A stretch of 64,000 nt of DNA from Armatimonadota bacterium (lineage in GTDB: Bacteria > Armatimonadota > Chthonomonadetes > Chthonomonadales > Chthonomonadaceae): positions 62,001-126,000 of the forward strand of contig JAGWMJ010000003.1 of assembly GCA_028871815.1 (NCBI GenBank). The letters run 5' to 3'. Numbering within the stretch: the stretch's first letter is position 1; every line of letters starts with the position of its first letter. The notes beneath the pieces were generated by a model. It made no database searches. It was not told the DNA's origin and worked only from the letters and a program-made list of their open reading frames with translations. A program made the translations under genes and the position numbers. This document shows, one piece after another, positions 1 through 64,000 of the stretch.

Positions 1-102
1 GCGCGAGCGCGCGGCTGGAGCGCGGGTATACTCATTTGAACCCACGCCGGCTTAAGTGTGCCGGCATCAGCTCCACAGCGTTATCCAGGAGAACCGCGTG
101 CG
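1..102 (+). promoter_or_regulatory. Leader upstream of the DUF1844-glmU operon
   Basis: No gene is visible here. A -10-like TATACT lies at 27-32 without a convincing -35. The two arms GCCGGC (46-51) and GCCGGC (60-65) can form a 6-bp hairpin with an 8-nt loop between the possible promoter and the first gene. AGGAGA at 86-91 is a ribosome binding site for the ATG at 103. The hairpin could equally terminate a gene to the left of the window. Confidence 0.3.
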
Positions 103-558
103 ATGAACGAGGAAGATGCGCCAGGATTTACGGTTGTGGATCGGCGCAGCAGCGGCGATGATGTTGTGGAGGCAACGGACGAAACCGTCGCTTCAATGCC
201 GGAAGTTGCACCCGACGTCGACCAGACCGATGCGGAGCCCGAGCTGCAGATGCCGCCGCCCGAGTACTTGCTCAATCTGGCATGCCTGAGCCTTTCGGTT
301 ACGGAACTCTGCGCTACGCTGGTGTTTGTACTGGACCAGAAAGCCCGTATCCATATGGGTCTCCTGGCGGACCCCAATACGGGTGAGGTGAAGGTTAGCC
401 TGGATGACGCCCGCCTGGCGATCGACCTTATCCAATTCCTTGCGCCAAGGGTTCGTCGTGAGATACCGCCTGAGGCAGCCGCAGAGCTGGATCGGCGCAC
501 CAACGATTTACGAATGAACTTTGTGACTCGCAGCCAGGGTCCCACGAAAGATGGGTGA
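103..558 (+). CDS. DUF1844 domain protein
   Basis: Small cytoplasmic protein of unknown function, 151 residues. The first 50 residues are acidic and look disordered. The conserved part starts at PPPEYLLNLA (residues 51-60) and continues through a hydrophobic helix (LSVTELCATLVFVL) and the DDARLAIDLIQFL helix, the pattern of the DUF1844 family. An in-frame GTG at 58 would add 15 residues, but the ATG at 103 has AGGAGA 11 bases upstream and was chosen. The stop overlaps the glmU start by 8 bp, so the two are probably co-translated. The family assignment is fairly sure; the role is not known. Confidence 0.8.
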   Translation: MNEEDAPGFTVVDRRSSGDDVVEATDETVASMPEVAPDVDQTDAEPELQMPPPEYLLNLACLSLSVTELCATLVFVLDQKARIHMGLLADPNTGEVKVSLDDARLAIDLIQFLAPRVRREIPPEAAAELDRRTNDLRMNFVTRSQGPTKDG

Positions 559-1999
559 CGCCACGCTTTCCGACTCGACGGCGGATGATCGACGTCCGCT
601 GGCGGCCGTGGTGCTGGCGGCGGGAAAATCGACCCGGATGCGCAGCGCCACGCCAAAGGCGCTGCACAACCTGTGCGGCATACCCATGGCGCAACACGTT
701 GTCAGAGCGTGCAGGGCCGTTGGGGCCGGCAATATTCACGTAGTTGTTGGCCACCAGGCAGAACTGGTCCGCGCGGGCCTGGGTGATGACGTGGAGTACG
801 TTGATCAACCGGTCCAGCTAGGCACCGGAGACGCTGTTGCGCAATGCCGGCCGGCGTTGGGCAGATGGCAGGGCGACATCCTGGTGATGGCCGGAGATGT
901 GCCGCTTATCCGCGGCGACTCGCTTGAATCCATGCTCCGTCTGCATTGGGTATCTGGAGCCGCGGTAACACTGTTGACGGCGGTGCTCCCGGATCCTACC
1001 GGGTATGGTCGCGTCGTGCGCAACGAACAGACGGACGAGATAACCGGCATCGTCGAGCACCGCGATTGCAGCCCGCAACAGCTGGCGATCCGCGAGGTGA
1101 ATCCCTCGATCTATGTGTTCCGCGCTGATGCCTTATGGACCGCTCTGGAGCGCATTACCAACAACAACCAACAGGGCGAGTACTATCTGACCGATACGCT
1201 CCATCTGCTGCGAGATATGGGAGAAAAGGTCGCCGGTCTGCCGGTACGCGATCACACCGAGGTATTCGGCGTTAACAACCGGATCGAGTTGTCACAGGCC
1301 GCTGCGATACTGCGCGGACGTATCCTGGACGCGCTGATGTTGTCGGGCGTATCCATCACCGACCCGGCGACGACCTGGGTGGACCTCGACATCACGGTTG
1401 GCGAAGATACGGTGATCGAACCGAACACACTGCTTTCGGGCAATACGCATATCGGGGCGGGATGCGTGATTGGCCCTGGAGCGCGCATCGTATCCAGTAC
1501 CATTGGCGACGGCAGCGTGATCTGTAGTTCTCAGGTAGTGGATAGCCGCATTGGCGCAGGATGTAAAGTGGGCCCATTCGCACACCTTCGGCCTGGGACA
1601 GTACTTGGTCAGGGTGTGAAGATTGGCGACTTTGTAGAGATCAAGAATTCCCGTTTGGAGACCGGCGCGCAGGCTTCGCATCTGGCCTATATCGGTGATG
1701 CCGAAATAGGCCGCAGTACAAACATCGGCGCCGGCACAATCACCTGCAACTACGACGGCGCCCACAAACATCGGACACGAATCGGCAGCAACGTTTTCGT
1801 CGGCTCCAACTCCACGCTGATCGCGCCGCTGGAGATTGGGGATGGGGCGTTTATTGCAGCAGGTTCGGCTGTTCCGGAGGATGTTCCAGCCGATGCGCTC
1901 GTGATTGCACGTGCCCGGCCTGTTACGAAGCCTGGCTGGGCCGCGGCGCGACGAGCGCAAGCTATGGCCACAGCCTCGCCGCAAAAGCCGCAGCCTTAG
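551..1999 (+). CDS. glmU: Bifunctional N-acetylglucosamine-1-phosphate uridyltransferase / glucosamine-1-phosphate acetyltransferase
   Basis: Makes UDP-GlcNAc in the cytoplasm by acetylating glucosamine-1-phosphate and then transferring UMP, feeding peptidoglycan synthesis. The 482 residues match the usual family length (about 450-460) with a short N-terminal extension. The nucleotidyltransferase motif LAAGKSTRM sits at residues 22-30, with K-S where most members have x-G. The C-terminal half is a left-handed beta helix of hexapeptide repeats, with HLRPGTVLGQG and SHLAYIGDAEIG followed by NIGAGTITCNYDG, the acetyltransferase active-site region. It overlaps the DUF1844 gene by 8 bp and is followed 31 bp later by prs, an order also seen in Firmicutes (gcaD-prs). 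Confidence 0.96.
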   Translation: MGDATLSDSTADDRRPLAAVVLAAGKSTRMRSATPKALHNLCGIPMAQHVVRACRAVGAGNIHVVVGHQAELVRAGLGDDVEYVDQPVQLGTGDAVAQCRPALGRWQGDILVMAGDVPLIRGDSLESMLRLHWVSGAAVTLLTAVLPDPTGYGRVVRNEQTDEITGIVEHRDCSPQQLAIREVNPSIYVFRADALWTALERITNNNQQGEYYLTDTLHLLRDMGEKVAGLPVRDHTEVFGVNNRIELSQAAAILRGRILDALMLSGVSITDPATTWVDLDITVGEDTVIEPNTLLSGNTHIGAGCVIGPGARIVSSTIGDGSVICSSQVVDSRIGAGCKVGPFAHLRPGTVLGQGVKIGDFVEIKNSRLETGAQASHLAYIGDAEIGRSTNIGAGTITCNYDGAHKHRTRIGSNVFVGSNSTLIAPLEIGDGAFIAAGSAVPEDVPADALVIARARPVTKPGWAAARRAQAMATASPQKPQP

Positions 2000-2030
2000 G
2001 CGACACTGAAGACCCGACAGGAGCTTTCGC

Positions 2031-2996
2031 GTGGAATTCGATTCAGGCTTCCGCATCTTCGCAGGTAACGCCAATCCGCAACTGGCCAGGGACATCGCTG
2101 CCGTCCTCAAGGTTCAGCTTGGTGCCATTACCGTCAGCAGATTCGCCGACGGTGAAAGCCGCGTCAAGATCGAGGAGAGCGCCCGTGGGCAGGATATCTT
2201 CATCGTGCAGCCGACCTGCGCGCCGGTGAACGACAACCTGATGGAACTGCTCATCATGCTGGATGCATTCCGTCGCGCTTCGGCCCGAAGAATTACCGTT
2301 GTGCTGCCTTACTATGGTTATGCCAGGCAGGACAAGAAGATCAAGCCGCGGGAACCGGTTACGGCACGACTTATCGCCAATCTGATTTCGCAGGCGGGCG
2401 CCACGCGCGTACTCTGCGTTGACCTGCATGCCGGGCAGATACAGGGCTTTTTTGACGTGCCGGTCGACCACCTGTACGCCGGACCCCTTATCGCCGAACA
2501 TCTCGTGGAGGAAGACCTGAAGGACGGAAACACCGTGGTTGTCTCCCCGGATGTAGGCGGGGTAGCGCGAGCGCGCGCTCTGGCCGAGCATCTTAGCACG
2601 CCCATAGCGATCATTGCTAAACGGAGACCCGAACCGAACAAAGTTGAGATCATGGAGATCATCGGCGATGTGGCCGGCAAGCGGTGTGTAATGATCGACG
2701 ATATGATCGACACGGGTTCCAGCATCGTGCAAGGCGCCGTCGCGCTGATGGACCGTGGCGCTGAGGAGGTGCACGCCTGCTGCACGCACGCCATACTAAG
2801 CGACCACGCTGTGGAGCGGCTCAAGGAGTCACCGCTGAAATCGGTAGTCGTTACCGATACAATCCCGGTCCCGCCGGAACGCCGATTTCCGCGCCTCAAA
2901 GTGCTGTCGGTGGCCAATCTGCTGGCCGAGGCGATCCACCGGATACATGACGATATGTCGGTAAGCGAGCTGTTCCGACATTATGCTGCGCACTAG
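2031..2996 (+). CDS. prs: Ribose-phosphate pyrophosphokinase
   Basis: Transfers pyrophosphate from ATP to ribose-5-phosphate to give PRPP for nucleotide, His and Trp synthesis. The 321 residues are the standard length. Visible motifs are the ATP-binding/flexible region PYYGYARQDKK (about residues 93-103), SPDVGGVARARALAEHL, and the PRPP-binding loop MIDDMIDTGSS (about 221-231). The start is GTG at 2031, served by AGGAG about 8 bases upstream. It lies 31 bp after glmU in the same direction and 20 bp before the start chosen for the next gene, so the four genes look like one operon. Confidence 0.96.
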   Translation: MEFDSGFRIFAGNANPQLARDIAAVLKVQLGAITVSRFADGESRVKIEESARGQDIFIVQPTCAPVNDNLMELLIMLDAFRRASARRITVVLPYYGYARQDKKIKPREPVTARLIANLISQAGATRVLCVDLHAGQIQGFFDVPVDHLYAGPLIAEHLVEEDLKDGNTVVVSPDVGGVARARALAEHLSTPIAIIAKRRPEPNKVEIMEIIGDVAGKRCVMIDDMIDTGSSIVQGAVALMDRGAEEVHACCTHAILSDHAVERLKESPLKSVVVTDTIPVPPERRFPRLKVLSVANLLAEAIHRIHDDMSVSELFRHYAAH

Positions 2997-3016
2997 AAGT
3001 GCAGCAGGAGTCGACC

Positions 3017-3853
3017 GTGGCAAAGGTTCAGATAGCGCGGACGAATGCGGCGCTGATCGCCGATGTTGACGGCACATCATCGCGAGCGGGTGGCGGTTGC
3101 TTCTGGTGGCTGGGCCAGCACTCGTTTATCGTTAAGGTTGGCGGCAGGGTTGTGTACATCGATCCTTTCCTCTCCCCGTTGCCGGCGCGCCAAACACCGC
3201 CGCTGCTGCTGCCATCCGATGTGACCAATGCCGACCTGGTGCTTGTTAGCCATGGCCATCTCGACCACCTGGATCCTTTTGCCCTTCGTGGAATCGGCAG
3301 CGCCTCGCCGGATGCCGTGTTTGTTTGCCCGAAAACGGAGGCGCACCGGCTCGTAGAGGAGGCGGGTATCGCAGAATCTCGCATCCGCGCCGCGTCGGCA
3401 GATGAGCATCTCCACGAGGCAGGTTTCGCGGTCACCACCATCAAGGCGAAGCACGAGTTCTTCCATGAGGACCCCGAACTCGGCTTCCCGTTTCTGGGAT
3501 TCGTACTGGAGCGCGATGGCGCCCGCCTCTATCACGCCGGAGACACAATACCGTGGGACGGGCTGGAGGCTCTGCTGCGGACATGGCCTCGCCTCGATGC
3601 TGCTCTGGTTCCGATTAATGGACGGGATGCCGAGCGCCTGAAGAACAACATAATGGGAAACCTGACGTTTCAGGAAGCGGCAGAACTAGCAGGCGAGCTC
3701 AATGTTGGTCTTGCCGTGCCCGCGCACTACGACATGTTCATTGGCAATCAGGAAGACCCGGCCCGATTTGTGGATTTCCTGGAGGCTAAGTATCCGCACG
3801 TGCCGCACTGGGTTGGTTCGGCGGGCGAGTGTGTCCCGTTTGGAGCGCGCTAG
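3017..3853 (+). CDS. Metal-dependent hydrolase, UlaG-like metallo-beta-lactamase fold
   Basis: Probable cytoplasmic Zn- or Mn-dependent hydrolase, 278 residues. The metal-binding signature HGHLDH sits in VSHGHLDHLDPFA. Further ligands are likely in KHEFFHED, YHAGDT and the late VPAHYDMF. The GCFWWLGQHSF start resembles UlaG (L-ascorbate-6-phosphate lactonase) and YtkL-type proteins. No ascorbate PTS genes are nearby, so the substrate cannot be named. An in-frame GTG at 2999 exists, but GTG at 3017 has CAGGAG six bases upstream and is preferred. The 3' end overlaps the opposite-strand IMPase-like gene by 4 bp. Confidence 0.85.
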   Translation: MAKVQIARTNAALIADVDGTSSRAGGGCFWWLGQHSFIVKVGGRVVYIDPFLSPLPARQTPPLLLPSDVTNADLVLVSHGHLDHLDPFALRGIGSASPDAVFVCPKTEAHRLVEEAGIAESRIRAASADEHLHEAGFAVTTIKAKHEFFHEDPELGFPFLGFVLERDGARLYHAGDTIPWDGLEALLRTWPRLDAALVPINGRDAERLKNNIMGNLTFQEAAELAGELNVGLAVPAHYDMFIGNQEDPARFVDFLEAKYPHVPHWVGSAGECVPFGAR

Positions 3854-4833
3854 GCGGTCCTGCCCGAATGGTAACCGTCGGGTCTTGCCGGAACGCTGCC
3901 AAGTTCCGCACAGCCGCGCTCAACGCTTTCCAGAATGGCCCCATGGAGCGCCGGTTTAGCCGCGGCGATCAACGTGCCGAAATTCGAAGGCTGCGTATCC
4001 AGCAGATCCCACCGATCGATCGGCAGACCGTGAGCGTCCGTAACACAGGCGCCTGCCTGGAGAGCGATGTACGCGGCTGCCGCCGCGTCATATGGGCACA
4101 AAGCGATCGGTCTCCCGTCGCCGTACGCATTGAATCGAGGCTGTAACCAGTCAAGCTCATGCAGCAGTCTGGCGCGAACGTCCACAACGGCCGAAAGCTG
4201 GCCAGTGGCCAGGCGGGTCAATTCAAACGCAGTGCTATTCAGTACAAAGAGACCGCCGCGGAGCGTGCAGCCGCTCACTACCTCATTTAGCACGCGGAAA
4301 ACCACGTCGAGCGGTGCGCCAACCACATCCACAGCGACTCCCGCTCTGCCCGGCTCCGCCCCTTCTCGGAGCAGAACCGGCAGTTCATGCCCGTCGTACC
4401 GGGATCTGGTCACGCTGCCACCCGAAGCAGCAATGCAATCGCCGGTTAGCAACTCCACAACCACGGCGGCATCCACGTCGCCGAAACATGGCCTTGCCAG
4501 CCCCGGAGCTGCCGCGATCGAAACAACGCAGGCTTCCAGACCTGCCATTGCGCTGCGCGTGCCGTCAATCGGATCGATGATCAACACCCTCTCATACGAA
4601 CTTCTGCCGCCAGGTACCCGCAGCCCGCGATCCTCCGTATACACTGCCCAGGGCAGGTGCTGCCGAGCCATGAAGCCTTCAATCGCTTCTTCGGCGACTT
4701 CGTCGATCTGAAAGGTGGTGTCGCCGCTTGATGCCTGGCCGGTGACGGTGCGTCCAGTTGCCGAACCAAGAAAAGGCAGCACCGCCGTGCGGACCGTATT
4801 CGCAAGCTGGGTCATCAAACCACAGGTATTCAC
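3850..4833 (-). CDS. Inositol-monophosphatase-like phosphatase
   Basis: Member of the Mg-dependent inositol monophosphatase/FBPase superfamily, 327 residues. The N-terminal acidic residues (VYTEDRG), the core IIDPIDGTRSA and the late PYDAAAAAYIALQAG (usually WDxAAG) are all visible, so the metal site looks largely intact. It is divergent from the second IMPase at 34851-35657 and about 60 residues longer; possible substrates include inositol phosphates, sugar bisphosphates and 3'-phosphoadenosine phosphate. It is read away from trxB, with a 68-bp spacer between the two starts, and converges on the upstream hydrolase gene. The family is clear but the specific substrate is not. Confidence 0.82.
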   Translation of the reverse strand: MNTCGLMTQLANTVRTAVLPFLGSATGRTVTGQASSGDTTFQIDEVAEEAIEGFMARQHLPWAVYTEDRGLRVPGGRSSYERVLIIDPIDGTRSAMAGLEACVVSIAAAPGLARPCFGDVDAAVVVELLTGDCIAASGGSVTRSRYDGHELPVLLREGAEPGRAGVAVDVVGAPLDVVFRVLNEVVSGCTLRGGLFVLNSTAFELTRLATGQLSAVVDVRARLLHELDWLQPRFNAYGDGRPIALCPYDAAAAAYIALQAGACVTDAHGLPIDRWDLLDTQPSNFGTLIAAAKPALHGAILESVERGCAELGSVPARPDGYHSGRTA

Positions 4834-4901
4834 AGGCGCCTATCCTCAGGTATCGTTAGCACACGCTCGCGATGGGGCGGCATGAAAGGCAAGTTTACCG
4901 T

Positions 4902-5897
4902 ATGACGCGTGACCTCATTATCCTCGGCTCGGGACCTGCCGGCTACACAGCGGCACTCTACACCGGCCGCGCCAATCTGAAGCCGCTTCTCATTGATGGC
5001 GGTGCCGGGCATGGTCAGGACCTTCTCGGTGCTGGTGGGCAGCTTACAATCACCACAGAGGTTGAGAACTACCCTGGATTCGAGCACGGAATACAGGGCC
5101 CAGAGTTGATGGAGATCATGCGCAAACAGGTGCTGCGTTTCAACGTCGATCTCGTGGAGGATCTGGCAACGCGCGTGGATCTTGGCAGCCGACCATTTAA
5201 GGTATGGGTCGGCGACGAACTGTATGAGTCCAAAGCGCTTATCGTCACGACTGGAGCGTCGGCGAAATGGCTGGGCTTGCCGGAGGAGCGGCCGGTCTGG
5301 GAAGGCGGACTTGGCGGCGCCGGTATCTCTGCGTGCGCAACCTGCGACGGCTTCTTCTTCCGCAATATGCCGGTTGCTGTTATCGGTGGTGGTGACACGG
5401 CGATGGAGGAAGCGCTGTACCTCGTGAACCATGCCGCGCGCGTTTTCGTCATCCATAGGCGCGACACTCTGCGAGCGTCCAAGATTATGCAGGACCGGGC
5501 GAGCAATCACCCCAAGATTGAGTTCCTCTGGAATAAACGAGTGGCGGAAGTACACGATCCTGCCGAAAAAAAGCTTTCTGGTTTGACGTTGGTGGATACG
5601 GAGACGGGCGATCGCTCGGAGCTTGCAGTGCAGGGCATGTTCGTAGCTATCGGTCACAAACCGAATACGGACCTGTTTGTCGGACAGTTGGAGTTGGATG
5701 CTGCCGGCTACATCGTGACCCACCATAACGTTCGTACCACCCGATTCGGTGTTTACGCGGCGGGTGACGTGCAGGATCCCGAGTACCGCCAGGCCGTAAC
5801 GGCAGCAGGAAGCGGCTGTATGGCGGCAATTGAGGCCGAGCGACTGCTTGAGCTTGAGAGGGCCGTCGGACCAGAGAATGCGGCTGCCGGATGGTGA
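4902..5897 (+). CDS. trxB: Thioredoxin-disulfide reductase
   Basis: FAD- and NADPH-dependent reductase that keeps thioredoxin reduced, 331 residues. The N-terminal FAD-binding ILGSGPAGYTAALYTGRANL, the redox CATCDG motif with its two active cysteines, the NADPH-binding VIGGGDTAMEEALYL and the C-terminal YAAGDVQDPEYRQAVTAAGSG are all present. Residues VIHRRDTLRASK also match the family. A TTG/ATG-type start ten codons upstream (4872) is open, but the family begins at MTRDLIILGSGPAG, so ATG 4902 was chosen. The gene stands alone, divergent from the IMPase-like gene and converging on a lipoprotein gene four bases away. Confidence 0.96.
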   Translation: MTRDLIILGSGPAGYTAALYTGRANLKPLLIDGGAGHGQDLLGAGGQLTITTEVENYPGFEHGIQGPELMEIMRKQVLRFNVDLVEDLATRVDLGSRPFKVWVGDELYESKALIVTTGASAKWLGLPEERPVWEGGLGGAGISACATCDGFFFRNMPVAVIGGGDTAMEEALYLVNHAARVFVIHRRDTLRASKIMQDRASNHPKIEFLWNKRVAEVHDPAEKKLSGLTLVDTETGDRSELAVQGMFVAIGHKPNTDLFVGQLELDAAGYIVTHHNVRTTRFGVYAAGDVQDPEYRQAVTAAGSGCMAAIEAERLLELERAVGPENAAAGW

Positions 5898-5901
5898 TAG
5901 C

Positions 5902-6348
5902 TCAGCGATGACGCGTGCGCAGCCGCTGCATGACCCTGCGTGTCGCGGCGTCCGCGCTGGTTTGCATTAGCTCAATGCCGGTTCCATTTTGTCCTGGGAA
6001 AATGCGAATGCTATCTTGTTTGCGCTGTTCAGGCCGTTCGAATCGCGCTTCTTTGCCATTTGGAGTCTGCTCGATCACGTGGGTTGCTGAAGGGAATGCC
6101 GAACGGTACCATGCCGTCACGGTGCTGTACGACGCCGGAGTATTGTATACGGCAATCGAAACCGTCGGCATCTCTACGCGCATCGGCTGGCCACTGTCGT
6201 CGATGAGTGGCTTCGCGCCCGGGAACAGAGGCATTCCCATAAACGCGCCGGCCGCGCGACTCGCCGGCGAGACCCTCATTCGCGACGCGCATCCACATAT
6301 GGTGAACGGAATAACGGCGGAGACCAGCAACGCACACCGACACCACAC
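5902..6348 (-). CDS. Small putative lipoprotein
   Basis: Unrecognised exported protein of about 148 residues. The start region CALLVSAVIPFTICGC is a short hydrophobic segment ending in a lipobox-like ICGC, so it is probably lipidated and anchored at a membrane. The mature part contains MGMPLFPGAKPL and a region with YNTPASYSTVTAWYRSAFP that resembles proteins measuring or binding small ligands, but no family is certain. The ORF is open to a TTG at 6390, which would overlap the scpA start by 21 bp head to head; the GTG at 6348 avoids this and still gives a signal peptide. The spacer to scpA is then 21 bp and must hold both promoters. Confidence 0.55.
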   Translation of the reverse strand: MWCRCALLVSAVIPFTICGCASRMRVSPASRAAGAFMGMPLFPGAKPLIDDSGQPMRVEMPTVSIAVYNTPASYSTVTAWYRSAFPSATHVIEQTPNGKEARFERPEQRKQDSIRIFPGQNGTGIELMQTSADAATRRVMQRLRTRHR

Positions 6349-6369
6349 GGTGCGACAGTAGGTCCGGCG

Positions 6370-7155
6370 ATGGCTCAAATCAATCTCCAAGGGTCAAACG
6401 TAAGTGCGGCTGGCGTTACGATAAGCATTCCCGTATTCGAGGGTCCGCTCGAACTGTTGCTGCAGTTGCTGCGCCAAAACCAGGTAGAGATCTATGATAT
6501 CCCAATCGCCGTGATAACCGCCCAGTACCTTGAGCTTGTCAGGCTGGTTCAGCTGCACAACCTGGGCGAGCTCGGAGACTACCTGGTGATGGCGGCCACG
6601 CTCATAGAAATCAAGTCACGCATGCTGCTGCCGCGGCCGCCTTCCGTTGATGCAGACGATGAAGACGACCCGCGTGCCGAGCTGGTGGCCAGATTGCTCG
6701 AGTACGAAAGAGTTCGCGATTCAGCCGAGTATCTCGCAGAGTGTGAGGCAGCACGACGAGATCTCTGGTTCCGGCTTGGCGGTTCGGTTGTAGACGGGTG
6801 GGCAATCCCGCTGGCGCAACCGGATGCCGACCCGATGACTTTGCTCAAGGCCCTACAGCGAGTTCTGGCGCGTGTGGGAATCGAGGATCGCGAATCCGCG
6901 CCGCCTCTGACACGGCGCCGCGTTTCACTTCGCCTGAAGATGGCGGAGGTGCTGCAACAGTTGGAGAGCGCATCGGGTTCCCTGGCCTTCGATGATCTTT
7001 TTAACGTCGAAACGCGCATCGGCGAGATTGTAATCACATTTCTTGCCCTGCTGGAACTGATGCGGCGCGGCCGCCTACGTGCCGTTCAACGGGCACATGA
7101 CGCGCCGATACGCATCCGGCTGACGCCGTCGGAGGAACGCGTTGCGACGCACTGA
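6370..7155 (+). CDS. scpA: Segregation and condensation protein A
   Basis: Kleisin subunit of the SMC-ScpAB condensin, bridging the SMC heads with ScpB in chromosome compaction and segregation. The 261 residues are the usual length. The N-terminal VFEGPLELLLQLLRQNQVEI and the LGDYLVMAATLIEIKSRMLL helix are the family signature, and the C-terminal winged-helix region includes FLALLELMRRGRLRAVQ. The last 14 bp overlap scpB. No smc gene is in the window. Confidence 0.95.
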   Translation: MAQINLQGSNVSAAGVTISIPVFEGPLELLLQLLRQNQVEIYDIPIAVITAQYLELVRLVQLHNLGELGDYLVMAATLIEIKSRMLLPRPPSVDADDEDDPRAELVARLLEYERVRDSAEYLAECEAARRDLWFRLGGSVVDGWAIPLAQPDADPMTLLKALQRVLARVGIEDRESAPPLTRRRVSLRLKMAEVLQQLESASGSLAFDDLFNVETRIGEIVITFLALLELMRRGRLRAVQRAHDAPIRIRLTPSEERVATH

Positions 7156-7714
7156 CGCAGCCGCTCCTGTATCGCCGGAACAGACCTTCGTACCGGTGAC
7201 GGAAGGACTCCTGTTCGCAGCCGATCGTCCGCTGACGGTTGAGGAGGTTGCCGCGGCGCTCGAGACCGAGCCATGGCTCACCGAGGATGTGCTGCGGGCC
7301 GTTCGCAGGCATCTGGATAGTACTGGGAGCGGTTTGCAGCTTCTTCAGATCGCCGGCGGATGGCAGCTGGCCACCAGGCCCGAGCACGCTCCAGTGATCG
7401 CCCGCCTGAGCCAACAATCCGCCCAACGCCTATCCAGAGCAGCACTCGAAACTCTCTCAATTGTGGCTTACCATGCCCCTGTCACCATCCCGGAAATCGA
7501 GGCTGTCCGCGGTGTATCGTCGGGCTCGGTACTCAAGACGCTGCTGGATCGCGGCCTGATTATCGAGCAGGGGCGCAAGGATGCTCCCGGCCGACCAGTT
7601 CTGTATGTCACCACCGATGAGTTCCTGCACTACTTCGGGTTGGCAACTCTGGATGATCTGCCGCCCCTACCAGTCGCGGAAGCCACCTCGGAAGCCGATA
7701 CGGTATCGGTATAA
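7142..7714 (+). CDS. scpB: Segregation and condensation protein B
   Basis: Winged-helix partner of ScpA in the SMC complex, 190 residues. The N-terminal [20 protein letters not shown] and the central [20 protein letters not shown] plus [17 protein letters not shown] are characteristic. The start is TTG at 7142, chosen because GGAGG lies six bases upstream (7131-7135) inside the end of scpA; the 14-bp overlap suggests translational coupling. The last codons carry a perfect dyad and a -10-like box that may belong to hslU. Confidence 0.93.
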
Positions 7715-7715
7715 T
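7695..7715 (+). promoter_or_regulatory. Dyad plus -10 box ahead of hslU
   Basis: CCGATAC (7695-7701) and GTATCGG (7703-7709) form a perfect inverted repeat around a single G, immediately followed by a consensus TATAAT (7710-7715) and then another half-site ATCGG. The dyad lies in the last codons of scpB, 35 bp before the hslU start. It reads like an operator abutting a promoter, although no good -35 is present at the usual distance. It could also be chance repetition of the codons for D-T-V-S-V. Confidence 0.4.
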
Positions 7716-7749
7716 ATCGGTTCGCACCAAGGGACTGTCGCACGTCAAT

Positions 7750-9273
7750 ATGCCAGAAATCACCGAAGACCTTACACCGAGCCAGATTGTTCTGGAACTG
7801 GATCGATATATTGTTGGACAGGCTGCCGCAAAGCGAGCCGTTGCCGTCGCGCTGCGCAACAGGTACCGGCGCCGCCTTATGCCCGATGACCTCCGCGACG
7901 AAGTAATACCGAAAAACATCCTGATGATCGGGCCAACGGGCGTTGGCAAAACGGAGATCGCCCGGCGTCTTGCCACACTGGCCGCAGCTCCATTCGTTAA
8001 AGTGGAGGCCACCAAGTTCACAGAGGTCGGTTACGTAGGGCGCGATGTGGACTCGATGATTCGCGATCTCACGCAGGTTGCGGCCCGGTTGGTGGAAGCT
8101 GAGAAGCGCACAGAAGTACGTCCGGAGGCACAGCGTCGAGCCATCGAACGCCTACTGGATATACTACAGCCGGCCTCTGGGGAGAGTGCGGCTGCCAAGC
8201 AGCGCCCACGGGAGGGTGAACCCGGCGACGTCATGGCACAAATGCGCCGATTGGTAGGTTCGATCTTCTCAAGCGAAGATGGTCCGGTGGTTGCGCCGAC
8301 CGTGCCGGAACCGCCGGCAGAGCCGGAGGCCGAGCTCACGCCGGAAGCCGCCGATAAGAAGAAACGTGACGCTGAGCGCCGAGCAAGAATCCGCGAGCGG
8401 TTGAAGGAGCAACTGTTAGCGGGGACACGCGACGAGGAACTGATAAGCGTCACCGTCGCGGATCGCGGGCGTCCACCGATGATGCAGTTCTTCGGGCCAC
8501 AAGGGATGGAAGAGATGGGCATGGATATGAGCAGCTCATTGGGCGGGATGATGCCGCAAAAGCGGCGAACGCGTAAAATGACGATCGGCGAGGCAAAGGC
8601 CGTCTTTACCGAGGAGGAAGCTGCCGCGATTATCGATCGTGACGCGGTGATGAAGGATGCGGTGCTGCGCACCGAACAGACCGGCATCGTATTTGTGGAC
8701 GAGATCGATAAGATTGCGGGAAAGAGCGGTCCTGGTGGTGCCGGCGGACCAGACGTTTCGCGGGAAGGCGTGCAGCGCGACATCCTGCCAATTCTCGAGG
8801 GATCGACGGTAAACACCAAATATGGGCCCGTAAAAACGGACCACATCCTCTTTATCGCTGCCGGAGCCTTCCATGTGTCCAAACCGTCCGACCTGATACC
8901 GGAACTCCAGGGCCGCCTGCCGATCCGGGTTGAGCTTGAGAACCTGAATCAGGATGACTTTGAGCGGATCCTGGTTGAACCCAGGAACGCGTTAACGCGG
9001 CAGTACACCGGGTTACTTGCAACCGAGGGAGTTACTTTGGAGTTCACTGCCGAGGGCATTGCCGAGATAGCCCGGGTTGCGGCCGCGGTCAACCGCTCCA
9101 GTGAGAACATCGGCGCGCGGCGATTGCACACCGTGATGGAAAAGCTGCTGGAGGATGTGTCGTTTGATGCTCCCGATCTGGACTCTCCCGTGATCCATAT
9201 CGATGACGAGTATGTTCGGACGCGATTGTCCAAAATCGCAAGCGATGAAGACCTGAGCAGATACATCCTTTAG
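7750..9273 (+). CDS. hslU: ATP-dependent protease ATPase subunit HslU
   Basis: AAA+ unfoldase of the HslUV (ClpYQ) protease, which feeds unfolded substrates to HslV. Walker A GPTGVGKT is at residues 61-68, the pore-loop region [14 protein letters not shown] follows, and Walker B IVFVDEID is near 313-319. The variable I domain (about 110-270) is long and acidic/Met-rich, making the protein 507 residues against the usual 440-465. The C-terminus EDLSRYIL keeps the conserved tail that docks in HslV. No hslV is within 40 kb here; it normally lies directly upstream. The start ATG 7750 has no strong Shine-Dalgarno site. Confidence 0.95.
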
Positions 9274-9304
9274 ATCGCCAGGTTGCGGAACCGAGGTACA
9301 TCCG

Positions 9305-9718
9305 TTGGTTAACGGGAAGCAACTGGCTGGGCCCTCCTGCACAATAGCGCCGATGCTCTCAGTGCGGCGAGGCTCGGATGCAGTCGATTTCTATCAGCGC
9401 GCGTTTGGCGGCGCCGTTGTATTTCGGATTGACGCGCCGGATGGAGCCGTTGTCGCCCGCCTCGCCATTGCAGGCGCTGAGTTCTGGGTTGCTGATGAAT
9501 CCCCGGAGCACGCCAACTACAGCCCGGAAACGCTGGGCGGCTCTACCACGCGGATGGTGCTGGTGGTGGAAGACCCAGACGGTTTGCAGGCGGCGGCTAT
9601 TGCCGCCGGCGCTGCCGAGGTTCAGTGCGTTGAGGACAACTACGGCTGGCGTCTGGGCCGGATTGTAGATCCCTTCGGGCACCACTGGGAGATCGGACAC
9701 CCGCTGGAAGCCGGATGA
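9305..9718 (+). CDS. VOC (glyoxalase/bleomycin-resistance fold) family protein
   Basis: Small metal-binding-fold protein of 137 residues. TIAPMLSVRRGSDAVDFYQRAFG is the typical start of the family and IVDPFGHHWEIGHP the typical end, with GDP-type turns and the DPDG loop between. This subgroup resembles PhnB-like proteins of unknown substrate. A TTG at 9305 was chosen over the ATG at 9353 because the first beta strand begins upstream of that ATG. The gene is 31 bp after hslU and ends in front of a convergent DUF1501 gene. Confidence 0.8.
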   Translation: MVNGKQLAGPSCTIAPMLSVRRGSDAVDFYQRAFGGAVVFRIDAPDGAVVARLAIAGAEFWVADESPEHANYSPETLGGSTTRMVLVVEDPDGLQAAAIAAGAAEVQCVEDNYGWRLGRIVDPFGHHWEIGHPLEAG

Positions 9719-9804
9719 CGGGTGGGCCGTAATGTTGAGGCCGTAGGCCCGTGTCGCATGCCGAGGTGGCCCGGTGGGCCCGGCAGCAACCGGACTCTGT
9801 CCGC
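9719..9804. terminator. GC-rich inverted repeats between convergent genes
   Basis: The 86-bp spacer between two convergent genes holds GGCCC (9768-9772) facing GGGCC (9776-9780) with a 3-nt loop, and a looser GGGCC/GGCCC pair at 9724-9750. No T-run follows on either strand, so it is at best a weak bidirectional terminator. Confidence 0.3.
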
Positions 9805-11097
9805 CTATACGAAGGGCAAGTGATTGAAGCTGCCGTTCAGGATTGAGGCTGACGGCGTTTTCAACCAGACGTCCATCAGGGTGGCGTACACCTGCCGGAA
9901 GTCGACATTGTACTTCAGGTCGCCCTCGTCCAGATCGGCCAACGACGGATACTCACCGTAAAGGCCGCCCTTGACTGCGCCGCCCATCACGAACATCGGG
10001 CCGGCCTGGCCGTGATCCGTTCCGGCCGATGCGTTTTCCTGAACTCGGCGACCAAACTCCGAGAACGTCATCACCACCACATCATTCTGCGCACCTATCC
10101 GCGACAGCTCCGCATAGAAGGCGGCCAGTGAGTCGCCGACATCCTTCAACACACGGGCCTGTGTCGGTGGTTGGTTGGCATGTGTATCGAACCCGCCCGT
10201 CGATACGTAATAGACGCGCGTTCCAATGCCGGCGCCGATCAACTGCGCCACTGCCTTCAGGTTTCGCGCCAGAAGTGAGTTTGGCATGGCTGCTGGAACC
10301 AGCGTGCTGTTTGCCGGCGAGCCCGCATCCAACGCCTGGCCGCTGGGCGTCCCCAGTTCTTCGGCAGGAGCTGGTTTGGCTAGCAGCACCTTTCGGACCC
10401 TCTCGCTTGTGGTGTAGGCGTCCAGCCCAATTTTGCGCACCAGATCCACCACCGAGTTCGCCATGGTGCCCTGCTCATAAAGCTGTGTGAACGCCCGGAT
10501 CTCGGGGACCTTCTCTGGGTAGGCGATTGTCTGCAGCTGGTACGACTGCGGGTTTTGCATCGAAACAACCGAGCCAAAGTCGCTGTGAAGCGTCTTCGGC
10601 ACTTCACCGCCGAAATTGACTCCGATCAACGGGTTGGACTTCAAGTGGCCGTCGGCATCAAACCAGCGGCCCAACCAGCCGTCAGCTTCTACTCTGGCAG
10701 TAGGATCGGCCGTCTGCCATATCTCCATGCTCCGGAAATGCGAACGATTTGGGTCGGGATAACCGGCGCCCTGCACAATTGCCAGCCGTCCCTGATCGTA
10801 GATCGGCTTCAGCGCTGCGAGGGATGCGTGCAGACCGATCTTTGGTGAGATGCTTACAATGTCCGCGGCGTTGACGCCGATTGTGGGCCTATAGCGCCGG
10901 TAGAGTGGATCGGTATAGGGAATGACGGTGTTCAACCCATCGTTTCCACCACTCATCTGCAGCACCACAAGGATTCTGCCATTGCTTCCGCCAGCCGCCG
11001 CCTGTGCCGCCGCTCGGGCAACAATGGAGGGAGCTGCCATTCCAAGCGATACGAATGTGAGTCCGTTCTTGATACATGCCCGGCGAGTGAGTTCCAT
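9805..11097 (-). CDS. DUF1501 family secreted protein (Tat substrate)
   Basis: Exported protein of 430 residues in the DUF1501 family, related in fold to the alkaline-phosphatase/sulfatase group, function not established. The N-terminus MELTRRACIKNGLTF with the hydrophobic stretch up to AARAAAQAAA looks like a Tat signal peptide. Family motifs LVVLQMSGGNDGLNT and TFSEFGRRVQENAS...TDHGQAGPMFVMG are clear. It is translated directly after the DUF1800 gene (30-bp gap), the usual pairing in Planctomycetes, Verrucomicrobia and Armatimonadota, and is presumed to act with it outside the cytoplasm. Confidence 0.9.
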   Translation of the reverse strand: MELTRRACIKNGLTFVSLGMAAPSIVARAAAQAAAGGSNGRILVVLQMSGGNDGLNTVIPYTDPLYRRYRPTIGVNAADIVSISPKIGLHASLAALKPIYDQGRLAIVQGAGYPDPNRSHFRSMEIWQTADPTARVEADGWLGRWFDADGHLKSNPLIGVNFGGEVPKTLHSDFGSVVSMQNPQSYQLQTIAYPEKVPEIRAFTQLYEQGTMANSVVDLVRKIGLDAYTTSERVRKVLLAKPAPAEELGTPSGQALDAGSPANSTLVPAAMPNSLLARNLKAVAQLIGAGIGTRVYYVSTGGFDTHANQPPTQARVLKDVGDSLAAFYAELSRIGAQNDVVVMTFSEFGRRVQENASAGTDHGQAGPMFVMGGAVKGGLYGEYPSLADLDEGDLKYNVDFRQVYATLMDVWLKTPSASILNGSFNHLPFV

Positions 11098-11127
11098 CTC
11101 GTATTCCTTATGCCTGTCTGGCGGCGC

Positions 11128-12507
11128 CTATACCAGCTGATATTCCGGCGTCAACATAACCATATGCAGCAGTCCATGTATCTTGCGAACAGCAACGGCG
11201 CGCTCGCGTCCCGGTCCGTTGATGTCAAACGGCTCCTGGTCGCCATCCGGGCCGGTTTCGAGATAGGTAAGCAACACATTGCGAGTTGCCGCCGATAAGT
11301 TCCGGTTCATGAGGCGCATCGAGCAGTAATCCACCGCCTCTTCGGGCGACGTGATCACGCCGGAATCAAGCTGCTGGTGGATGTCGCGAATGAGCGGTGC
11401 GTTGGCTTCGTTCATCCTGGCGAGTTGCATCGCGAAGTTGAACCGCGTGAGCAGTGTGGTGGTGTTGATCCACGTCATTCCACCGTCCCAGCCCTTGACG
11501 TTTGGCGGGTTGAACAGCTCCTGCCCCATAGATTTCATGGCGTAGGGTGCGGCGCGCATCGGCCCCTCCGCCCCTGTATTTCGAAGGGTCCCAACCACAA
11601 ACTCGGCGGGGCTCCTGGCCTTGCCGTATACGGCAAGCGGTGAATAGAACTGATCGGAGCGAAAGATCGCTGCCATCACCGGCTTGATCTCGAACCCGCT
11701 CCGTGTAAACAGCTGTGCAAACGGCTCTACATCCTCCGGAGTCGGATGGTCGTGTACAAAGAACTTGAACAGCTTGGTAGCGATAAACCGCGCGCAGGCG
11801 GGATTATCCACGACCATGTTCACAACGTCGCCGCCGTCCCAGTTGCCTGTTTGGCCCAGAAACGTCTTCACTCCATCATCATGAACACGTGGTCGAAAGA
11901 AGAACCGTCCCGTCAATGGCTGGCAGCTCCAGCCGGTGAATGCCCGGGCGCCCTCGTGAACATCCTCTTCGGTATAGTTACCGATGCCGAGCGTAAAGAG
12001 CTCCATCAACTCGCGGCAATAGTTTTCGTTTGCGTGGCCCTTGCGGTTTGTCTGGTTGTCCAGATAGAGGATCATCGCAGGATTCTGAGAGACCGCCAGC
12101 GTCAGCGCTTTGAAGTTGCCCAGCGCGTGCTGACGGAACAGCTGATTCTGCTGGAACATCAACAGAGGCTGGTTTACTTTCGAAAACCCGGTGGCGAAGT
12201 GGCCATGCCAAAACAGCGTCATCTTCTCTTGCAAAGGATTTGCGCTGCGCACCATCTTGTCAATCCACCAAACCTGCAGATCGGCAAAGTCGCGAAAATC
12301 GACCAGGTTCTCCATCAGCCGATCTGCCACGTGATCGTATGTGATCGAGGAGGGGTCCGTGTCAAAGCTCAACAAGCGGTCAATCGTCTTCTGAATGCCA
12401 TCGCCCACCGCGGCCGTGACCTCATCGTGCGTAGCGCCGAAACCGGCCCGACGGAACAGGTGTGCGATCCTGTCGTACTCCGTGAGAGTTGTTGCCGCAC
12501 CGCTCAT
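11128..12507 (-). CDS. DUF1800 family protein
   Basis: Large protein of unknown function, 459 residues, partner of DUF1501. The N-terminal AHLFRRAGFGAT, the KMTLFWHGHFATGF region, NENYCRELMELFTLG and the PPNVKGWDGGMTWIN motif define the family. No signal peptide is seen. The reading frame is open to 12585, but ATG 12507 has AGGAG seven bases upstream and matches the family start. First gene of a two-gene operon with DUF1501; the 5' spacer contains a dispersed-repeat-like sequence. Confidence 0.9.
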   Translation of the reverse strand: MSGAATTLTEYDRIAHLFRRAGFGATHDEVTAAVGDGIQKTIDRLLSFDTDPSSITYDHVADRLMENLVDFRDFADLQVWWIDKMVRSANPLQEKMTLFWHGHFATGFSKVNQPLLMFQQNQLFRQHALGNFKALTLAVSQNPAMILYLDNQTNRKGHANENYCRELMELFTLGIGNYTEEDVHEGARAFTGWSCQPLTGRFFFRPRVHDDGVKTFLGQTGNWDGGDVVNMVVDNPACARFIATKLFKFFVHDHPTPEDVEPFAQLFTRSGFEIKPVMAAIFRSDQFYSPLAVYGKARSPAEFVVGTLRNTGAEGPMRAAPYAMKSMGQELFNPPNVKGWDGGMTWINTTTLLTRFNFAMQLARMNEANAPLIRDIHQQLDSGVITSPEEAVDYCSMRLMNRNLSAATRNVLLTYLETGPDGDQEPFDINGPGRERAVAVRKIHGLLHMVMLTPEYQLV

Positions 12508-12644
12508 AGCGTGCTCCTGCTGCGTACAGAGTTCCGCCCGAAAATCGATGCCGTGCCGGGCGGCACGCGAGTGTAGACGCAACAATAAGTGAAATGTTTA
12601 CTGGCAGCAGAATGGTTACGCCCCAATTTGCGTGGCCCGGTACT

Positions 12645-12735
12645 CAGGGAGCGTTTTAGACTGGGCACACCGCAATAACAGGGTCGTGTGGCTTCGGCCG
12701 GACAGGTCCTTCGCTTCGCTCAAGACGACGGTTGG
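12645..12735 (-). repeat. SEAKDL-type dispersed repeat
   Basis: On the minus strand this segment translates to VVLSEAKDLSGRSHTTLLL followed by RCAQSK. The core at 12700-12729 (GGACAGG...TTCGCTTCGCTCAAGACGAC on the plus strand) matches the intergenic repeat known for producing spurious VILSEAKDL peptides in many Acidobacteria, Chloroflexi, Bacteroidota and others. The second arm (12650-12675) is a degenerate inverse of the first. It lies in the 350-bp spacer (12508-12859) that has no convincing gene. Only one copy is in the window, so the repeat call rests on known examples. Confidence 0.55.
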
Positions 12736-12813
12736 CGGCAGGCGTGGTGGCGCAGACCAAACGGCACTGCAAGCGCAGAGGCGTGGCCAGCACAGCACTC
12801 CGCTACAAGGCCA

Positions 12814-12831
12814 GGCCGCCGGCGAGCGGCC
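12814..12831 (-). terminator. Hairpin downstream of the glycoside hydrolase gene
   Basis: GGCCGC (12814-12819) and GCGGCC (12826-12831) form a perfect 6-bp stem with a 6-nt loop 29 bases past the stop of the minus-strand hydrolase gene. No T-run follows, so termination is only likely by position. Confidence 0.35.
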
Positions 12832-12859
12832 GTGACGCAACGATCACACAGTAAGAGGC

Positions 12860-15148
12860 TCAGCGGTTCGCGCGCTTGCCTGCCTTGCGGGACGCGGTCG
12901 CCGCGGCGCTTCTCCGCGTCTCGACGTAGAACGCCACATCGCGGCTTACGGCCGGCACATCCACATTCTGCTGAGCGGCGGCTGAACGTGCCGCGGTAAA
13001 GTCGGTACTTCCGGCCAATTTCCCCGCAGAGGTGTCCCACCAGGTGATCCTGTAACTGCCTGCAGCCAGGTGAGGCAGCATCAGTTTGCCGGCTGCGGGC
13101 GCGTCGGCGCGGTTGTACAGCCAGCCCGCTGCATAGTTGCGGGTCGCCAGCATCTCTCCGCCAAGGGCGGAAGCGTAGTGCGTTAACGCGATGCGGTTCA
13201 GCGTAACCCAATCTGCGCCGGTGTTGGAGATCGTAATGGTGTGGCTGCCCGCCGGAACCGGAGCGCTCAAAACGGCGTCTTTGCTTAACGGCGCGTAGTC
13301 GGCATTGCCGGGCGCGAACGATCGTGAAACGGGCACGCCATCCACGGCGACGACTAACCGAGCGCCAGACCTGGCGACCTGGCCAACGGTCACCCTGCAT
13401 GTGCCGGGTTGGTCATAGGTCACTTTGAAGGTGAGCGGCGCCGGCTGCATGTCACGGTGCCCGATACCCTGTAGAAACGACGGAAACCGATCTATTCCAG
13501 TGGGCGGTCCCTCTGGCGTCACAGTAAATGCGGACGCCGCTGCCGAGGCAGACGCCCATCCACCACCAGGTGCAAATGCCAACGTCGCTAGATTCTGAGT
13601 CGTCGTATTGGCGGTTATCGGAGTCAACCTGCCACGGGATAACATGCCTGAGGCATCCAGGAAATCGGCCGCTGCTCGATAGGTGGAGTAGAGGTTCTGC
13701 TTATCCACCGCGTCCCAATCCCACCAGCACGCTGCGCCGGCAGCTCCACTGAACAGGCTTGCCCACAGCCCGTTATGCAGTGCCGGTTCGGCAGGTCCGC
13801 TGAAGCTGGTCGACCCGAACTCACCAACGAAAACGGGCTTGTTGAAGCCGGCGGGTGGGGCGCTCCCCAGCGCAGTGATCAGGTCCGCCGCGTAGACGTG
13901 GCGTTGCGCGTAGTCCACCGTTTGCCAAACGTCGCTCGAATACGGTATGGATGGCGAAGCGCTGGTCGTGATGAGATGCTGCCACGGGTCGGTTGCCCGA
14001 AGGTAGAGGGCCATTTCGCGGTGCCACATCGCGATGTCGTCCCACTTCTTGCCATGGGCGGCATCCGTATTCTCTACCTCGTTAAACAACTCCCACGCCA
14101 TGATATGCGGCGAGTATCCCCAACGAGCCACAATGTACGAAAGCAGGCGCTTGGTATAAGCGCGGGCGGTGGGATCGGTAAAGAACGCATCCGGCCGTGA
14201 CAGAAAGCCTCCAGTCTTGATGTTCCAGGGATTGTCATGCCAGGCGGGATTCACGTTACTGGAATCGGAAAACCCTCCGCTACTCGCGAACATACCGTGG
14301 TAGAAAATGGTGACCTGGAGATAGATTCCGTACTTGTCGGCCGCCTGAACGATCGCGTCCCATTTGCGCGCTGCAGGCAGGTCGATATCACCCGCCGGAA
14401 CCTTATTGGTAGCCGATTCACCGAGGAGGTTGCGCCCATCCCACTCGGTCATCCAAACGCGCGCCCAGTTCTCGCCGGCAGCATGCATTTTTGCGAACAT
14501 CGTCGGGATATCGGGGGCGCCGGTGTTCTGCCATGCCTGGTCTTGCCCTAAGGGGAAGAACCGTCCGCCGTCGCCGAAAGCAAAGGCGCCGTGATTTGCC
14601 AAATCGATACGGATGAAGCCAGGTCCAGGCTCGCCGGTGACATTCCACGACGCCGGTGTGAGGTTTTGTTCGTGGACGATCTGCTTGTTCACCAAAACGG
14701 AGACTACGGACCAGGCACCCGGAAGGGTGGGGCTGTACCGCATCCTCCAGGTCGACTGGCCATCATAAAAGGCGGTAACGTTGGCGGTTCCTCCGCTCGG
14801 CCGCTTCAGCGTTACCTGCACCAACTCGGACGTCGGATCGAACGGGTTTCCCTTCAGGCCGGCGAGGCTGAACGAACACTCGATCATTGGATATACGCCC
14901 TTGCCGATCACGCGGTCTGCCTGCGTCTGACCCCCACGATATCCGGCCCCGAGAGGCGTGTTATACGGTGATCCGATGTCGCCGCCAAGACCCTGGCCCA
15001 GCGTGGAGATATCCTGGGCGCCGCCACATCCGCCCAGCAACAACGCAACTGCGAGCACGCCGATAATCGCAATCCCGGACCTCAAGATAGACAAACGAGG
15101 GCAATCCGTTTCCCATACACGCTCAACTTTGTATCGCGTTACAGCCAT
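12860..15148 (-). CDS. Lipoprotein glycoside hydrolase with N-terminal DUF5060-like domain
   Basis: Exported, probably lipid-anchored glycosidase of 762 residues. A hydrophobic segment near residues 22-40 ends in the lipobox LLLGGCGG. An Ig-like DUF5060-type domain (about 80-180, FDPTSELVQVTLKRPSGG) precedes a TIM barrel of the GH5/DUF4038 kind, with probable acid/base in WELFNEVENTD and nucleophile in KPVFVGEFGSTS. A C-terminal beta-rich carbohydrate-binding-like module (PAGSHTITISNTGADWVTLN) and a basic tail follow. ATG 15148 has GGAG seven bases upstream; a TTG four codons earlier is also open. The substrate is unknown, likely a plant or microbial glycan. Confidence 0.82.
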   Translation of the reverse strand: MAVTRYKVERVWETDCPRLSILRSGIAIIGVLAVALLLGGCGGAQDISTLGQGLGGDIGSPYNTPLGAGYRGGQTQADRVIGKGVYPMIECSFSLAGLKGNPFDPTSELVQVTLKRPSGGTANVTAFYDGQSTWRMRYSPTLPGAWSVVSVLVNKQIVHEQNLTPASWNVTGEPGPGFIRIDLANHGAFAFGDGGRFFPLGQDQAWQNTGAPDIPTMFAKMHAAGENWARVWMTEWDGRNLLGESATNKVPAGDIDLPAARKWDAIVQAADKYGIYLQVTIFYHGMFASSGGFSDSSNVNPAWHDNPWNIKTGGFLSRPDAFFTDPTARAYTKRLLSYIVARWGYSPHIMAWELFNEVENTDAAHGKKWDDIAMWHREMALYLRATDPWQHLITTSASPSIPYSSDVWQTVDYAQRHVYAADLITALGSAPPAGFNKPVFVGEFGSTSFSGPAEPALHNGLWASLFSGAAGAACWWDWDAVDKQNLYSTYRAAADFLDASGMLSRGRLTPITANTTTQNLATLAFAPGGGWASASAAASAFTVTPEGPPTGIDRFPSFLQGIGHRDMQPAPLTFKVTYDQPGTCRVTVGQVARSGARLVVAVDGVPVSRSFAPGNADYAPLSKDAVLSAPVPAGSHTITISNTGADWVTLNRIALTHYASALGGEMLATRNYAAGWLYNRADAPAAGKLMLPHLAAGSYRITWWDTSAGKLAGSTDFTAARSAAAQQNVDVPAVSRDVAFYVETRRSAAATASRKAGKRANR

Positions 15149-15168
15149 TTCGCACTCCAATTAAACCC

Positions 15169-15174
15169 ATTATA
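15169..15174 (-). promoter_or_regulatory. -10 box of the glycoside hydrolase gene
   Basis: A consensus TATAAT on the minus strand, 20 bases before the ATG at 15148. Upstream at a 16-17 bp distance is CTTTGCG, a weak -35. It lies in the short spacer shared with the divergent endonuclease IV gene. Confidence 0.4.
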
Positions 15175-15222
15175 ACACAGCCGGGCCCGCCGCAAAGGAG
15201 CCGCGGCCACAGTTGGAGAAAG

Positions 15223-16050
15223 ATGCCGGTGATGTTAGCCGGACCGCACATTGACCCACCACTCGCGGCGATACCAGCGCTTCTGAATGAGCACCGGCTG
15301 ACCTGCTTTCAAACCACCCTTCGCAACCCAATCCGCCTCGGCAAAGATGGCGTACCGGATAAGGCCGATCAGGAAGCCTGGCAGGCACGGACCAGCACGC
15401 CCGCACTCTGGGGCATTGTTCACGCCTCCCTGATCACCAACCTGGCTTCCACCGATCCCCGGATACGAAATGCTTCTGCCGGCGCGCTCGTAGCGGATGC
15501 CAACCTTGCCGCACGGTTGGGCATGCAAGGCGTGTGCTTTCATGTTGGCTACGCCAAGGGCCACGCGTCGCGTGAGGCGGCGCTCGAGGCCGTCTGTTAC
15601 AAGCTGCGCGAGGTCGTCTCCAGGCTGGACCGTGGTGCGCGAGTTCTGCTGGAAAACGGTGCCGAGCGCGGTGAACTGGGTGAAACTGTGGCCGAGTTGG
15701 CTGCTGTTATAAACGGAATCCAGGCGTCGTCTGCATCCGTAGGCATTGTGCTGGATACCTGCCACCTGCATGTTTCCGGCTTCGATATGGCGGCAGCTGA
15801 CTCCGCCGACAGGCTGGCCGGCCAGCTTGAGGATGCCGGACTGCTTGGGTTTGTGACCGCCTTTCACTTGAATGACGCACTGGCGGAGTGTGGCAGCTAC
15901 CGTGATCGCCACGCAATCCCAGGCCAGGGCACCATTGGCGCCGGCCTTAAGCGGCTGGTGGCTAATCGAGCGTTTGCCGAGATGCCCTGCATCCTGGAGC
16001 TCAAGCTGGATGGCGCCCTCGCCGGCATTTCGTGGTTGCGGTCAACTTGA
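15223..16050 (+). CDS. nfo: Deoxyribonuclease IV (AP endonuclease, Nfo family)
   Basis: Cleaves 5' to abasic sites during base-excision repair, using three metal ions in a TIM barrel; 275 residues against about 280 in the family. Metal ligands are visible in FHVGYAKG (His), LLENGAERG (Glu), VLDTCHLHVSGFD (Asp and His), FHLNDA and YRDRHAIPGQGTIG (Asp, His) and CILELKL (Glu). GGAGAA at 15215-15220 is close to the ATG at 15223; ATG 15232 is an alternative with wider spacing. It is followed after 12 bp by a PhyH-like gene. A related sugar isomerase cannot be wholly excluded, but the C-terminal metal-site motifs favour Nfo. Confidence 0.85.
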   Translation: MPVMLAGPHIDPPLAAIPALLNEHRLTCFQTTLRNPIRLGKDGVPDKADQEAWQARTSTPALWGIVHASLITNLASTDPRIRNASAGALVADANLAARLGMQGVCFHVGYAKGHASREAALEAVCYKLREVVSRLDRGARVLLENGAERGELGETVAELAAVINGIQASSASVGIVLDTCHLHVSGFDMAAADSADRLAGQLEDAGLLGFVTAFHLNDALAECGSYRDRHAIPGQGTIGAGLKRLVANRAFAEMPCILELKLDGALAGISWLRST

Positions 16051-16062
16051 TGGAGACAACCG

Positions 16063-16827
16063 ATGCAGCTTTCTTACGCACAGAAGAGGCAGTTTGTGGA
16101 TCTTGGCTACGTGGTTGTTCCTGGGGTGGTGCCCACGGCTCTCGTAAACGCGGCGCTACGTGCCATCAACGCTTGTCTCGACCAGGGACTGCCGGCCGAG
16201 CGCATGCAAGAGATGCGGGCGCAAAGCTACTGCAAAGAGATTCAGACGCAGCCTGTTATTTCAGACCTGTTTAACCGGTCGCCGGCGCACGCGCTGCTTG
16301 AGTCGATGGTCGGTGAGGGCACCATACCAGAGGCCACGGGCGCCCAGATTGCGCTCCGCTTCCCATCGCTAGCCGATCCTCCGCGACCGCCTTCACCGCA
16401 CATCGACGGCATTCACACCCCCACGAACGGTGTGCCAAAAGGTGTGATCCAGAATTTCACGGGCCTGGTTGGCATCTACCTCTCCGGCGTAAATGAGGAG
16501 TATGCCGGCAATTTCGCCGTTTGGCCCGGGAGCCACGCCCGGCTGCAGCAGTTCTTTCGCGACACGAGTCCCGAGGCAATCCTGGATGGTATGCCGAAGA
16601 TTGATCTGGGCGAGCCAACACAGATTATGGCTCAGGCCGGAGACGTTGCAATCTGCCACTATCTGCTGGCGCACAGCGCATGTGCCAATGTCTCGCCGTT
16701 CATCCGTTATGCCACCTACTTCCGGATGCACAAGCAGGGCCACGCCGAGCGGCTTCGGAGCACGATGGTGAATATGTGGGAGGAGTGGGACGGGCTGCAA
16801 GACATGCTGCTGGAGGAGGGGCGGTGA
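16063..16827 (+). CDS. Phytanoyl-CoA dioxygenase (PhyH) family protein
   Basis: Probable Fe(II)/2-oxoglutarate-dependent oxygenase of 254 residues. The HxD part of the iron triad is seen in SPHIDGIHTP, the distal His in LLAHSACANVSP, and the 2-oxoglutarate-binding Arg in FIRYATYFRM. The substrate is unknown; members hydroxylate a wide range of small molecules. It is 12 bp after nfo and ends 5 bp from the convergent spoVR gene, so it probably shares the nfo transcript. Confidence 0.82.
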   Translation: MQLSYAQKRQFVDLGYVVVPGVVPTALVNAALRAINACLDQGLPAERMQEMRAQSYCKEIQTQPVISDLFNRSPAHALLESMVGEGTIPEATGAQIALRFPSLADPPRPPSPHIDGIHTPTNGVPKGVIQNFTGLVGIYLSGVNEEYAGNFAVWPGSHARLQQFFRDTSPEAILDGMPKIDLGEPTQIMAQAGDVAICHYLLAHSACANVSPFIRYATYFRMHKQGHAERLRSTMVNMWEEWDGLQDMLLEEGR

Positions 16828-16832
16828 GCCGC

Positions 16833-18278
16833 TTACGGAGCGTGCGACGCGGCTGTATCACCATCGTGGCATAACACTACGTTTTGGCCAGACTGGTTGG
16901 TGGCAAGGTGTACCGGTTTTCGCCAAATGCGTGCGAGATACGCCAGAGTTCGTGATGTGTAATCTACATCCAGGTCCTTGCCGTCCCACGCATGCCGCAG
17001 CAGTAACTCGCCGCGGTGCATATAGTCGTCATCCTCAACAGTGATGATCGGTAAGCCGAAGTTGGTCATGCTGTCCACCAGGGTATCGCGTACCTTCTCC
17101 CAACCGGCGTCCTGCACTACCCACCTGGCTTCGCCACCAGAGTCATCGCGCCGGTACGTGTAGAGGTCCAGCCTCTCAACCAACGCGCGCGTCAGGTACT
17201 TACGCAGAAAGGTTACATCACACTCCATACTTCGAACCTCGAACAGCTTCTCCATGCCGCCGCCAGCCGCACGCTGGATCGGTTCTCCGCGCCAGTTTTC
17301 CTCTGGCGCCTCGTCACTGGTTTCGCCGTTCCAGCGCCGCTCGATGTCCCGCAGGATGGTGTAACCCACATAGTAGGGGTTGATGGTCATGCGTGATCCC
17401 GGGGAGATGACCGAAGCATGCAGCCGGCGGAACTCGAGGTGCTCCTCCGGCGTCAACGGAAGACTGGTGAGAATTCGCTCATGCCAGAACGAGGCCCAGC
17501 CCTCGTTGAGGATCTTTGTGCGCATTTGAGGGATGAAGTAAAGGGTCTCATCGCGGACGATATCGAGGATGTCGCGCTGCCACCGCGCCAGACTGGGCGC
17601 ACGGTCACGCAAGAAACCGAGGAGATCGCGCGTCGGCTCCGGGGCTGCAGGTGAAGCGTCTCCGGCCGGCCGCTTTTCTACGCGGATATTCCATAGGTCA
17701 TCGTATTCCGTGCCGGACAGCGAGGATGGCGCCTTACCACTGCCTTCATCCGGTTCAACCGGCGGGCGAAACTCGGCAGTCAGGCCCGGGTCAAAGTTGT
17801 CGGCAAGCGCAAGCGCTCCGTCGAGAAACAGCTCTACGGTATCCGTGCCGATGGTCTCCTCATACTTTCTAATCCGGTTACCATGTACACGAACCTGCTC
17901 GACCATCTGTCTGTTCGTACGCTCAAAGTAGGTGTTGTTCTTGAAGAAGTCGTTGTGCCCCAGCACATGCGCCACCACAAACTTGTGCGCGAGCATAGAG
18001 TTGCTGTCCAGCAAGAACGCCTGGCACGGATCGGTGTTGAACACAATCTCGTAGATGCGGGCAAGTCCGTATTCGTAAAGCGTCTTTTGGTGATGGTAGT
18101 CGCGGCCAAACGTCCAGTGCGAGAATCGCGCGGGCAGCCCGTAACTACCGAGCTCGTAAATGACGTGGTCCGGCGCCACCTCAAAGTGGGTTGGATAGAA
18201 GTCGAGGCCGCTCTGATGCGCTGCCTCCTGAATCAGGTCAATCCACCGTTCCAAATCGGCCCTTTCGGATGCGTTCAT
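16833..18278 (-). CDS. spoVR: SpoVR family protein
   Basis: Protein of 481 residues, homologous to Bacillus SpoVR and Escherichia YcgB; the biochemical role is not established. Family features include YPTHFEVAPDHVIYELGSYG, YEYGLARIYEIVFNTDPC, the VVAHVLGHNDFFKNN stretch and NEGWASFWHERIL, whose His/Glu pattern suggests a metal site. The ORF extends upstream to 18371 but ATG 18278 fits the family and overlaps the yeaH stop by 4 bp (ATGA). It is the last gene of a prkA-yeaH-spoVR operon linked to stationary-phase and stress responses. Confidence 0.93.
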   Translation of the reverse strand: MNASERADLERWIDLIQEAAHQSGLDFYPTHFEVAPDHVIYELGSYGLPARFSHWTFGRDYHHQKTLYEYGLARIYEIVFNTDPCQAFLLDSNSMLAHKFVVAHVLGHNDFFKNNTYFERTNRQMVEQVRVHGNRIRKYEETIGTDTVELFLDGALALADNFDPGLTAEFRPPVEPDEGSGKAPSSLSGTEYDDLWNIRVEKRPAGDASPAAPEPTRDLLGFLRDRAPSLARWQRDILDIVRDETLYFIPQMRTKILNEGWASFWHERILTSLPLTPEEHLEFRRLHASVISPGSRMTINPYYVGYTILRDIERRWNGETSDEAPEENWRGEPIQRAAGGGMEKLFEVRSMECDVTFLRKYLTRALVERLDLYTYRRDDSGGEARWVVQDAGWEKVRDTLVDSMTNFGLPIITVEDDDYMHRGELLLRHAWDGKDLDVDYTSRTLAYLARIWRKPVHLATNQSGQNVVLCHDGDTAASHAP

Positions 18279-19444
18279 GATGCCACCTTCGCCATGACGC
18301 CCGGCTGCCGGCTGAAGAACCGTTGGAGAGCCGGCCAAACATCCTCGCGCGAGTTGATCTTGACCAGACACACACGTGGCTCACCGGCAAAAGCCTCGGC
18401 ATAAGCCTGGCCGAGCGGGGCAAACTCGAGAGACCTGCTCGCAACATCCTCGGCGATCTCGCCGTAGCCCACGAGATTACAGATCTCCACCATTTGGCGC
18501 ATCAGATCGACACATTCTGCGTCACCCCAGTTGTAGCCATCGGAGAACAGGAACGGATAGATGTTCCACTCTCTAGCGTTGTACCGACGCTCAATAATCT
18601 GCAGCGCCAGCCTGTACGCTTCACTCATCCGCGTTCCGCCGGAATCGCCGAGGCCAAAAAACGTATGCTCGTCTACCTCGTGCGCCTCCGTGTGGCACGT
18701 GATGAATACGATTTCAGCGCTCGCGTACCGGGTCTGGAGAAACCGCAGCATCCAGAAATAGAACGATCGGCATATATATGCCTCAAACTCGCCCATCGAT
18801 CCGGATACGTCACGCATCGCGAATACCACCGCGTTGCGGTGGGGCTCCGTAACCATCTCCCAGGTCTTAAACCTCAGGTCTTCCCGGTGCACGCTCCAGC
18901 CCGGCGTACCGCTCCGCGCATTGCGCCGCCATGCCTCAAGCAAGGTCCGTTTGCGGTCGAGGTTGGAAGCGATTCCGCGCCGGCTGATGCTGTTGAATTC
19001 CGCCTGCTCGGACGGAATCTGCTGCACGCCACGCTCCTGCAGGTTCGGTAAGAACAGGTCCTCAAAAACCAGTTCCGCAAGCTCCTCCACCGTTAGCTCC
19101 GCTTCGTAGAAGTCGACTCCCGGCTCGGTCCCCGCCTCCTTGCCGGTTCCTTCCGCGGAAGCTGGCGCACGCCCGATGACGTCCCCCGGGCGTGTGCCCC
19201 CCGGACCCTGGCCAACATGCTCGGTGTCGTTGTCACCGTATCGGATTCGCGGCAGCTCCAGCCCTCGCACCGGCAGCTTGACGATTTTGCCCTGGTCAGC
19301 GGTGATGATATCCTGCTGACTGATAATCGCGCCAAGGTTACGCCTAATAGCCTCTTTAACCTTTTGGTTGTGCCGCTCCCGATCTCGATCCGCGCGGTGG
19401 TGCAAGTCCCACGCATCGGTGCTCAGCGAGAAGTCAGCGTCCAT
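18275..19444 (-). CDS. YeaH/YhbH family protein (DUF444)
   Basis: Protein of 389 residues in the DUF444 family, predicted to contain a von Willebrand A-like fold. A MIDAS-like RDVSGSMG (D-x-S-x-S) occurs in AVVFAMRDVSGSMG, followed by FITCHTEAHEVDEHTFFGLG and later SDGYNWGD, both normal for the family. The basic N-terminus HHRADRDRERHNQKVK is typical too. It sits between prkA (28-bp gap) and spoVR (4-bp overlap). In other bacteria the trio is co-expressed under starvation; a substrate of the PrkA kinase or an adaptor role is a reasonable guess. Confidence 0.93.
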   Translation of the reverse strand: MDADFSLSTDAWDLHHRADRDRERHNQKVKEAIRRNLGAIISQQDIITADQGKIVKLPVRGLELPRIRYGDNDTEHVGQGPGGTRPGDVIGRAPASAEGTGKEAGTEPGVDFYEAELTVEELAELVFEDLFLPNLQERGVQQIPSEQAEFNSISRRGIASNLDRKRTLLEAWRRNARSGTPGWSVHREDLRFKTWEMVTEPHRNAVVFAMRDVSGSMGEFEAYICRSFYFWMLRFLQTRYASAEIVFITCHTEAHEVDEHTFFGLGDSGGTRMSEAYRLALQIIERRYNAREWNIYPFLFSDGYNWGDAECVDLMRQMVEICNLVGYGEIAEDVASRSLEFAPLGQAYAEAFAGEPRVCLVKINSREDVWPALQRFFSRQPGVMAKVAS

Positions 19445-19472
19445 TTGTCCAGCCTCCCAACGCCGCCGCCCC

Positions 19473-21434
19473 TCACCGGTTCAGCAGCGTACCAACATAC
19501 CGCAGCAGCTCATTGGCCGATTCCGGCACATAGCCCTGTTCACGGCACATGCGCTCTACCACTTCGTTGACCTTCTTCTGCTGCTCGATGTCCGGCGTCT
19601 TTGTGTTTGTAGTTATTTTTACGATATCCTTGAGATCGGTGAACAGCTTCTTTTCAAGCGCCTCGCGCAACCGCTCGTCCGAGGCCACGCTAAAGGCCTG
19701 TCCGCGACGCATCAGGGAAGCGACGCTGCGCATAATGCCTTCCCGGAACTCGCGCTTGGCGTTCTCGGTGACGCTGATCTGCTCTTCAATGGATCGCATC
19801 AACCGCTCGTCGGGATCCACATCCTCGCCGGTGATCGGGTGCTTCACCTTCTCATGGTTGCAGAACGCCTCCACGTTATCGATGTAGTTATCGAGCAGGG
19901 TCCGGGCTGACTCTTCGTAGGAGTAGACGAACGCGCGCTGCACTTCCTTCTTGGCCATCTCATCGAACTCTTTGCGGACTTCGTCGATGAAGCCCATCAG
20001 CCGATGCCGCTCCTCCTCGCTTGTGGTGTACTCCACCACGCTATCGCGAAGCGAGCGCAGAACGTCGATTGGTGTAACGAAGTGGCGGCCACTCTTCACC
20101 AACACGGCGGATATCCGGTTGATGATAAACCGCGGTGATACACCGTTCATGCCCTCATCCTGAAACTCGTCGTGCAGTTCTCGCACGTGTCTCTGGTCCC
20201 AGTCGCCGACCTGCTTTTCGCCGTCGTAAAGCTTCATCTTGGCCACCAGCGAGAGCCCGGCCTTCCGGCTGGCTTTCAGCCGGGTGAGTATTGCGAACAT
20301 GCTCGCGACTCGCAGCGTATGCGGCGCAATATGGATTCGCGCCAGGTCAAGATCCGATCCCACGTCGTGGACGTCGCTTTGACCGATGAGCTTTTCGTAG
20401 ATACGAACTTCCTCAGAGACACGCAGGTTGTATGGCACCTTGACCACGAAGATGCGATCTATCATCGCCTCGTTCTCTTTGTTTCCGAAGTAGGAGTTGT
20501 ATTCGTACTCGTTGGTGTGCGCGATGACCATGACGTCGCAGTAGATCAGCGCAAACCGGCTCGCTTTGATAGTCTGCTCTCCCGCCACGGTATTCAACTC
20601 GTACAGGAACCGCTTTTCCGCCTTCAACATCTCGATGAACTCCATAACACCACGATTCGCGATGTTGAGTTCGCCGTCAAAGTTGTAAGCGCGCGGATCC
20701 GACTCGCGTCCGAACTCGGTAAGCGCCTGAATGTTGACGCTGCCGGTGAGCTCTGCCACATCCTGGCTTTTTGGATCCGCAGGTTTGAATGTGCCAATAC
20801 CGACGCGGTTCTTTTCCGAGAAAAAGATCCGTTGCACCGGTACACCCTGCGTGTTGCCGTGCCACTCATGGTCCAGCCGGTACCTACAGACCGGGCATAG
20901 GTCGCCTTCGATATACACCCCATAATCGCGCCTGAAATCGGCGCGCAATTCATCCGGAACAAGATGCAGTGGCTCTTCATGCATCGGGCAGTCACGGATG
21001 GCGTACATGGCGCCGACGTCGGTTCTGGAGTACTGCTCCATACCACGCTTGATCAGCGAGACCAGCGTCGACTTTCCGCCTCCAACGGGTCCAACAAGCA
21101 TGAGGATCCGCTTGCGAATATCCAGCCGGCGTGAAGCCGGGTTGAGATACTCTTCCACAAGCTGCTGCAGGGTCCGCTCCAGGCCGTACAGTTCGTCAAG
21201 GAAGAAGCGGTACCGCCGCGGCTGGCCCTCCGGCGTCTCCTCCATACCCGCCGCCATAATCATGTTGTATGTTCTGGCGTGAGCAAGGTCCACCACCGCA
21301 CGCTTCTTGCTGACGATATCGAGATACTCGGCAAACGTGCCTTCCCAGGCAAGCGCGCGCTCCTGGCTCCGCTGCTCCTCGACTCGCTTCAAAAACTCGG
21401 TCGGATTCTGCTGTTCCATCTTCCTGGCTCCCAT
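19473..21434 (-). CDS. prkA: PrkA family serine protein kinase
   Basis: AAA-type ATPase/kinase of 653 residues, homologous to Bacillus PrkA and Escherichia YeaG. Walker A is LVGPVGGGKSTLVSLIKRG at about residues 113-131; the segment DCPMHEEPLHLVP and the FSEKNRVGIGTF region are diagnostic. The C-terminal third carries the helical PrkA kinase domain. ATG 21434 is the longest start; ATG 21419 is possible but its AGGA is too close. It is first in the operon with yeaH and spoVR, and its leader (21435-21795) is unusually rich in hairpins, which may reflect regulation. Confidence 0.94.
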   Translation of the reverse strand: MGARKMEQQNPTEFLKRVEEQRSQERALAWEGTFAEYLDIVSKKRAVVDLAHARTYNMIMAAGMEETPEGQPRRYRFFLDELYGLERTLQQLVEEYLNPASRRLDIRKRILMLVGPVGGGKSTLVSLIKRGMEQYSRTDVGAMYAIRDCPMHEEPLHLVPDELRADFRRDYGVYIEGDLCPVCRYRLDHEWHGNTQGVPVQRIFFSEKNRVGIGTFKPADPKSQDVAELTGSVNIQALTEFGRESDPRAYNFDGELNIANRGVMEFIEMLKAEKRFLYELNTVAGEQTIKASRFALIYCDVMVIAHTNEYEYNSYFGNKENEAMIDRIFVVKVPYNLRVSEEVRIYEKLIGQSDVHDVGSDLDLARIHIAPHTLRVASMFAILTRLKASRKAGLSLVAKMKLYDGEKQVGDWDQRHVRELHDEFQDEGMNGVSPRFIINRISAVLVKSGRHFVTPIDVLRSLRDSVVEYTTSEEERHRLMGFIDEVRKEFDEMAKKEVQRAFVYSYEESARTLLDNYIDNVEAFCNHEKVKHPITGEDVDPDERLMRSIEEQISVTENAKREFREGIMRSVASLMRRGQAFSVASDERLREALEKKLFTDLKDIVKITTNTKTPDIEQQKKVNEVVERMCREQGYVPESANELLRYVGTLLNR

Positions 21435-21795
21435 ACTCTAAGCACAACTGCCACCGAAGTACCGCGCCGATTAATGAATACGCCCCGGTTCTGCCGAAAG
21501 GCATCACCGGGGCGCGTAAACGTTACTGCTGTCCGCGTCTGTGCCGACGCACTCGGTACTCGGTTCAGTACCTACCCGGTGCCCGCCCAATCCGACCGTC
21601 TGGTGGCGTCATCCGATATTCTTTCCTTTGCAGCGCATCCTCTATGAGGAGTGCTGACAACCTGTAGTACTGAATCACGGTGGCTGAATACACCCGTGAC
21701 TGTACCGTATATCACATCTGAGCTACTGCGGCCAAGCGTACCACATCGCGTTTTTGGCGATAGATCGCTGCACCGTGTTCCATGTGTGTGGCCAC
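21435..21795 (-). promoter_or_regulatory. Hairpin-rich spacer upstream of prkA
   Basis: No gene is found in these 361 bp. Four stem-loops are visible. First, CGCCCCGGT/ACCGGGGCG at 21481-21514, enclosing a TGCC-GAAA-GGCA tetraloop stem. Second, GGTACT/AGTACC at 21555-21572. Third, CAGC...TCCTC/GAGGA...GCTG at 21631-21656. Fourth, TCACGG/CCGTGA at 21675-21699. A dyad GTAA-ACG-TTAC lies at 21516-21526. Both flanking genes are on the minus strand, so this is the prkA leader and/or the trailer of the gene upstream. No good promoter was found. Confidence 0.5.
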
Positions 21796-24700
21796 TCATC
21801 GCCAACTGACGCGCACAACAACACCATCCGGGTCGTTTGGCCAAACGACGAGTACCGATCTACTGCCGTCATCCTGGATCAACTGTACAGGAATCTGCCG
21901 GCCAAGCATATCCACGCCACGGGCACCGATGGGCGTGCGACCTGCGGCAGAAATCCGAGCCGCCCCGTCAACGCCACGGGGACCGCGTACATACATCCCC
22001 GTTCGATCGGTGCTTTCCATTGTGGCCACAGTGCGGCCAGAGATAAAGTTGATATGTGGAATCGTGGGATGCGTAGACAGCTGGCACAACAGAGCCGTAG
22101 AGTGCGCCGGTAGATCACGAGTATCGGCTACCGCCAGTGTGGGCGAAAACAGGTCGATGGTAGGATCCGAGACGTGCACACCGCGGGCCCAGGCATGAAT
22201 GGCCGTAAACTGGCCGCGCTGCACCCTCAAAGCGCCCGGCTCGCTGTAATCACCCCCTGCGAGCTGGTAGGCATACTGCGTAAGCGCGCGCAAAAGCCCG
22301 GCGGCACGCTCGCTGCTGCTGAAGAACGCCGCGGGTACGCCGACATTAATAACGGCGCCTTTGCCGAAGCGCTGCATCCAGATTACACTGCCGCCAGACC
22401 GCAGCGTATAGAGACAACCACTCGTATGGTTTGTATTATGATCAATGCCAGAATACAGCGTTGCCGGCCAGGTGGCGCCGATTCTCAACCTGGGGAACGC
22501 CCGCGCAAGCGGATCATCCGGTCCCGCAGCGAGCAAAGTGTGACCCAGATCGGGCTGAACCGAGGCGGCGCCTACAGAGAACCCGCCCGCAATATCCAGC
22601 CGGAGCGTCACGTGGGCGCCAGCAGGGATGTTATCGAATCGGTAGGTCCAGTTGCCGGAGCCTGCTACCGTGCGCGCGCCTTCAGCAATGCTGCTGCCGT
22701 TGTCGTATTCGATGAAGCGGTTCTCAAGGTCCGTCCCAACAACAAACGCGGCGGCAAGCGCTCCGTTGATGTGCAGCTCAAGGCTATAGAGTTGTACCGG
22801 AGGCTGTCCGGAAGACCCCGTGCTGAAGTTCAACGCCACACTGCCGCCTTTGGAGCATTCCGACGATATGTCAACCGAACGATTCAAACGGTTGCCGGTT
22901 AGGGACCCGCTCGGCGCGACCAGCACCGGCGCATACTGCCGTCCGAGCTCCGCCGGCCCGTTCACCGTATGCGGTGCTCCCGCGTCGCCAACGCCGCACG
23001 CTTGCAGGAGGCTTTGTCCCGGCGTTGTAGCTCCTGCGCCGAGCCACCAACTGCCGGGCACCGCGTTGAAGGGATCGGACCCCCCGAACAGTACGAGACT
23101 TCCGCCATTTCGCACCCAACTGGCCAGCGCCTGGTCCGTGGCGGCCGAGAGCGGCTTCTGGTAATCGAAACTAAGCAGCAGCGTCTTGTAGCCTGCGAGG
23201 TAGCCAGGCGAGGTCACACGGTCGAGGCTGAGCGCCTGGACGGGTACGCCTCGGCGCAGCAGCGGCAGCGTGAGGCCGAAAAAGCCGTCCAGCGAGTCGC
23301 CGGAACCCGGTCCGCGCTGCCACTGCATGGTGTCGGATGTAAACGCGCCGATACCCGGTGGCCCAGACGACTGAGTTTCCGCTTGCGAGTCGCCAATCTG
23401 CTGGAGCGCGGCGACCACGCTGTCAACCTCCAACGCGTAGTCCGGCGGAATCCGACCATAAACGCGCTCGGGCCAGGGCATCACTTCCCAGGCATTTACG
23501 GATGGAAACATCAGCGCTGCTGCCGCGGTCTCCTCGTAGTGTGAGCGATAGTCCTGCATGGTTCGCGCAGGATCGTCCTCAACCGGGTCCATCAGGAACC
23601 AGAGCTTCTTGCCGGTTCCGCGCATCAACTGGGCCAATGACGAGTACTCGAGCCACGCAAGCGAAAACGTCCTGTCGCGCCGTATGCCGGCGTACGGCAC
23701 CGGCGTGCGGGCTGTACCGGTCCAGACCTGGCCGACAACCTGCTGCACCTGCGGCAGCTGCGCGATTGCTGCTTGAGGGCAAACGATGCCCCACATCGCA
23801 TAGTTCAGTGGACTGTGGAATGCTACGAGTCGCTTTGCGGTTGGCGCGTGATTCTCTACGGATGACAAAACGTCGCCAATGTGAGCGGCTTCCAGCTTGG
23901 CCATCGTCTGCCCTGCGGCCCAACGCGCCGCGGCACTGGATGCAGGATCTTGCCACGCCTGACCTGTCATTGCCCGAAATGCCGCTTTGAAATCCGCCTC
24001 ATATCCGGCGGACGCCCAATACTCCGGCTCCTCCAGGCACACGCCCTGTGAGCCGGCATCCAGTGCGCTGATAAACGCCGAGCTCTCTGCAGCGCTTCGT
24101 GCAGGTGTTGGCGTTACGTAGTAGCTATCGGCAATATGCAGTGGCTGACCATTTGCGGAGCGCTGTACCCCGCCGGGATGCGCTTTTGCGAACGCTCCAT
24201 TTGCGCGCGAACCTCCCATTGTCCACACCCGATAGCCACGCTCTTTCCACGAACCGATTACGAGAGGATCGTCGGTGTAGGCGAACACCGCGTCTGTCTG
24301 TAAGTCGATCTGCGGAGCCGCGGCCTGGGGCGTTTGGGTGACGGTAACCGGCGAAGCGGGGCGGCGCACCACGTGAATTGGTGGGTGGTCTGTCAACCCC
24401 TGGAGCAGGAACTCAGGCACGGAATCTGGTAGGCCGGGATGAACGGTAGATGCCAATGTCTGGCTGTACAATAGGCTGGACATGTTCGCGGCGCCGGACT
24501 TGGCCGATACCATAACTTCCACGGCGGCTCCGGTCCAACCAGCAGGCATTCTCCAGGTCGTAGTCTCGGCTCCGCCGACGTGCGAAGATGTCGACGGCAG
24601 CGGTTTTCCGTTCGGATCCAGTGGCGCCGCCGACAGGCCGGCTGCCGTGGCGTTTAACGTGAGACTGCAGTCGGACCCTCGGGAGGCGGGTAGGGCATAG

Positions 24701-24909
24701 ACGGCGAAGGCGCCCGCCGGAAACACGCGCAGCGAGCCACTAAGCGTGGTTGCGCTGTTCTTGACGATTGCCGATGCCTCGGCTGGCTGGCCGGGAATCA
24801 GTGAGACCGGATAGAGGGGCGGAATGGCCATGGAACACGGTGAGGATAGCGCCGCGGCCAGCAAGAACACCAGCAGTGCGATCGGGTGGGCGTTAGTTAT
24901 TCGGCGCAT
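21796..24909 (-). CDS. Very large secreted protein, glycosidase-like architecture
   Basis: Exported protein of 1037 residues that I do not recognise as a named family. A signal peptide spans residues 1-28 (ALLVFLLAAALSSPCSMA). The middle (about 230-560) reads like a TIM-barrel glycoside hydrolase with VCLEEPEYWA and LWFLMDPVEDD as candidate acidic sites. Near 600-650, LLLSFDYQKPLSAAT and WVRNGGSLVLFGG resemble the amidotransferase-like trimerisation domain of GH42-type galactosidases. Beta-rich segments follow to the C-terminus. It overlaps the TPR gene's stop by 17 bp and ends the rpoZ-dnaJ operon. Function is inferred only from architecture. Confidence 0.6.
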   Translation of the reverse strand: MRRITNAHPIALLVFLLAAALSSPCSMAIPPLYPVSLIPGQPAEASAIVKNSATTLSGSLRVFPAGAFAVYALPASRGSDCSLTLNATAAGLSAAPLDPNGKPLPSTSSHVGGAETTTWRMPAGWTGAAVEVMVSAKSGAANMSSLLYSQTLASTVHPGLPDSVPEFLLQGLTDHPPIHVVRRPASPVTVTQTPQAAAPQIDLQTDAVFAYTDDPLVIGSWKERGYRVWTMGGSRANGAFAKAHPGGVQRSANGQPLHIADSYYVTPTPARSAAESSAFISALDAGSQGVCLEEPEYWASAGYEADFKAAFRAMTGQAWQDPASSAAARWAAGQTMAKLEAAHIGDVLSSVENHAPTAKRLVAFHSPLNYAMWGIVCPQAAIAQLPQVQQVVGQVWTGTARTPVPYAGIRRDRTFSLAWLEYSSLAQLMRGTGKKLWFLMDPVEDDPARTMQDYRSHYEETAAAALMFPSVNAWEVMPWPERVYGRIPPDYALEVDSVVAALQQIGDSQAETQSSGPPGIGAFTSDTMQWQRGPGSGDSLDGFFGLTLPLLRRGVPVQALSLDRVTSPGYLAGYKTLLLSFDYQKPLSAATDQALASWVRNGGSLVLFGGSDPFNAVPGSWWLGAGATTPGQSLLQACGVGDAGAPHTVNGPAELGRQYAPVLVAPSGSLTGNRLNRSVDISSECSKGGSVALNFSTGSSGQPPVQLYSLELHINGALAAAFVVGTDLENRFIEYDNGSSIAEGARTVAGSGNWTYRFDNIPAGAHVTLRLDIAGGFSVGAASVQPDLGHTLLAAGPDDPLARAFPRLRIGATWPATLYSGIDHNTNHTSGCLYTLRSGGSVIWMQRFGKGAVINVGVPAAFFSSSERAAGLLRALTQYAYQLAGGDYSEPGALRVQRGQFTAIHAWARGVHVSDPTIDLFSPTLAVADTRDLPAHSTALLCQLSTHPTIPHINFISGRTVATMESTDRTGMYVRGPRGVDGAARISAAGRTPIGARGVDMLGRQIPVQLIQDDGSRSVLVVWPNDPDGVVVRVSWR

Positions 24910-26257
24910 TTAGTGGTGAGTGGCCGGGCAGAATTCGGCGTGGAAGCGTACCGTCACGGTGATTCAGCAGGAGATCCGTAAACCCCTCGTAAGCCTGTTC
25001 CAACTCAGTAGCAAGCGCTTCCGTCGCTCCGGTGTCCGGAGCCTGCTCCGCGAGAGCGGCGGCCCAGTCTGCTGCGGTTTGCGCGGCGGTAGTTCCCGGC
25101 GTTTCCCAAGGAAGCTCCGCCGACTCGGCTAGCATACCGGAGATATCCGGAGTTACCGGTTGCGGCTCCGTTGAGCCGGTTTGCAAGCAAAAGAGGAGCA
25201 TGCCGGAACGCGCCGTAGCCAACTCCTGCAAATCCAGTTCGGATGCGAGGTACTGGACGTCCCACGAATGCGCCAGTACAAGAAGGCCGGGAGCATCGCC
25301 GTCTATGTTGCTCCCGGGCGACCATGGCGCTGTTGAAGTTGGGCCGTTGGACAGCAAGGCGGCGATGTGAAGCGCCAGTGGCTCGGCCGCCGGACCCAGC
25401 CACGACACGCACTTCGGTCGCAAGTCCAGCAGGCTCAGCCACTTGCACAGCCCGGCGCACAACAGGGCCACGCTGGCGACCTCCAGACGGATGGCGGGGT
25501 ACCGCCCATTGAAGCCAACATCTGTTGGAGACACGCTCATTACGGCGCCACGCGTCTGCGCATAGTGCCATTCACGGATACCGGGATCGGCCACGGTTGT
25601 AAACTCACGCACACGCGCAATTAAATCGGCTGTCTCTTCCAGGGCCTGCTCGTAGTCGGCCGCATCCGAAAGCGCTTCTCTGGGAGCGGCCTCCAACACG
25701 CGCTCGGCGTCATCGCACTGGCGAAGGAGCGCGTAGCATTCCGCGAGCTCCAACATCAGCCACCCCGGCAAACCAGACAGCAGTTCACTAACCTTGTGAT
25801 ACTCCAGCACCGCGGCTTGATATGCGCCGCTCTGCATATGCGCCCGAGCCAGCGTTGTGCCGAGGGCAATCTGGAACTCGGTGGTATGCGGTGCGGCGAG
25901 GTCGCGCGCCCTGATGAGGAATGGAAGCGCGACCCGCGGATTGCCCAGTTCCTGAAATCGGGCGCCGATGCGGAAGTAGGACTCTGCGTTACCGCGCTCG
26001 GCCTGCAGGCGCTCAAATAGCGATAGTTCCTCCGACGCCTGCTCGCCGGAAAAAGCCATCGCCGTCCGCATCATTGCGAGCACATTATCGATCACCGCAT
26101 CCGATGAGACGTCCAGGTAAAACACTTCCGAAAGACGCTGCAGCGCCAGTGAGGCGCCTTGCGTCATAAGCGCTCGTGCCTCGCCGATTATCGCCGCAGC
26201 CGGGTCTTCAGGCGATCGATAGACGTTATCATCAGCGCCGAGCACCGGCGGGCTCAT
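24893..26257 (-). CDS. TPR-like repeat protein of unknown function
   Basis: Cytoplasmic protein of 454 residues with helical repeats. RGNAESYFRIGARFQELGNP, ALGTTLARAHMQSGAYQAAV and LAECYALLRQCDDAERVLEA have the TPR spacing and hydrophobic pattern between about residues 80 and 210. The C-terminal half has no family I recognise; LLVLAHSWDVQYLASEL and a Cys-Lys-rich KWLSLLDLRPKCVSW are its most distinctive parts. ATG 26257 was chosen since AAGGA is eight bases upstream and it overlaps the rsmE stop by 4 bp; the ORF itself extends to 26395. It occupies the place that yqeV holds after rsmE in Firmicutes. Confidence 0.7.
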   Translation of the reverse strand: MSPPVLGADDNVYRSPEDPAAAIIGEARALMTQGASLALQRLSEVFYLDVSSDAVIDNVLAMMRTAMAFSGEQASEELSLFERLQAERGNAESYFRIGARFQELGNPRVALPFLIRARDLAAPHTTEFQIALGTTLARAHMQSGAYQAAVLEYHKVSELLSGLPGWLMLELAECYALLRQCDDAERVLEAAPREALSDAADYEQALEETADLIARVREFTTVADPGIREWHYAQTRGAVMSVSPTDVGFNGRYPAIRLEVASVALLCAGLCKWLSLLDLRPKCVSWLGPAAEPLALHIAALLSNGPTSTAPWSPGSNIDGDAPGLLVLAHSWDVQYLASELDLQELATARSGMLLFCLQTGSTEPQPVTPDISGMLAESAELPWETPGTTAAQTAADWAAALAEQAPDTGATEALATELEQAYEGFTDLLLNHRDGTLPRRILPGHSPLNAPNN

Positions 26258-26991
26258 TTGGCGTTCCTTCTGCATGCATACAGGATTTGGCTCACCGCCA
26301 CTAAAGCGGCGGTTTCTGTCCGTAGCGTGTACGTTTCGAGTAGTGCGGGAGAAACGTTGTGGTGGCGTGCGGTTGCAATCTCCGCGTCGGCCCAACCGCC
26401 CTCGGGACCGATGAATAGATCGAGCTCGGCCGGCGACCCCATTCGCTCCAGTACCACGCCAAGCGGATCAGAATCTCGAGTTGAAAGCATAATCCCCGGC
26501 GCCTTGTGGCTTTCAAGCGCCTGGGAAAGGGCTTGCGGCGCCTGGATGCCCGGAATGTCAGCTCGTCCGCACTGTTCGGACGCAGAGCAGAGTATTGCCT
26601 GCCACCGCGCCATCTGGTGCGGAGTGCGCGATGCTTCCGGGCGCCGAACGGTCCGTTCCGTTATTATCGGGATAAATCGCTTCGCGCCGATCTCGGTGCA
26701 GCGCTGCAGCACCGTTTCAAAGCGGTCGCCCTTCACCAGCGCCTGGAAGATATTCACACACGGTGAGATTGCTGGTGGTGCAGCCGCCGGGCCCTGTATC
26801 TCGGCCCGTACGAGCACCGGCGTTGCCTCACGAACTATTGTGGTAAACGCCGTTCCATCTCCCGGCTGCACAATAAGCAGGTCCCCTGAAGCGATACGGA
26901 GGACGCGAACCAGATGCTCGGCGGCCGAGCCCGCGATGTGGACCTGAGTGTCATTGATGCGCTGCCGCTCCACAAAAACCCGAATCGACAT
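26254..26991 (-). CDS. rsmE: 16S rRNA (uracil-1498-N3) methyltransferase
   Basis: SAM-dependent SPOUT-class enzyme that methylates U1498 of 16S rRNA, 245 residues. The N-terminal PUA-like part has HLVRVLRIASGDLLIVQPGDG, and the knotted domain contains FIPIITERTVRR, LFIGPEGGWADAEI and ALLETYTLRTETAAL, all diagnostic. The start codon shares one base with the prmA stop (TGATG) and the stop overlaps the TPR gene by 4 bp. The dnaJ-prmA-rsmE order is conserved widely. Confidence 0.95.
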   Translation of the reverse strand: MSIRVFVERQRINDTQVHIAGSAAEHLVRVLRIASGDLLIVQPGDGTAFTTIVREATPVLVRAEIQGPAAAPPAISPCVNIFQALVKGDRFETVLQRCTEIGAKRFIPIITERTVRRPEASRTPHQMARWQAILCSASEQCGRADIPGIQAPQALSQALESHKAPGIMLSTRDSDPLGVVLERMGSPAELDLFIGPEGGWADAEIATARHHNVSPALLETYTLRTETAALVAVSQILYACRRNAK

Positions 26992-27944
26992 CAGATCGCA
27001 CTGCCAATCCGCAGCAGCTCGCGCTGCACGGCTGCCAGCGCCCCAGTGTCACGTCGGGCGGCCGGATCGGCAACCAGCGAAAGTGCGACCCAACCATCTC
27101 GTTCGACAACATCCGGACTGACCAGGCCCACGTCTGCCAGTGCTCGGCAAATCAACGGCGCCTGGTCCGCTACAAGTCCGCTGAGCACCACCGTGCCCCC
27201 GGGCACAACGGCATCCGCAATTCTGGCAGCCAACTCCAGAATGACGCCCGCGACGATGTTGACGACTACAATATCGCAATCGTCGGCCAGCCTCCAGAAT
27301 TCCGTTGGGTCCAGTACCTCTACGGTATCGCGAAGCGCGTGCAGCTCCACATTTTGCTGGGCAATCTCCCTGGCCAGGATGTCGATGTCGGTCGCCAGCA
27401 CGCAGCTTGCACCAAGCAAACCGGCCGCAATGGCCAAAATGCCGGTTCCTGTACCAATGTCCGCCACCCGAGCCCCGTCAAAGACTGCCTTCTCCAGCGA
27501 TTCTAGCGCAAGTTGTGTTGTGGCATGGGAGCCGGTACCGAACGCCATTCCGGGATCGATCGTGATGAGGCAGTCTCCCGGTGCAGATTCCGGCTGCTCC
27601 CACGGCGGCGCGATAACGCAGCGCCGCCCGATCCGACGCGTCGTGTGGTATTCACGCCACTGTCGCGGCCAATCGGTCTCGGGTTCAACAACTGCGATCA
27701 TCGAGGGCACTTCAGTGCAGAGGCCGTAGGCTGGAAACAACGCCAGCCTTTGGTGAATAGCTCGCAACCGCGGTGTCAAGTCGCGGTGAACCGGCAACCA
27801 ACCAATCACAACCGGGTGGGCGTCGGACCGCAATTCGGTTCCAGCAGCGCCGTGCTCCATCAGCAGGGCGGATACAGCGTCCAAAGCAAGTAGGTCGCAA
27901 AACACCCGCAGCCGTAGCAGCCGGCGACCACTCGCGGCCGTCAA
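26991..27944 (-). CDS. prmA: Ribosomal protein L11 methyltransferase
   Basis: SAM-dependent trimethylase of ribosomal protein L11, 317 residues. The catalytic SAM-binding motif is VADIGTGTGILAIAAGLLG, followed by ATDIDILAREIAQQN and the VVNIVAGVILELA motif. DPGMAFGTGSHATTQLALE is the conserved pre-motif loop of the family. ATG 27944 overlaps the dnaJ stop by 4 bp. The N-terminal L11-recognition part is present but shorter than in Escherichia. Confidence 0.94.
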   Translation of the reverse strand: MTAASGRRLLRLRVFCDLLALDAVSALLMEHGAAGTELRSDAHPVVIGWLPVHRDLTPRLRAIHQRLALFPAYGLCTEVPSMIAVVEPETDWPRQWREYHTTRRIGRRCVIAPPWEQPESAPGDCLITIDPGMAFGTGSHATTQLALESLEKAVFDGARVADIGTGTGILAIAAGLLGASCVLATDIDILAREIAQQNVELHALRDTVEVLDPTEFWRLADDCDIVVVNIVAGVILELAARIADAVVPGGTVVLSGLVADQAPLICRALADVGLVSPDVVERDGWVALSLVADPAARRDTGALAAVQRELLRIGSAI

Positions 27945-29050
27945 TGCTTGAAGATGCGACCAAGCAGGCCGCGATTGTCACCGGTCTCGCCGGGATCTTC
28001 ACCGAGGGTCGTCGAGAACTGCTTTAGAAGCTCACGCTGCTCATCGCTGAGTTTCCTGGGCACCGACACCTGCAAAAGCACGTGCTCATCGCCCTTACCT
28101 CTGCCTTGTACCACTGGCAACCCGTGGCCGCGGAGCGTGAACTCGGTTCCGGGTTGGGTGCCGCTGGGGATGGTAAGCTCTTCATCGCCGTCCAGAGTGG
28201 GAACCGGCACCACTCCGCCGAGCGCAGCCACCGGAAAACTGATCTCGACTGTGCAGTAGAGTTCCGTACCGTCACGACGGAATACCTCATGATCATCAAC
28301 GGAGATGACCACGTAAAGATCACCGGATGGCCCGCCTCGCTCGCCGGCATCTCCATCGCCGGCGAGACGAAGCCGCATGCCGGTATCGATTCCCGCAGGC
28401 ACCTTCACGGTACGCTGTTTCTGGTTCCGGACGCGGCCCGAACCGCGACACGCATCACACGGCGAGGCAATCAATTGACCCGTGCCTCCGCAATCACGGC
28501 AGGTTGCACTTGCAACGAACGTGCCGAGGATGGTGTTGGTTGAGTGCCTTACCTGGCCGGTTCCGTTGCAAGATCCGCACACCGTCGGCGCCGAACCAGG
28601 ATTGGCGCCGCTTCCGGTGCACTTCTCACACGTTTCCATTCTGGAGATCTTCAGCGGAACTTCGCATCCGCGTGCCGCTTCCTCCAGCGTGATACGAACG
28701 TCGGCCCGGAGGTCATCGCCACGCGCGCCACCGGCCGGACCGCGGCTGGCCGTCCGTTCACCGAAAAACGCGTCGAAGATGTCGCTAAACGGACTGTCAC
28801 CGGGAAAGCCGGAGGCGCCGCCGTTGACACCGGCGTGACCAAACTGATCGTAACTGCGACGCCGGTCTTCGTTACTTAGGACGTCGTAGGCTTCCTGGAC
28901 TTCCTTGAACCGATCCGGAGCGTCGGCGGCCTTGTTGACATCTGGATGCAGCTTCTTCGCAAGGTTCCGATAAGCGCGCTTGACGTCGTCTGAACTTGCA
29001 TGGCGTTCCACACCCAAAACGTCGTAATAGTCGCGTGGAGTCGTCGCCAT
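27941..29050 (-). CDS. dnaJ: Chaperone DnaJ
   Basis: Co-chaperone that delivers substrates to DnaK and stimulates its ATPase, 369 residues. The J domain at 6-70 has the HPDVNK triad (LHPDVNKAA); a Gly/Phe-rich linker follows, then four zinc-finger repeats CEKCTGSG, CGSCNGTG, CRDCGGTG and CDACRGSG, and two substrate-binding beta domains. No dnaK, grpE or hrcA is adjacent, and no CIRCE site is seen; the gene lies between rpoZ and prmA. The 63-bp spacer to rpoZ holds a large inverted repeat. Confidence 0.96.
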   Translation of the reverse strand: MATTPRDYYDVLGVERHASSDDVKRAYRNLAKKLHPDVNKAADAPDRFKEVQEAYDVLSNEDRRRSYDQFGHAGVNGGASGFPGDSPFSDIFDAFFGERTASRGPAGGARGDDLRADVRITLEEAARGCEVPLKISRMETCEKCTGSGANPGSAPTVCGSCNGTGQVRHSTNTILGTFVASATCRDCGGTGQLIASPCDACRGSGRVRNQKQRTVKVPAGIDTGMRLRLAGDGDAGERGGPSGDLYVVISVDDHEVFRRDGTELYCTVEISFPVAALGGVVPVPTLDGDEELTIPSGTQPGTEFTLRGHGLPVVQGRGKGDEHVLLQVSVPRKLSDEQRELLKQFSTTLGEDPGETGDNRGLLGRIFKH

Positions 29051-29080
29051 AACAACTGGAGGGGCAGACTAGCCCAAGTG

Positions 29081-29110
29081 CTGCCGGTTCCAACCGGCAG
29101 CCGGGCCCGG
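29081..29110. repeat. Inverted repeat between rpoZ and dnaJ
   Basis: CTGCCGGTT (29081-29089) and AACCGGCAG (29092-29100) are perfect reverse complements separated by CC, directly followed by the palindrome CCGGGCCCGG (29101-29110). It lies in the 63-bp spacer between two same-strand genes. It could attenuate transcription, be an RNA-processing site or a REP-like element; no T-run accompanies it. Confidence 0.6.
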
Positions 29111-29113
29111 TCT

Positions 29114-29593
29114 CTATTCAGTCTCCTCGTTGAGGTCGGAGAGAAACTCGTCATCCTCCTCTTCCTCATCCGATCCATCCGGCTCGCCAAGCCCAAGCGC
29201 TTCTGCAATGCGCAAGCCGGTTCCGCTTGAGTCGTCGATGTCGTCCAGACTGTCGGGATCGGCGCTCCGCAATGCGGCAGCCTGTGCCGCTGCGCTATCC
29301 ATCTCGATATCCAGGCCAAGAACAGAGCCGGCGCCAATAATGTCTTCCAGGCTGGGCTCCGCCGGTTTGAGCGATTTCTCGTGCGCGATTGCCGTGGCAT
29401 CTTCTACACGACGGCTGCGCACAGCTCCCTGTGCGATCTCCTCCAGAGCGATAGTAAGGGGATTCATGGACTGCGTTACGATCAATTGCGGAGCGCCATC
29501 TTTCAACTGCCGTGCGCGCTTTGCCGCCAGAATAACCAGCTCAAACTTGGAAGGAAAGGCGTCCAGCTCATTCGGATTGGGGTAGATGCTCAT
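29114..29593 (-). CDS. rpoZ: RNA polymerase omega subunit with acidic C-terminal extension
   Basis: Small subunit that stabilises beta-prime in RNA polymerase. The first ~75 residues match the family: SKFELVILAAKRARQLKDGA and NPLTIALEEIAQGAVR. The protein is 159 residues where most omegas have 70-100; the extra tail is strongly acidic (DEEEEDDEFLSDLNEETE at the end) and probably disordered. ATG 29593 follows AGGAG. It heads the dnaJ-prmA-rsmE operon and has a recognisable sigma-70-type promoter at 29648-29677. Confidence 0.85.
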   Translation of the reverse strand: MSIYPNPNELDAFPSKFELVILAAKRARQLKDGAPQLIVTQSMNPLTIALEEIAQGAVRSRRVEDATAIAHEKSLKPAEPSLEDIIGAGSVLGLDIEMDSAAAQAAALRSADPDSLDDIDDSSGTGLRIAEALGLGEPDGSDEEEEDDEFLSDLNEETE

Positions 29594-29647
29594 AGGGCTC
29601 CTGAACTATTCGAGTTGTGGTCCGGCAACCATCCACTTAACCTTACC

Positions 29648-29677
29648 ATTGTGGAGGCAACGGCGCAGGCGTGTCAA
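29648..29677 (-). promoter_or_regulatory. Sigma-70-type promoter of rpoZ
   Basis: On the minus strand a perfect TTGACA (29672-29677) and CACAAT (29648-29653, four of six consensus bases) are 18 bp apart, in the spacer before rpoZ. The leader would be about 50 nt long. Confidence 0.5.
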
Positions 29678-29745
29678 TAGGCTGACCGGGACTAAAGTGA
29701 TTCTACGTAAACCTGAGGCACTTCAGCGCCAAGCCGGTACAACCG

Positions 29746-30777
29746 CTATGGCGTGAGCAGGCTCTTTGCCACTTCCAAGGAGTCCATTGCCTCGAACGCG
29801 GCTTGCCACTCTGCAAGTGGAAATACGCGCCGCATCGGAGCAAGGTTCAATGCCCCGCGCTGCATCAGGCCGAGGACGCGCTCCCATGTGGCCCAGGTGT
29901 GTGAGAATGAGCCTTGCAAACGCAGCGCCTTCTGCACAAGCGGGTCCAATGATGCGTTGAACGGCTCGCGTCCCCAGCCAACCTTGGTAATCTGGCCACC
30001 CGGGCGTGCGAGGGCGAGACACTGCGACAGTACGGATGACACGCCTGTGCAATCTACAATCAGGTGTGCCCCGAGGCCATCACCTACACCTGCAACCAGC
30101 GCGGCAAGGTCAACGGTGTCACCGGCTATGCTCATATCGGCGCCGAGCGCCTTTCCGAGCTCCAGACGCCTGGCATCACGTGAGAGCCCCGACAGGATCA
30201 GTGTTCCCGGGGATTGGAGCCGGCACATCTGAAGCGCCATGAGCCCAATGGTTCCTGGGCCCATAACGATGACGGTGTCACCCGGTTCGATTCGTGAAAG
30301 CTCGAGGACGGCATTGGCGCCAACCGAAGCCGGCTCCGTCATTGCCGCATCCTCAAATGAAACACCGGTCGGAATGCGGTGCAAGCAGCGCGCCGGAACG
30401 CGAACATAATCCGCCATCGCACCGTCGATTCCGTAGCCAAAACCGAGCCGCTTCGGACAGAGATTGTAGGCGCCCGTGCGGCAATACGCGCATTCACCGC
30501 ATATTACGGCGGCAGTTTCACTCACGACGCGGTCGCCGGGCCGGAATTGCGAAACACCGGAGCCGCATTCGGCGACCTCGCCACAGAACTCGTGCCCGAG
30601 CGTTACAGGATAGTTGACGGGCCATGACTGCGACGCATGCCACTGATGCAGGTCGCTGCCACAGACGCCAACGCACTTCACGCGTAGTAGTACCTCGTTG
30701 GGACCTGCCTGCGGCAGTGGTCGGTCCTGAAGCTCCACGCTATGCGGCTTGTTTTCAAGGTTGGTGACAGCGCGCAC
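29746..30777 (-). CDS. Zinc-dependent alcohol/polyol dehydrogenase (MDR superfamily)
   Basis: Medium-chain dehydrogenase of 343 residues, NAD(P)-dependent, probably oxidising a polyol or sugar alcohol. The catalytic zinc site is in GVCGSDLHQWH and TLGHEFCGEVAECGSGV; the structural zinc cysteines are in CGECAYCRTGAYNLCPKRLG. The nucleotide fold has VIVMGPGTIGLMALQM. It resembles sorbitol and L-threonine dehydrogenases; the sequence does not decide between them. The start is GTG 30777 with AAGGGA upstream. It lies between mnmE (same strand, 19-bp gap) and rpoZ. Confidence 0.88.
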   Translation of the reverse strand: MRAVTNLENKPHSVELQDRPLPQAGPNEVLLRVKCVGVCGSDLHQWHASQSWPVNYPVTLGHEFCGEVAECGSGVSQFRPGDRVVSETAAVICGECAYCRTGAYNLCPKRLGFGYGIDGAMADYVRVPARCLHRIPTGVSFEDAAMTEPASVGANAVLELSRIEPGDTVIVMGPGTIGLMALQMCRLQSPGTLILSGLSRDARRLELGKALGADMSIAGDTVDLAALVAGVGDGLGAHLIVDCTGVSSVLSQCLALARPGGQITKVGWGREPFNASLDPLVQKALRLQGSFSHTWATWERVLGLMQRGALNLAPMRRVFPLAEWQAAFEAMDSLEVAKSLLTP

Positions 30778-30796
30778 GGGATTCCCTTATAGCCGG

Positions 30797-32218
30797 TTAT
30801 TTGCCGATGCAGAAGTTTCGGAATATCCGCTCGATTATATCCTCGGATGCGGCTTCACCGGTAACCTCGCCCAATGCATCCAGAGCCCCGCGCAGGTCAA
30901 TTGCGATAAAGTCGGCAGGCATCCCTGCGAGGCATGTTTGCTGGGCGGAGCCAACCGCTGCCGCAGCCCTGGCAACAGCCAGTCGATGCCGCTCCGCCAG
31001 AATCAACGCTCCATCCGGGCGCTCGTCCGCGTGACCACCGTACGAGGCCTCGGCAATCGCCGTGATCAGTTCGGTCCGCCCTTCACCGGTGAGAGCCGAG
31101 ACACATACCGGGCGCGCCGCGGCGCACCAATCAGCCACGCGTCCCGCAGTTTGCCGGCCGTGATCGTGGCCAGCGATGTCAACCTTGTTCAGCGCCACGA
31201 CAACAGCCGGTGCGCTCGCAGCAGCGTACTTCACAATCGCCTCGTCCTCTACTCCGCAAGGGCCGGAGATGTCGCAAACCGCGAGAGCAACGGAACAGTG
31301 TGATAGCTCGCTCCGTGCGCGGTTCACTCCGGCAGCTTCGACCGCGTTCTCCGTCGCCCGAATGCCGGCAGTATCAACAAGCGTCGCTGGCAGGTCGTGC
31401 AGGTTTACCTCCTGTTCTATCGTATCGCGCGTGGTGCCGGCGATTGGTGTTACGATAGCCCGGCTCCGCTGCGCCAGGAGGTTCAGGAGAGACGACTTTC
31501 CGGCGTTCGGCCGGCCCACAATCGCAATGCGAATGCCGTCTCGTAACACGGCTCCGTACCGAGCTGTCTCGAGAAGAGCGGCAAGGTCCGCACCGGTCTG
31601 CTGTAGCCGGCGGGCAACACTCTCGTGCTCAAAGTCTCCGGCCTCATCCTGAAAGTCGATGGCTGCTTCTATTTGCGCTGCTATATCCAGCAAGCTGTTT
31701 CTAGCTGCGGAAACGGTCCGAGACAGCGCGCCGTCCAGTTGTGCATGCGCCGCCCTGGCGGCGGCTTCCGTGCCGGCGCCAATTAGCGACGCGACGGCTT
31801 CGGCCTGTGCCAGATCAACGCGGCCGGCGAGAAACGCGCGTAGAGTAAACTCGCCGGGATCGGCAGCGCGTGCGCCGGCCGCTAACAGCGCGGAGAGAAC
31901 CGACTGAGGTACAACTCGTCCGCCATGGCAAGAGATTTCGGCCAAATGCTCACCCGTATAGCTGCGCGGCGCGCGAAACAGCGTGGCAAGCGCTGTGTCA
32001 ATCACTAAAGCACTCTCGCCTGCCGCAATAGTCACCAGCCTGGCATAACGTGCCCTGGAGCGACTGAACGCCGGTCCGACGCGCGGAGCCAGTACGCGAT
32101 CACAAATCTCGGGCGTTGCCGGACCACTTACCCGTATCACGGCAATCGCACCCGCGCCCGGCGGTGTGGCTATTGCAGCAATAGTATCCGAAAGGCGTAG
32201 CTCGAAACCTCCGTTCAT
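30797..32218 (-). CDS. mnmE: tRNA modification GTPase MnmE
   Basis: Together with MnmG installs the (carboxymethyl)aminomethyl group on wobble uridine 34 of tRNAs. The 473 residues include the N-terminal formyl-tetrahydrofolate-binding region (DTIAAIATPPGAGAIAVIRV), the G domain with P-loop GRPNAGKSSLLN, TTRDTIEQEV and VALNKVD, and the C-terminal FCIGK, whose Cys is conserved. mnmG lies 11 kb away on the other strand instead of next door. The start is ATG 32218, with a short spacer to the divergent SMP-30 gene. Confidence 0.96.
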   Translation of the reverse strand: MNGGFELRLSDTIAAIATPPGAGAIAVIRVSGPATPEICDRVLAPRVGPAFSRSRARYARLVTIAAGESALVIDTALATLFRAPRSYTGEHLAEISCHGGRVVPQSVLSALLAAGARAADPGEFTLRAFLAGRVDLAQAEAVASLIGAGTEAAARAAHAQLDGALSRTVSAARNSLLDIAAQIEAAIDFQDEAGDFEHESVARRLQQTGADLAALLETARYGAVLRDGIRIAIVGRPNAGKSSLLNLLAQRSRAIVTPIAGTTRDTIEQEVNLHDLPATLVDTAGIRATENAVEAAGVNRARSELSHCSVALAVCDISGPCGVEDEAIVKYAAASAPAVVVALNKVDIAGHDHGRQTAGRVADWCAAARPVCVSALTGEGRTELITAIAEASYGGHADERPDGALILAERHRLAVARAAAAVGSAQQTCLAGMPADFIAIDLRGALDALGEVTGEAASEDIIERIFRNFCIGK

Positions 32219-32298
32219 CGCGCCATTTGTCCGGGGGCGGTCACCAGAAGGATTTGCAGCATGCGCGGCCGCATTTCAAGTGGCCGAAGAGGAGCCGC

Positions 32299-33276
32299 AT
32301 GATCAGTCGCCGCACGCTGCTTATATCCGCCGTGGGCAGCCGACTTGCGGCGAAATCCGGCCGCCACTTTCAGCACTTCAGGAAACACGCCATGCTATCC
32401 ACCTTTGAAAAGGTCGCGGAGAATCTGCAGTTTCCCGAGGGTCCGGCATGGAATGGCCGAGACGCTCTGTTCTGTTCGAACTGCAGTGCCGATTATATAA
32501 CCCGAGTTGATCTGCACAACAACTCTTCCATCGCGTTCCGGGCCGGCGACGCAACCGGCACGTTCCGGTTCGAAAAGACAAACGGCATGACCTTTTACCA
32601 GGATGGCTCACTGGTAGCGTGTGACTTTGGCCGGAACGCGATTGTTCGCATCAAGCCATCTGGCGTCTGCTCGGAAGTTGCTCGCACAATCGGAGGCCGG
32701 CCGCTGGAGGCGCCGAACGACCTGGCATTCGATCCCCATGGCAACCTCTACGTCACCTGTCCCGGCGGCTCCGGCAAGGCAAACCCGGTTGGTAGAATCT
32801 ACCGAATCGCTCATGGCGCCAACACAGTATCACAAGTTGCCGCCGACATGGCGTTTCCGAACGGTCTGGCCTTCTCCGCCGACGGCAAAGTGTTATTCGT
32901 TGCGGAGTCTCAGCATAACCGTATCGTCCGGTTCCGCGTTAACGACGATGGTTCGCTGGGAGATCTGGAGCCGTTCGCCGATCTTTCCCCGGCAGGAAAC
33001 GGTGAGCCGGACGGCCTGAACCTGGACATTGCCGGCAACCTGTGGATTGCACACTACGGCGCCCACCAGGTGCTGGTAGTGGATACCTCCGGACATATCG
33101 CCAAAACCATACCGCTGGCTCACAACTCCGACGGCGGGCCGACAAACGTTGAGTTTGGGGGTCCGCAAATGGATTTGCTCTTCGTTACCGATCCTGGTGC
33201 GGCATGTTTATGGCGAGCGCACGTGGATACGCCCGGTCTCCGACTCTTCTGTTCACCGAAGGACCAAGGATACTAA
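32299..33276 (+). CDS. SMP-30/gluconolactonase-like beta-propeller
   Basis: Six-bladed beta-propeller lactonase of about 325 residues. Family motifs are NLQFPEGPAWNG, EAPNDLAFDPHGNLYVT, NGLAFSADGKVLFVAES and EPDGLNLDIAGNLWIAHYG, carrying the calcium-site Glu, Asn and Asp. Substrates are probably sugar lactones, consistent with the isomerase and dehydrogenase genes around. Several starts are possible: ATG 32299 follows GAGGAG and gives MISRRTLLISAVG, a weak signal-like sequence; ATG 32392 would begin just before the first blade. It ends two bases before the next gene. Confidence 0.85.
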   Translation: MISRRTLLISAVGSRLAAKSGRHFQHFRKHAMLSTFEKVAENLQFPEGPAWNGRDALFCSNCSADYITRVDLHNNSSIAFRAGDATGTFRFEKTNGMTFYQDGSLVACDFGRNAIVRIKPSGVCSEVARTIGGRPLEAPNDLAFDPHGNLYVTCPGGSGKANPVGRIYRIAHGANTVSQVAADMAFPNGLAFSADGKVLFVAESQHNRIVRFRVNDDGSLGDLEPFADLSPAGNGEPDGLNLDIAGNLWIAHYGAHQVLVVDTSGHIAKTIPLAHNSDGGPTNVEFGGPQMDLLFVTDPGAACLWRAHVDTPGLRLFCSPKDQGY

Positions 33277-33278
33277 AG

Positions 33279-34148
33279 ATGTACAAGGCACTTGCACCGC
33301 ATGCCATCGGCATGAATCCAGTCGACCTCGAAACGGCATTGAAGTTGGCCGCCGAAAGCGGTTTCCAGGGTCTTGAACTGAACGCGCGCGATATTGCATC
33401 GCGTGTGAAAGCCAAAGGGTCCGACAGCGTCAAGTCCCTGTTCCACGCGGCAGGCGTTGTACCGGCCGCGTTCGGCTTTACAGTCGACATCCGTGCCGAA
33501 GAGGATGCGTACCGAGTTTCGGTGGGCGAGCTTGCGTCTCTTGCCTCCGCCTGCGCTTCTGTTGGCTGCCTCCGCACGGGCACCTGGATACTTTCTGGAT
33601 CGAACGAGCTGGACTTCTCCGCTAATCGCGACTTCCACTTAAAACGCCTGACGCCTGTTGCGACGGTGCTCGCGGATTGCGGAGTTCGGCTGGCTCTAGA
33701 GTTCCTTGGCCCGTTAACCATCCGGGAGCGCTTCACGCATCCATTCGTCTGCGACCTGGCGGGCATGCTCGAATTGGCGCACGATGTTAGCCCGAACACC
33801 GGGTTATTGCTGGATGCGTGGCATTGGTACACATCCCATGGCACACTCGAATCCCTGCGAGCTTTGACGAACGAGAATGTGGTGATGGTGCACGTAAATG
33901 ACGCCCCCGTTGGCGTGGAGATAGATGCCCAGGTGGATAACACACGCGCGCTGCCCGGTGAAACCGGCGTCATCGATATCGCAGGTTTCCTGAAGGCGTT
34001 GGACGCCGCAGGCTACGACGGTCCCGTTACGCCGGAACCGTTCAAGCGCTCGCTGAGCGAATTGCCCAGCGATTCCGATCGGGCCCAACTCGTTGGTTCG
34101 GCCATGGACGCCATCTTCAGGAGCGCAGGAGTGACGCCGATCGTATGA
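33279..34148 (+). CDS. Sugar phosphate isomerase/epimerase (TIM barrel)
   Basis: Xylose-isomerase-like TIM barrel of 289 residues. LETALKLAAESGFQGLELNA at the start, LALEFLGPLTIRERF with the metal-ligand Glu, GLLLDAWHWYTS with Asp and His, VMVHVNDAP, and GYDGPVTPEPFKRSL with a C-terminal Glu are typical of the AP_endonuc_2 superfamily of sugar epimerases and dehydratases. ATG 33279 is preceded by AAGGA eight bases upstream; the ORF is open further left, inside SMP-30. It overlaps the amidotransferase gene by 4 bp. The actual sugar is unknown. Confidence 0.85.
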   Translation: MYKALAPHAIGMNPVDLETALKLAAESGFQGLELNARDIASRVKAKGSDSVKSLFHAAGVVPAAFGFTVDIRAEEDAYRVSVGELASLASACASVGCLRTGTWILSGSNELDFSANRDFHLKRLTPVATVLADCGVRLALEFLGPLTIRERFTHPFVCDLAGMLELAHDVSPNTGLLLDAWHWYTSHGTLESLRALTNENVVMVHVNDAPVGVEIDAQVDNTRALPGETGVIDIAGFLKALDAAGYDGPVTPEPFKRSLSELPSDSDRAQLVGSAMDAIFRSAGVTPIV

Positions 34149-34861
34149 AACTGATTCTCTACATCGGCTTTGCACAGCCGGACGAGTGGGAGGGTTGGGC
34201 AGGCACCTATGCCAGGCACGCGCGCCGATTTGAGGAGGCATCCGGGGCTCTCGCAATAGTAGTGCCGTATCACCAAATCGACACCGCTCGCATCGCGCAG
34301 CTGCGCCCGCATGCCGTGGTGATGAGTGGGTTTGCACGTTCGTTTGAGGCGTACACAGCCGATGAACTGGAAGGGGCCGTAGAGTGGCTTTCGGCTCCGC
34401 AGTTGCCAACATTGGCCCTTTGCGGAAGCCACCAGCTGCTGGGCAAGGTGATGCTGCATGGCCAGTTGTGGAGAAGCAAATTGCAAGATGAGCCGATGCG
34501 CAGACTACGCGACGGCGAACCGATCTGCAATCCCGACTACCATCCCGAATACTATATGGAACGTGGTGTATACCGGATGGAGTTAACCGAGGAGGGCAGA
34601 ACCGACCCGCTGTTCAGCGGAATAGCCGAACCAGCCTTCGTTGAGTCGCACTATTGCGAGTTGAAACGCGTGCCCGATGGATTTGATTTGCTGGCCTCAA
34701 CATCCGATTGCCGTATTCAGGCAATGCGCCGCCGCGGATCGGTGGTGTACGGTCTGCAGTTTCATCCTGAAGACGCGTCCGCGCGCTTTCCTGCCGGCGC
34801 ACAGTTGCTTCAGAACTTCTTCCGCACTGCCGGCGCCGCCGTGGAGGGCGCTACGGCCTGA
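34145..34861 (+). CDS. Class I glutamine-amidotransferase-like protein
   Basis: Protein of 238 residues with a class I GATase/peptidase C26-type fold. The nucleophile elbow is LALCGSHQLLGK and the His-Glu pair LQFHPEDAS, so the catalytic triad looks complete. No synthetase domain is fused, and no purine or pyrimidine synthesis gene is adjacent; it is coupled instead (ATGA) to a sugar isomerase. Similar stand-alone proteins hydrolyse gamma-glutamyl compounds. The 3' end overlaps the convergent IMPase gene by 11 bp. Confidence 0.8.
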   Translation: MKLILYIGFAQPDEWEGWAGTYARHARRFEEASGALAIVVPYHQIDTARIAQLRPHAVVMSGFARSFEAYTADELEGAVEWLSAPQLPTLALCGSHQLLGKVMLHGQLWRSKLQDEPMRRLRDGEPICNPDYHPEYYMERGVYRMELTEEGRTDPLFSGIAEPAFVESHYCELKRVPDGFDLLASTSDCRIQAMRRRGSVVYGLQFHPEDASARFPAGAQLLQNFFRTAGAAVEGATA

Positions 34862-35657
34862 ACGGGCCGGACCGCTCCACCAACAGGCCACGGAGCGTGG
34901 TGACGGTCTCAGCCGGCCCGACGACAAACGGCGCGTGGGTTGCGCCTTCTGCGAGAATCCTGTTGATATCCAATGCGCCGCCGGCCAGGTATTCGGCCAC
35001 ACAGCCGGCTTCCGCTGCGATGCACAAAGCCGCGGCCATGTCGTAAGCGCCCTCGCGCAGGCCAACCAAGGCCGTCAGGCTGCCGGTGGCGGCATATACC
35101 AGATCGAGAGCGATGCTGCCGAGGCAACGGACTCGGCCAGGCATCGCGCCGGTGTCCAGATTCTTGATGGCGGCGCTTGTGAATCCGACCGTATCCTCCG
35201 CATGCAGGGAGGTCCGGCCGCGGGACATGAACTGTACATTGCCTTGCCATGCTCCACCACCGCGGATTGCCGACCACACTGTATTGAGCCTGGGAGCACA
35301 AACGGCCCCAGCCACCGCGACGCCATCGTCGATCAAACCAATAGATACACACCAGAACGGGATGCCGAATACCAGGTTAGTGGTGCCATCTATCGGATCC
35401 ACGGCCCATAGCGGTCCGTCGGTCTTCCCGCTCCGGCCGGTCTCCTCGCCGAGGAACCCGAATTCGGGATAGTCGCGCATCAGGCGTATGCGGATAAGGT
35501 CCTCCACGCCGCGATCCACTTCGGTTACGTATGAGCCGTCTGCCTTGAATGCCGGATTCATGTTCCGGCAGAGCTGAAGGGCCAGCGCTCCAGCCTCCAC
35601 GGCGAGCGCACACAGACCGTCCATGTCCACAACCTGCTCAACGCGGTCCGGCAGCAT
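34851..35657 (-). CDS. Inositol monophosphatase family protein
   Basis: Mg-dependent phosphatase of 268 residues, the standard length. Visible are GFLGEETGR (Glu), WAVDPIDGTTNLVFGIPFW (two Asp ligands) and AYDMAAALCIAAEAG in place of the usual WDxAAG. Likely substrates are inositol-1-phosphate or related sugar phosphates. Its start overlaps the end of the membrane-protein gene by 20 bp, so it is the last gene of a four-gene operon with zwf. It is the more canonical of the two IMPase-family genes in the window. Confidence 0.92.
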   Translation of the reverse strand: MLPDRVEQVVDMDGLCALAVEAGALALQLCRNMNPAFKADGSYVTEVDRGVEDLIRIRLMRDYPEFGFLGEETGRSGKTDGPLWAVDPIDGTTNLVFGIPFWCVSIGLIDDGVAVAGAVCAPRLNTVWSAIRGGGAWQGNVQFMSRGRTSLHAEDTVGFTSAAIKNLDTGAMPGRVRCLGSIALDLVYAATGSLTALVGLREGAYDMAAALCIAAEAGCVAEYLAGGALDINRILAEGATHAPFVVGPAETVTTLRGLLVERSGPFRP

Positions 35658-37737
35658 CAGGTCCTCCTGGTTTTATGCGTGCGGAAGTTACAGAAAGGCG
35701 GACATTACCAAGCGCCACAGTTGGATGCCCGTAAGAAAACCGCATTGCGCGGACTGGCGTCTGCAAACGCAGGTTCGCGTCCAGCGGAACGGCAAAACGA
35801 TAACGAGGCGGCATGGCGCAGATCAACACGTACTCTCCCTCGGTCAGATCGTTCACGCTAAAGCTGCCATCCGCGTTGGAAACCACCGAGTTTACAATCC
35901 AACGGAGCGCGAATGGACGCGGGTGGTAGGGAGGAAACACCCCGAAGCGATACGGCGCCAATACGTCGCGTAACGAGCGAAACACTACCGGTTCCAGATC
36001 TGGTGGCAGCCCATTCAAGCGCACAGGAATCACGCCAACCTGGGCGCCGGCAACCGGGACACCATTCAAAAGCAGTCTACCGCTTACTTCGCCGCGATGA
36101 AATAGCGGTCTTTGCGAAGCGGTACGGCTGAGAAAACTCGCGGGCATGCCTGCCGCGCGATAATACCGTAAAGCGAGCTTCGTATCACCGAAGCGTAAAT
36201 AGAGGTCACCATACATACGTGTTGCGAAGCGGTTGAACGTTACGAATCTGTGCGGGTCACACCAGGCGTCCAGAATCGCGCGGTTGGCCGGAGTTGCTGC
36301 ACACGTGAAAAGCATCGAGCGTAGCGTCGCGCCGTCCTGCTCGGCGTGCGGCGAGTTATCCAGATCCAGGAGCAGTGCCCTCATTGCGCCTGTGTCATCG
36401 AAATGGATGGTGGCAACATTAAACAGCTGCTTGACGGCTTCCCAGGAGAGTGCTGTTTGGAACCGACGCCGCCGCAAGAACGCCATTGTGGCCGCAGCTG
36501 ATGCCAGACTGCCGCTTACGGCGTCCTCAGTAAAGCCGCTCTCCCGACACGTTATAACCGGCTGTGGGCGTCCGGTGAAAAGCAACAGGCTTCGATTGGG
36601 TTGGGCGTCACTGGCGCCAACGGCGATATGGGCGGCTGCAGCGAACGCGGCGCCGGCACCGGTCCCATCCGGCACGCCCGAAGCGGGTATTGCTGCACTG
36701 TACGGAACAGGAATGCTCCGGCGCAGTCGCCTGGTGATATCCATCCTGGAGGCCAGGTGACTCTCCGTGAACGGCTGCCGGATGGAGGCACCGGCTCCGA
36801 CACAGACAACCGCTGCAATCAGCGTGAGGAGGCGGTTGTGCAGACTCTGGCGAGGCGCCAACAGCGCCACGACAACCAAACAGATGGCCGCGGCGGTACA
36901 AAGTCCGCCGGCAAGCCACGAAAATGCAATTTGCCGCAGGTAACGCAGATTGAACGTGCCGAGCATCTGGTAATCCACTAAGAGCGGGCTGAGGCGCACT
37001 GGAGCCGAGCATGTCATCGAGAGCAGTGAGCCAAAGCCGACCACCGCGCCTACCGCGGCGGAGCGCAGCAAAGGACCGCGACGGGCGATCTGACCGGGGT
37101 CACCGAAGGCGCCAGCCGGACCAACCAGCATGCCGGCCACCGCGCCGGCCGCAAGCCAGGCGAAATCGGCGCCGCCGTGGACAGGGAATATCACGTGCGA
37201 GATGGCAGCCACAAATGCGACACTTACGGCAGAGACCAACCAAACGCCGAAAGCACCCCTGGAGATCATGAGAGCGCCGTGCACCCGGTTCGAGCCGTCT
37301 CGACCGATGGAGACCGGCCGAAAGTTAGGATTGACGGCAGCCGAAAGGGCAATAAGGGCCGCCAGCAGCCAGCAGGCATTAAAGGCGCCGCGCGCTACAG
37401 GGTTGAAATCCGCCAGCATCGCCGCAGCTTGTACGAGAGGCGACGGCCAATTCAGGAGCACCGGTACCGGCAAGCGAGGGTTAAGCTCCTGAAATGCTAG
37501 CTCGCCGCCTGGCACGAGTATGTGCGCCGCCACTGCAGTAATGAGCGTGAGCGCCAGATATGGCAGCACGCATAGAACGGCGAGAAGAATGTAGAGGGAG
37601 GTGCGTCTTCTGGCCGGCCGGCGGGTCGCACCCACAGGTGTTTTGGTGCTGTGCACCGCGATCTGCGCGTACTCAGCGATGTCTGCCTCGGCTATGCCCG
37701 AGTCGCCTCCGCCATCGTCAACGTCAGATGAGGCCAT
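35638..37737 (-). CDS. Seven-TM membrane protein with carboxypeptidase-regulatory-like tail
   Basis: Large integral membrane protein of 699 residues with no recognised family. The N-terminal half holds about seven hydrophobic helices, beginning with SLYILLAVLCVLPYLALTL, and ends near residue 330. A soluble helical part (about 330-560) follows, containing ATRMYGDLYLRFGDTKLALR. The C-terminus (about 570-680) resembles a carboxypeptidase-regulatory/Ig-like domain: SGRLLLNGVPVAGAQVGV and NADGSFSVNDLTEGEYVLI. ATG 37737 was chosen over TTG 37761; both overlap the RDD gene. It lies in one operon with zwf, the RDD gene and IMPase. Confidence 0.6.
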   Translation of the reverse strand: MASSDVDDGGGDSGIAEADIAEYAQIAVHSTKTPVGATRRPARRRTSLYILLAVLCVLPYLALTLITAVAAHILVPGGELAFQELNPRLPVPVLLNWPSPLVQAAAMLADFNPVARGAFNACWLLAALIALSAAVNPNFRPVSIGRDGSNRVHGALMISRGAFGVWLVSAVSVAFVAAISHVIFPVHGGADFAWLAAGAVAGMLVGPAGAFGDPGQIARRGPLLRSAAVGAVVGFGSLLSMTCSAPVRLSPLLVDYQMLGTFNLRYLRQIAFSWLAGGLCTAAAICLVVVALLAPRQSLHNRLLTLIAAVVCVGAGASIRQPFTESHLASRMDITRRLRRSIPVPYSAAIPASGVPDGTGAGAAFAAAAHIAVGASDAQPNRSLLLFTGRPQPVITCRESGFTEDAVSGSLASAAATMAFLRRRRFQTALSWEAVKQLFNVATIHFDDTGAMRALLLDLDNSPHAEQDGATLRSMLFTCAATPANRAILDAWCDPHRFVTFNRFATRMYGDLYLRFGDTKLALRYYRAAGMPASFLSRTASQRPLFHRGEVSGRLLLNGVPVAGAQVGVIPVRLNGLPPDLEPVVFRSLRDVLAPYRFGVFPPYHPRPFALRWIVNSVVSNADGSFSVNDLTEGEYVLICAMPPRYRFAVPLDANLRLQTPVRAMRFSYGHPTVALGNVRLSVTSARIKPGGPDAAGPR

Positions 37738-38530
37738 GCAGTTTGGCCCATTGCCATTCAATCGCTGCCAACACGCTAAAGTAATCGAGCTGGCATGTCA
37801 ATGGCGGCGTGATCTCCAGCTTCCTCACGATCGGTACAGCAATGCGCGCCGCAGAAGCAGCGCGCGCAGGCAGCGTGAGGTCGGCGGCTTTGCGCACGAA
37901 TTGCCGGATTTGGCGGTACTCGATTGGCGTCAGCCGCTCCAGATGATGCACGTAGGGCGTCATCGCGGCGACCGCAGCTTCCGGACGTTCGGGCCGCATC
38001 CAGCTTCCGCTGCCGACCGACCTATCGGCCACTACAACGGTCCCTGCCGCGAAGTCGCCAATACGCTGATTGGCACTGCTGAACCACATTGCCGCAAGCG
38101 CCGGCGTGCCGCTGAGTATCAGTACGGAACCCCCGGGCAAGTTCAGTATGCCGAAATCGACAAAGCGCAGCAGATTGCGAATCGTGCTGGAGAGGAAATC
38201 GATCCGGCCGCCACTGCGACGCATTGCCCGGAGGTGAAAGAGTCGCTTTCCGGGAGTAACGCCGGACCACAACATCTCGAAAAAAATGCCGTACCCAAGC
38301 AAGACGGCGTAGATCAAAATGAAAGTCAGGGCAGCGCCAAAATTGGCCAGAAACGCAAAATAGCCAACGGACGCCCCAACGATCAGCCGTATTGCTGCCA
38401 CAATCACCATACAAAGCAGCACCTCGATGATGAAGTCGATGATGAAAGCCGCAAGCCGCGACACGAATCCGGCCGCATCGTAAACAACCGGCACATATTC
38501 GGCAGTGAGTATCTCAACGGTCCGCGGCAT
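37724..38530 (-). CDS. RDD family membrane protein
   Basis: Integral membrane protein of 268 residues. The RDD domain spans about 18-160: VSRLAAFIIDFIIEVLLCMV, MLWSGVTPGKRLFHLRAM and FSSANQRIGDFAAGTVVV show the conserved Arg/Asp pattern. A soluble C-terminal region (PYVHHLERLTPIEYRQIRQF onward) is extra. RDD proteins are of uncertain function; some act in ion transport. ATG 38530 shares its A with the zwf stop (TAATG), and the end overlaps the next membrane protein. The reading frame is open to 38695 but inside zwf. Confidence 0.85.
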   Translation of the reverse strand: MPRTVEILTAEYVPVVYDAAGFVSRLAAFIIDFIIEVLLCMVIVAAIRLIVGASVGYFAFLANFGAALTFILIYAVLLGYGIFFEMLWSGVTPGKRLFHLRAMRRSGGRIDFLSSTIRNLLRFVDFGILNLPGGSVLILSGTPALAAMWFSSANQRIGDFAAGTVVVADRSVGSGSWMRPERPEAAVAAMTPYVHHLERLTPIEYRQIRQFVRKAADLTLPARAASAARIAVPIVRKLEITPPLTCQLDYFSVLAAIEWQWAKLHGLI

Positions 38531-40134
38531 TAACGGGCTGGGGCGGGCGCCGGATTGTTGCGCCAAGCGCGTCCATCGCGGCGCAAGAGTTCCTCCGACT
38601 GCTCCGGGCCCCACGAGCCTGCGGCATAGTTCGGAAATGGCTGAAAAGGCCTTGACGCGCTCCATACGTCCATAATCGGCTGCAGTACCGCCCATGCGGT
38701 CTCTACGGCGTCGTCCCGGTTAAAAAGGGTAGGGTCGCCGTGCATCGCATCTAGAAGCAGCGTCTCGTAGGCCGTAGCGCGCTGCGCCTTGAACGCCGTG
38801 GCATAGCTGAAGTTCATCTCCACCTGCCGGAGGTGCATGGTTGGTCCCGGCAGTTTGGCCCCGAAATGAAGCGATATCCCTTCATCCGGGTAGATCCGGA
38901 TCACGATGTGGTTCGGTTCGATCACATCCTCCGGACTGAACTGAAAAAACAAGCTTGGCACGCGCTTGAACTGAATGGCAATCTCCGTCGTCTTGGAGCG
39001 CAGCCGCTTTCCGGAGCGCAGATAGAACGGCACATCGGCCCAGCGCCAGTTGTCCACACACAGCTTCAGCGCCACAAACGTCTCCGTGTAGGACGTAGGT
39101 GAAACACCATCCTCCTGTCGGTAACCGCTTGCAACACCACCGTCGATATTGCCAGGACCGTACTGTCCGCGAACCACGATGTCGGTCAGGCTCTCCGGAT
39201 TGATTGGCACGATGGAGCGCAGGACGTCGGCCTTGCGATCCCGCACGCTCGAGCCGGCATATCGCACAGGCGGCTCCATGGCAACTGTAGAGAGCAACTG
39301 CAGCAGGTGGTTCTGAAACATGTCGCGCAGGCAGCCGGCTTCCTCATAGTAGGCCGCCCGGTGTTCCACACCGAGTGTTTCGGCTGCCGTAATCTGCACG
39401 TGGTCGATGTACTGCCGATTCCATATCGGTTCGATCACGGTATTGGCGAACCGGAACGCCAAAATGTTCTGCACGGTCTCTTTGCCGAGGTAGTGATCGA
39501 TGCGGTAGATCTGCTCCTCGTCGAGAACGGTATGAATGTCCTGGTTGAGCTTCTCGGCTGTCGCCAGGTCGTGGCCGAATGGCTTTTCGATAATCACCCG
39601 GGTCCAGCCGTTGCCGCTGGAGATGCCTTTTTGCACCAGGTTATGCTCACCCAGGCGGGCAACTATATCTCCGTAAAAGCTCGGCGGAGTCGCCAGGTAG
39701 AACAACCGGTTTGGCGCATCCCCGTGTGCCTTTTCTATCTCTTCCAGCTTGGCCGACAGTGCCTCATATCCGGCAGCGCCCTCGAAATCTGCGGTGATGT
39801 AGTGAAGTGAGTTGATGAACGCGCTGCAGACGGCTTCATCGTATGTATCGGCCTCGTCGCTGCTGCGGATTGCTTCCTCCATCGCTTCCCGAAACGTCCG
39901 GTCCTCCATCGGCGACACGGCGAATCCGATCACCGCGCATCGTTCGGGGAGCATATGCGCGCAGGAGAGGTTGTAGAGCGCAGGGATCAGTTTCCGGTGT
40001 GTCAGGTCGCCGGAAGCGCCAAAGATAACGAGCGTGCATGGGTCCGATGGGCGCTCCAGGATCGAGCCGCCCTGCGCGGTACCGGCCGCTGCGCGAGCGT
40101 CGACCACGGCAGGAGCAGATTCCGAAGTAGTCAT
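38530..40134 (-). CDS. zwf: Glucose-6-phosphate 1-dehydrogenase
   Basis: First enzyme of the oxidative pentose phosphate pathway, making NADPH and 6-phosphogluconolactone; 534 residues, slightly long because of a ~30-residue N-terminal extension. NADP-binding [16 protein letters not shown] is at about 38-53, the substrate motif [13 protein letters not shown] near 210, and [14 protein letters not shown] is present. GGAAGG precedes the ATG. It heads the operon zwf-RDD-membrane protein-IMPase. Neither gnd nor pgl is nearby. Confidence 0.96.
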
Positions 40135-40194
40135 CGATTGATCAACCTTCCATTTGTTCTGTAAACTCTGTAACGCGATATCGCCGGGTCCATT

Positions 40195-40803
40195 TTACGG
40201 TTGCCCCGCATGCACAGATGCCGCCGCCGGCCGCCGCAGCCACGGAGTCATCGACATGACCTCCAGAAACGCTGTTCTGGCGCCGATCGCGAGGTGCTTA
40301 GGCGTTGACGCATCCACGTGGACTGCGTTGGCTGCATCGTTTCGCGGAAGTCCCAGTTCGGACCGCTGTTGGCCAGGCGGGACAAACAGCTTGCGCAGCT
40401 TCCACGTATCGAACCGCAGGACGCGATTTGACCGCGTGTGCTGCAGAAGAGCGATTTCCATGCGTTCCGCCGGGTGTGCCGGGTGAAGGAACTCCTCCGG
40501 GGCGCCACTCAGCCATCGCAACATCTGAAGCAGGCCATCGCCCTTCGCCGTACGACGCGAACCAGCGCTCAGAATGGTAAAACCGCTCAGCCTATGGCCA
40601 CCTGGCGCCTTCGTGTCGCTGTTCATTGCCGCGGCAGTCTGCGCCCATGACAAACCACCGGCCTGCGGGTCGGTGTCGATCGCAACAAGCAACGCCGACA
40701 GCCTGAATGCCGCTGGATCGCTCTGCGGCACGGCAACGCCTGGCCGCCCAAAGCTCCATGATTTCTTCTCGGTTGCGGTCAATCTTGCATCTTCCGGGTT
40801 CAT
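40195..40803 (-). CDS. Putative HTH-type regulatory protein
   Basis: Protein of 202 residues, no established name. The central region GGLSWAQTAAAMN through ILSAGSRRTAKGDGLLQMLRWLSGAPEEFL has the layout of a Cro/XRE-like helix-turn-helix found in many short bacterial regulators. The first 40 and last 90 residues are unremarkable and basic. It is divergent from the XRE-TPR regulator at 40903, sharing a 99-bp spacer. A TATTAT box lies only 8 bases before its ATG, so its message could be nearly leaderless. DNA binding is inference from the HTH pattern. Confidence 0.6.
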   Translation of the reverse strand: MNPEDARLTATEKKSWSFGRPGVAVPQSDPAAFRLSALLVAIDTDPQAGGLSWAQTAAAMNSDTKAPGGHRLSGFTILSAGSRRTAKGDGLLQMLRWLSGAPEEFLHPAHPAERMEIALLQHTRSNRVLRFDTWKLRKLFVPPGQQRSELGLPRNDAANAVHVDASTPKHLAIGARTAFLEVMSMTPWLRRPAAASVHAGQP

Positions 40804-40810
40804 ATGGTAC

Positions 40811-40816
40811 TATAAT
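40811..40816 (+). promoter_or_regulatory. Overlapping divergent -10 boxes
   Basis: A consensus TATAAT (40811-40816) reads toward the XRE-TPR regulator gene, and TATTAT on the minus strand (40812-40817) reads toward the HTH-like gene. TTGCAT at 40785-40790 is a possible plus-strand -35 but with a long 20-bp spacer. The overlapping boxes would make the two promoters mutually exclusive. Confidence 0.4.
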
Positions 40817-40902
40817 AATCGCCAGCCAGCGCTTTTACGATCCCCCTGTCGTAAGCCACCCCCCTTTGCCCCCAGGCAAGCGCTGAAGCGGCTCGCCGCA
40901 CT

Positions 40903-42681
40903 ATGGATCTTTCTACGCGTTCGGGCAGGCGTGAGCAGGGGCTGCGCATTCAGGGAGCGATTGAGCGCGCCGGCATGTCGGCTGAAGAGTTGGCGGGCCG
41001 CGTCGGTTGCTCTCGAGCGCTTGTTTACCAGTATCTCTCCGGGGCCACTCTGGCTCAGCCCGATCGGCTGCAGCGGATTGCGTCGGTATGTGGCGTTGAC
41101 CTGGCCCTCTTTTATCAGGATGACGGCCCAGACGTGCGCCGAACTCCGCCGCCCGATGTTGAAGATCGGTTGCGCTCCAGCCTGGAAGCCCTGGAAGCAC
41201 TCGCACAAGCGCAGCAGTCGCCTGCAGACCTCCACGCGGCAGCATCCGCCTGCCAACAGGCTCTCACACTGGCCCAGCAGCTGAACGATACAGGCGCCCG
41301 CATTCGCGCCTTCCACAGGCTTGGCGCCACCCGGCTCGCTCTGGCCGAATACCCGGAAGCTGTGGAGGCACTTTCGCAGGCCGTTTCGCTCTCCGCATCG
41401 TCCGGCGACGCCGGCGCTGAGATCGCGGCGCGCCAGTGCCTGGGAGCCGCGCTTATCTCGCTTGGTCGGGACGCTGACGCCGAGGCGGAGTTTGTGCGCA
41501 CCTCTGCGGGTCCGACCGTAAGCGGGCGTTGGCGCGGCACGCTGTCGCTCGGCGGAATTGCAGAGATGCGTGGCGACTATGCTACGGCAATGGCTCGCTT
41601 CGACGACGTAGCGGCGATGCTCGAAGACGCAGCGACCGCGGGCGAGCTTTCGGCCGCGGAACTGGCAACCGGCCTTCTGTACGTGAACATGAACCGCACG
41701 AATGTCTATCTGGATGGCGGTGACTTTGAAGGCGCGCGAACACTGGCTCAACAGTGCCTCGTGGATGCAGAATCGCTCGGCATTGCTGCCCAGGGACTGG
41801 AGGCGCGGTTCAACCTCGCATGGTGCGATTTCGCCACCGGGACGCTGGCCGATTCGTGGCGTGGGCTATTGGCTTTGCGGCAGCTGGCACGCTTTCTGGG
41901 AGATGGTGGTCGGGAGGCGTTTGCCAACGCCTGGCTTGCAATTCTGCTCAGCGCCGCTGGTGACGCCGATGCTTCGGTCACATGTGGCAAGGAGGGGCTG
42001 GCGCAAGCATTGGCTACCGGAGATCGGCGCGCCGAACTGTATGCCCAGTTGGGACTTGCCGATTCCTACTCGGCGGATGTGCGAAGGCGTAACGAAGCCC
42101 GGTACCATGCTACGCAGGCGCTTGCGGTAACCGTGTCGCAGCGTCAAGAGCGAGGCGAGATCGAGTGTCGCTTGCGGCTAGCTCGACTTGCCGCGCTGGA
42201 GGCCAATCGTGCGGACCTCGAGCACCAGGCCAGCCTGGCACTGGCCGCAGCCCATCGATTGGGAGCTCGCCATCTGGAATGCATCGCGATGGTTTGGTCA
42301 GGAAATAGCCGGCTTGCGGCGTCGGATGTGCCGGAAGCCGAGCGCCTTGGTGCATCGGCTAATGACCTGGCCCGAGAGATCGGTTCTGCGGAGGGTATCT
42401 GGCGCAGCCACTCACTGCTTGCCGCCTCTGCAGCCCGGCGCGGAGACACTACTGCCCAGGAGCAGCACCTGCGCAGCAGCGTCGATATGCTGGAGTCGCT
42501 GCGCGCACAACTCCGTATTGCCGGTCTGCCGGATACACTGATGGAGAATGGGGAGTGTCTCACAGTCTACGCTGAGCTGCTTGCAGTTCTGCGGGCAGCC
42601 GGCAGAGACGATGCCGTTGCGGAACTGCTGGAACTGGCCGCGTGGCCGCCACTTGCGGATGAGCCGGGCGCGATACGCTGA
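40903..42681 (+). CDS. XRE-type transcriptional regulator with TPR domain
   Basis: Protein of 592 residues. An N-terminal helix-turn-helix at about residues 15-70 (RIQGAIERAGMSAEELAGRV, GCSRALVYQYLSGATLAQPD) is of the XRE class. The rest is a long run of helical TPR-like repeats, for example AFHRLGATRLALAEYPEAVE and ARFNLAWCDFATGTLADSW. Such proteins sense a ligand or peptide with the TPR part. It is divergent from the HTH-like gene 40195-40803, and followed 49 bp later by a lipoprotein gene. No Shine-Dalgarno site precedes ATG 40903. Confidence 0.85.
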   Translation: MDLSTRSGRREQGLRIQGAIERAGMSAEELAGRVGCSRALVYQYLSGATLAQPDRLQRIASVCGVDLALFYQDDGPDVRRTPPPDVEDRLRSSLEALEALAQAQQSPADLHAAASACQQALTLAQQLNDTGARIRAFHRLGATRLALAEYPEAVEALSQAVSLSASSGDAGAEIAARQCLGAALISLGRDADAEAEFVRTSAGPTVSGRWRGTLSLGGIAEMRGDYATAMARFDDVAAMLEDAATAGELSAAELATGLLYVNMNRTNVYLDGGDFEGARTLAQQCLVDAESLGIAAQGLEARFNLAWCDFATGTLADSWRGLLALRQLARFLGDGGREAFANAWLAILLSAAGDADASVTCGKEGLAQALATGDRRAELYAQLGLADSYSADVRRRNEARYHATQALAVTVSQRQERGEIECRLRLARLAALEANRADLEHQASLALAAAHRLGARHLECIAMVWSGNSRLAASDVPEAERLGASANDLAREIGSAEGIWRSHSLLAASAARRGDTTAQEQHLRSSVDMLESLRAQLRIAGLPDTLMENGECLTVYAELLAVLRAAGRDDAVAELLELAAWPPLADEPGAIR

Positions 42682-42730
42682 CTTCCAAAGCCTGGCATAA
42701 CGAATTTCGATTTCACAACGTCACAACAAC

Positions 42731-43477
42731 ATGACGAAACCTCCGACCCTTCGCCAGGCTCGCGCTCCACGCGTCGAGCGTATGATTGCCATCGCCGTCG
42801 CCATGTTGCCGTTCGTCGTCTCCGGATGCGGCGGCAGTTCAGGGTTCACGGGAGGCAGCTTTCCGCCGGCGCTGGTTGGCCGCGTCGTGGATGCAACCTC
42901 GCCGGTACAAAAGCCGATACCCGGCGCTTCCGTGGTGATTACTGCCGTTCCCCAGTCCGGACGGGCCGTCAATCTGAGCGAGGTTACCAACGCTACCGGG
43001 TCGTTCTACTTCCCGCGGGTTGACCTGGGAGCAGCAACGGGCGCTGTTACCGTGTCAATAACCCCGCCAACCAACGCATACCGGCCGGAGCAGGTCTCAT
43101 TTGTCATGCAGCAGTCGATCAATGGCGATCTGCTAGTCTGTCTGGATCCCTCCGTCGGCGGCCACACCGGCGCAAGCCTCGCACTGCCCGTTGAGTCGTT
43201 CAAGGTTGGCCAGACCGCCTCGCTCAACGCGCAACTTCTCGATGCGGCCGGTAAGGCGGTAGCCGTTCAGCCGACCGTGCTTGCACTCGGCAACCTTGGT
43301 GTTGTCAACCCAGACGGAACGTTTACGGCCATCGCAAGCGGATCCGGCGTCGTCGCTGTGTTCTGGTACGCCTTGCCGCCTGTTACTCAGGCGATTACCG
43401 TTACCGAACCGCCCGTGAGCACTGCGCCATCCGGTGGCGCCACCGGTGCCTCCAGCGGTGGAACCACCACGAAATGA
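42731..43477 (+). CDS. Lipoprotein with carboxypeptidase-regulatory/Ig-like domains
   Basis: Probable surface lipoprotein of 248 residues. A basic N-terminus ([10 protein letters not shown]) and hydrophobic [18 protein letters not shown] give a lipobox SGC near residue 33. Residues about 45-120 resemble a carboxypeptidase-regulatory-like fold ([35 protein letters not shown]), and about 150-225 a Big-type Ig domain ([20 protein letters not shown]). The end is a Ser/Gly/Thr-rich tail. Its stop overlaps the mnmG start by 4 bp, an odd pairing of a surface protein with a tRNA-modification enzyme. Ligand unknown. Confidence 0.75.
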
Positions 43478-45399
43478 GGCGGCCGCCAGGGTTCCAGGTG
43501 GTCGTGATCGGGGGCGGGCATGCGGGCTGTGAAGCTGCGCTGGCAGCCGCACGGTTGGGATGCCATACAGCCTTGTTGACGCTGGACCCGCAACGGATCG
43601 CCCACCTGCCCTGCAACTGCTCGATTGGTGGCCCGGCCAAAGGGCATCTTGTGCGGGAGATCGATGCGCTTGGTGGGGCCATGGCGCTTGCCACCGATGA
43701 CAGCCTGACGCATATCCGATATGTAGGCACTGGGAAGGGCCCTGCAGTGCAGACACTGCGCGCTCACGTGGATAAGGAGCAGTACCCTGCCGCCATGCGG
43801 CGCCTGATAGACGCCGAGCCCAACATCACCCTGATCGTAGGCCAGGCCATGGACCTGGCGGTTAGTCACACTTCCGCAGGCGTGCCGCGTGTTGACGGTG
43901 TTATCACGGAACGTGGCGATACCATTCGCTGTGGACGGATTGTGATTACCACGGGAACTTTCCTGAACGGGCTGATGCACTGTGGCGCCGTTCAAACTCA
44001 AGGAGGCAGGCTCGGGGAGGCGCCGAGCATTGGGCTCTCGGCCGCGCTGCAGCGGCTCGGCCTGAAAATGGGCCGCTTCAAAACCGGAACCACTCCGCGG
44101 GTTCGCCACAGCACGGTGGACTATCTGGGCCTCACGTGCTTGCCCGCCGAGGAGTGCGCGCCATTCTCGTTCCTCTGTGAAAAGCTCATCGGTCGTCGCC
44201 CGCTGCTGCCTTGCTTTGAGACGCACACGACCAGCGTCACGCACGACTTCGTGAGGGAGAACCTGCACCTCAGCGCCATGTATTCCGGTGCGATCCACGG
44301 TATCGGTCCGCGCAACTGTCCGAGCATCGAGGACAAGGTTGCTCGCTTTGCCGATAAGGAGTCGCACCCCATATTTCTGGAGCGCGAGACGTGGGATGGC
44401 GAGAGCATCTACGTACAGGGAATATCCACCAGTCTGCCACACGACGTTCAGCGGGCCTTACTGACAACTATACCGGGACTGGCGCACGCCGAGATGCTGC
44501 GGCCCGGGTACGCGGTGGAGTACGATGTCGTTTTTCCAGATCAACTCCAGAGCACGCTGGAGGCACACGACATTGGCGGCCTCTATCTGGCGGGACAGAT
44601 CAATGGCACCTCCGGCTATGAGGAGGCAGCTGCTCAGGGACTGGTGGCCGGCATCAACGCCGGTCTGGCTGCTCGTGGCGACAGCCCGCTCATACTGGAC
44701 CGGCAATCGGGCTATATCGGCGTACTGATCGATGACCTGGTGACGCGTGGCGTTACCGATCCGTATCGTATGATGACCTCGCGCGCCGAGCATCGGCTCA
44801 CCATGCGGCATGGTAATGCCGATGAACGCCTTACCCCTGTTGGCCGCACAATCGGTCTGGTTTGCGACGCGCGTTGGAGCAGGTACCAGCAGCGGAAGGC
44901 GGCGATCGAGCAACTTGAGCACCACTGCAATACGCATTGGGTTACGGGCACGCACAGTGCGCTTTTGGATACTTTGCCTACCTCGCCGGTGAACGGAAGG
45001 CGCACATCGCTCACGGAGCTTCTTCGGCGGCCCGAGGTCTCGATGGACGATCTGCAGGCAATCTCCGAAGCAGCTGGCTGGCCATGGCCAGGCTGCAGCG
45101 TCGCCGGCGCAGCGGATGAAGTGGAAACACGGGTCAAGTACGAGGGCTACATTGTTCGGCAGCGCCGGCAGATTGATCAAATGGCCCGACTGGAGCAGGT
45201 GATCATACCCGCGAGCATCGTGTTCAACGAGGTGCCTTCCCTCTCGCTCGAAGCACGCGAAAAGCTGACACGCATCCGGCCCGTTTCGCTGGGACAAGCA
45301 GCGCGTATACCCGGGATGCGACCCGGTGATCTGCAGTTGTTGCGTTTGGCGATTGAGCGCTCACACCGAGTTGCGGCGCTGGAGCCTGCCAACGCGTGA
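43474..45399 (+). CDS. mnmG: tRNA uridine 5-carboxymethylaminomethyl modification enzyme MnmG
   Basis: FAD-dependent partner of MnmE in wobble-uridine modification, 641 residues, the normal length. FAD-binding [20 protein letters not shown] is at about 9-28, [21 protein letters not shown] follows, and [20 protein letters not shown] and [20 protein letters not shown] are conserved. The helical C-terminus ends in [17 protein letters not shown]. The start ATG overlaps the stop of the preceding lipoprotein gene (ATGA). mnmE is at 30797-32218 on the opposite strand. Confidence 0.96.
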
Positions 45400-45502
45400 G
45401 CCGCATAGACGCGCAAAAACCGCAATCACACACGTAACCACAGTGATGGGATGCCGAGCCGGATAGATTCACAAAACGTGAGCTAGCACCGGTCGATGGA
45501 AC

Positions 45503-45952
45503 TCAGTCGGCGGCATCTTGCTCCCCGCCGACAGGCTTGATCGCCGCGAATAAGGCCCTTAACTCGGCCGGAAACCGTACCGTAAGGCCGGCATGGTCCA
45601 ACAAAACCTGCCGCGTCTCGCCCACGGCCAGGGTTTCGGTACCTCGATGTACGCTGTACTCAAACTTGACGATGCGGCTCGTTACCTCGGCGACGATCAC
45701 GCGAACAACCAGCTCGTCGTCATAACGCGCCGGCTTCATGTAGCGGCACCGCGCTTCAACCACCGGCATCGAGTATCCAGCGGCTTCCAGCGCACTGTAG
45801 TTCAGCGCGTTCACGCGGCAGAATTCGCTGCGGGCCGCCTCAAACCAGATGAAGTAGTTCGCATGGTGCGCTACACGCATCTGGTCGGTCTCCGCATAAC
45901 GCACCCGCAGCGGCCATTCCGCCGGCGCAGACTCCGGCATGGCGCCCACCAT
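45503..45952 (-). CDS. Acyl-CoA thioesterase, YbgC/FadM family
   Basis: Hotdog-fold thioesterase of 149 residues. RVRYAETDQMRVAHHANYFIW contains the catalytic Asp of the YbgC/4-hydroxybenzoyl-CoA-thioesterase family; ARCRYMKPARYDDELVVRV and SRIVKFEYSVHR are typical. YbgC often belongs to the Tol-Pal system, but no tol genes are adjacent. It is 20 bp after the end of the HEAT-repeat gene, in the same direction. ATG 45952 or 45940 could be the start. Confidence 0.88.
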   Translation of the reverse strand: MVGAMPESAPAEWPLRVRYAETDQMRVAHHANYFIWFEAARSEFCRVNALNYSALEAAGYSMPVVEARCRYMKPARYDDELVVRVIVAEVTSRIVKFEYSVHRGTETLAVGETRQVLLDHAGLTVRFPAELRALFAAIKPVGGEQDAAD

Positions 45953-45972
45953 TCGGTTACGCTTATCGGCCG

Positions 45973-48057
45973 TTATCTCTCCTCCTGGCCGAGTTGCAGC
46001 CTCGCAGTCTGATCGCCATCCGGCCGAAGTAACTGCACCGGGTCGCTATCGGCGCTGTGACCGGCCGGACGAACCAATTCGTGAGACGGAGTCACGCTGC
46101 CGCCGGACGGCCGCAGCAGTACAGCCGCGTCGGTATTCATTCCCCGTATTGCAGCCGCTGCATCTCGGGCACGCTTTGCATCGGCGCCACCGGCAGCGGC
46201 AATGCGTTCCAGAACCGGCAGCGCGCGCATGTCGCCTAATGTGACGAGGCCCGCGATACCTGCAGCCGGCAGCCCGGGAGCATAGGAGTTGGCGATGTCG
46301 CATAGCGCATCGAACGCAGCCGGCAACCTGCGCGCTGCAATCGTATTCGCAGCTGCAAATCGGATCGGCTCGCCGAAATCGATTGCCACAGACTTGCGTT
46401 GGCCGGCTGTCTCCTCGCTGCCATACTCCACCCCGAATCGCACCACGCGCAGCGCTGCCACCAGCGTGGTCTCCGTTTCGGGCGATATCTCCAGTCGCCT
46501 ATCGCTCAAGAGGTTGCAGCAAGCTGCTCCATACGCGGAAACGGGTCCGAGCCCAGCGACTGGCGCGGTTAACAGGCATGTTGAGGCACAATTGAGACCT
46601 AGCCTGAGCATTGGCTCCATGTCGCGAGATACAGGTAGGGCAGGCGACGATTCGATGCGTTCATTGCGCAACGCTGCACGCATCACAGAGCCCCACTTCC
46701 TCAGCGCACGGGCGGCGCGAACGCCTGCATCCGGCTCGCCGACCGCGAGCGCCTTTGCCACAGCTACCGGACTTTGGCGTACTACAACCTCAGCAATGCA
46801 GAAGGCAAACTGTTCGCCAAGGCGATCTCCGAGGCTGGAAAGCGCCGTGGATGCCGCATCACGCACTCCACCATCCACCGCGCATGCCGCACAGCGCAGC
46901 GCATTGATCGCCTCATCGCGCGGCATCCGGCTTGCGGCTGCCAATGCGGCAACTTTATTGATCGCACCGATGCGGATACCGCCTAGAGTGTCACCCCGTG
47001 TAAGCTGTGCCGCCAACTTCGCCGCCATCTCGGCCGACCCCGGCGATGCTGCCAGTGCGTCGAGCCAGGTCAGCGCCGGGCCGGCGGGATCCGATGTCCT
47101 TTCAACGCCAATGGCCGCCGCCAGAGACGCAGGTAGAACCAGTTGCTCTACGTCGAGGCGGTAACGATGGCCGTCCGAGCTGGAATCCGCCAGATTCAGC
47201 AGATATCCCCGGACGATCTCCTGCCACCCTGATGGAGCGGAAGCCGAAGCCACGCGAGCGCCATGGCAACTGGCGTAACCAGCAGCCAGGGCGTCGAGAA
47301 TTGCCGGGGCAGCCGCCGCAGTGCCAAGCGTCACGGCAAGGCCATCCGCAGCAAGGTCTCGTACTGCTTGCTCCTCGTCGTACAATAGACGACCAAGAAC
47401 CTGCCGCGTATCCGGGTGCGATACACTCGCCAGGCTCCGCGCCGCCATTAACCGAACCTCAGATGAACCTGACTCAGCCATTTGAGCCAGTGCTGAGACA
47501 GCTTCCGCCCCAAACAGCGGCATCAGATTGAGAAATGCAGCGGGTGATTCGAGACACGTAGCCGTGATTGCAGGAATCGCCGCCGGGTCGCGCCAATTTC
47601 GCCAAACTGCCGCGATCACGGAGCGGGTAGGCGACAGACCCAACGCATCGTCCGGCTCGGAATTACGAACAAATGGTTTCGCAGTCGCTTGACTCCATGC
47701 CTCGATAAGAGGCTGCATCATGTGCTCACTGCCAGATGCAATCAAGGCATCACGGAGCGGCCCTACAAACGTGCTCCAGTGGTGATTGTGCCGCGTCAAC
47801 CTGTCCAGAAGCAGGCTGTCATCCTCGGACCCAAGTCGGATTGCGGCCGCTGCGGCGGCAAACTGCGCACGGGGAGCGATGCCGCAACGGCGAGCGATCA
47901 TAACCTGCGGGAGAGCCGCGCGACCTTCCGCTACGAGTTGTTCAACACAGGACGAGATGCCCAGGCTGGCCACTGCGGTCTGCGAAAGCGCGCTAAAGAT
48001 GCGCCCCTGTGCGGCAAAGCCCCCATTCGCTGGTGCATTCGGTGCTGGTCTGGTCAT
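45973..48057 (-). CDS. HEAT-repeat protein
   Basis: Protein of 694 residues built of Ala-rich helical repeats of the HEAT/PBS-lyase type, for example SSEVRLMAARSLASVSHPDT, EQAVRDLAADGLAVTLGTAA and DMRALPVLERIAAAGG. No enzymatic motif or signal peptide is evident, so a scaffold or interaction role is likely. Alanine content is high and repeats occur in at least three blocks (about 150-280, 350-470, 600-670). ATG 48057 faces the HD-domain gene across a 151-bp spacer with a long inverted repeat. The thioesterase gene follows 20 bp downstream. Confidence 0.75.
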   Translation of the reverse strand: MTRPAPNAPANGGFAAQGRIFSALSQTAVASLGISSCVEQLVAEGRAALPQVMIARRCGIAPRAQFAAAAAAIRLGSEDDSLLLDRLTRHNHHWSTFVGPLRDALIASGSEHMMQPLIEAWSQATAKPFVRNSEPDDALGLSPTRSVIAAVWRNWRDPAAIPAITATCLESPAAFLNLMPLFGAEAVSALAQMAESGSSEVRLMAARSLASVSHPDTRQVLGRLLYDEEQAVRDLAADGLAVTLGTAAAAPAILDALAAGYASCHGARVASASAPSGWQEIVRGYLLNLADSSSDGHRYRLDVEQLVLPASLAAAIGVERTSDPAGPALTWLDALAASPGSAEMAAKLAAQLTRGDTLGGIRIGAINKVAALAAASRMPRDEAINALRCAACAVDGGVRDAASTALSSLGDRLGEQFAFCIAEVVVRQSPVAVAKALAVGEPDAGVRAARALRKWGSVMRAALRNERIESSPALPVSRDMEPMLRLGLNCASTCLLTAPVAGLGPVSAYGAACCNLLSDRRLEISPETETTLVAALRVVRFGVEYGSEETAGQRKSVAIDFGEPIRFAAANTIAARRLPAAFDALCDIANSYAPGLPAAGIAGLVTLGDMRALPVLERIAAAGGADAKRARDAAAAIRGMNTDAAVLLRPSGGSVTPSHELVRPAGHSADSDPVQLLRPDGDQTARLQLGQEER

Positions 48058-48070
48058 TCAAGAACCCGAA

Positions 48071-48117
48071 GGCGCGTGCTGCTTCGACGTGCGAACCAAC
48101 AGAGTGTAGCACGCGCC
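48071..48117. repeat. Perfect 10-bp inverted repeat in a divergent spacer
   Basis: GGCGCGTGCT (48071-48080) and AGCACGCGCC (48108-48117) are exact reverse complements enclosing 27 bp that themselves contain TTCG/CGAA. The element lies 14 bp upstream of the HEAT-repeat start and 91 bp upstream of the HD-domain start. It might be an operator or an RNA hairpin in a leader. Confidence 0.6.
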
Positions 48118-48208
48118 GTGCACGAAGGATTCCGGCCGTATCCGAGCGAACCGACCACATTGGCAGGGCCGTGCGCTACCGGCGGCGCTGACTGCCCCAC
48201 GTTCAACA

Positions 48209-48766
48209 ATGCCCAAGCAACGAGAAGATGCCTGGAACCTGCTGTGCAGCTGGGTCTCATCCGAAAGCCTTCGGAAGCACTGCCTGGCTGTTGAGGCGGC
48301 GATGCGATTCTACGCAGGCCAATACGGTGAGGATCAGGAGGTATGGGGATGCACCGGATTGCTTCATGATTTTGACTATGAGCGCAACCCGGATCCGCCG
48401 AACCATCCAACAGTTGGCATGGCAATACTCCGCGAAGAAGGCTGGCCCGTCGAGATGATCGACGCAATCGGCGGCCACGCCGAGTACCTCGGCATCCCGC
48501 GACTCACCCGGCTGGCGCATACTCTCTACGCGGTTGACGAGTTGTGCGGTTTCATCATGGCGGTAGCATATACGCGTCCAAACCGGACTCTGGCTGAGGT
48601 TGAGCCAACCTCGGTGCTGAAGAAGCTGAAGCAGGCATCGTTTGCGCGAGCCGTAAACCGCGACGACATCGTTCGTGGCGCAGCTGAACTGGGCTTGCCG
48701 CTGGAGGTCCACACGGCGAACTGCCTCACGGCTATGCAAGGCACCGCTGCCGAACTTGGATTGTAA
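48209..48766 (+). CDS. HD-domain hydrolase
   Basis: Cytoplasmic HD-superfamily metal-dependent phosphohydrolase of 185 residues. The first metal His is probably in LRKHCLAVEAAMRFYA and the HD motif is GLLHDFDYERNPDPPNHPT; a further His lies in AIGGHAEYLG. This subtype (YqeK/Cas3''-unrelated short HD proteins) is common as an orphan; the nucleotide or phosphate substrate is not known. It is 26 bp before the Gfo/Idh gene, so probably the first gene of that operon. Confidence 0.85.
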   Translation: MPKQREDAWNLLCSWVSSESLRKHCLAVEAAMRFYAGQYGEDQEVWGCTGLLHDFDYERNPDPPNHPTVGMAILREEGWPVEMIDAIGGHAEYLGIPRLTRLAHTLYAVDELCGFIMAVAYTRPNRTLAEVEPTSVLKKLKQASFARAVNRDDIVRGAAELGLPLEVHTANCLTAMQGTAAELGL

Positions 48767-48792
48767 TACGGGATTAGGAGGGAGTAACTCGC

Positions 48793-49812
48793 ATGTCGGA
48801 TACCAGCATCGGCATTGCCTTACTGTCGTTCGCTCACGTACATGCCTCCGGCTATGCCGATGCTGTGCACGAGTCGCCGGATTGCAAGGTTGTGGCGATA
48901 TGGGACGAGGATGAGGGCAGGGGACGAATTGAGGCCGACCGGCGCGGCACAACGTTCGTAGCCGAGCTGAACGATGTGCTGGCGCTTCCCGATGTTGAGG
49001 CCGTGGTGGTCAACGCGCCGACGGCCATGCACAAAGAGATTCTGATCGCGGCAGCGAATGCCGGCAAGCACATATTCACAGAGAAGTCACTGACCATCAA
49101 CACCGAAGACGCCACGCAGGTAATGCGGGCGGTAGAGACCTCCGGCGTACGGTTCATGATCTCGCTGCCGTCGCGGACACGCCCGGAGAACCTTTTCGCC
49201 AAACGCTTACTGGACGAAGGCAATCTTGGCGAAGTCACGCTGATGCGCGCGCGCATCGCACACTCCGCCGCGCTCGACCGCTGGTTTCACGATGGCACCG
49301 ACTGGTTCGGTGACGAGGCTCAGGCAGGTGGCGGCGCGTTCTTCGACCTGGGATGCCACCGCGTTGACTTGATGCGCTGGTTCCTCGGTGAGCCTATCTC
49401 GGTTGTAGCGCAAAAGACCAACCACTCCGGTGCCTACAACATCGATGACAACATGGTAGCTGTGGTTACATTCCGCAATAAAGCGGTGGGAGTCATTGAC
49501 GTCAGTTGGGTTCAACGCCAGGGTCCGAATCCCCTGGAAATCTACGGCACCGACGGTTACCTTTCGATCGACGGCTCGCCACTGGGACCACGGATTCAAT
49601 TGGCTTCCAGCCGCATCTCCATGGGCGATATCACGGGGTATGTTTCGCCAACCAGGCTTCCCCCGGCGCTGCCATCGCCAATGCAGCAATGGATCTCGTC
49701 GATCAAAGACGGCACCGTTGCTACCATCAGTATTTATGACGGCTGGAACCTCGTGCAGCTCATGGAAGCCTGTTATCGGTCAGCGCGCGAAGGACGCGAG
49801 ATAACTCTGTAG
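48793..49812 (+). CDS. Gfo/Idh/MocA family oxidoreductase
   Basis: NAD(P)-dependent oxidoreductase of 339 residues acting on a sugar or inositol-like substrate. A Rossmann half begins at ALLSFAHVHASGYADAV and contains VVVNAPTAMHKEILIAAANA and the catalytic-Lys motif GKHIFTEKSL. The C-terminal half has GGGAFFDLGCHRVDLMRWFL with His as proton donor. GGAGG lies a few bases upstream of the ATG. Its stop overlaps the next gene's GTG by one base, and the operon continues with a sugar isomerase. Confidence 0.9.
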   Translation: MSDTSIGIALLSFAHVHASGYADAVHESPDCKVVAIWDEDEGRGRIEADRRGTTFVAELNDVLALPDVEAVVVNAPTAMHKEILIAAANAGKHIFTEKSLTINTEDATQVMRAVETSGVRFMISLPSRTRPENLFAKRLLDEGNLGEVTLMRARIAHSAALDRWFHDGTDWFGDEAQAGGGAFFDLGCHRVDLMRWFLGEPISVVAQKTNHSGAYNIDDNMVAVVTFRNKAVGVIDVSWVQRQGPNPLEIYGTDGYLSIDGSPLGPRIQLASSRISMGDITGYVSPTRLPPALPSPMQQWISSIKDGTVATISIYDGWNLVQLMEACYRSAREGREITL

Positions 49813-50183
49813 TGCTGGACGACGAATGCTTTGACGCCGTGTGGCAACTGGTTCGGACTGTACCGCCCGGGCGTGTAGTTACCTACGGTCAATTGGCACA
49901 GGCGGTAACGACTGCACGCCTCACACCTAGACAGGTAGGTGGCATCATGCGGCAGGCGCCTCCCAACGTTCCGTGGCACCGCGTGGTGGGCGCCAACGGA
50001 CGGTTGCCAATAGCGCGACGGAGCCCGGAACTGCGCGCCGAGCAGCACGCGCTCCTGTTGGCGGAGGACGTGCCGTTTTCGGGCCAGGGTGAACAGGTGG
50101 ACCTGTCCGAGGCGCAGTGGCCGCTGGACGATTGCCACTCTAATTCGAAACCATCGCGGCGGGAGAGCAGAAACAACCCTTGA
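49812..50183 (+). CDS. Alkyltransferase-like protein (ATL)
   Basis: Member of the O6-methylguanine-DNA methyltransferase C-terminal family that lacks the alkyl-accepting Cys: the active-site motif PCHRV reads PWHRVVGANG here. FDAVWQLVRTVPPGRVVTYG carries the recognition Tyr and Arg. ATLs bind alkylated guanine and hand it to nucleotide-excision repair. It is 123 residues with a basic tail. Translationally coupled to a sugar oxidoreductase upstream (one-base overlap) and a sugar isomerase downstream (TTGA overlap), an odd setting for a DNA-repair protein. The missing Cys is seen directly. Confidence 0.88.
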   Translation: MLDDECFDAVWQLVRTVPPGRVVTYGQLAQAVTTARLTPRQVGGIMRQAPPNVPWHRVVGANGRLPIARRSPELRAEQHALLLAEDVPFSGQGEQVDLSEAQWPLDDCHSNSKPSRRESRNNP

Positions 50184-51196
50184 CAGATTCCGATTCCGTA
50201 ACCGTACAGATTGCCGTCAACGGCGCGTTTCTCACACGACGTTGGGAGGAACCGGACAACTGGATGCGGCTCACGCGCGAGTGCGGCTTCCCGGCCCATT
50301 CGTTCTGCGCCGATGTGCTCGATCCTTTCTTCTCCGGCGACTCATCGTTCCGCACGGAGCAGGCCGTGGCGGCACGGCAGGCGGCAGATCGGTATGGCGT
50401 TACCATTTGCGATCTCTACACGGGTATGGCGACGCACCGGTTCCACGGCCTCTCGCATTCCGACGCCCGCGCTCGCGACCGAATGTGCCGGTGGATCGAG
50501 GATGCCGCCGGCCTGGCCCATGAAATGGGTACGGACCTTGTAGGTGGGCACTGGGATGCGCTCTCCGTAGAGGTACTGGCCAACCCAGTGTTGCGCGCGG
50601 AAGCTACCAACCGGCTGCACGAAACTTTCCGCAGTCTCTCCCGCACGCTAACGGCAAGTTGCCTGCGTGGCCTGATGCAGGAGCAGATGTACATTCCCAG
50701 TGAGATGCCCTGGACACTCAACGAGTGCCAAACGTTCTTGCAAGCGGTAAACGAAAGTCGCGGCGATGCGGTTCCGGTCGGTGTTACGCTGGATGTTGGG
50801 CATCAGGCTGGCAGGCATTATGGCTTGTCTGGTCCCGACCTGGATTACGGAGAATGGCTCCGGCGTTTTGGCGCTTGCTCGGAAGTTATCCATCTACAGC
50901 AAACCACGCCGGACGCATCCCACCATTGGCCGTTTACCGCTGAGTTTAACCGCTTAGGCCATATACGGATGGAGCGCGTCCTTGAAACGCTATTTGAGAG
51001 CCACGCCGCCTGGAGCAGCAACCCCATATCGAATGTGCTGCCACGTGCGCCACGGCATTGGCTGGTTCTGGAAGTCATCCCGGGCTCAACAAAGACGGAA
51101 ACGGCACTGCTGTCGGAGCTGACTGCCAGCGCCGAATACCTGCGGCGCTACGTACCGGAATCTGGACTGGATTGGTCGTTCAATCTACCAGTTTAG
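50180..51196 (+). CDS. Sugar isomerase/epimerase (xylose-isomerase-like TIM barrel)
   Basis: Metal-dependent sugar-processing TIM barrel of 338 residues. VGVTLDVGHQAGRHYGLSG with Asp and His, LQQTTPDASHHWPF, and a late Glu in WLVLEVIPGSTKTE are likely ligands; GLMQEQMYIPSEMPW adds a Glu. It resembles epimerases acting on tetrose/pentose phosphates, but the exact family is not certain. The start is TTG 50180 overlapping the ATL stop (TTGA). It ends the HD-Gfo/Idh-ATL operon. Confidence 0.75.
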   Translation: MTDSDSVTVQIAVNGAFLTRRWEEPDNWMRLTRECGFPAHSFCADVLDPFFSGDSSFRTEQAVAARQAADRYGVTICDLYTGMATHRFHGLSHSDARARDRMCRWIEDAAGLAHEMGTDLVGGHWDALSVEVLANPVLRAEATNRLHETFRSLSRTLTASCLRGLMQEQMYIPSEMPWTLNECQTFLQAVNESRGDAVPVGVTLDVGHQAGRHYGLSGPDLDYGEWLRRFGACSEVIHLQQTTPDASHHWPFTAEFNRLGHIRMERVLETLFESHAAWSSNPISNVLPRAPRHWLVLEVIPGSTKTETALLSELTASAEYLRRYVPESGLDWSFNLPV

Positions 51197-51331
51197 CCTC
51201 GTGGAAACGGCCGTACTATTAATTCTTGACTTTGGCCGAACCTGGATGCCGAAGTTTCCGTCAAACGGATTGGAGCCGACGGACCGGCACACGATTGCCA
51301 ACCCTGACCGCTCATCAAGAGACTTCTTTCC

Positions 51332-51547
51332 ATGTGCACTACTACAACCACAATACGCGCGCCGGAGGTCGCTCTCTGGCTTACCGAGGCGGACGCCATG
51401 GCGCTGCTGGATCTCGCTGTCCTCGCGCCATGCGACTATACAACCGACCAGGCGGCGGCCGTGGACCGACTGGTTACCGTCTGCAAGCGACTGTGCAGCG
51501 ATCCAGATGCCATAGAGGCTGCTCAGCGGAAACGAGTGAACCGTTAG
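51332..51547 (+). CDS. Small hypothetical protein
   Basis: An ORF of 71 residues with no recognised family and three Thr-rich residues at the start (MCTTTTTIRAPEVALWLTEA). The helix-forming middle (ADAMALLDLAVLAPCDYTTD) and CKRLCSDPDAIEAAQRKRV look like a real small protein with three Cys. No clear ribosome binding site precedes ATG 51332. It lies between the sugar operon and the pilin-like gene; a tandem 9-bp repeat starts at its stop codon. It could be a false ORF. Confidence 0.4.
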   Translation: MCTTTTTIRAPEVALWLTEADAMALLDLAVLAPCDYTTDQAAAVDRLVTVCKRLCSDPDAIEAAQRKRVNR

Positions 51548-51581
51548 CGCGACCAGCGCGACCAGCGCGCACAGCGGGCAT
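51546..51581 (+). repeat. Tandem 9-bp repeat, four copies
   Basis: AGCGCGACC occurs twice exactly (51546-51554, 51555-51563) and twice with changes (AGCGCGCAC 51564-51572; AGCGGGCAT 51573-51581). It begins at the stop of the small ORF and lies upstream of the pilin-like gene. Confidence 0.6.
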
Positions 51582-51613
51582 AGTTCGATCACGAATGCAG
51601 GAATTACGAGGCC

Positions 51614-51644
51614 GTGCCGCCAACTCACTATTGCGCGGTGGCAC
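51614..51644 (+). promoter_or_regulatory. Leader hairpin ahead of the pilin-like gene
   Basis: GTGCCGCC (51614-51621) pairs with GGTGGCAC (51637-51644), eight base pairs including one G-T, around a 15-nt loop. It ends 23 bases before ATG 51668. If translation began at the GTG at 51614 instead, this would be coding. Confidence 0.35.
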
Positions 51645-51667
51645 TAAACGCGCGCCGGTCTCCCGCT

Positions 51668-52477
51668 ATGCACTCATGTAACCGCCGACCCGGCTTTACC
51701 CTGATCGAGTTGTTAGTTGTTATAGCTATTATAGCTATATTGGCCGCGCTACTGTTTCCGGTCTTCTCCCAGGCTCGAGAATCCGCGCGTCAGATCGCGT
51801 GTATCTCCAATATGCGTCAGCTGGGCCTCGCGCTCAGCATGTACTCCTCAGATTATGATGACGTATGGGCGCCCGCTGAAACGCTAGGGGGCGGCGGGCC
51901 CGGCCTGAGCAACGTCGAACCGTGGATTGGCTATGACAACAACAACGCCCCCGGCGGGGGCGATGCCGATGCTCCGGCAACTCATCCAGACCATCCGGGT
52001 TTGCTGGACCCGTACATTCACAATCCCGATATCAAGCGGTGTCCCAGCATGCCGTCCGCCTGGCAGACCTCGTATGCGCTCAATGCCTGGTCTTCGGTGA
52101 CGCCATCAGCATACTACACCACCAATCCCCAAGCTCAAGGGCAGGAGTTTGGTCCCGATACCGAATTCGAGTCCGTGGACCCCACAACGGGCGCATTCGT
52201 GTTCACCGGTGCGGCCGACAGCGCCATCGACGAGCCCTCCAATACATTGGTGATGTGGGAACACGCCTATCGTTTACCGATGTGCAACTGGCTGCAGCCG
52301 TACGACTGGTTTGGCAGCCCGCCGGACAACGCCAGCCTCCGCGCACATTTTCACTTCCTGCACCGCGATGGCGCAAACACACTCTGGGCCGACGGTCACG
52401 CCAAACGGATGGTCTACGGCCAGTTGAGGCGGCCGATGTTCGTCTGCAACAAGCAGATATATCCTCCGGGCTTTTAG
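51668..52477 (+). CDS. Prepilin-type N-terminal cleavage protein (DUF1559-like)
   Basis: Type IV pilin/pseudopilin-like exported protein of 269 residues. The leader [21 protein letters not shown] shows the prepilin peptidase site before Phe and a hydrophobic helix, then [20 protein letters not shown], the pattern typical of Armatimonadota and Planctomycetes. The C-terminal region ends in the H-x9-DG motif ([12 protein letters not shown]). It is thought to form surface or periplasmic pseudopili; no other pilin genes are adjacent. ATG 51668 gives a normal short leader but has no clear ribosome binding site; GTG 51614 would add 18 residues. Confidence 0.9.
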
Positions 52478-52489
52478 GCAGTTTTTGAC

Positions 52490-53692
52490 CTACGCCTTCA
52501 GGAGCACCGACTCCTTGTTGAAGAGCCGTGTGGCGAACCGGAGCGCCACAGAAGCATACACGCTCGAAGAGAGGATCGCGGTGGCAATGAAGACAGGGTG
52601 GTAAGCGCCCGACAGCGCCTGCTTGATGATCAGTGCTACATTCAGCACGGGTGCGAACGCCATTCCTATTCCAGCGTCAGTTCCAATAAACATCGAGGCC
52701 ATGGCCGGAAGTACCACCATCATGAACAGGGGCGCCATATACGTCTGGGCCTCCTTCTGATTGCGGGCGAACGTTGAAACCGCCAGCAGGAGTGCTGCAA
52801 ACAGCACAGCGAGCGGCAATATCACCGCCAGCGTTGTCGCTATCGCCGGAAGCGAGAGGCGCAATCCGCCCTGTGAAAGCCACGACATCGCCTTGCCGGG
52901 AATAGAGAAGGCGAGGATCATGCCCACCACAGAGAGCACGCTGCTCAAGATGCTGGCGCTTACAACCGCAGTGAACTTGCCAAGTACAATGTCGGAGCGA
53001 GACGCTGGCGTAACCAGCAGCGCCTCCAGGGTGCCGCGCTCCTTTTCGCCCGCCACCTGGTCAAAGGCGGCGTAGATGCCACCGCTAAAGGCCGCAAGCG
53101 CAAGAACGTACGGGAGCATGATCGCCAGGATCGCGGTGGCCGGTGTCCCGCCGTGGGCGAGCGGCTGCTGCACCATACGAATTGGGTGCGCGAAATCGGC
53201 AGGGATCCCGCGCGCGGCGAGACGCATCGTTACAATCTGTTGCGAAACTGCGTCCAGCGCGCCGGTAACGCGGGCGGCAGCCGCCTGAGAATCCTGGTTT
53301 CCTTCATCAGCCAGCACCGGCACGCTGATTGCCTTTCCTGCTGCGAGGTCGCGCTCGGCGCCGACGGGCAGGCTGATGGCTGCGCTCAGTTTTCGCGACA
53401 GGATGGCATGGTCCACCCGATCCGCAGCGATGGGTGTAAAGTCGATTGTCCGAGCCGGCGTGAGCATCGTCTGCAGGTCGGTTGGCATCCGACCCACAAC
53501 GCCTACACGAATGACCTTGTCATGCTCCTTTTGAGCTTGTGTTCCGATAAGAAGCCCCATCAGGGCCAGGAGCAGTGGCGTTACGACCAGTGGCGATATG
53601 ATGACCGACCAGAGCGTCCTCTTATCCCGAAAAAGCTCGCGCGTCTCTTTCCGGAAAATGAGTCCAGCCAAACGCTTTGGATTGGCCGGCAT
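52490..53692 (-). CDS. ABC-2 type transporter permease, NatB-like
   Basis: Membrane permease of 400 residues. One N-terminal helix (SVIISPLVVTPLLLALMGLL), a large extracytoplasmic loop, and about five helices in the C-terminal half (AILAIMLPYVLALAAFSGGI; VGEKERGTLEALLVTPASRS is a conserved cytoplasmic turn, here with AGEKERGTLE). It pairs with the ATPase gene whose stop shares its start base; NatAB in Bacillus exports sodium, but similar pairs export drugs or peptides. Convergent with the pilin gene, 12 bp apart. Confidence 0.88.
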   Translation of the reverse strand: MPANPKRLAGLIFRKETRELFRDKRTLWSVIISPLVVTPLLLALMGLLIGTQAQKEHDKVIRVGVVGRMPTDLQTMLTPARTIDFTPIAADRVDHAILSRKLSAAISLPVGAERDLAAGKAISVPVLADEGNQDSQAAAARVTGALDAVSQQIVTMRLAARGIPADFAHPIRMVQQPLAHGGTPATAILAIMLPYVLALAAFSGGIYAAFDQVAGEKERGTLEALLVTPASRSDIVLGKFTAVVSASILSSVLSVVGMILAFSIPGKAMSWLSQGGLRLSLPAIATTLAVILPLAVLFAALLLAVSTFARNQKEAQTYMAPLFMMVVLPAMASMFIGTDAGIGMAFAPVLNVALIIKQALSGAYHPVFIATAILSSSVYASVALRFATRLFNKESVLLKA

Positions 53693-54489
53693 CAGTCGTT
53701 CTCCTCTCGTCTGGCCGCACCGCCCAGCACCGACGCCGGCGGACGATCCTGTGCGCCACTCGCGCCGATCAGGTTGAGGAAAACCTCCTCAAATGCAGTG
53801 CAGCCGGTGGCAGCCCGCAGTTCCGCCAAAGTGCCCAGTGCTGCGAGCCGGCCCTCATAAATGACTGCAATCCGGTCGCATAGCAACTCTACTTCACTCA
53901 TAATGTGGGTCGAAAAGATGACTGCCCGTCCCTGGCTCTTGCAGCCACGTATGAACTCCTTGATGGAGCGTGCGGCCAAAACGTCCAACCCTGTGGTCGG
54001 CTCATCGAAGAACATGACCGGCGGCTCGTGCACAATGCATCTTGCAATCGCCACGCGCTGCTTCTGACCCGTGCTCAGGCGATCGCAGCGTCGATCCGCG
54101 AACTCCTCGATCTCCAGCTGGTCGAACAGGCTGCTGCAGCGCCGCCTCAGTGCGTTTCCATGCAAGCCGTGCAGCGCCCCAAAGTACTCGACATTCTCGC
54201 GCGCCGTCAGCCGTTCGTACAGTGCCATTGACGCTGAGAGGAAGCCGATACGTGCGCGAACCTGACTTGCGTGAAATCGAATGTCGAAACCGGCAACGGA
54301 AGCAGTGCCACTCGTCGGCGTGATGAGGGTGCTCAGCATTCGCAGCAGCGTAGTCTTGCCGGCGCCATTCGGCCCAAGGACTCCAAGGATCTCGGACTGG
54401 TGGCAGCTCAGCGAGATCCCATCGACAGCCCGGATCGTCCCGCGCTTCCGATCTGAAAAGTGGCGAACCAACGAATCGCACTCCAGCAT
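53692..54489 (-). CDS. ABC transporter ATPase, NatA-like
   Basis: ATP-binding subunit of 265 residues. Walker A GPNGAGKTTLLRML near residue 40, the ABC signature LSTGQKQRVAIARCIVHEPP and Walker B VMFFDEPTTGLD are intact. ATG 54489 has AGGAGG five bases upstream; the ORF extends to 54579. It shares one base with the permease start (stop/start overlap), and lies 70 bp from the BtuC-like permease gene. By family it serves the ABC-2 permease rather than the BtuC system. Confidence 0.92.
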   Translation of the reverse strand: MLECDSLVRHFSDRKRGTIRAVDGISLSCHQSEILGVLGPNGAGKTTLLRMLSTLITPTSGTASVAGFDIRFHASQVRARIGFLSASMALYERLTARENVEYFGALHGLHGNALRRRCSSLFDQLEIEEFADRRCDRLSTGQKQRVAIARCIVHEPPVMFFDEPTTGLDVLAARSIKEFIRGCKSQGRAVIFSTHIMSEVELLCDRIAVIYEGRLAALGTLAELRAATGCTAFEEVFLNLIGASGAQDRPPASVLGGAARREEND

Positions 54490-54559
54490 CGCGCCTCCTG
54501 ACGAACGGTTAAGTTCGGCTCTGGTAATGACGGCGAATTCCGCTACTTCGTTTCGCGAG

Positions 54560-55675
54560 CTACAACGGCGAGCGCTCACCGCGTTTCAGCAGTACACAGA
54601 AGAGGGGCGCCCCTACGAATGATGTGATCACACCGATCTGAAGCTCGTGAAGAAACACGCGTGAAAGCCAATCGGCCAACACCAGCATCGTGGCGCCGCC
54701 GACAGCGGACAGAGGAATCAGCCTTCGATGATCTGGTCCGGATATCTTGCGGCAAATATGTGGTACCACCAGGCCGACGAATGCGATTATTCCGGCCGCC
54801 GATACCGCCGCAGCAGTACAAACCGCGCCAGCGACAGCAATACGCCGCTTTAAGCGCTCCACGTTTACGCCCAGATGCAGGGCGGCTTCCTCACCAACCG
54901 CCAGGAGGTTTAACTCCCTCGCGCTGGCGTACAGCGCCAGTCCGCCAAGGATCCCGATCGGCGCCAATATCGCAACCACGCGCCAATCGACAAACTGCAG
55001 CGAACCGAACAACTGCGACATCACGTCGGCGCCACGACCGGAGTCACCGGCTCGTTGCGCCAGCGTTACCATCAGCGGAACAAACGACCAGAGAAACGTA
55101 CCAACAACCACACCAGCAAGAAGGAAGCTGTGTACCGCAATGCGCCCGCCAACCGAGGCAAAGCGGTAGACCAACATCATGGCCGCGATTCCCGCTGCAA
55201 ACGCAGCAACGGGCTGCGCAAGGCCCGCGAACAGCCCCGTACCACCGAGCAGAATAACGACCATGGAACCGACTGCGCTGCCCGAAGAGACACCTACCAT
55301 GTACGGATCAGCGAGCGGGTTCCGCAGTAAGCTCTGAAACGCAACTCCAGCCATGGCCAGCAGCGCTCCGACCAGGGCGCCGCCCAGAGCACGCGGCATT
55401 CGCAACTGCCAAACGATGGCGTCCGCCGCAGCCGTGCTGCCGTGCAGCCGTGGCACAGCCGCACCGACGAAAGGCAGGTGACGCGCAACGGTTTGAAGCA
55501 CCACTACCGGTGTAATCAACCTCGCAGCGGCAGGATCGCCCATGCCGACATCCAGTAGGACGGATGTACCGAGAAGCACGCATGCTCCGGCGCCAAGCCA
55601 GTACCATCGGAACCGGCGGCTGCCACGCAGGTCAGTCGGGTATTCTTCTCCGTCTCTAGCGCTTGGGAACGACAT
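54560..55675 (-). CDS. FecCD/BtuC-type ABC transporter permease
   Basis: Inner-membrane permease of 371 residues with about ten hydrophobic helices. RMPRALGGALVGALLAMAGV, RNPLADPYMVGVSSGSAVGS and FVGLVVPHICRKISGPDHR are family signatures, the last being the ATPase-coupling loop. Substrates of the family are cobalamin, haem or ferric siderophores. ATG 55675 has AGGG seven bases upstream and overlaps the end of the binding-protein gene by 20 bp. No matching BtuD/FecE ATPase gene is present nearby. Confidence 0.92.
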   Translation of the reverse strand: MSFPSARDGEEYPTDLRGSRRFRWYWLGAGACVLLGTSVLLDVGMGDPAAARLITPVVVLQTVARHLPFVGAAVPRLHGSTAAADAIVWQLRMPRALGGALVGALLAMAGVAFQSLLRNPLADPYMVGVSSGSAVGSMVVILLGGTGLFAGLAQPVAAFAAGIAAMMLVYRFASVGGRIAVHSFLLAGVVVGTFLWSFVPLMVTLAQRAGDSGRGADVMSQLFGSLQFVDWRVVAILAPIGILGGLALYASARELNLLAVGEEAALHLGVNVERLKRRIAVAGAVCTAAAVSAAGIIAFVGLVVPHICRKISGPDHRRLIPLSAVGGATMLVLADWLSRVFLHELQIGVITSFVGAPLFCVLLKRGERSPL

Positions 55676-56684
55676 TCGGCGACCCTGCAAACGCGCGAGT
55701 GTTAAACAGACGCGGATGAAGATACTCGGCGAGCTGCAATGCGGCACGCGCCAGGCGGGGTCCCGGTCGCTCGAGCGTTTCCGGATCGGATGGCGCAAAG
55801 AACCTTTTAAATCGAATCGCCGGCACGACGTTCCAGCCCGGCAGTCGCATTAGGCTTGCCTGCAGATCGGGCGAGCAGATGATGTCATCCGGTCGAGCCG
55901 CGATAACCTCCTCTGAGGAGATGATGCCGCCACTCGCGGCGGAGTGCGCGATGTTGGCGCCTCCGGCAATTCGTACGACGTCGTCAATGAACGATCCGGA
56001 CCCGGTTGTGTAAACCGGGTTGGCTCCATAAGCGATAAGCACCTTAGGATGTGACTTTGCCCGAGCTGTACGGTCTGAAAGACGCTTGAATGCCCCGCGC
56101 ATGCTCGCAACAATCGCCCCAGCTTTGGCGGATGCACCGCAGGCGGTACCGATCATCTGAATGGCGCGATAAACGCCGCGGATCGTTCGTGGATTCACGA
56201 CCAATGTGGGGATGTCAAGCCTGCGCAAAGCGGTTATGGTAGGGCCGTTGATACTCTGCACGGCAACCACAAGGTCGGCGTTGCGCGCCAAAACCGCCTC
56301 TTCTCGAATTGGGTAACCGCCAACTTTGGGTACCTGACGCGCCGCCGCCGGATAGTCACATGCCGTCGTATCGCCTACCACACTGCGGCCAACCCCCAGG
56401 TCAAACAGAATCTCGGTATTGCTCGGCGCCAGCGATACAATGCGGGCCGGCTTGGCGCTCAGCGTTATGCGTGCGCCGGTGTCATCAACAATCGTACGTG
56501 GCCACACTCCGTGCGCCACAGAAATGGACGAAACGGCGTGACGCCCTCCGGCGCATCCGCTGCACAGCATAGGTAGCATCACAGCGGCTGTTACAAGCGT
56601 GAGAGGTCGTACAAAGCTCCTGAGGAAGCGCAGGGTAACGGTATTGAAAGTGGTAACTCCATCGACCAAAGTCGGCCAGTTCAA
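55656..56684 (-). CDS. Cobalamin/iron-chelate ABC transporter binding lipoprotein, BtuF-like
   Basis: Substrate-binding protein of 342 residues. A hydrophobic segment (TLVTAAVMLPMLCSGC) ends in a lipobox CSGC near residue 44. ARIVSLAPSNTEILFDLGVG and ACDYPAAARQVPKVGGYP match BtuF-like cobalamin-binding proteins, as does the C-terminal FFAPSDPETLERPGPRLARA. The start TTG 56684 overlaps the rluB stop (TTGA). Coupled to the permease gene. Cobalamin is the likeliest ligand, but no B12 riboswitch was seen upstream. Confidence 0.87.
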   Translation of the reverse strand: MNWPTLVDGVTTFNTVTLRFLRSFVRPLTLVTAAVMLPMLCSGCAGGRHAVSSISVAHGVWPRTIVDDTGARITLSAKPARIVSLAPSNTEILFDLGVGRSVVGDTTACDYPAAARQVPKVGGYPIREEAVLARNADLVVAVQSINGPTITALRRLDIPTLVVNPRTIRGVYRAIQMIGTACGASAKAGAIVASMRGAFKRLSDRTARAKSHPKVLIAYGANPVYTTGSGSFIDDVVRIAGGANIAHSAASGGIISSEEVIAARPDDIICSPDLQASLMRLPGWNVVPAIRFKRFFAPSDPETLERPGPRLARAALQLAEYLHPRLFNTRAFAGSPNVVPKR

Positions 56685-57448
56685 ACCGCGGGTGCGGTGG
56701 TGCGCAGCGCCAATGCGCGCAGCTGTTCAACCTCGCCGCGCGTCATTTCGCGCCACCGACCGCGTGGTAGACGTCCCAGCTTCAGTGGGCCAATTGCAAC
56801 ACGACACAGCGCGGTCACCGGGTGTCCAACGGCCTCAAGCATCCGCCGCACCTGACGGTTACGGCCTTCAAACACCGTAATCTCCAATGCGTCAGCGTCC
56901 GGCACGGTCAGCGCCGGCAATCGGCGCACATGGCTCGGTTGCGTTTTACCGTCCTCCAAATCGACGCCGGAACGCAAAACGTCCAGCGTTTCAGGTTGCA
57001 ATATGCCCTTGACGCGTGCCCGATAAACACGGGGAACGTGGTGGCGTGGATGCATCATGAGATTTGCGAACGCGCCGTCGTTCGTTAAGAGTAACAGTCC
57101 ACTGGTTTCTCGATCCAGCCGCCCAACCGGGTAGAGTCGACCCATATCCGACGGCGCGAGGTCCAACACGGTCTTTGATGCATAACGGTCGCTGGTGGTA
57201 CTGGTAACGCCGGTAGGCTTATGCAGAACCAGGTACCGATGTAGCTCACTTAACAGGGATACGGATTTACCATCCAGTGTAATCCTGTCGCGCGTGGGAT
57301 CCACTTTCACGCCTAACTCCAGACGGTTGTTACCGTTTACCGCTACCCGCCCGCTGGCGATCAGCAGTTCGCTGGCCCGTAGTGACGCCACTCCGGCGCG
57401 CGCGAGAAGCTTGTGAAGACGTTCTGGTTCTGCGCTTGACCGGGGCAT
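56681..57448 (-). CDS. rluB: 23S rRNA pseudouridine synthase, RluB family
   Basis: Converts a specific uridine of 23S rRNA to pseudouridine; 255 residues. An N-terminal S4 RNA-binding domain (ERLHKLLARAGVASLRASE, GRVAVNG) precedes the catalytic domain with the active Asp in GRLDRETSGLLLLTNDG and the late FEGRNRQVRRMLEAVGHPV. RluB, RluE and RsuA are alike, so the target base is not certain. ATG 57448 is needed for the S4 domain, so it overlaps the preceding carboxypeptidase gene by 119 bp, which is unusual; no Shine-Dalgarno site is seen. Confidence 0.9.
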   Translation of the reverse strand: MPRSSAEPERLHKLLARAGVASLRASELLIASGRVAVNGNNRLELGVKVDPTRDRITLDGKSVSLLSELHRYLVLHKPTGVTSTTSDRYASKTVLDLAPSDMGRLYPVGRLDRETSGLLLLTNDGAFANLMMHPRHHVPRVYRARVKGILQPETLDVLRSGVDLEDGKTQPSHVRRLPALTVPDADALEITVFEGRNRQVRRMLEAVGHPVTALCRVAIGPLKLGRLPRGRWREMTRGEVEQLRALALRTTAPAV

Positions 57449-58655
57449 TGCGTAAGGATACCAGAAGCAGGAGCAGCAGGATGGAACAGATCCAAAAGCC
57501 ACCGAATGCCGCCGTATTCTGGCGCGCTGCCGCGTGCGGCACGGGACGTTCTACCACCAGCGGAGTACTACACACAGGCTGACCGTCGAGCAGTACGGTA
57601 TCTTCACCGGCAATACCATGCATCGCCACCGGCGCCTGAAGCGCATGGATACTGCTCTGGACACGTACACGCGGGGTCGTTCCGCGCAGCACGTCGTAGT
57701 GGAGGTCGGCCAGCGTCTCAACCGACACGTGTGAGACGGTGCCGCCCGATACATGACATCGCCCAACCATGGTGCCGGCCCTTTCCGCGATCTTTGGCGT
57801 AAAGGCGCCGAAACCGTAGTTCATGAGCTCAGTCGTCTCGTTCAGATAGTTGGGGCTGTGGAGGACCACGGAGATGAGATGCAGTCCGTCGCGAACGGCG
57901 GAACCTACGAAGCAGTGCCCAGCCGGTACGGTCCAGCCGGTCTTTACGCCGTCGGCGCCGGGATAATCTGCGAGGAAGTGGTCATGCGTGCGAATTGCCT
58001 CATCCTTCACATCGATCGATCGCTGAATGTCGATGAGCCTTGTCCGGAATACGGCGGCCAGGCGGGGATCGGTAAGCGCCACACGGGCGAGGGTCGCCAG
58101 ATCGCGCGCCGATGTAAAGTGCCCTGGCGCGGTTAGCCCATGGCAATTGGCATAGTGAGTATTCGTCAAGCCCAGTGCGCGGGCGCGCTTGTTCATCAGC
58201 TGTACAAAAGCAGCCTCGCTGCCTGAGGTTGCCTCTGCTGCCGCCACACATCCGTCGTTTGCCGAGCGCAAGATCATGGCATAGAGCAGATCATGCGCGG
58301 TCAGGCGCTCGCCGGTCTTCAGGTGGAGGGAGCTTTCGCCCACGGAGGCGGCATATTTGCTTACCGTGATCAACTGCTCCGGTGGCACGCGCTCGCAAAA
58401 CAACATGGCTGTCATAATCTTGGTGGTACTGGCCATCGGAAGACGGTCATCGGCGTTGTGCGCGTAGAGCACCTGCCCGGTGTCACCGTCAACAAGAATG
58501 GCGCTCGTGGCTTGAATAACCGGGACAACAGGTAGGCGCGTTTGTCTCAGCGCCAGGGCGGGCGACGCCAAACTTAATCCAGCCAGCGCGCACCCCATAA
58601 GTCGTACGAAGAAGGTCAGTGCGCTCCGGGCCCTACCGCGCGTGGCGCCGCTCAA
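57330..58655 (-). CDS. D-alanyl-D-alanine carboxypeptidase (PBP5/DacA type)
   Basis: Serine peptidase that trims peptidoglycan stem peptides in the periplasm, about 441 residues. Active-site motifs SxxK (ASTTKIMTAML), SxN (LRSANDGCVAA) and KTG (GVKTGWTVPAG) are intact. The N-terminal RARSALTFFVRLMGCALAG is a signal peptide. The C-terminus has a membrane anchor (FWICSILLLLLLVSL) and a basic tail that overlaps the rluB start. Start uncertain: TTG 58655 gives a good signal peptide; ATG 58598 lacks positive charges. It is divergent from rpsU. Confidence 0.88.
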   Translation of the reverse strand: MSGATRGRARSALTFFVRLMGCALAGLSLASPALALRQTRLPVVPVIQATSAILVDGDTGQVLYAHNADDRLPMASTTKIMTAMLFCERVPPEQLITVSKYAASVGESSLHLKTGERLTAHDLLYAMILRSANDGCVAAAEATSGSEAAFVQLMNKRARALGLTNTHYANCHGLTAPGHFTSARDLATLARVALTDPRLAAVFRTRLIDIQRSIDVKDEAIRTHDHFLADYPGADGVKTGWTVPAGHCFVGSAVRDGLHLISVVLHSPNYLNETTELMNYGFGAFTPKIAERAGTMVGRCHVSGGTVSHVSVETLADLHYDVLRGTTPRVRVQSSIHALQAPVAMHGIAGEDTVLLDGQPVCSTPLVVERPVPHAAARQNTAAFGGFWICSILLLLLLVSLRNAPVKRRTRTSSQASRARRSGVTTGQRTADRQRAGSGKR

Positions 58656-58660
58656 CCTCT

Positions 58661-58701
58661 CGGAAAAAAGCACCTTTTTTGTCGCGCGAATCGAGTATAA
58701 T
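58661..58701 (+). promoter_or_regulatory. Promoter region of rpsU
   Basis: A consensus TATAAT lies at 58696-58701, 64 bases before the rpsU start. Upstream, AAAAAAG (58664-58670) and CTTTTTT (58674-58680) form a short A/T-rich inverted repeat around CAC, overlapping where a -35 or UP element would be. No consensus -35 is found at 17 bp. On the minus strand the same block precedes the carboxypeptidase gene. Confidence 0.45.
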
Positions 58702-58764
58702 GACCCGGTCAAGGCTGTCGCCGCGATATATCGATTTGTGCGGCCTGGGAATGGGAGATGCTCT

Positions 58765-58971
58765 TTGGCACAGGTTATTGTTAAGCCGGGTGAAGGTATT
58801 GACATGGTTTTGCGCCGCTTCAAGAAGCAGACGATGGAGAGCGGCATTTTGAAAGAAGCCCGTGCGCACGAGCGCTACGAGAAGCCGAGTGAGCGGCGCC
58901 GACGCGAAGAGGCCGCTCGACAGCGCAAGTTGGCCAAGGCACGACGCATCGAGAACCGCGACGTTCGCTAG
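58765..58971 (+). CDS. rpsU: Ribosomal protein S21
   Basis: Small-subunit ribosomal protein of 68 residues involved in translation initiation near the 3' end of 16S rRNA. The protein starts AQVIVKPGEGIDMVLRRFKK after a TTG start and is rich in basic residues, ending in RRREEAARQRKLAKARRIEN. Longer in-frame starts exist upstream but would extend the protein by 41 residues outside the family, and GGGAG about eight bases before TTG 58765 supports this start. It is monocistronic and convergent with the LCP gene. Confidence 0.95.
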   Translation: MAQVIVKPGEGIDMVLRRFKKQTMESGILKEARAHERYEKPSERRRREEAARQRKLAKARRIENRDVR

Positions 58972-59027
58972 TTCCGGTTGAGGGCGGACGTCCGGCACTG
59001 CATCGCCCGCTGGCCGATCTGCCTCAT

Positions 59028-60500
59028 CTAGGGTGGTGGTTGAGTTGGCGGCGTTTTACCACTGCCGGAACCGGTACCACCGGCCTGCGTTCCAGAGTTA
59101 CCGCCTTGCGTGCCGGATCCTCCGTCCGGCGAACCGCCGTGACCGCTGCCCGCTCCACCCGCCGCGGTCCCGCCCAAAGCGCCGCCGCCGGACGGAGCGC
59201 TTGGCACCGGTGAAGTCGATGGGCTCATCGGCGGTGCGGCTCCGGGCGGCAGGACCGCCGGTTCATCCACACTCACCGGCGGAGTGAGTTCGGAACTTCC
59301 GCCAGTAACCGCAGCTGCCGAGCGCCGTCGCCAGGGCCGACTTGCGATCGTCCGTCTACGCACGCCCGTGTACCGCACCATGCGCATGTCGGGTACATCC
59401 ACGTTCACGGGCGCGTCTGGATTGTTGTTAAAGAACACGCGCCGTATCATCGCCTCACTTTGCGGGACTTGCGTATAGACGTAACTCGGGCCTTCGGTGG
59501 AGGGCAGCGTGTCGAATTCAACCGAGGTATGTGGCACCTGCCGAGCAAAGTTGACCAGCGTTAGCAACTGGTCGTCGGTCATATCCGTTTGAATGTTGTT
59601 GGTCACGGCGTCCAAAACATCGGGCAGTGAGGCCCAGATCGCCGGGTCCTTCGCCTTCTGCCGCATCGCGGCGAGAAACTCATGCTGGCGGTCCAGCCGC
59701 ATCAGGTCGCTGTCTGAGTGGCGGATGCGTACGAAACCCATCGCCTGGTAACCATTCAGATGCTGGAACCCGGGCGATAGGTGCACGTGCAGGTTCGCCC
59801 AGTTGTCATCGTAATTTAGAGGTTTGTTCACCAGCAGCGATACGCCGCCCATCGAGTTGACGATCTTCTGGAAGCCCTCAAAGCTCATGCTGATGTACCG
59901 GTCGGTACTGATGCCGAATACGCGCTGTACAGTCGCTTCTGTCAGCTGAGGACCGCCGAATGCATGAGCGGCATTGATCTTGCAGATACCATGTCCCGGT
60001 ATCTCGACGGCTGTGTCGCGAGGGATGCTGACCACCGTGATGGTGTTGTTGAGGAAATCCACGTGGGCGATCATCAGCGCATCCGTACGTGCCGGGGAAT
60101 TCAGGATAGGTACGGGAACGCCGTTCTCGTAATCGTGGTCACAACCCATCAGGGCAATGTTCACCGCCGTCTGGCCAGGGAAAAAGTTGTCTGGCGTGTA
60201 GTTCGCCCCTACGCCATGCAAGAGTGAGGTTACCGGATGGCTGAGGCCCGTAAGAACGACGTTGCGAAATATGCGGTTCCGCCACATTCGGCCGGCAAAT
60301 GCCCCAACTCCTGCAATCAGCACAAGGGACGTAACGGCCGTCATGCGACGTACAAGCACCCAGCCTCTGCGCGGCGCCTTCCGAGCGGCAGGCGCATTGC
60401 CGGCTTGTGCAGCCTTTGCCCGCCGGGCTCGCACCTGTGCGTCGGTCAGCCGTCGCGCCCCAACGCCCTTTGTGGAACCACCCGTTTCGTTGTCAGACAA
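59028..60500 (-). CDS. LytR-CpsA-Psr (LCP) family cell-wall ligase
   Basis: Membrane-anchored phosphotransferase that attaches polymers to peptidoglycan, 490 residues. After a basic cytoplasmic N-terminus, one helix (MTAVTSLVLIAGVGAFAG, about 53-70) precedes the LCP domain: PARTDALMIAHVD, VVSIPRDTAVEIPGHG, KINAAHAFGG and GFVRIRHSDSDLMRLDRQ carry the conserved Arg and Asp. The last 100 residues are a Gly/Ser/Pro-rich low-complexity tail (GGTGSGSGKTPPTQPPP at the end). TTG 60500 is preceded by GAGGAA. It is convergent with rpsU and divergent from the next gene. Confidence 0.93.
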   Translation of the reverse strand: MSDNETGGSTKGVGARRLTDAQVRARRAKAAQAGNAPAARKAPRRGWVLVRRMTAVTSLVLIAGVGAFAGRMWRNRIFRNVVLTGLSHPVTSLLHGVGANYTPDNFFPGQTAVNIALMGCDHDYENGVPVPILNSPARTDALMIAHVDFLNNTITVVSIPRDTAVEIPGHGICKINAAHAFGGPQLTEATVQRVFGISTDRYISMSFEGFQKIVNSMGGVSLLVNKPLNYDDNWANLHVHLSPGFQHLNGYQAMGFVRIRHSDSDLMRLDRQHEFLAAMRQKAKDPAIWASLPDVLDAVTNNIQTDMTDDQLLTLVNFARQVPHTSVEFDTLPSTEGPSYVYTQVPQSEAMIRRVFFNNNPDAPVNVDVPDMRMVRYTGVRRRTIASRPWRRRSAAAVTGGSSELTPPVSVDEPAVLPPGAAPPMSPSTSPVPSAPSGGGALGGTAAGGAGSGHGGSPDGGSGTQGGNSGTQAGGTGSGSGKTPPTQPPP

Positions 60501-60657
60501 ATCACGTTCCTCACCGGGATCCGCGGAGATAAACGCGGATTACCACCGAATCGTCACCACAGGATAATATACTACCCGCGCCGCGCGTCTGGCGCACTCA
60601 GCATATGCCCACGTGCCGTCTGCCTTACATCGGCCCGCCGGCGGATCGATAAAACGA
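60501..60657. promoter_or_regulatory. Divergent promoter spacer
   Basis: 157 bp between the LCP gene (minus) and a secreted-protein gene (plus). TATACT at 60568-60573 could be a plus-strand -10; the same A/T block reads TATATT on the minus strand. No good -35 is seen on either side. Confidence 0.3.
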
Positions 60658-61922
60658 TGTTGATCACAACAGCAGCCCTGCTTCTTTCGCTAACGAATGC
60701 GTCCAGCGCAGCTCCGCCAAACCCATGGCCGCCGCGCCGATTTTCCATCTCGGCCTGGTGCGCGCCACCAGTTGCCTATACCAACCTCACGACATACCAG
60801 GCTATGGAGCATGCCGGGCTCACACTGGTAATGCCACCGCTTGGCCAAGCTCCTACCGTGACAGAAAACCTGCACATTCTGGATCTCTGCCGAGCGTGCC
60901 ACATGCAAGCCATCATCGCCGACGCGCGAATGCCTGCCGGCATGTCTTCAGCCGGCGCGACGGCAGCCGTAGCGAGTATCGCAAAGGATTACGCGCATCA
61001 GCCCGCGCTCCTCGGTTACTTCCTGGCCGACGAACCCGGCGCAGACGCTTTTGCCAACGAAGGATCGGTGATTGCGGCGTTTCGTAGAGCGGATCCTTCA
61101 CACATTGTGTACGTCAATCTCTTTCCAAACTACGCCACCACTAATCTGCAACGGCCACAGAGTCAACTGCAGACTAACACGTACCACGGTTACGTCACGA
61201 AGTTCGCAGCGGAGGCGCGTCCGTGGTTGATCTCGTGGGACTACTATACGCTGCTCATCTCGCACGATCGGAACGGCTTCTTTTCAAACCTTGCCGAATG
61301 CCGGACGGATGCCGCCGCCGCCGGTTTGCCATTCTGGCAGATTGTACTCTCTACCCAGATATTGAGTTATCGGTCTCCCACGCTAGCGGAGTTACGGTTC
61401 CAGGCACTGCAAACGCTGGCATACGGCGCGCACGGGCTCCTCTGGTTCACCTGGTGGCCGCCGGATTCCCAGGGCCTCAAGAGCAGCCACGACGTGGTGG
61501 ACGCAACCGGAAAGCCGGCAGCGCTCTTCGGCGACATCTCGACCGTGGATGCCGAGACGTCAGAAATCGCGCGATGGCTTTATACTGCTCTGTCGCTCCA
61601 GGTCTATCAGACCGGCGATATCCCGGCCGGCGGCAATCCGCAACCACCGGATGCGATGGCATTCACAACTTCAAAAACCAACTGGACAATCGGAGTATTT
61701 CGTGGTGGTGATGGGTTTGTGTATGTGCTCGCAGCAAATCGCGACTATACAGCCCCAGCCACCATGGATCTGTCTCTGGAATCCAACGGTGACCCGGTTC
61801 AGATGCTGGATCTGCACAACGATCGATGGGTTTCCGCTGCCGGAAAGCCCGATGATAACAACAACATGGTTGTGCCGATAACGGCTGGTCCGGGCGACGC
61901 GGTACTGCTTCGGTGGCAATAA
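60658..61922 (+). CDS. Secreted TIM-barrel protein, glycosidase-like
   Basis: Exported protein of 421 residues. The signal peptide is TAALLLSLTNASSAA. The body reads as a TIM barrel: FLADEPGADAFANEG, VNLFPNYATTN, AEARPWLISWDYYTLL, GLPFWQIVLSTQI and GAHGLLWFTWWPP, with the Glu of ADEPG as a candidate acid. A small beta-rich domain ends the protein (DGFVYVLAANRDYTAPATMD). It fits secreted glycoside hydrolases of the GH42/GH-A-like type common in Armatimonadota, but no family is certain. ATG 60658 was chosen because the signal peptide starts there; the open frame runs further upstream through the LCP gene. Confidence 0.65.
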
Positions 61923-61932
61923 CCGCGACGTA

Positions 61933-62850
61933 CTATCGAGCCATATTCCGCAAGACAAACCAGAGGTTCGCCGGACGTTCGGCCATGCGGCGCATAAAGT
62001 ACGGGTACCAGTGAGTGCCGAATGGCACGTAGACGCGCATGCGATATCCTTCGGCAACCAGTGCAGTCTGCAGATCACGCCGAATGCCATAGAGCATCTG
62101 GAATTCGTATGCCTCCGGCTTGATGCTATGCTCGGCGGCGTAGCGTTGAACCCCGGCGATCATCGCCGGATCATGCGTGGCGAATCCGTGGTACAAGCCG
62201 GAATCGAGTAGCATGCCGGCCAGACGAAGATAATTCGCGTCAACTTCGTGTTTGTGCCGAAAGGCAACAGTAGCTTGCTCCTTGTAGGCGCCTTTGCACA
62301 AGCGTACCCGCACACCGGCCTTGAGCAGGGCTTTGACATCCTCCTCGCTTCGGTAAAGATACGCTTGAATCACCACGCCCACATTGTGCTGCGCCGGTGT
62401 ACCATTCCACATCGCCATGCACGTATCGAGGGTGCGCTGCGTGTGGGAGCTGTCCTCCATGTCGATTCTTACAAAACCGTCGGAACCTGCAGCCGTGAGG
62501 ATCCGACCGAGGGTTGCGCGGCACAACTGTTCATCAAAATCGAGGCCGAGCGCCGTCAGCTTCACCGAGATATTCGCGTCCAATTGCTCGCGGCGAATGT
62601 GCTGCAGCATCTGAAGGGCTACGCACTCCGCCGCCTCAACCTCGCCGGCATCGGCTACACTTTCGCCTAGAAAATCGAGCGACACCGCAATCTTCTGTGC
62701 GTTCAGCTGTCGGATCGGCTCAGTAGCTTCCTCAAGCGAGTCGCCCGCCACGAAACGCCGGGCAAGGCGCCTGGAAAGCCTGTTGTTCCGTGCGTACACT
62801 TCCAACCAGTGCGAGCCGGCAAGCTGAAGCAAAAGCGTGCGTACGACCAA
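61933..62850 (-). CDS. Proline dehydrogenase
   Basis: FAD-dependent first enzyme of proline breakdown, 305 residues, a short monofunctional form like Thermus PRODH. TIM-barrel motifs: ANISVKLTALGLDFD, FVRIDMEDSSHTQRT, VGVVIQAYLYRS, RVRLCKGAYKEQ and YEFQMLYGIRRDL; the final VPFGTHWYPYFMRRMAERP holds the substrate Arg pair. No P5C dehydrogenase gene is near. It is convergent with the preceding gene, 10 bp away. Confidence 0.94.
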   Translation of the reverse strand: MVVRTLLLQLAGSHWLEVYARNNRLSRRLARRFVAGDSLEEATEPIRQLNAQKIAVSLDFLGESVADAGEVEAAECVALQMLQHIRREQLDANISVKLTALGLDFDEQLCRATLGRILTAAGSDGFVRIDMEDSSHTQRTLDTCMAMWNGTPAQHNVGVVIQAYLYRSEEDVKALLKAGVRVRLCKGAYKEQATVAFRHKHEVDANYLRLAGMLLDSGLYHGFATHDPAMIAGVQRYAAEHSIKPEAYEFQMLYGIRRDLQTALVAEGYRMRVYVPFGTHWYPYFMRRMAERPANLWFVLRNMAR

Positions 62851-63007
62851 CGGAGTGTGCTCCCGAGCGTTGATTGGCAGGTGCGTGCCCGTGCGGGGCC
62901 GAGTCCAGTTATATCATAGACTCTGGGCATGGCGATTTGCGCCCGTATGCCGGTCCGCTGGCGTAACGCAGCTCGATATACCATTCTAAATCGACTACGG
63001 AGATGGC

Positions 63008-64000
63008 ATGCAGAGTTTCTACGATTTGGATACGCCTGCGCTCATTGTTGATTGTGATCGGCTTGAGCGAAATATCACACGAATGTCACGAAGGGCAGAG
63101 GCAGGCGGAAAGCGGCTCATGCCGCACGCCAAAACCCACAAGTGCCCTGAAATCGCTCGACTACAACTCGCCGCAGGGGCGGCGGGTCTGACTTTGGCGA
63201 AGGTTTCAGAAGCCGAAGTCATGGCCGATCTGGGAGTGAACCTCTTCATTGCGAACCAACTGGTTGGTCCGCACAAATTGGAGAGGCTGACCAGTGTGCT
63301 GCGCCGCGTGCCGGTTCGCATTGCCATTGATGGAACCGATACTCTTCCCGCGCTGGCCGCCGCCGCTGCGGCCGCCGGCACTCAGATTGAGCTTTCGATA
63401 GAAGCGGATACCGGTCTCGGACGGGCTGGCGTACGCAGCGAAGGCGAAGCTGTAGAGTTGGCGCGTGAAATCAGCGCACGACCCGGGCTTCATCTCCACT
63501 CCATCTTTACGTACGAGGGTCACGTGATGCGCCTTGCCGAGGAACATGCGCGCGCCGCTGCAGCCGCAGCCGTCGCGAAGCAACTGCGCCATCTGGCCGA
63601 GGCTTTGGCTGCTGCCGGCACGCCCGTCGAGCATGTCAGTGTGGGTTCTACACCGGCGTCGCAATACATGGCCGGCGAGCCCGGAATCACCGAAATGCGC
63701 TGTGGAGTCTATGTATTCAACGACCGGATGGAGATGCGTCTAGGCGTGCCCGAGGAGGATTGCGCACTTTCCGTCCTTACTACGGTGATAAGCGTCCGGA
63801 CCGACGGCCGGATAATCGTGGACGCAGGAACAAAATCCCTGGCCGGAGACTGCCCATTCGAGGATCGAACCTACGGATCAGTCATCGGATGGCCGAGCCT
63901 AAAGTTTGCGGCGGCCAGTGAGGAGCACGGACACCTTCAGCTGCAGGAGGGTAGGGCGCCGCGCGTCGGCGAGAAGCTGCGGATCATTCCCAACCACGCG
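63008..64000 (+). CDS. D-threonine-aldolase-like PLP enzyme (3' end outside the window)
   Basis: Alanine-racemase-fold PLP enzyme, 331 codons visible and no stop. The start reads YDLDTPALIVDCDRLERNI; the PLP lysine is in PHAKTHK, normal for the D-threonine aldolase/D-serine dehydratase (DSD1) group. GEPGITEMRCGVYVFND is the matching phosphate-binding region, and VDAGTKSLAGD opens the C-terminal metal-binding domain. GGAG is five bases before ATG 63008. The likely reaction is D-threonine to glycine and acetaldehyde, or a related beta-elimination. The gene runs past the window end, so the last metal-ligand His/Cys residues are not visible. Confidence 0.88.
   Translation, partial: MQSFYDLDTPALIVDCDRLERNITRMSRRAEAGGKRLMPHAKTHKCPEIARLQLAAGAAGLTLAKVSEAEVMADLGVNLFIANQLVGPHKLERLTSVLRRVPVRIAIDGTDTLPALAAAAAAAGTQIELSIEADTGLGRAGVRSEGEAVELAREISARPGLHLHSIFTYEGHVMRLAEEHARAAAAAAVAKQLRHLAEALAAAGTPVEHVSVGSTPASQYMAGEPGITEMRCGVYVFNDRMEMRLGVPEEDCALSVLTTVISVRTDGRIIVDAGTKSLAGDCPFEDRTYGSVIGWPSLKFAAASEEHGHLQLQEGRAPRVGEKLRIIPNHA

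Follow-up and report, generated by a model that had tools for sequence, protein, structure and literature searches.

A terminator-like hairpin ahead of the prkA-yeaH-spoVR operon of an Armatimonadota bacterium, with comparable hairpins before prkA in relatives

The spacer upstream of the prkA-yeaH-spoVR operon in the 64,000-nucleotide stretch analysed here (the window) holds one hairpin, at 21481–21514, that folds well beyond chance and stands before prkA, and comparable hairpins precede prkA in many relatives. Our best reading, a tentative one that we would not quite call probable, is that it is a terminator in the prkA leader that works as an attenuator. That transcription terminates at the hairpin, that in this genome its promoter lies further upstream and that the termination is regulated are what we infer from the form of the hairpin and from the leaders of relatives.

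The hairpin and the operon

An earlier reading of the letters without database searches (the sequence-only reading) had proposed a prkA-yeaH-spoVR operon, and Pfam confirms it on the minus strand with the accessions given below. PrkA is a widespread AAA+/kinase protein linked to stress, and the nearest relatives of the window are Chthonomonadaceae (Armatimonadota) MAGs. The longest prkA ORF begins at 21434; we picked ATG 21419 as the start by comparing the N-termini of relatives, with which it agrees better. The longest spoVR ORF overlaps yeaH and its real start may be later, and the sole Pfam trace in the gene upstream of the spacer is a sub-threshold DUF4350. The features are as follows.

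16833–18371, minus strand: spoVR (PF04293, PF24755), longest ORF
18275–19444, minus strand: yeaH (DUF444, PF04285)
19473–21419, minus strand: prkA (PF08298, PF06798), ATG at 21419
21420–21432, minus strand: likely ribosome-binding region (GGGAG, AGGAAG) before ATG 21419, read from the letters
21435–21795, minus strand: spacer from the upstream gene to prkA; hairpin aside, structure at the level of shuffled sequence
21471–21480, minus strand: U-rich tail TATTCATTAA, an imperfect U-tract with 5 T in the first 8
21481–21514, minus strand: terminator-like hairpin, from sequence and fold (−27.7 kcal/mol)
21796–24909, minus strand: upstream co-directional gene, 1037 aa, called as an ORF

On the plus strand the hairpin reads CGCCCCGGT-TC-TGCC-GAAA-GGCA-TC-ACCGGGGCG, and the sequence-only reading was correct in giving it a GAAA tetraloop and a nine-base outer stem on that strand. 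Read on the minus strand, it consists of a 9-bp GC outer stem (CGCCCCGGT/ACCGGGGCG), a GA/GA internal loop, an inner stem of 4 bp and a UUUC loop; a GA/GA internal loop forms a stable tandem sheared pair. Folded in isolation the hairpin reaches −27.7 kcal/mol on the minus strand and −26.5 kcal/mol on the plus strand. The best 40-nt fold in the spacer (minus strand) is −30.5 kcal/mol, against −16.7 ± 2.2 kcal/mol in 100 dinucleotide shuffles, the lowest of which reached −25.2 kcal/mol. The stable GC-rich stem of an intrinsic terminator is thus present, beyond the level of shuffled sequence. The stem is followed on the minus strand by the U-rich UAUUCAUU; taken as a U-tract, the tail TATTCATT has 5/8 T and lacks a long run. 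This tail sets the hairpin on the minus strand, an orientation that the covariance model score described below likewise favours. Among T-tailed hairpins in the 18 spacers of the window, that at 21481–21514 is the most stable (runner-up, −21.6 kcal/mol), and one lying within a gene, at 47389, is slightly more stable (−27.8 kcal/mol). A loose consensus scan of 20900–22200 returned a single terminator-like site, this hairpin, where shuffles gave 0.7.

prkA leaders in relatives

PrkA is encoded in 77/291 Armatimonadota genomes (E 0.001 or better), with a strong match in 65; 53 of these 65 supplied the leader set, and some of the 12 left out were truncated or distant. We found a comparable hairpin, chosen by hand, upstream of prkA in 29/53 leaders, and T-tailed hairpins at the −17 kcal/mol threshold in 24/53. 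The hairpin of L127 (−20.6, at −349) is counted in neither figure, and weaker hairpins were also left out of the 29. That number includes three hairpins with poor tails that were taken from the nine-pair score described below (L112, L115 and L142) and two that were counted despite values of −14.5 and −15.4 (L014 and L015). By family, the hairpin is found in 4/9 leaders of f1, 2/2 of f2, 3/3 of f3, 2/2 of f4, 9/9 of f6 (one genus), 1/1 of f13, 2/5 of f17, 4/4 of f18, 1/16 of f23, 1/1 of f24 and 0/1 of f9. No comparable hairpin was seen in five of the nine members of the window's own family, in 15/16 leaders of f23, in 3/5 of f17 or in L019.

The arms approach GYCYCGG/CCGRGGC in 24/29 hairpins, among which those of L007 and L009 show departures. 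The arms in f2 are ATTCCCGG, and the prkA-leader hairpins of f4 and f13 are unrelated to the GYCYCGG type. Across the aligned hairpins the arms are 99.1% paired with 13 double-changed cells, a result reached in 0/500 shuffles; this count is not evidence by itself, because the rows had been picked as hairpins.

At 24 loci, T-tailed hairpins with folds of −17 kcal/mol or below lie within 250 nt of prkA in 10 (11 counting one at exactly −17.0), and such hairpins occur in 5/44 control spacers (Fisher p 0.006 for 10 and 0.002 for 11, with leaders that are not independent). The controls are crude: genes were taken as the longest ORFs, two of the window's 'control' spacers overlap likely genes, and more prkA leaders may sit among them. 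One control hit, L039, proved to be prkA and was reassigned by hand, and the prkA count is manual as well. T-tailed hairpins number 205 in 536 kb (29 sources, both strands); nine of them carry the arm pattern and all nine sit at prkA, the pattern having been fixed after the leaders were inspected.

Two scoring schemes that exclude the window both recover its hairpin. The nine-pair score, trained on 11 hairpins from six families, places it first in the window among the matches listed (28.3 on the minus strand and 26.7 on the plus strand; next locus, 19.8) and gives held-out leaders 30.2 (L112), 26.5 (L142), 23.1 (L115) and 23.0 (L007); among the matches listed, it also gives 26.5 in L095 and 24.3 in L107 away from the leader. 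The covariance model R1, built from 13 hairpins, ranks the window hairpin first in the 64 kb (E 0.003; 19.8 bits on the minus strand, 14.4 on the plus strand). When R1 was run with strict filters against the 291 Armatimonadota genomes, 99 gave matches with E of at most 0.1. Of the best 150 matches listed, 13 lie at prkA, the top four included. Nine of these 13 are leaders in the training set and two belong to a training genus; the others are in G049 and G057. In the window's own genome, where 150 of 1075 candidates were scored, R1 returned two other places, with scores of 18.5 and 15.5 bits; the hairpin of the window itself is not among the returns from those 150. Since R1 also hits numerous loci other than prkA, such arms may belong to a widespread type of terminator. 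The 150 listed matches, 13 of them at prkA, do not show that the arms descend from a single prkA element.

Many of the 53 leaders carry promoter motifs: 31 have TATAAT, against 3.7 expected, and 28 have an ECF-like G[GA]AAY-N15-19-CGTM, against 2.4 expected, with motifs picked after inspection and expectations taken from mononucleotide shuffles. In 17/29 hairpin-bearing leaders the hairpin is preceded by TATAAT or a sigma-70-like site. All nine f6 leaders have invariant TTGACA and TATAAT upstream of the hairpin, at 365–394 nt and 321–350 nt before the aligned start, the hairpin ending 28–49 nt before it; because of these invariant motifs, the f6 hairpin very probably lies inside the prkA leader. 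The f6 leaders (L013, L113, L114 and L116–L121) are about 340 nt long, and in them a GCCCGTCTC-like stretch that precedes the hairpin can base-pair with the GAGACGGG ribosome-binding region that follows it. For this pairing RNAalifold on f6 gave no covariation, and two of 69 predicted pairs in the f6 leader are changed on both sides.

Attenuation and the competing readings

If the hairpin is an attenuator, RNA polymerase would start at a promoter upstream of 21514 and run into the hairpin, with its short U-rich tail, some 60 nt ahead of the prkA start. Some transcripts would end at the tail, which would set how much reaches prkA, and the others would get through with the help of a factor or because the 5' arm pairs elsewhere. 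The sequence-only reading had offered an attenuator, and this part of it survives as the best reading; it draws more on relatives than on the window, whose leader has none of four promoter motif classes and, in a consensus scan of the minus strand, no sigma-70-like site. The imperfect U-tract, this motif-less leader, the presence of the hairpin in just 4/9 family members, the unspecific model and the co-directional gene upstream all count against attenuation.

One candidate for an alternative pairing came from predicted folds of cut transcripts, and we offer it as a guess.

21575–21580, minus strand: ACCGGG, possible competing partner of the 5' arm at 21506–21511

When leaders are truncated just behind the 5' arm, folding predicts that this arm binds a segment upstream of it, with 21506–21511 paired to 21575–21580 in all three of the longer leaders checked; with the 3' arm included, the 5' arm is predicted to shift into the hairpin. 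An equally good complement arises in 24% of shuffles, so ACCGGG at 21575–21580 is not above chance as an antiterminator, and its competition for the 5' arm may be entertained as an idea. A search for such partners in 18 leaders exceeded chance at 0.05 in L142 only (p 0.02). In L112, L122, L124 and L126, CCGAGG(C), the complement of the 5' arm, occurs 43–99 nt upstream of the hairpin, singly not above chance (p 0.07–0.54).

The main rival, which we regard as a serious though rather unlikely explanation, makes the hairpin the terminator of the upstream gene at 21796–24909 and puts the prkA promoter at or after the hairpin. The gene is co-directional, as this would require, no promoter motif was found upstream of the hairpin in the window, and R1 finds such hairpins at many places in the phylum. 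Yet the hairpin starts 281 nt beyond the stop of that gene and its 3' end is 61 nt from the likely prkA start. Distances from ORF calls in relatives are of the same kind, with 318 nt (L009), 228 nt (L011), 338 nt (L122), 219 nt (L126) and ~370 nt (L044) between the upstream ORF and the hairpin, though in L037 it begins just ~90 nt beyond the ORF. Because of these distances, in the window and in relatives, the hairpin is better tied to prkA than to the upstream gene. Moreover, in L048 the upstream gene, which has Pfam support, is divergent and the hairpin is present, so that there it cannot be the trailer of that gene. L050 also has a divergent gene upstream, and a scan of even widths found no such hairpin in it.

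A hairpin that does not terminate, and that instead stabilises or helps to process the prkA 5' UTR or serves as a DNA dyad to which a regulator binds, is in our view distinctly unlikely. It would suit the weak or poor U-tracts of the window, L142, L115 and L112 and the stability of the GA/GA-bridged helix; several relatives, such as L010, L011 and L123, have clean U-tracts, which argues against it.

The remainder of the spacer bears on the last alternative. The four stem-loops and a dyad listed in the sequence-only reading (21481–21514, 21516–21526, 21555–21572, 21631–21656 and 21675–21699) are all present at or near those positions. Those other than the first do not exceed chance: perfect stems of at least 5 bp with loops of 3–12, the big hairpin not counted, number four against 2.4 expected, a count reached by 20% of shuffles, and those of at least 6 bp number one against 0.74. 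The claim in that reading that no other spacer comes near this density fails as a statement about density: among the 14 of 18 spacers for which z was computed, two others reach minus-strand values of −2.74 (9719–9804) and −2.47 (29051–29113). The whole spacer has z of −2.04 to −2.51 on the minus strand and −3.24 to −3.43 on the plus strand; with 21481–21514 removed it folds like shuffled sequence (−0.72 and −1.28, respectively; 200 shuffles), and the whole-spacer value therefore comes mainly from the single hairpin. That the entire spacer is a multi-stem structured RNA, for example a riboswitch, is thus highly improbable: its z, which would speak for this, is owed to one hairpin, Rfam gives the window no match at gathering score and 21300–21900 only two chance-level matches at E up to 10, and none of 30 further genomes from the order matches the spacer sequence. 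The structured RNA element offered by the sequence-only reading, taken as several linked stems, is accordingly unsupported, with one hairpin beyond chance, and conservation of the spacer across the order is rejected by the same 30 genomes. A REP-like repeat element was likewise rejected, further matches in the genome being 15–32 nt only, at E 2 or more.

The preferred reading, attenuation, has the general form of known intrinsic (Rho-independent) terminator-attenuators, in that an inferred promoter is followed, in the sense direction, by a GC-rich stem, a U-rich stretch and then the first gene. Unlike those systems, the window has an imperfect U-tract and no antiterminator beyond chance, and neither a ligand nor a leader peptide nor an RNA-binding protein is assigned to its leader. 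We found no prkA leader attenuator in the open-access literature searched, and nothing there on control of the prkA operon in Armatimonadota or Chloroflexota. As in the window operon, the E. coli yeaGH and Bacillus prkA systems centre on a homologous kinase/AAA+ gene, which the passages on them tie to starvation, stress or sporulation (PMC4664914, PMC13001217); the same passages yielded no leader hairpin or attenuation.

Other prkA leaders in Armatimonadota and Chloroflexota

A second terminator-like hairpin, with GGGC/GCCC arms, precedes prkA in Chloroflexota and in Armatimonadota f4 and f13. It resembles the window's hairpin in being terminator-like and in standing before the same gene, and differs in its arms (GGGC/GCCC, flanked by A and T) and in the loop CGACTCTAT, which several of these hairpins have in common. 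Of 33 additional loci, most of them from Chloroflexota, 22 have a hairpin of the GGGC type that folds at −14 kcal/mol or below; 19 of the 22 are alike in form and three (L077, L084 and L091) differ. The GGGC/GCCC loci are L067–L073, L075, L076, L078–L080, L083, L086–L088, L090, L095 and L097. Their outer stem stays paired through changes (TGG/CCA, AGG/CCT, AAA/TTT). A pattern search of nine genomes found the GGGC-type hairpin once at prkA in 7/9. G295 has one look-alike elsewhere in the genome, and G294 and G296, whose own leaders do not fit the pattern, gave no match to it. Those leaders with this hairpin that were searched against Rfam had no match.

Taken broadly, the prkA-yeaH-spoVR operons of Armatimonadota and Chloroflexota might be under lineage-specific leader terminators (GYCYCGG, including the window, and GGGC/CGACTCTAT), a class of cis-regulatory RNA absent from Rfam that would answer a common stress signal; we consider this proposal doubtful. 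If the leader hairpins do terminate in a regulated way, a reporter would reveal which signal the operon responds to in these two phyla, both of them large and mostly uncultured. By itself the instance in the window is modest, being one hairpin.

Other leaders are marked by conserved motifs. In Fimbriimonadales f23, AACCGATAAT is kept in 14/16 leaders (L127, L129, L131–L141 and L145), most f23 leaders have an ECF-like GAAACC/GGAACC-N16-CGTC ahead of AACCGATAAT, and TATAAT lies further upstream in 15/16 (L143 counted). These motifs are probably two promoters; we had considered the f23 leader as a conserved RNA on account of AACCGATAAT, and motif analysis fits the promoter reading better. L003, L004 and L008, members of the window's family that lack the hairpin, have an ECF-like GAAAY-N-CGTC near the prkA start, at −69 to −77.

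The Rfam search covered the window and 37 other loci, and a known RNA family at prkA leaders is rejected by the want of any match at the leaders searched; the other loci gave only tRNAs, off-leader Acido-Lenti-1 and chance matches. At L080:1432–1627, away from prkA, two Acido-Lenti-1 matches face each other, one at 37.1 bits (the gathering score) and one below it at 31.8.
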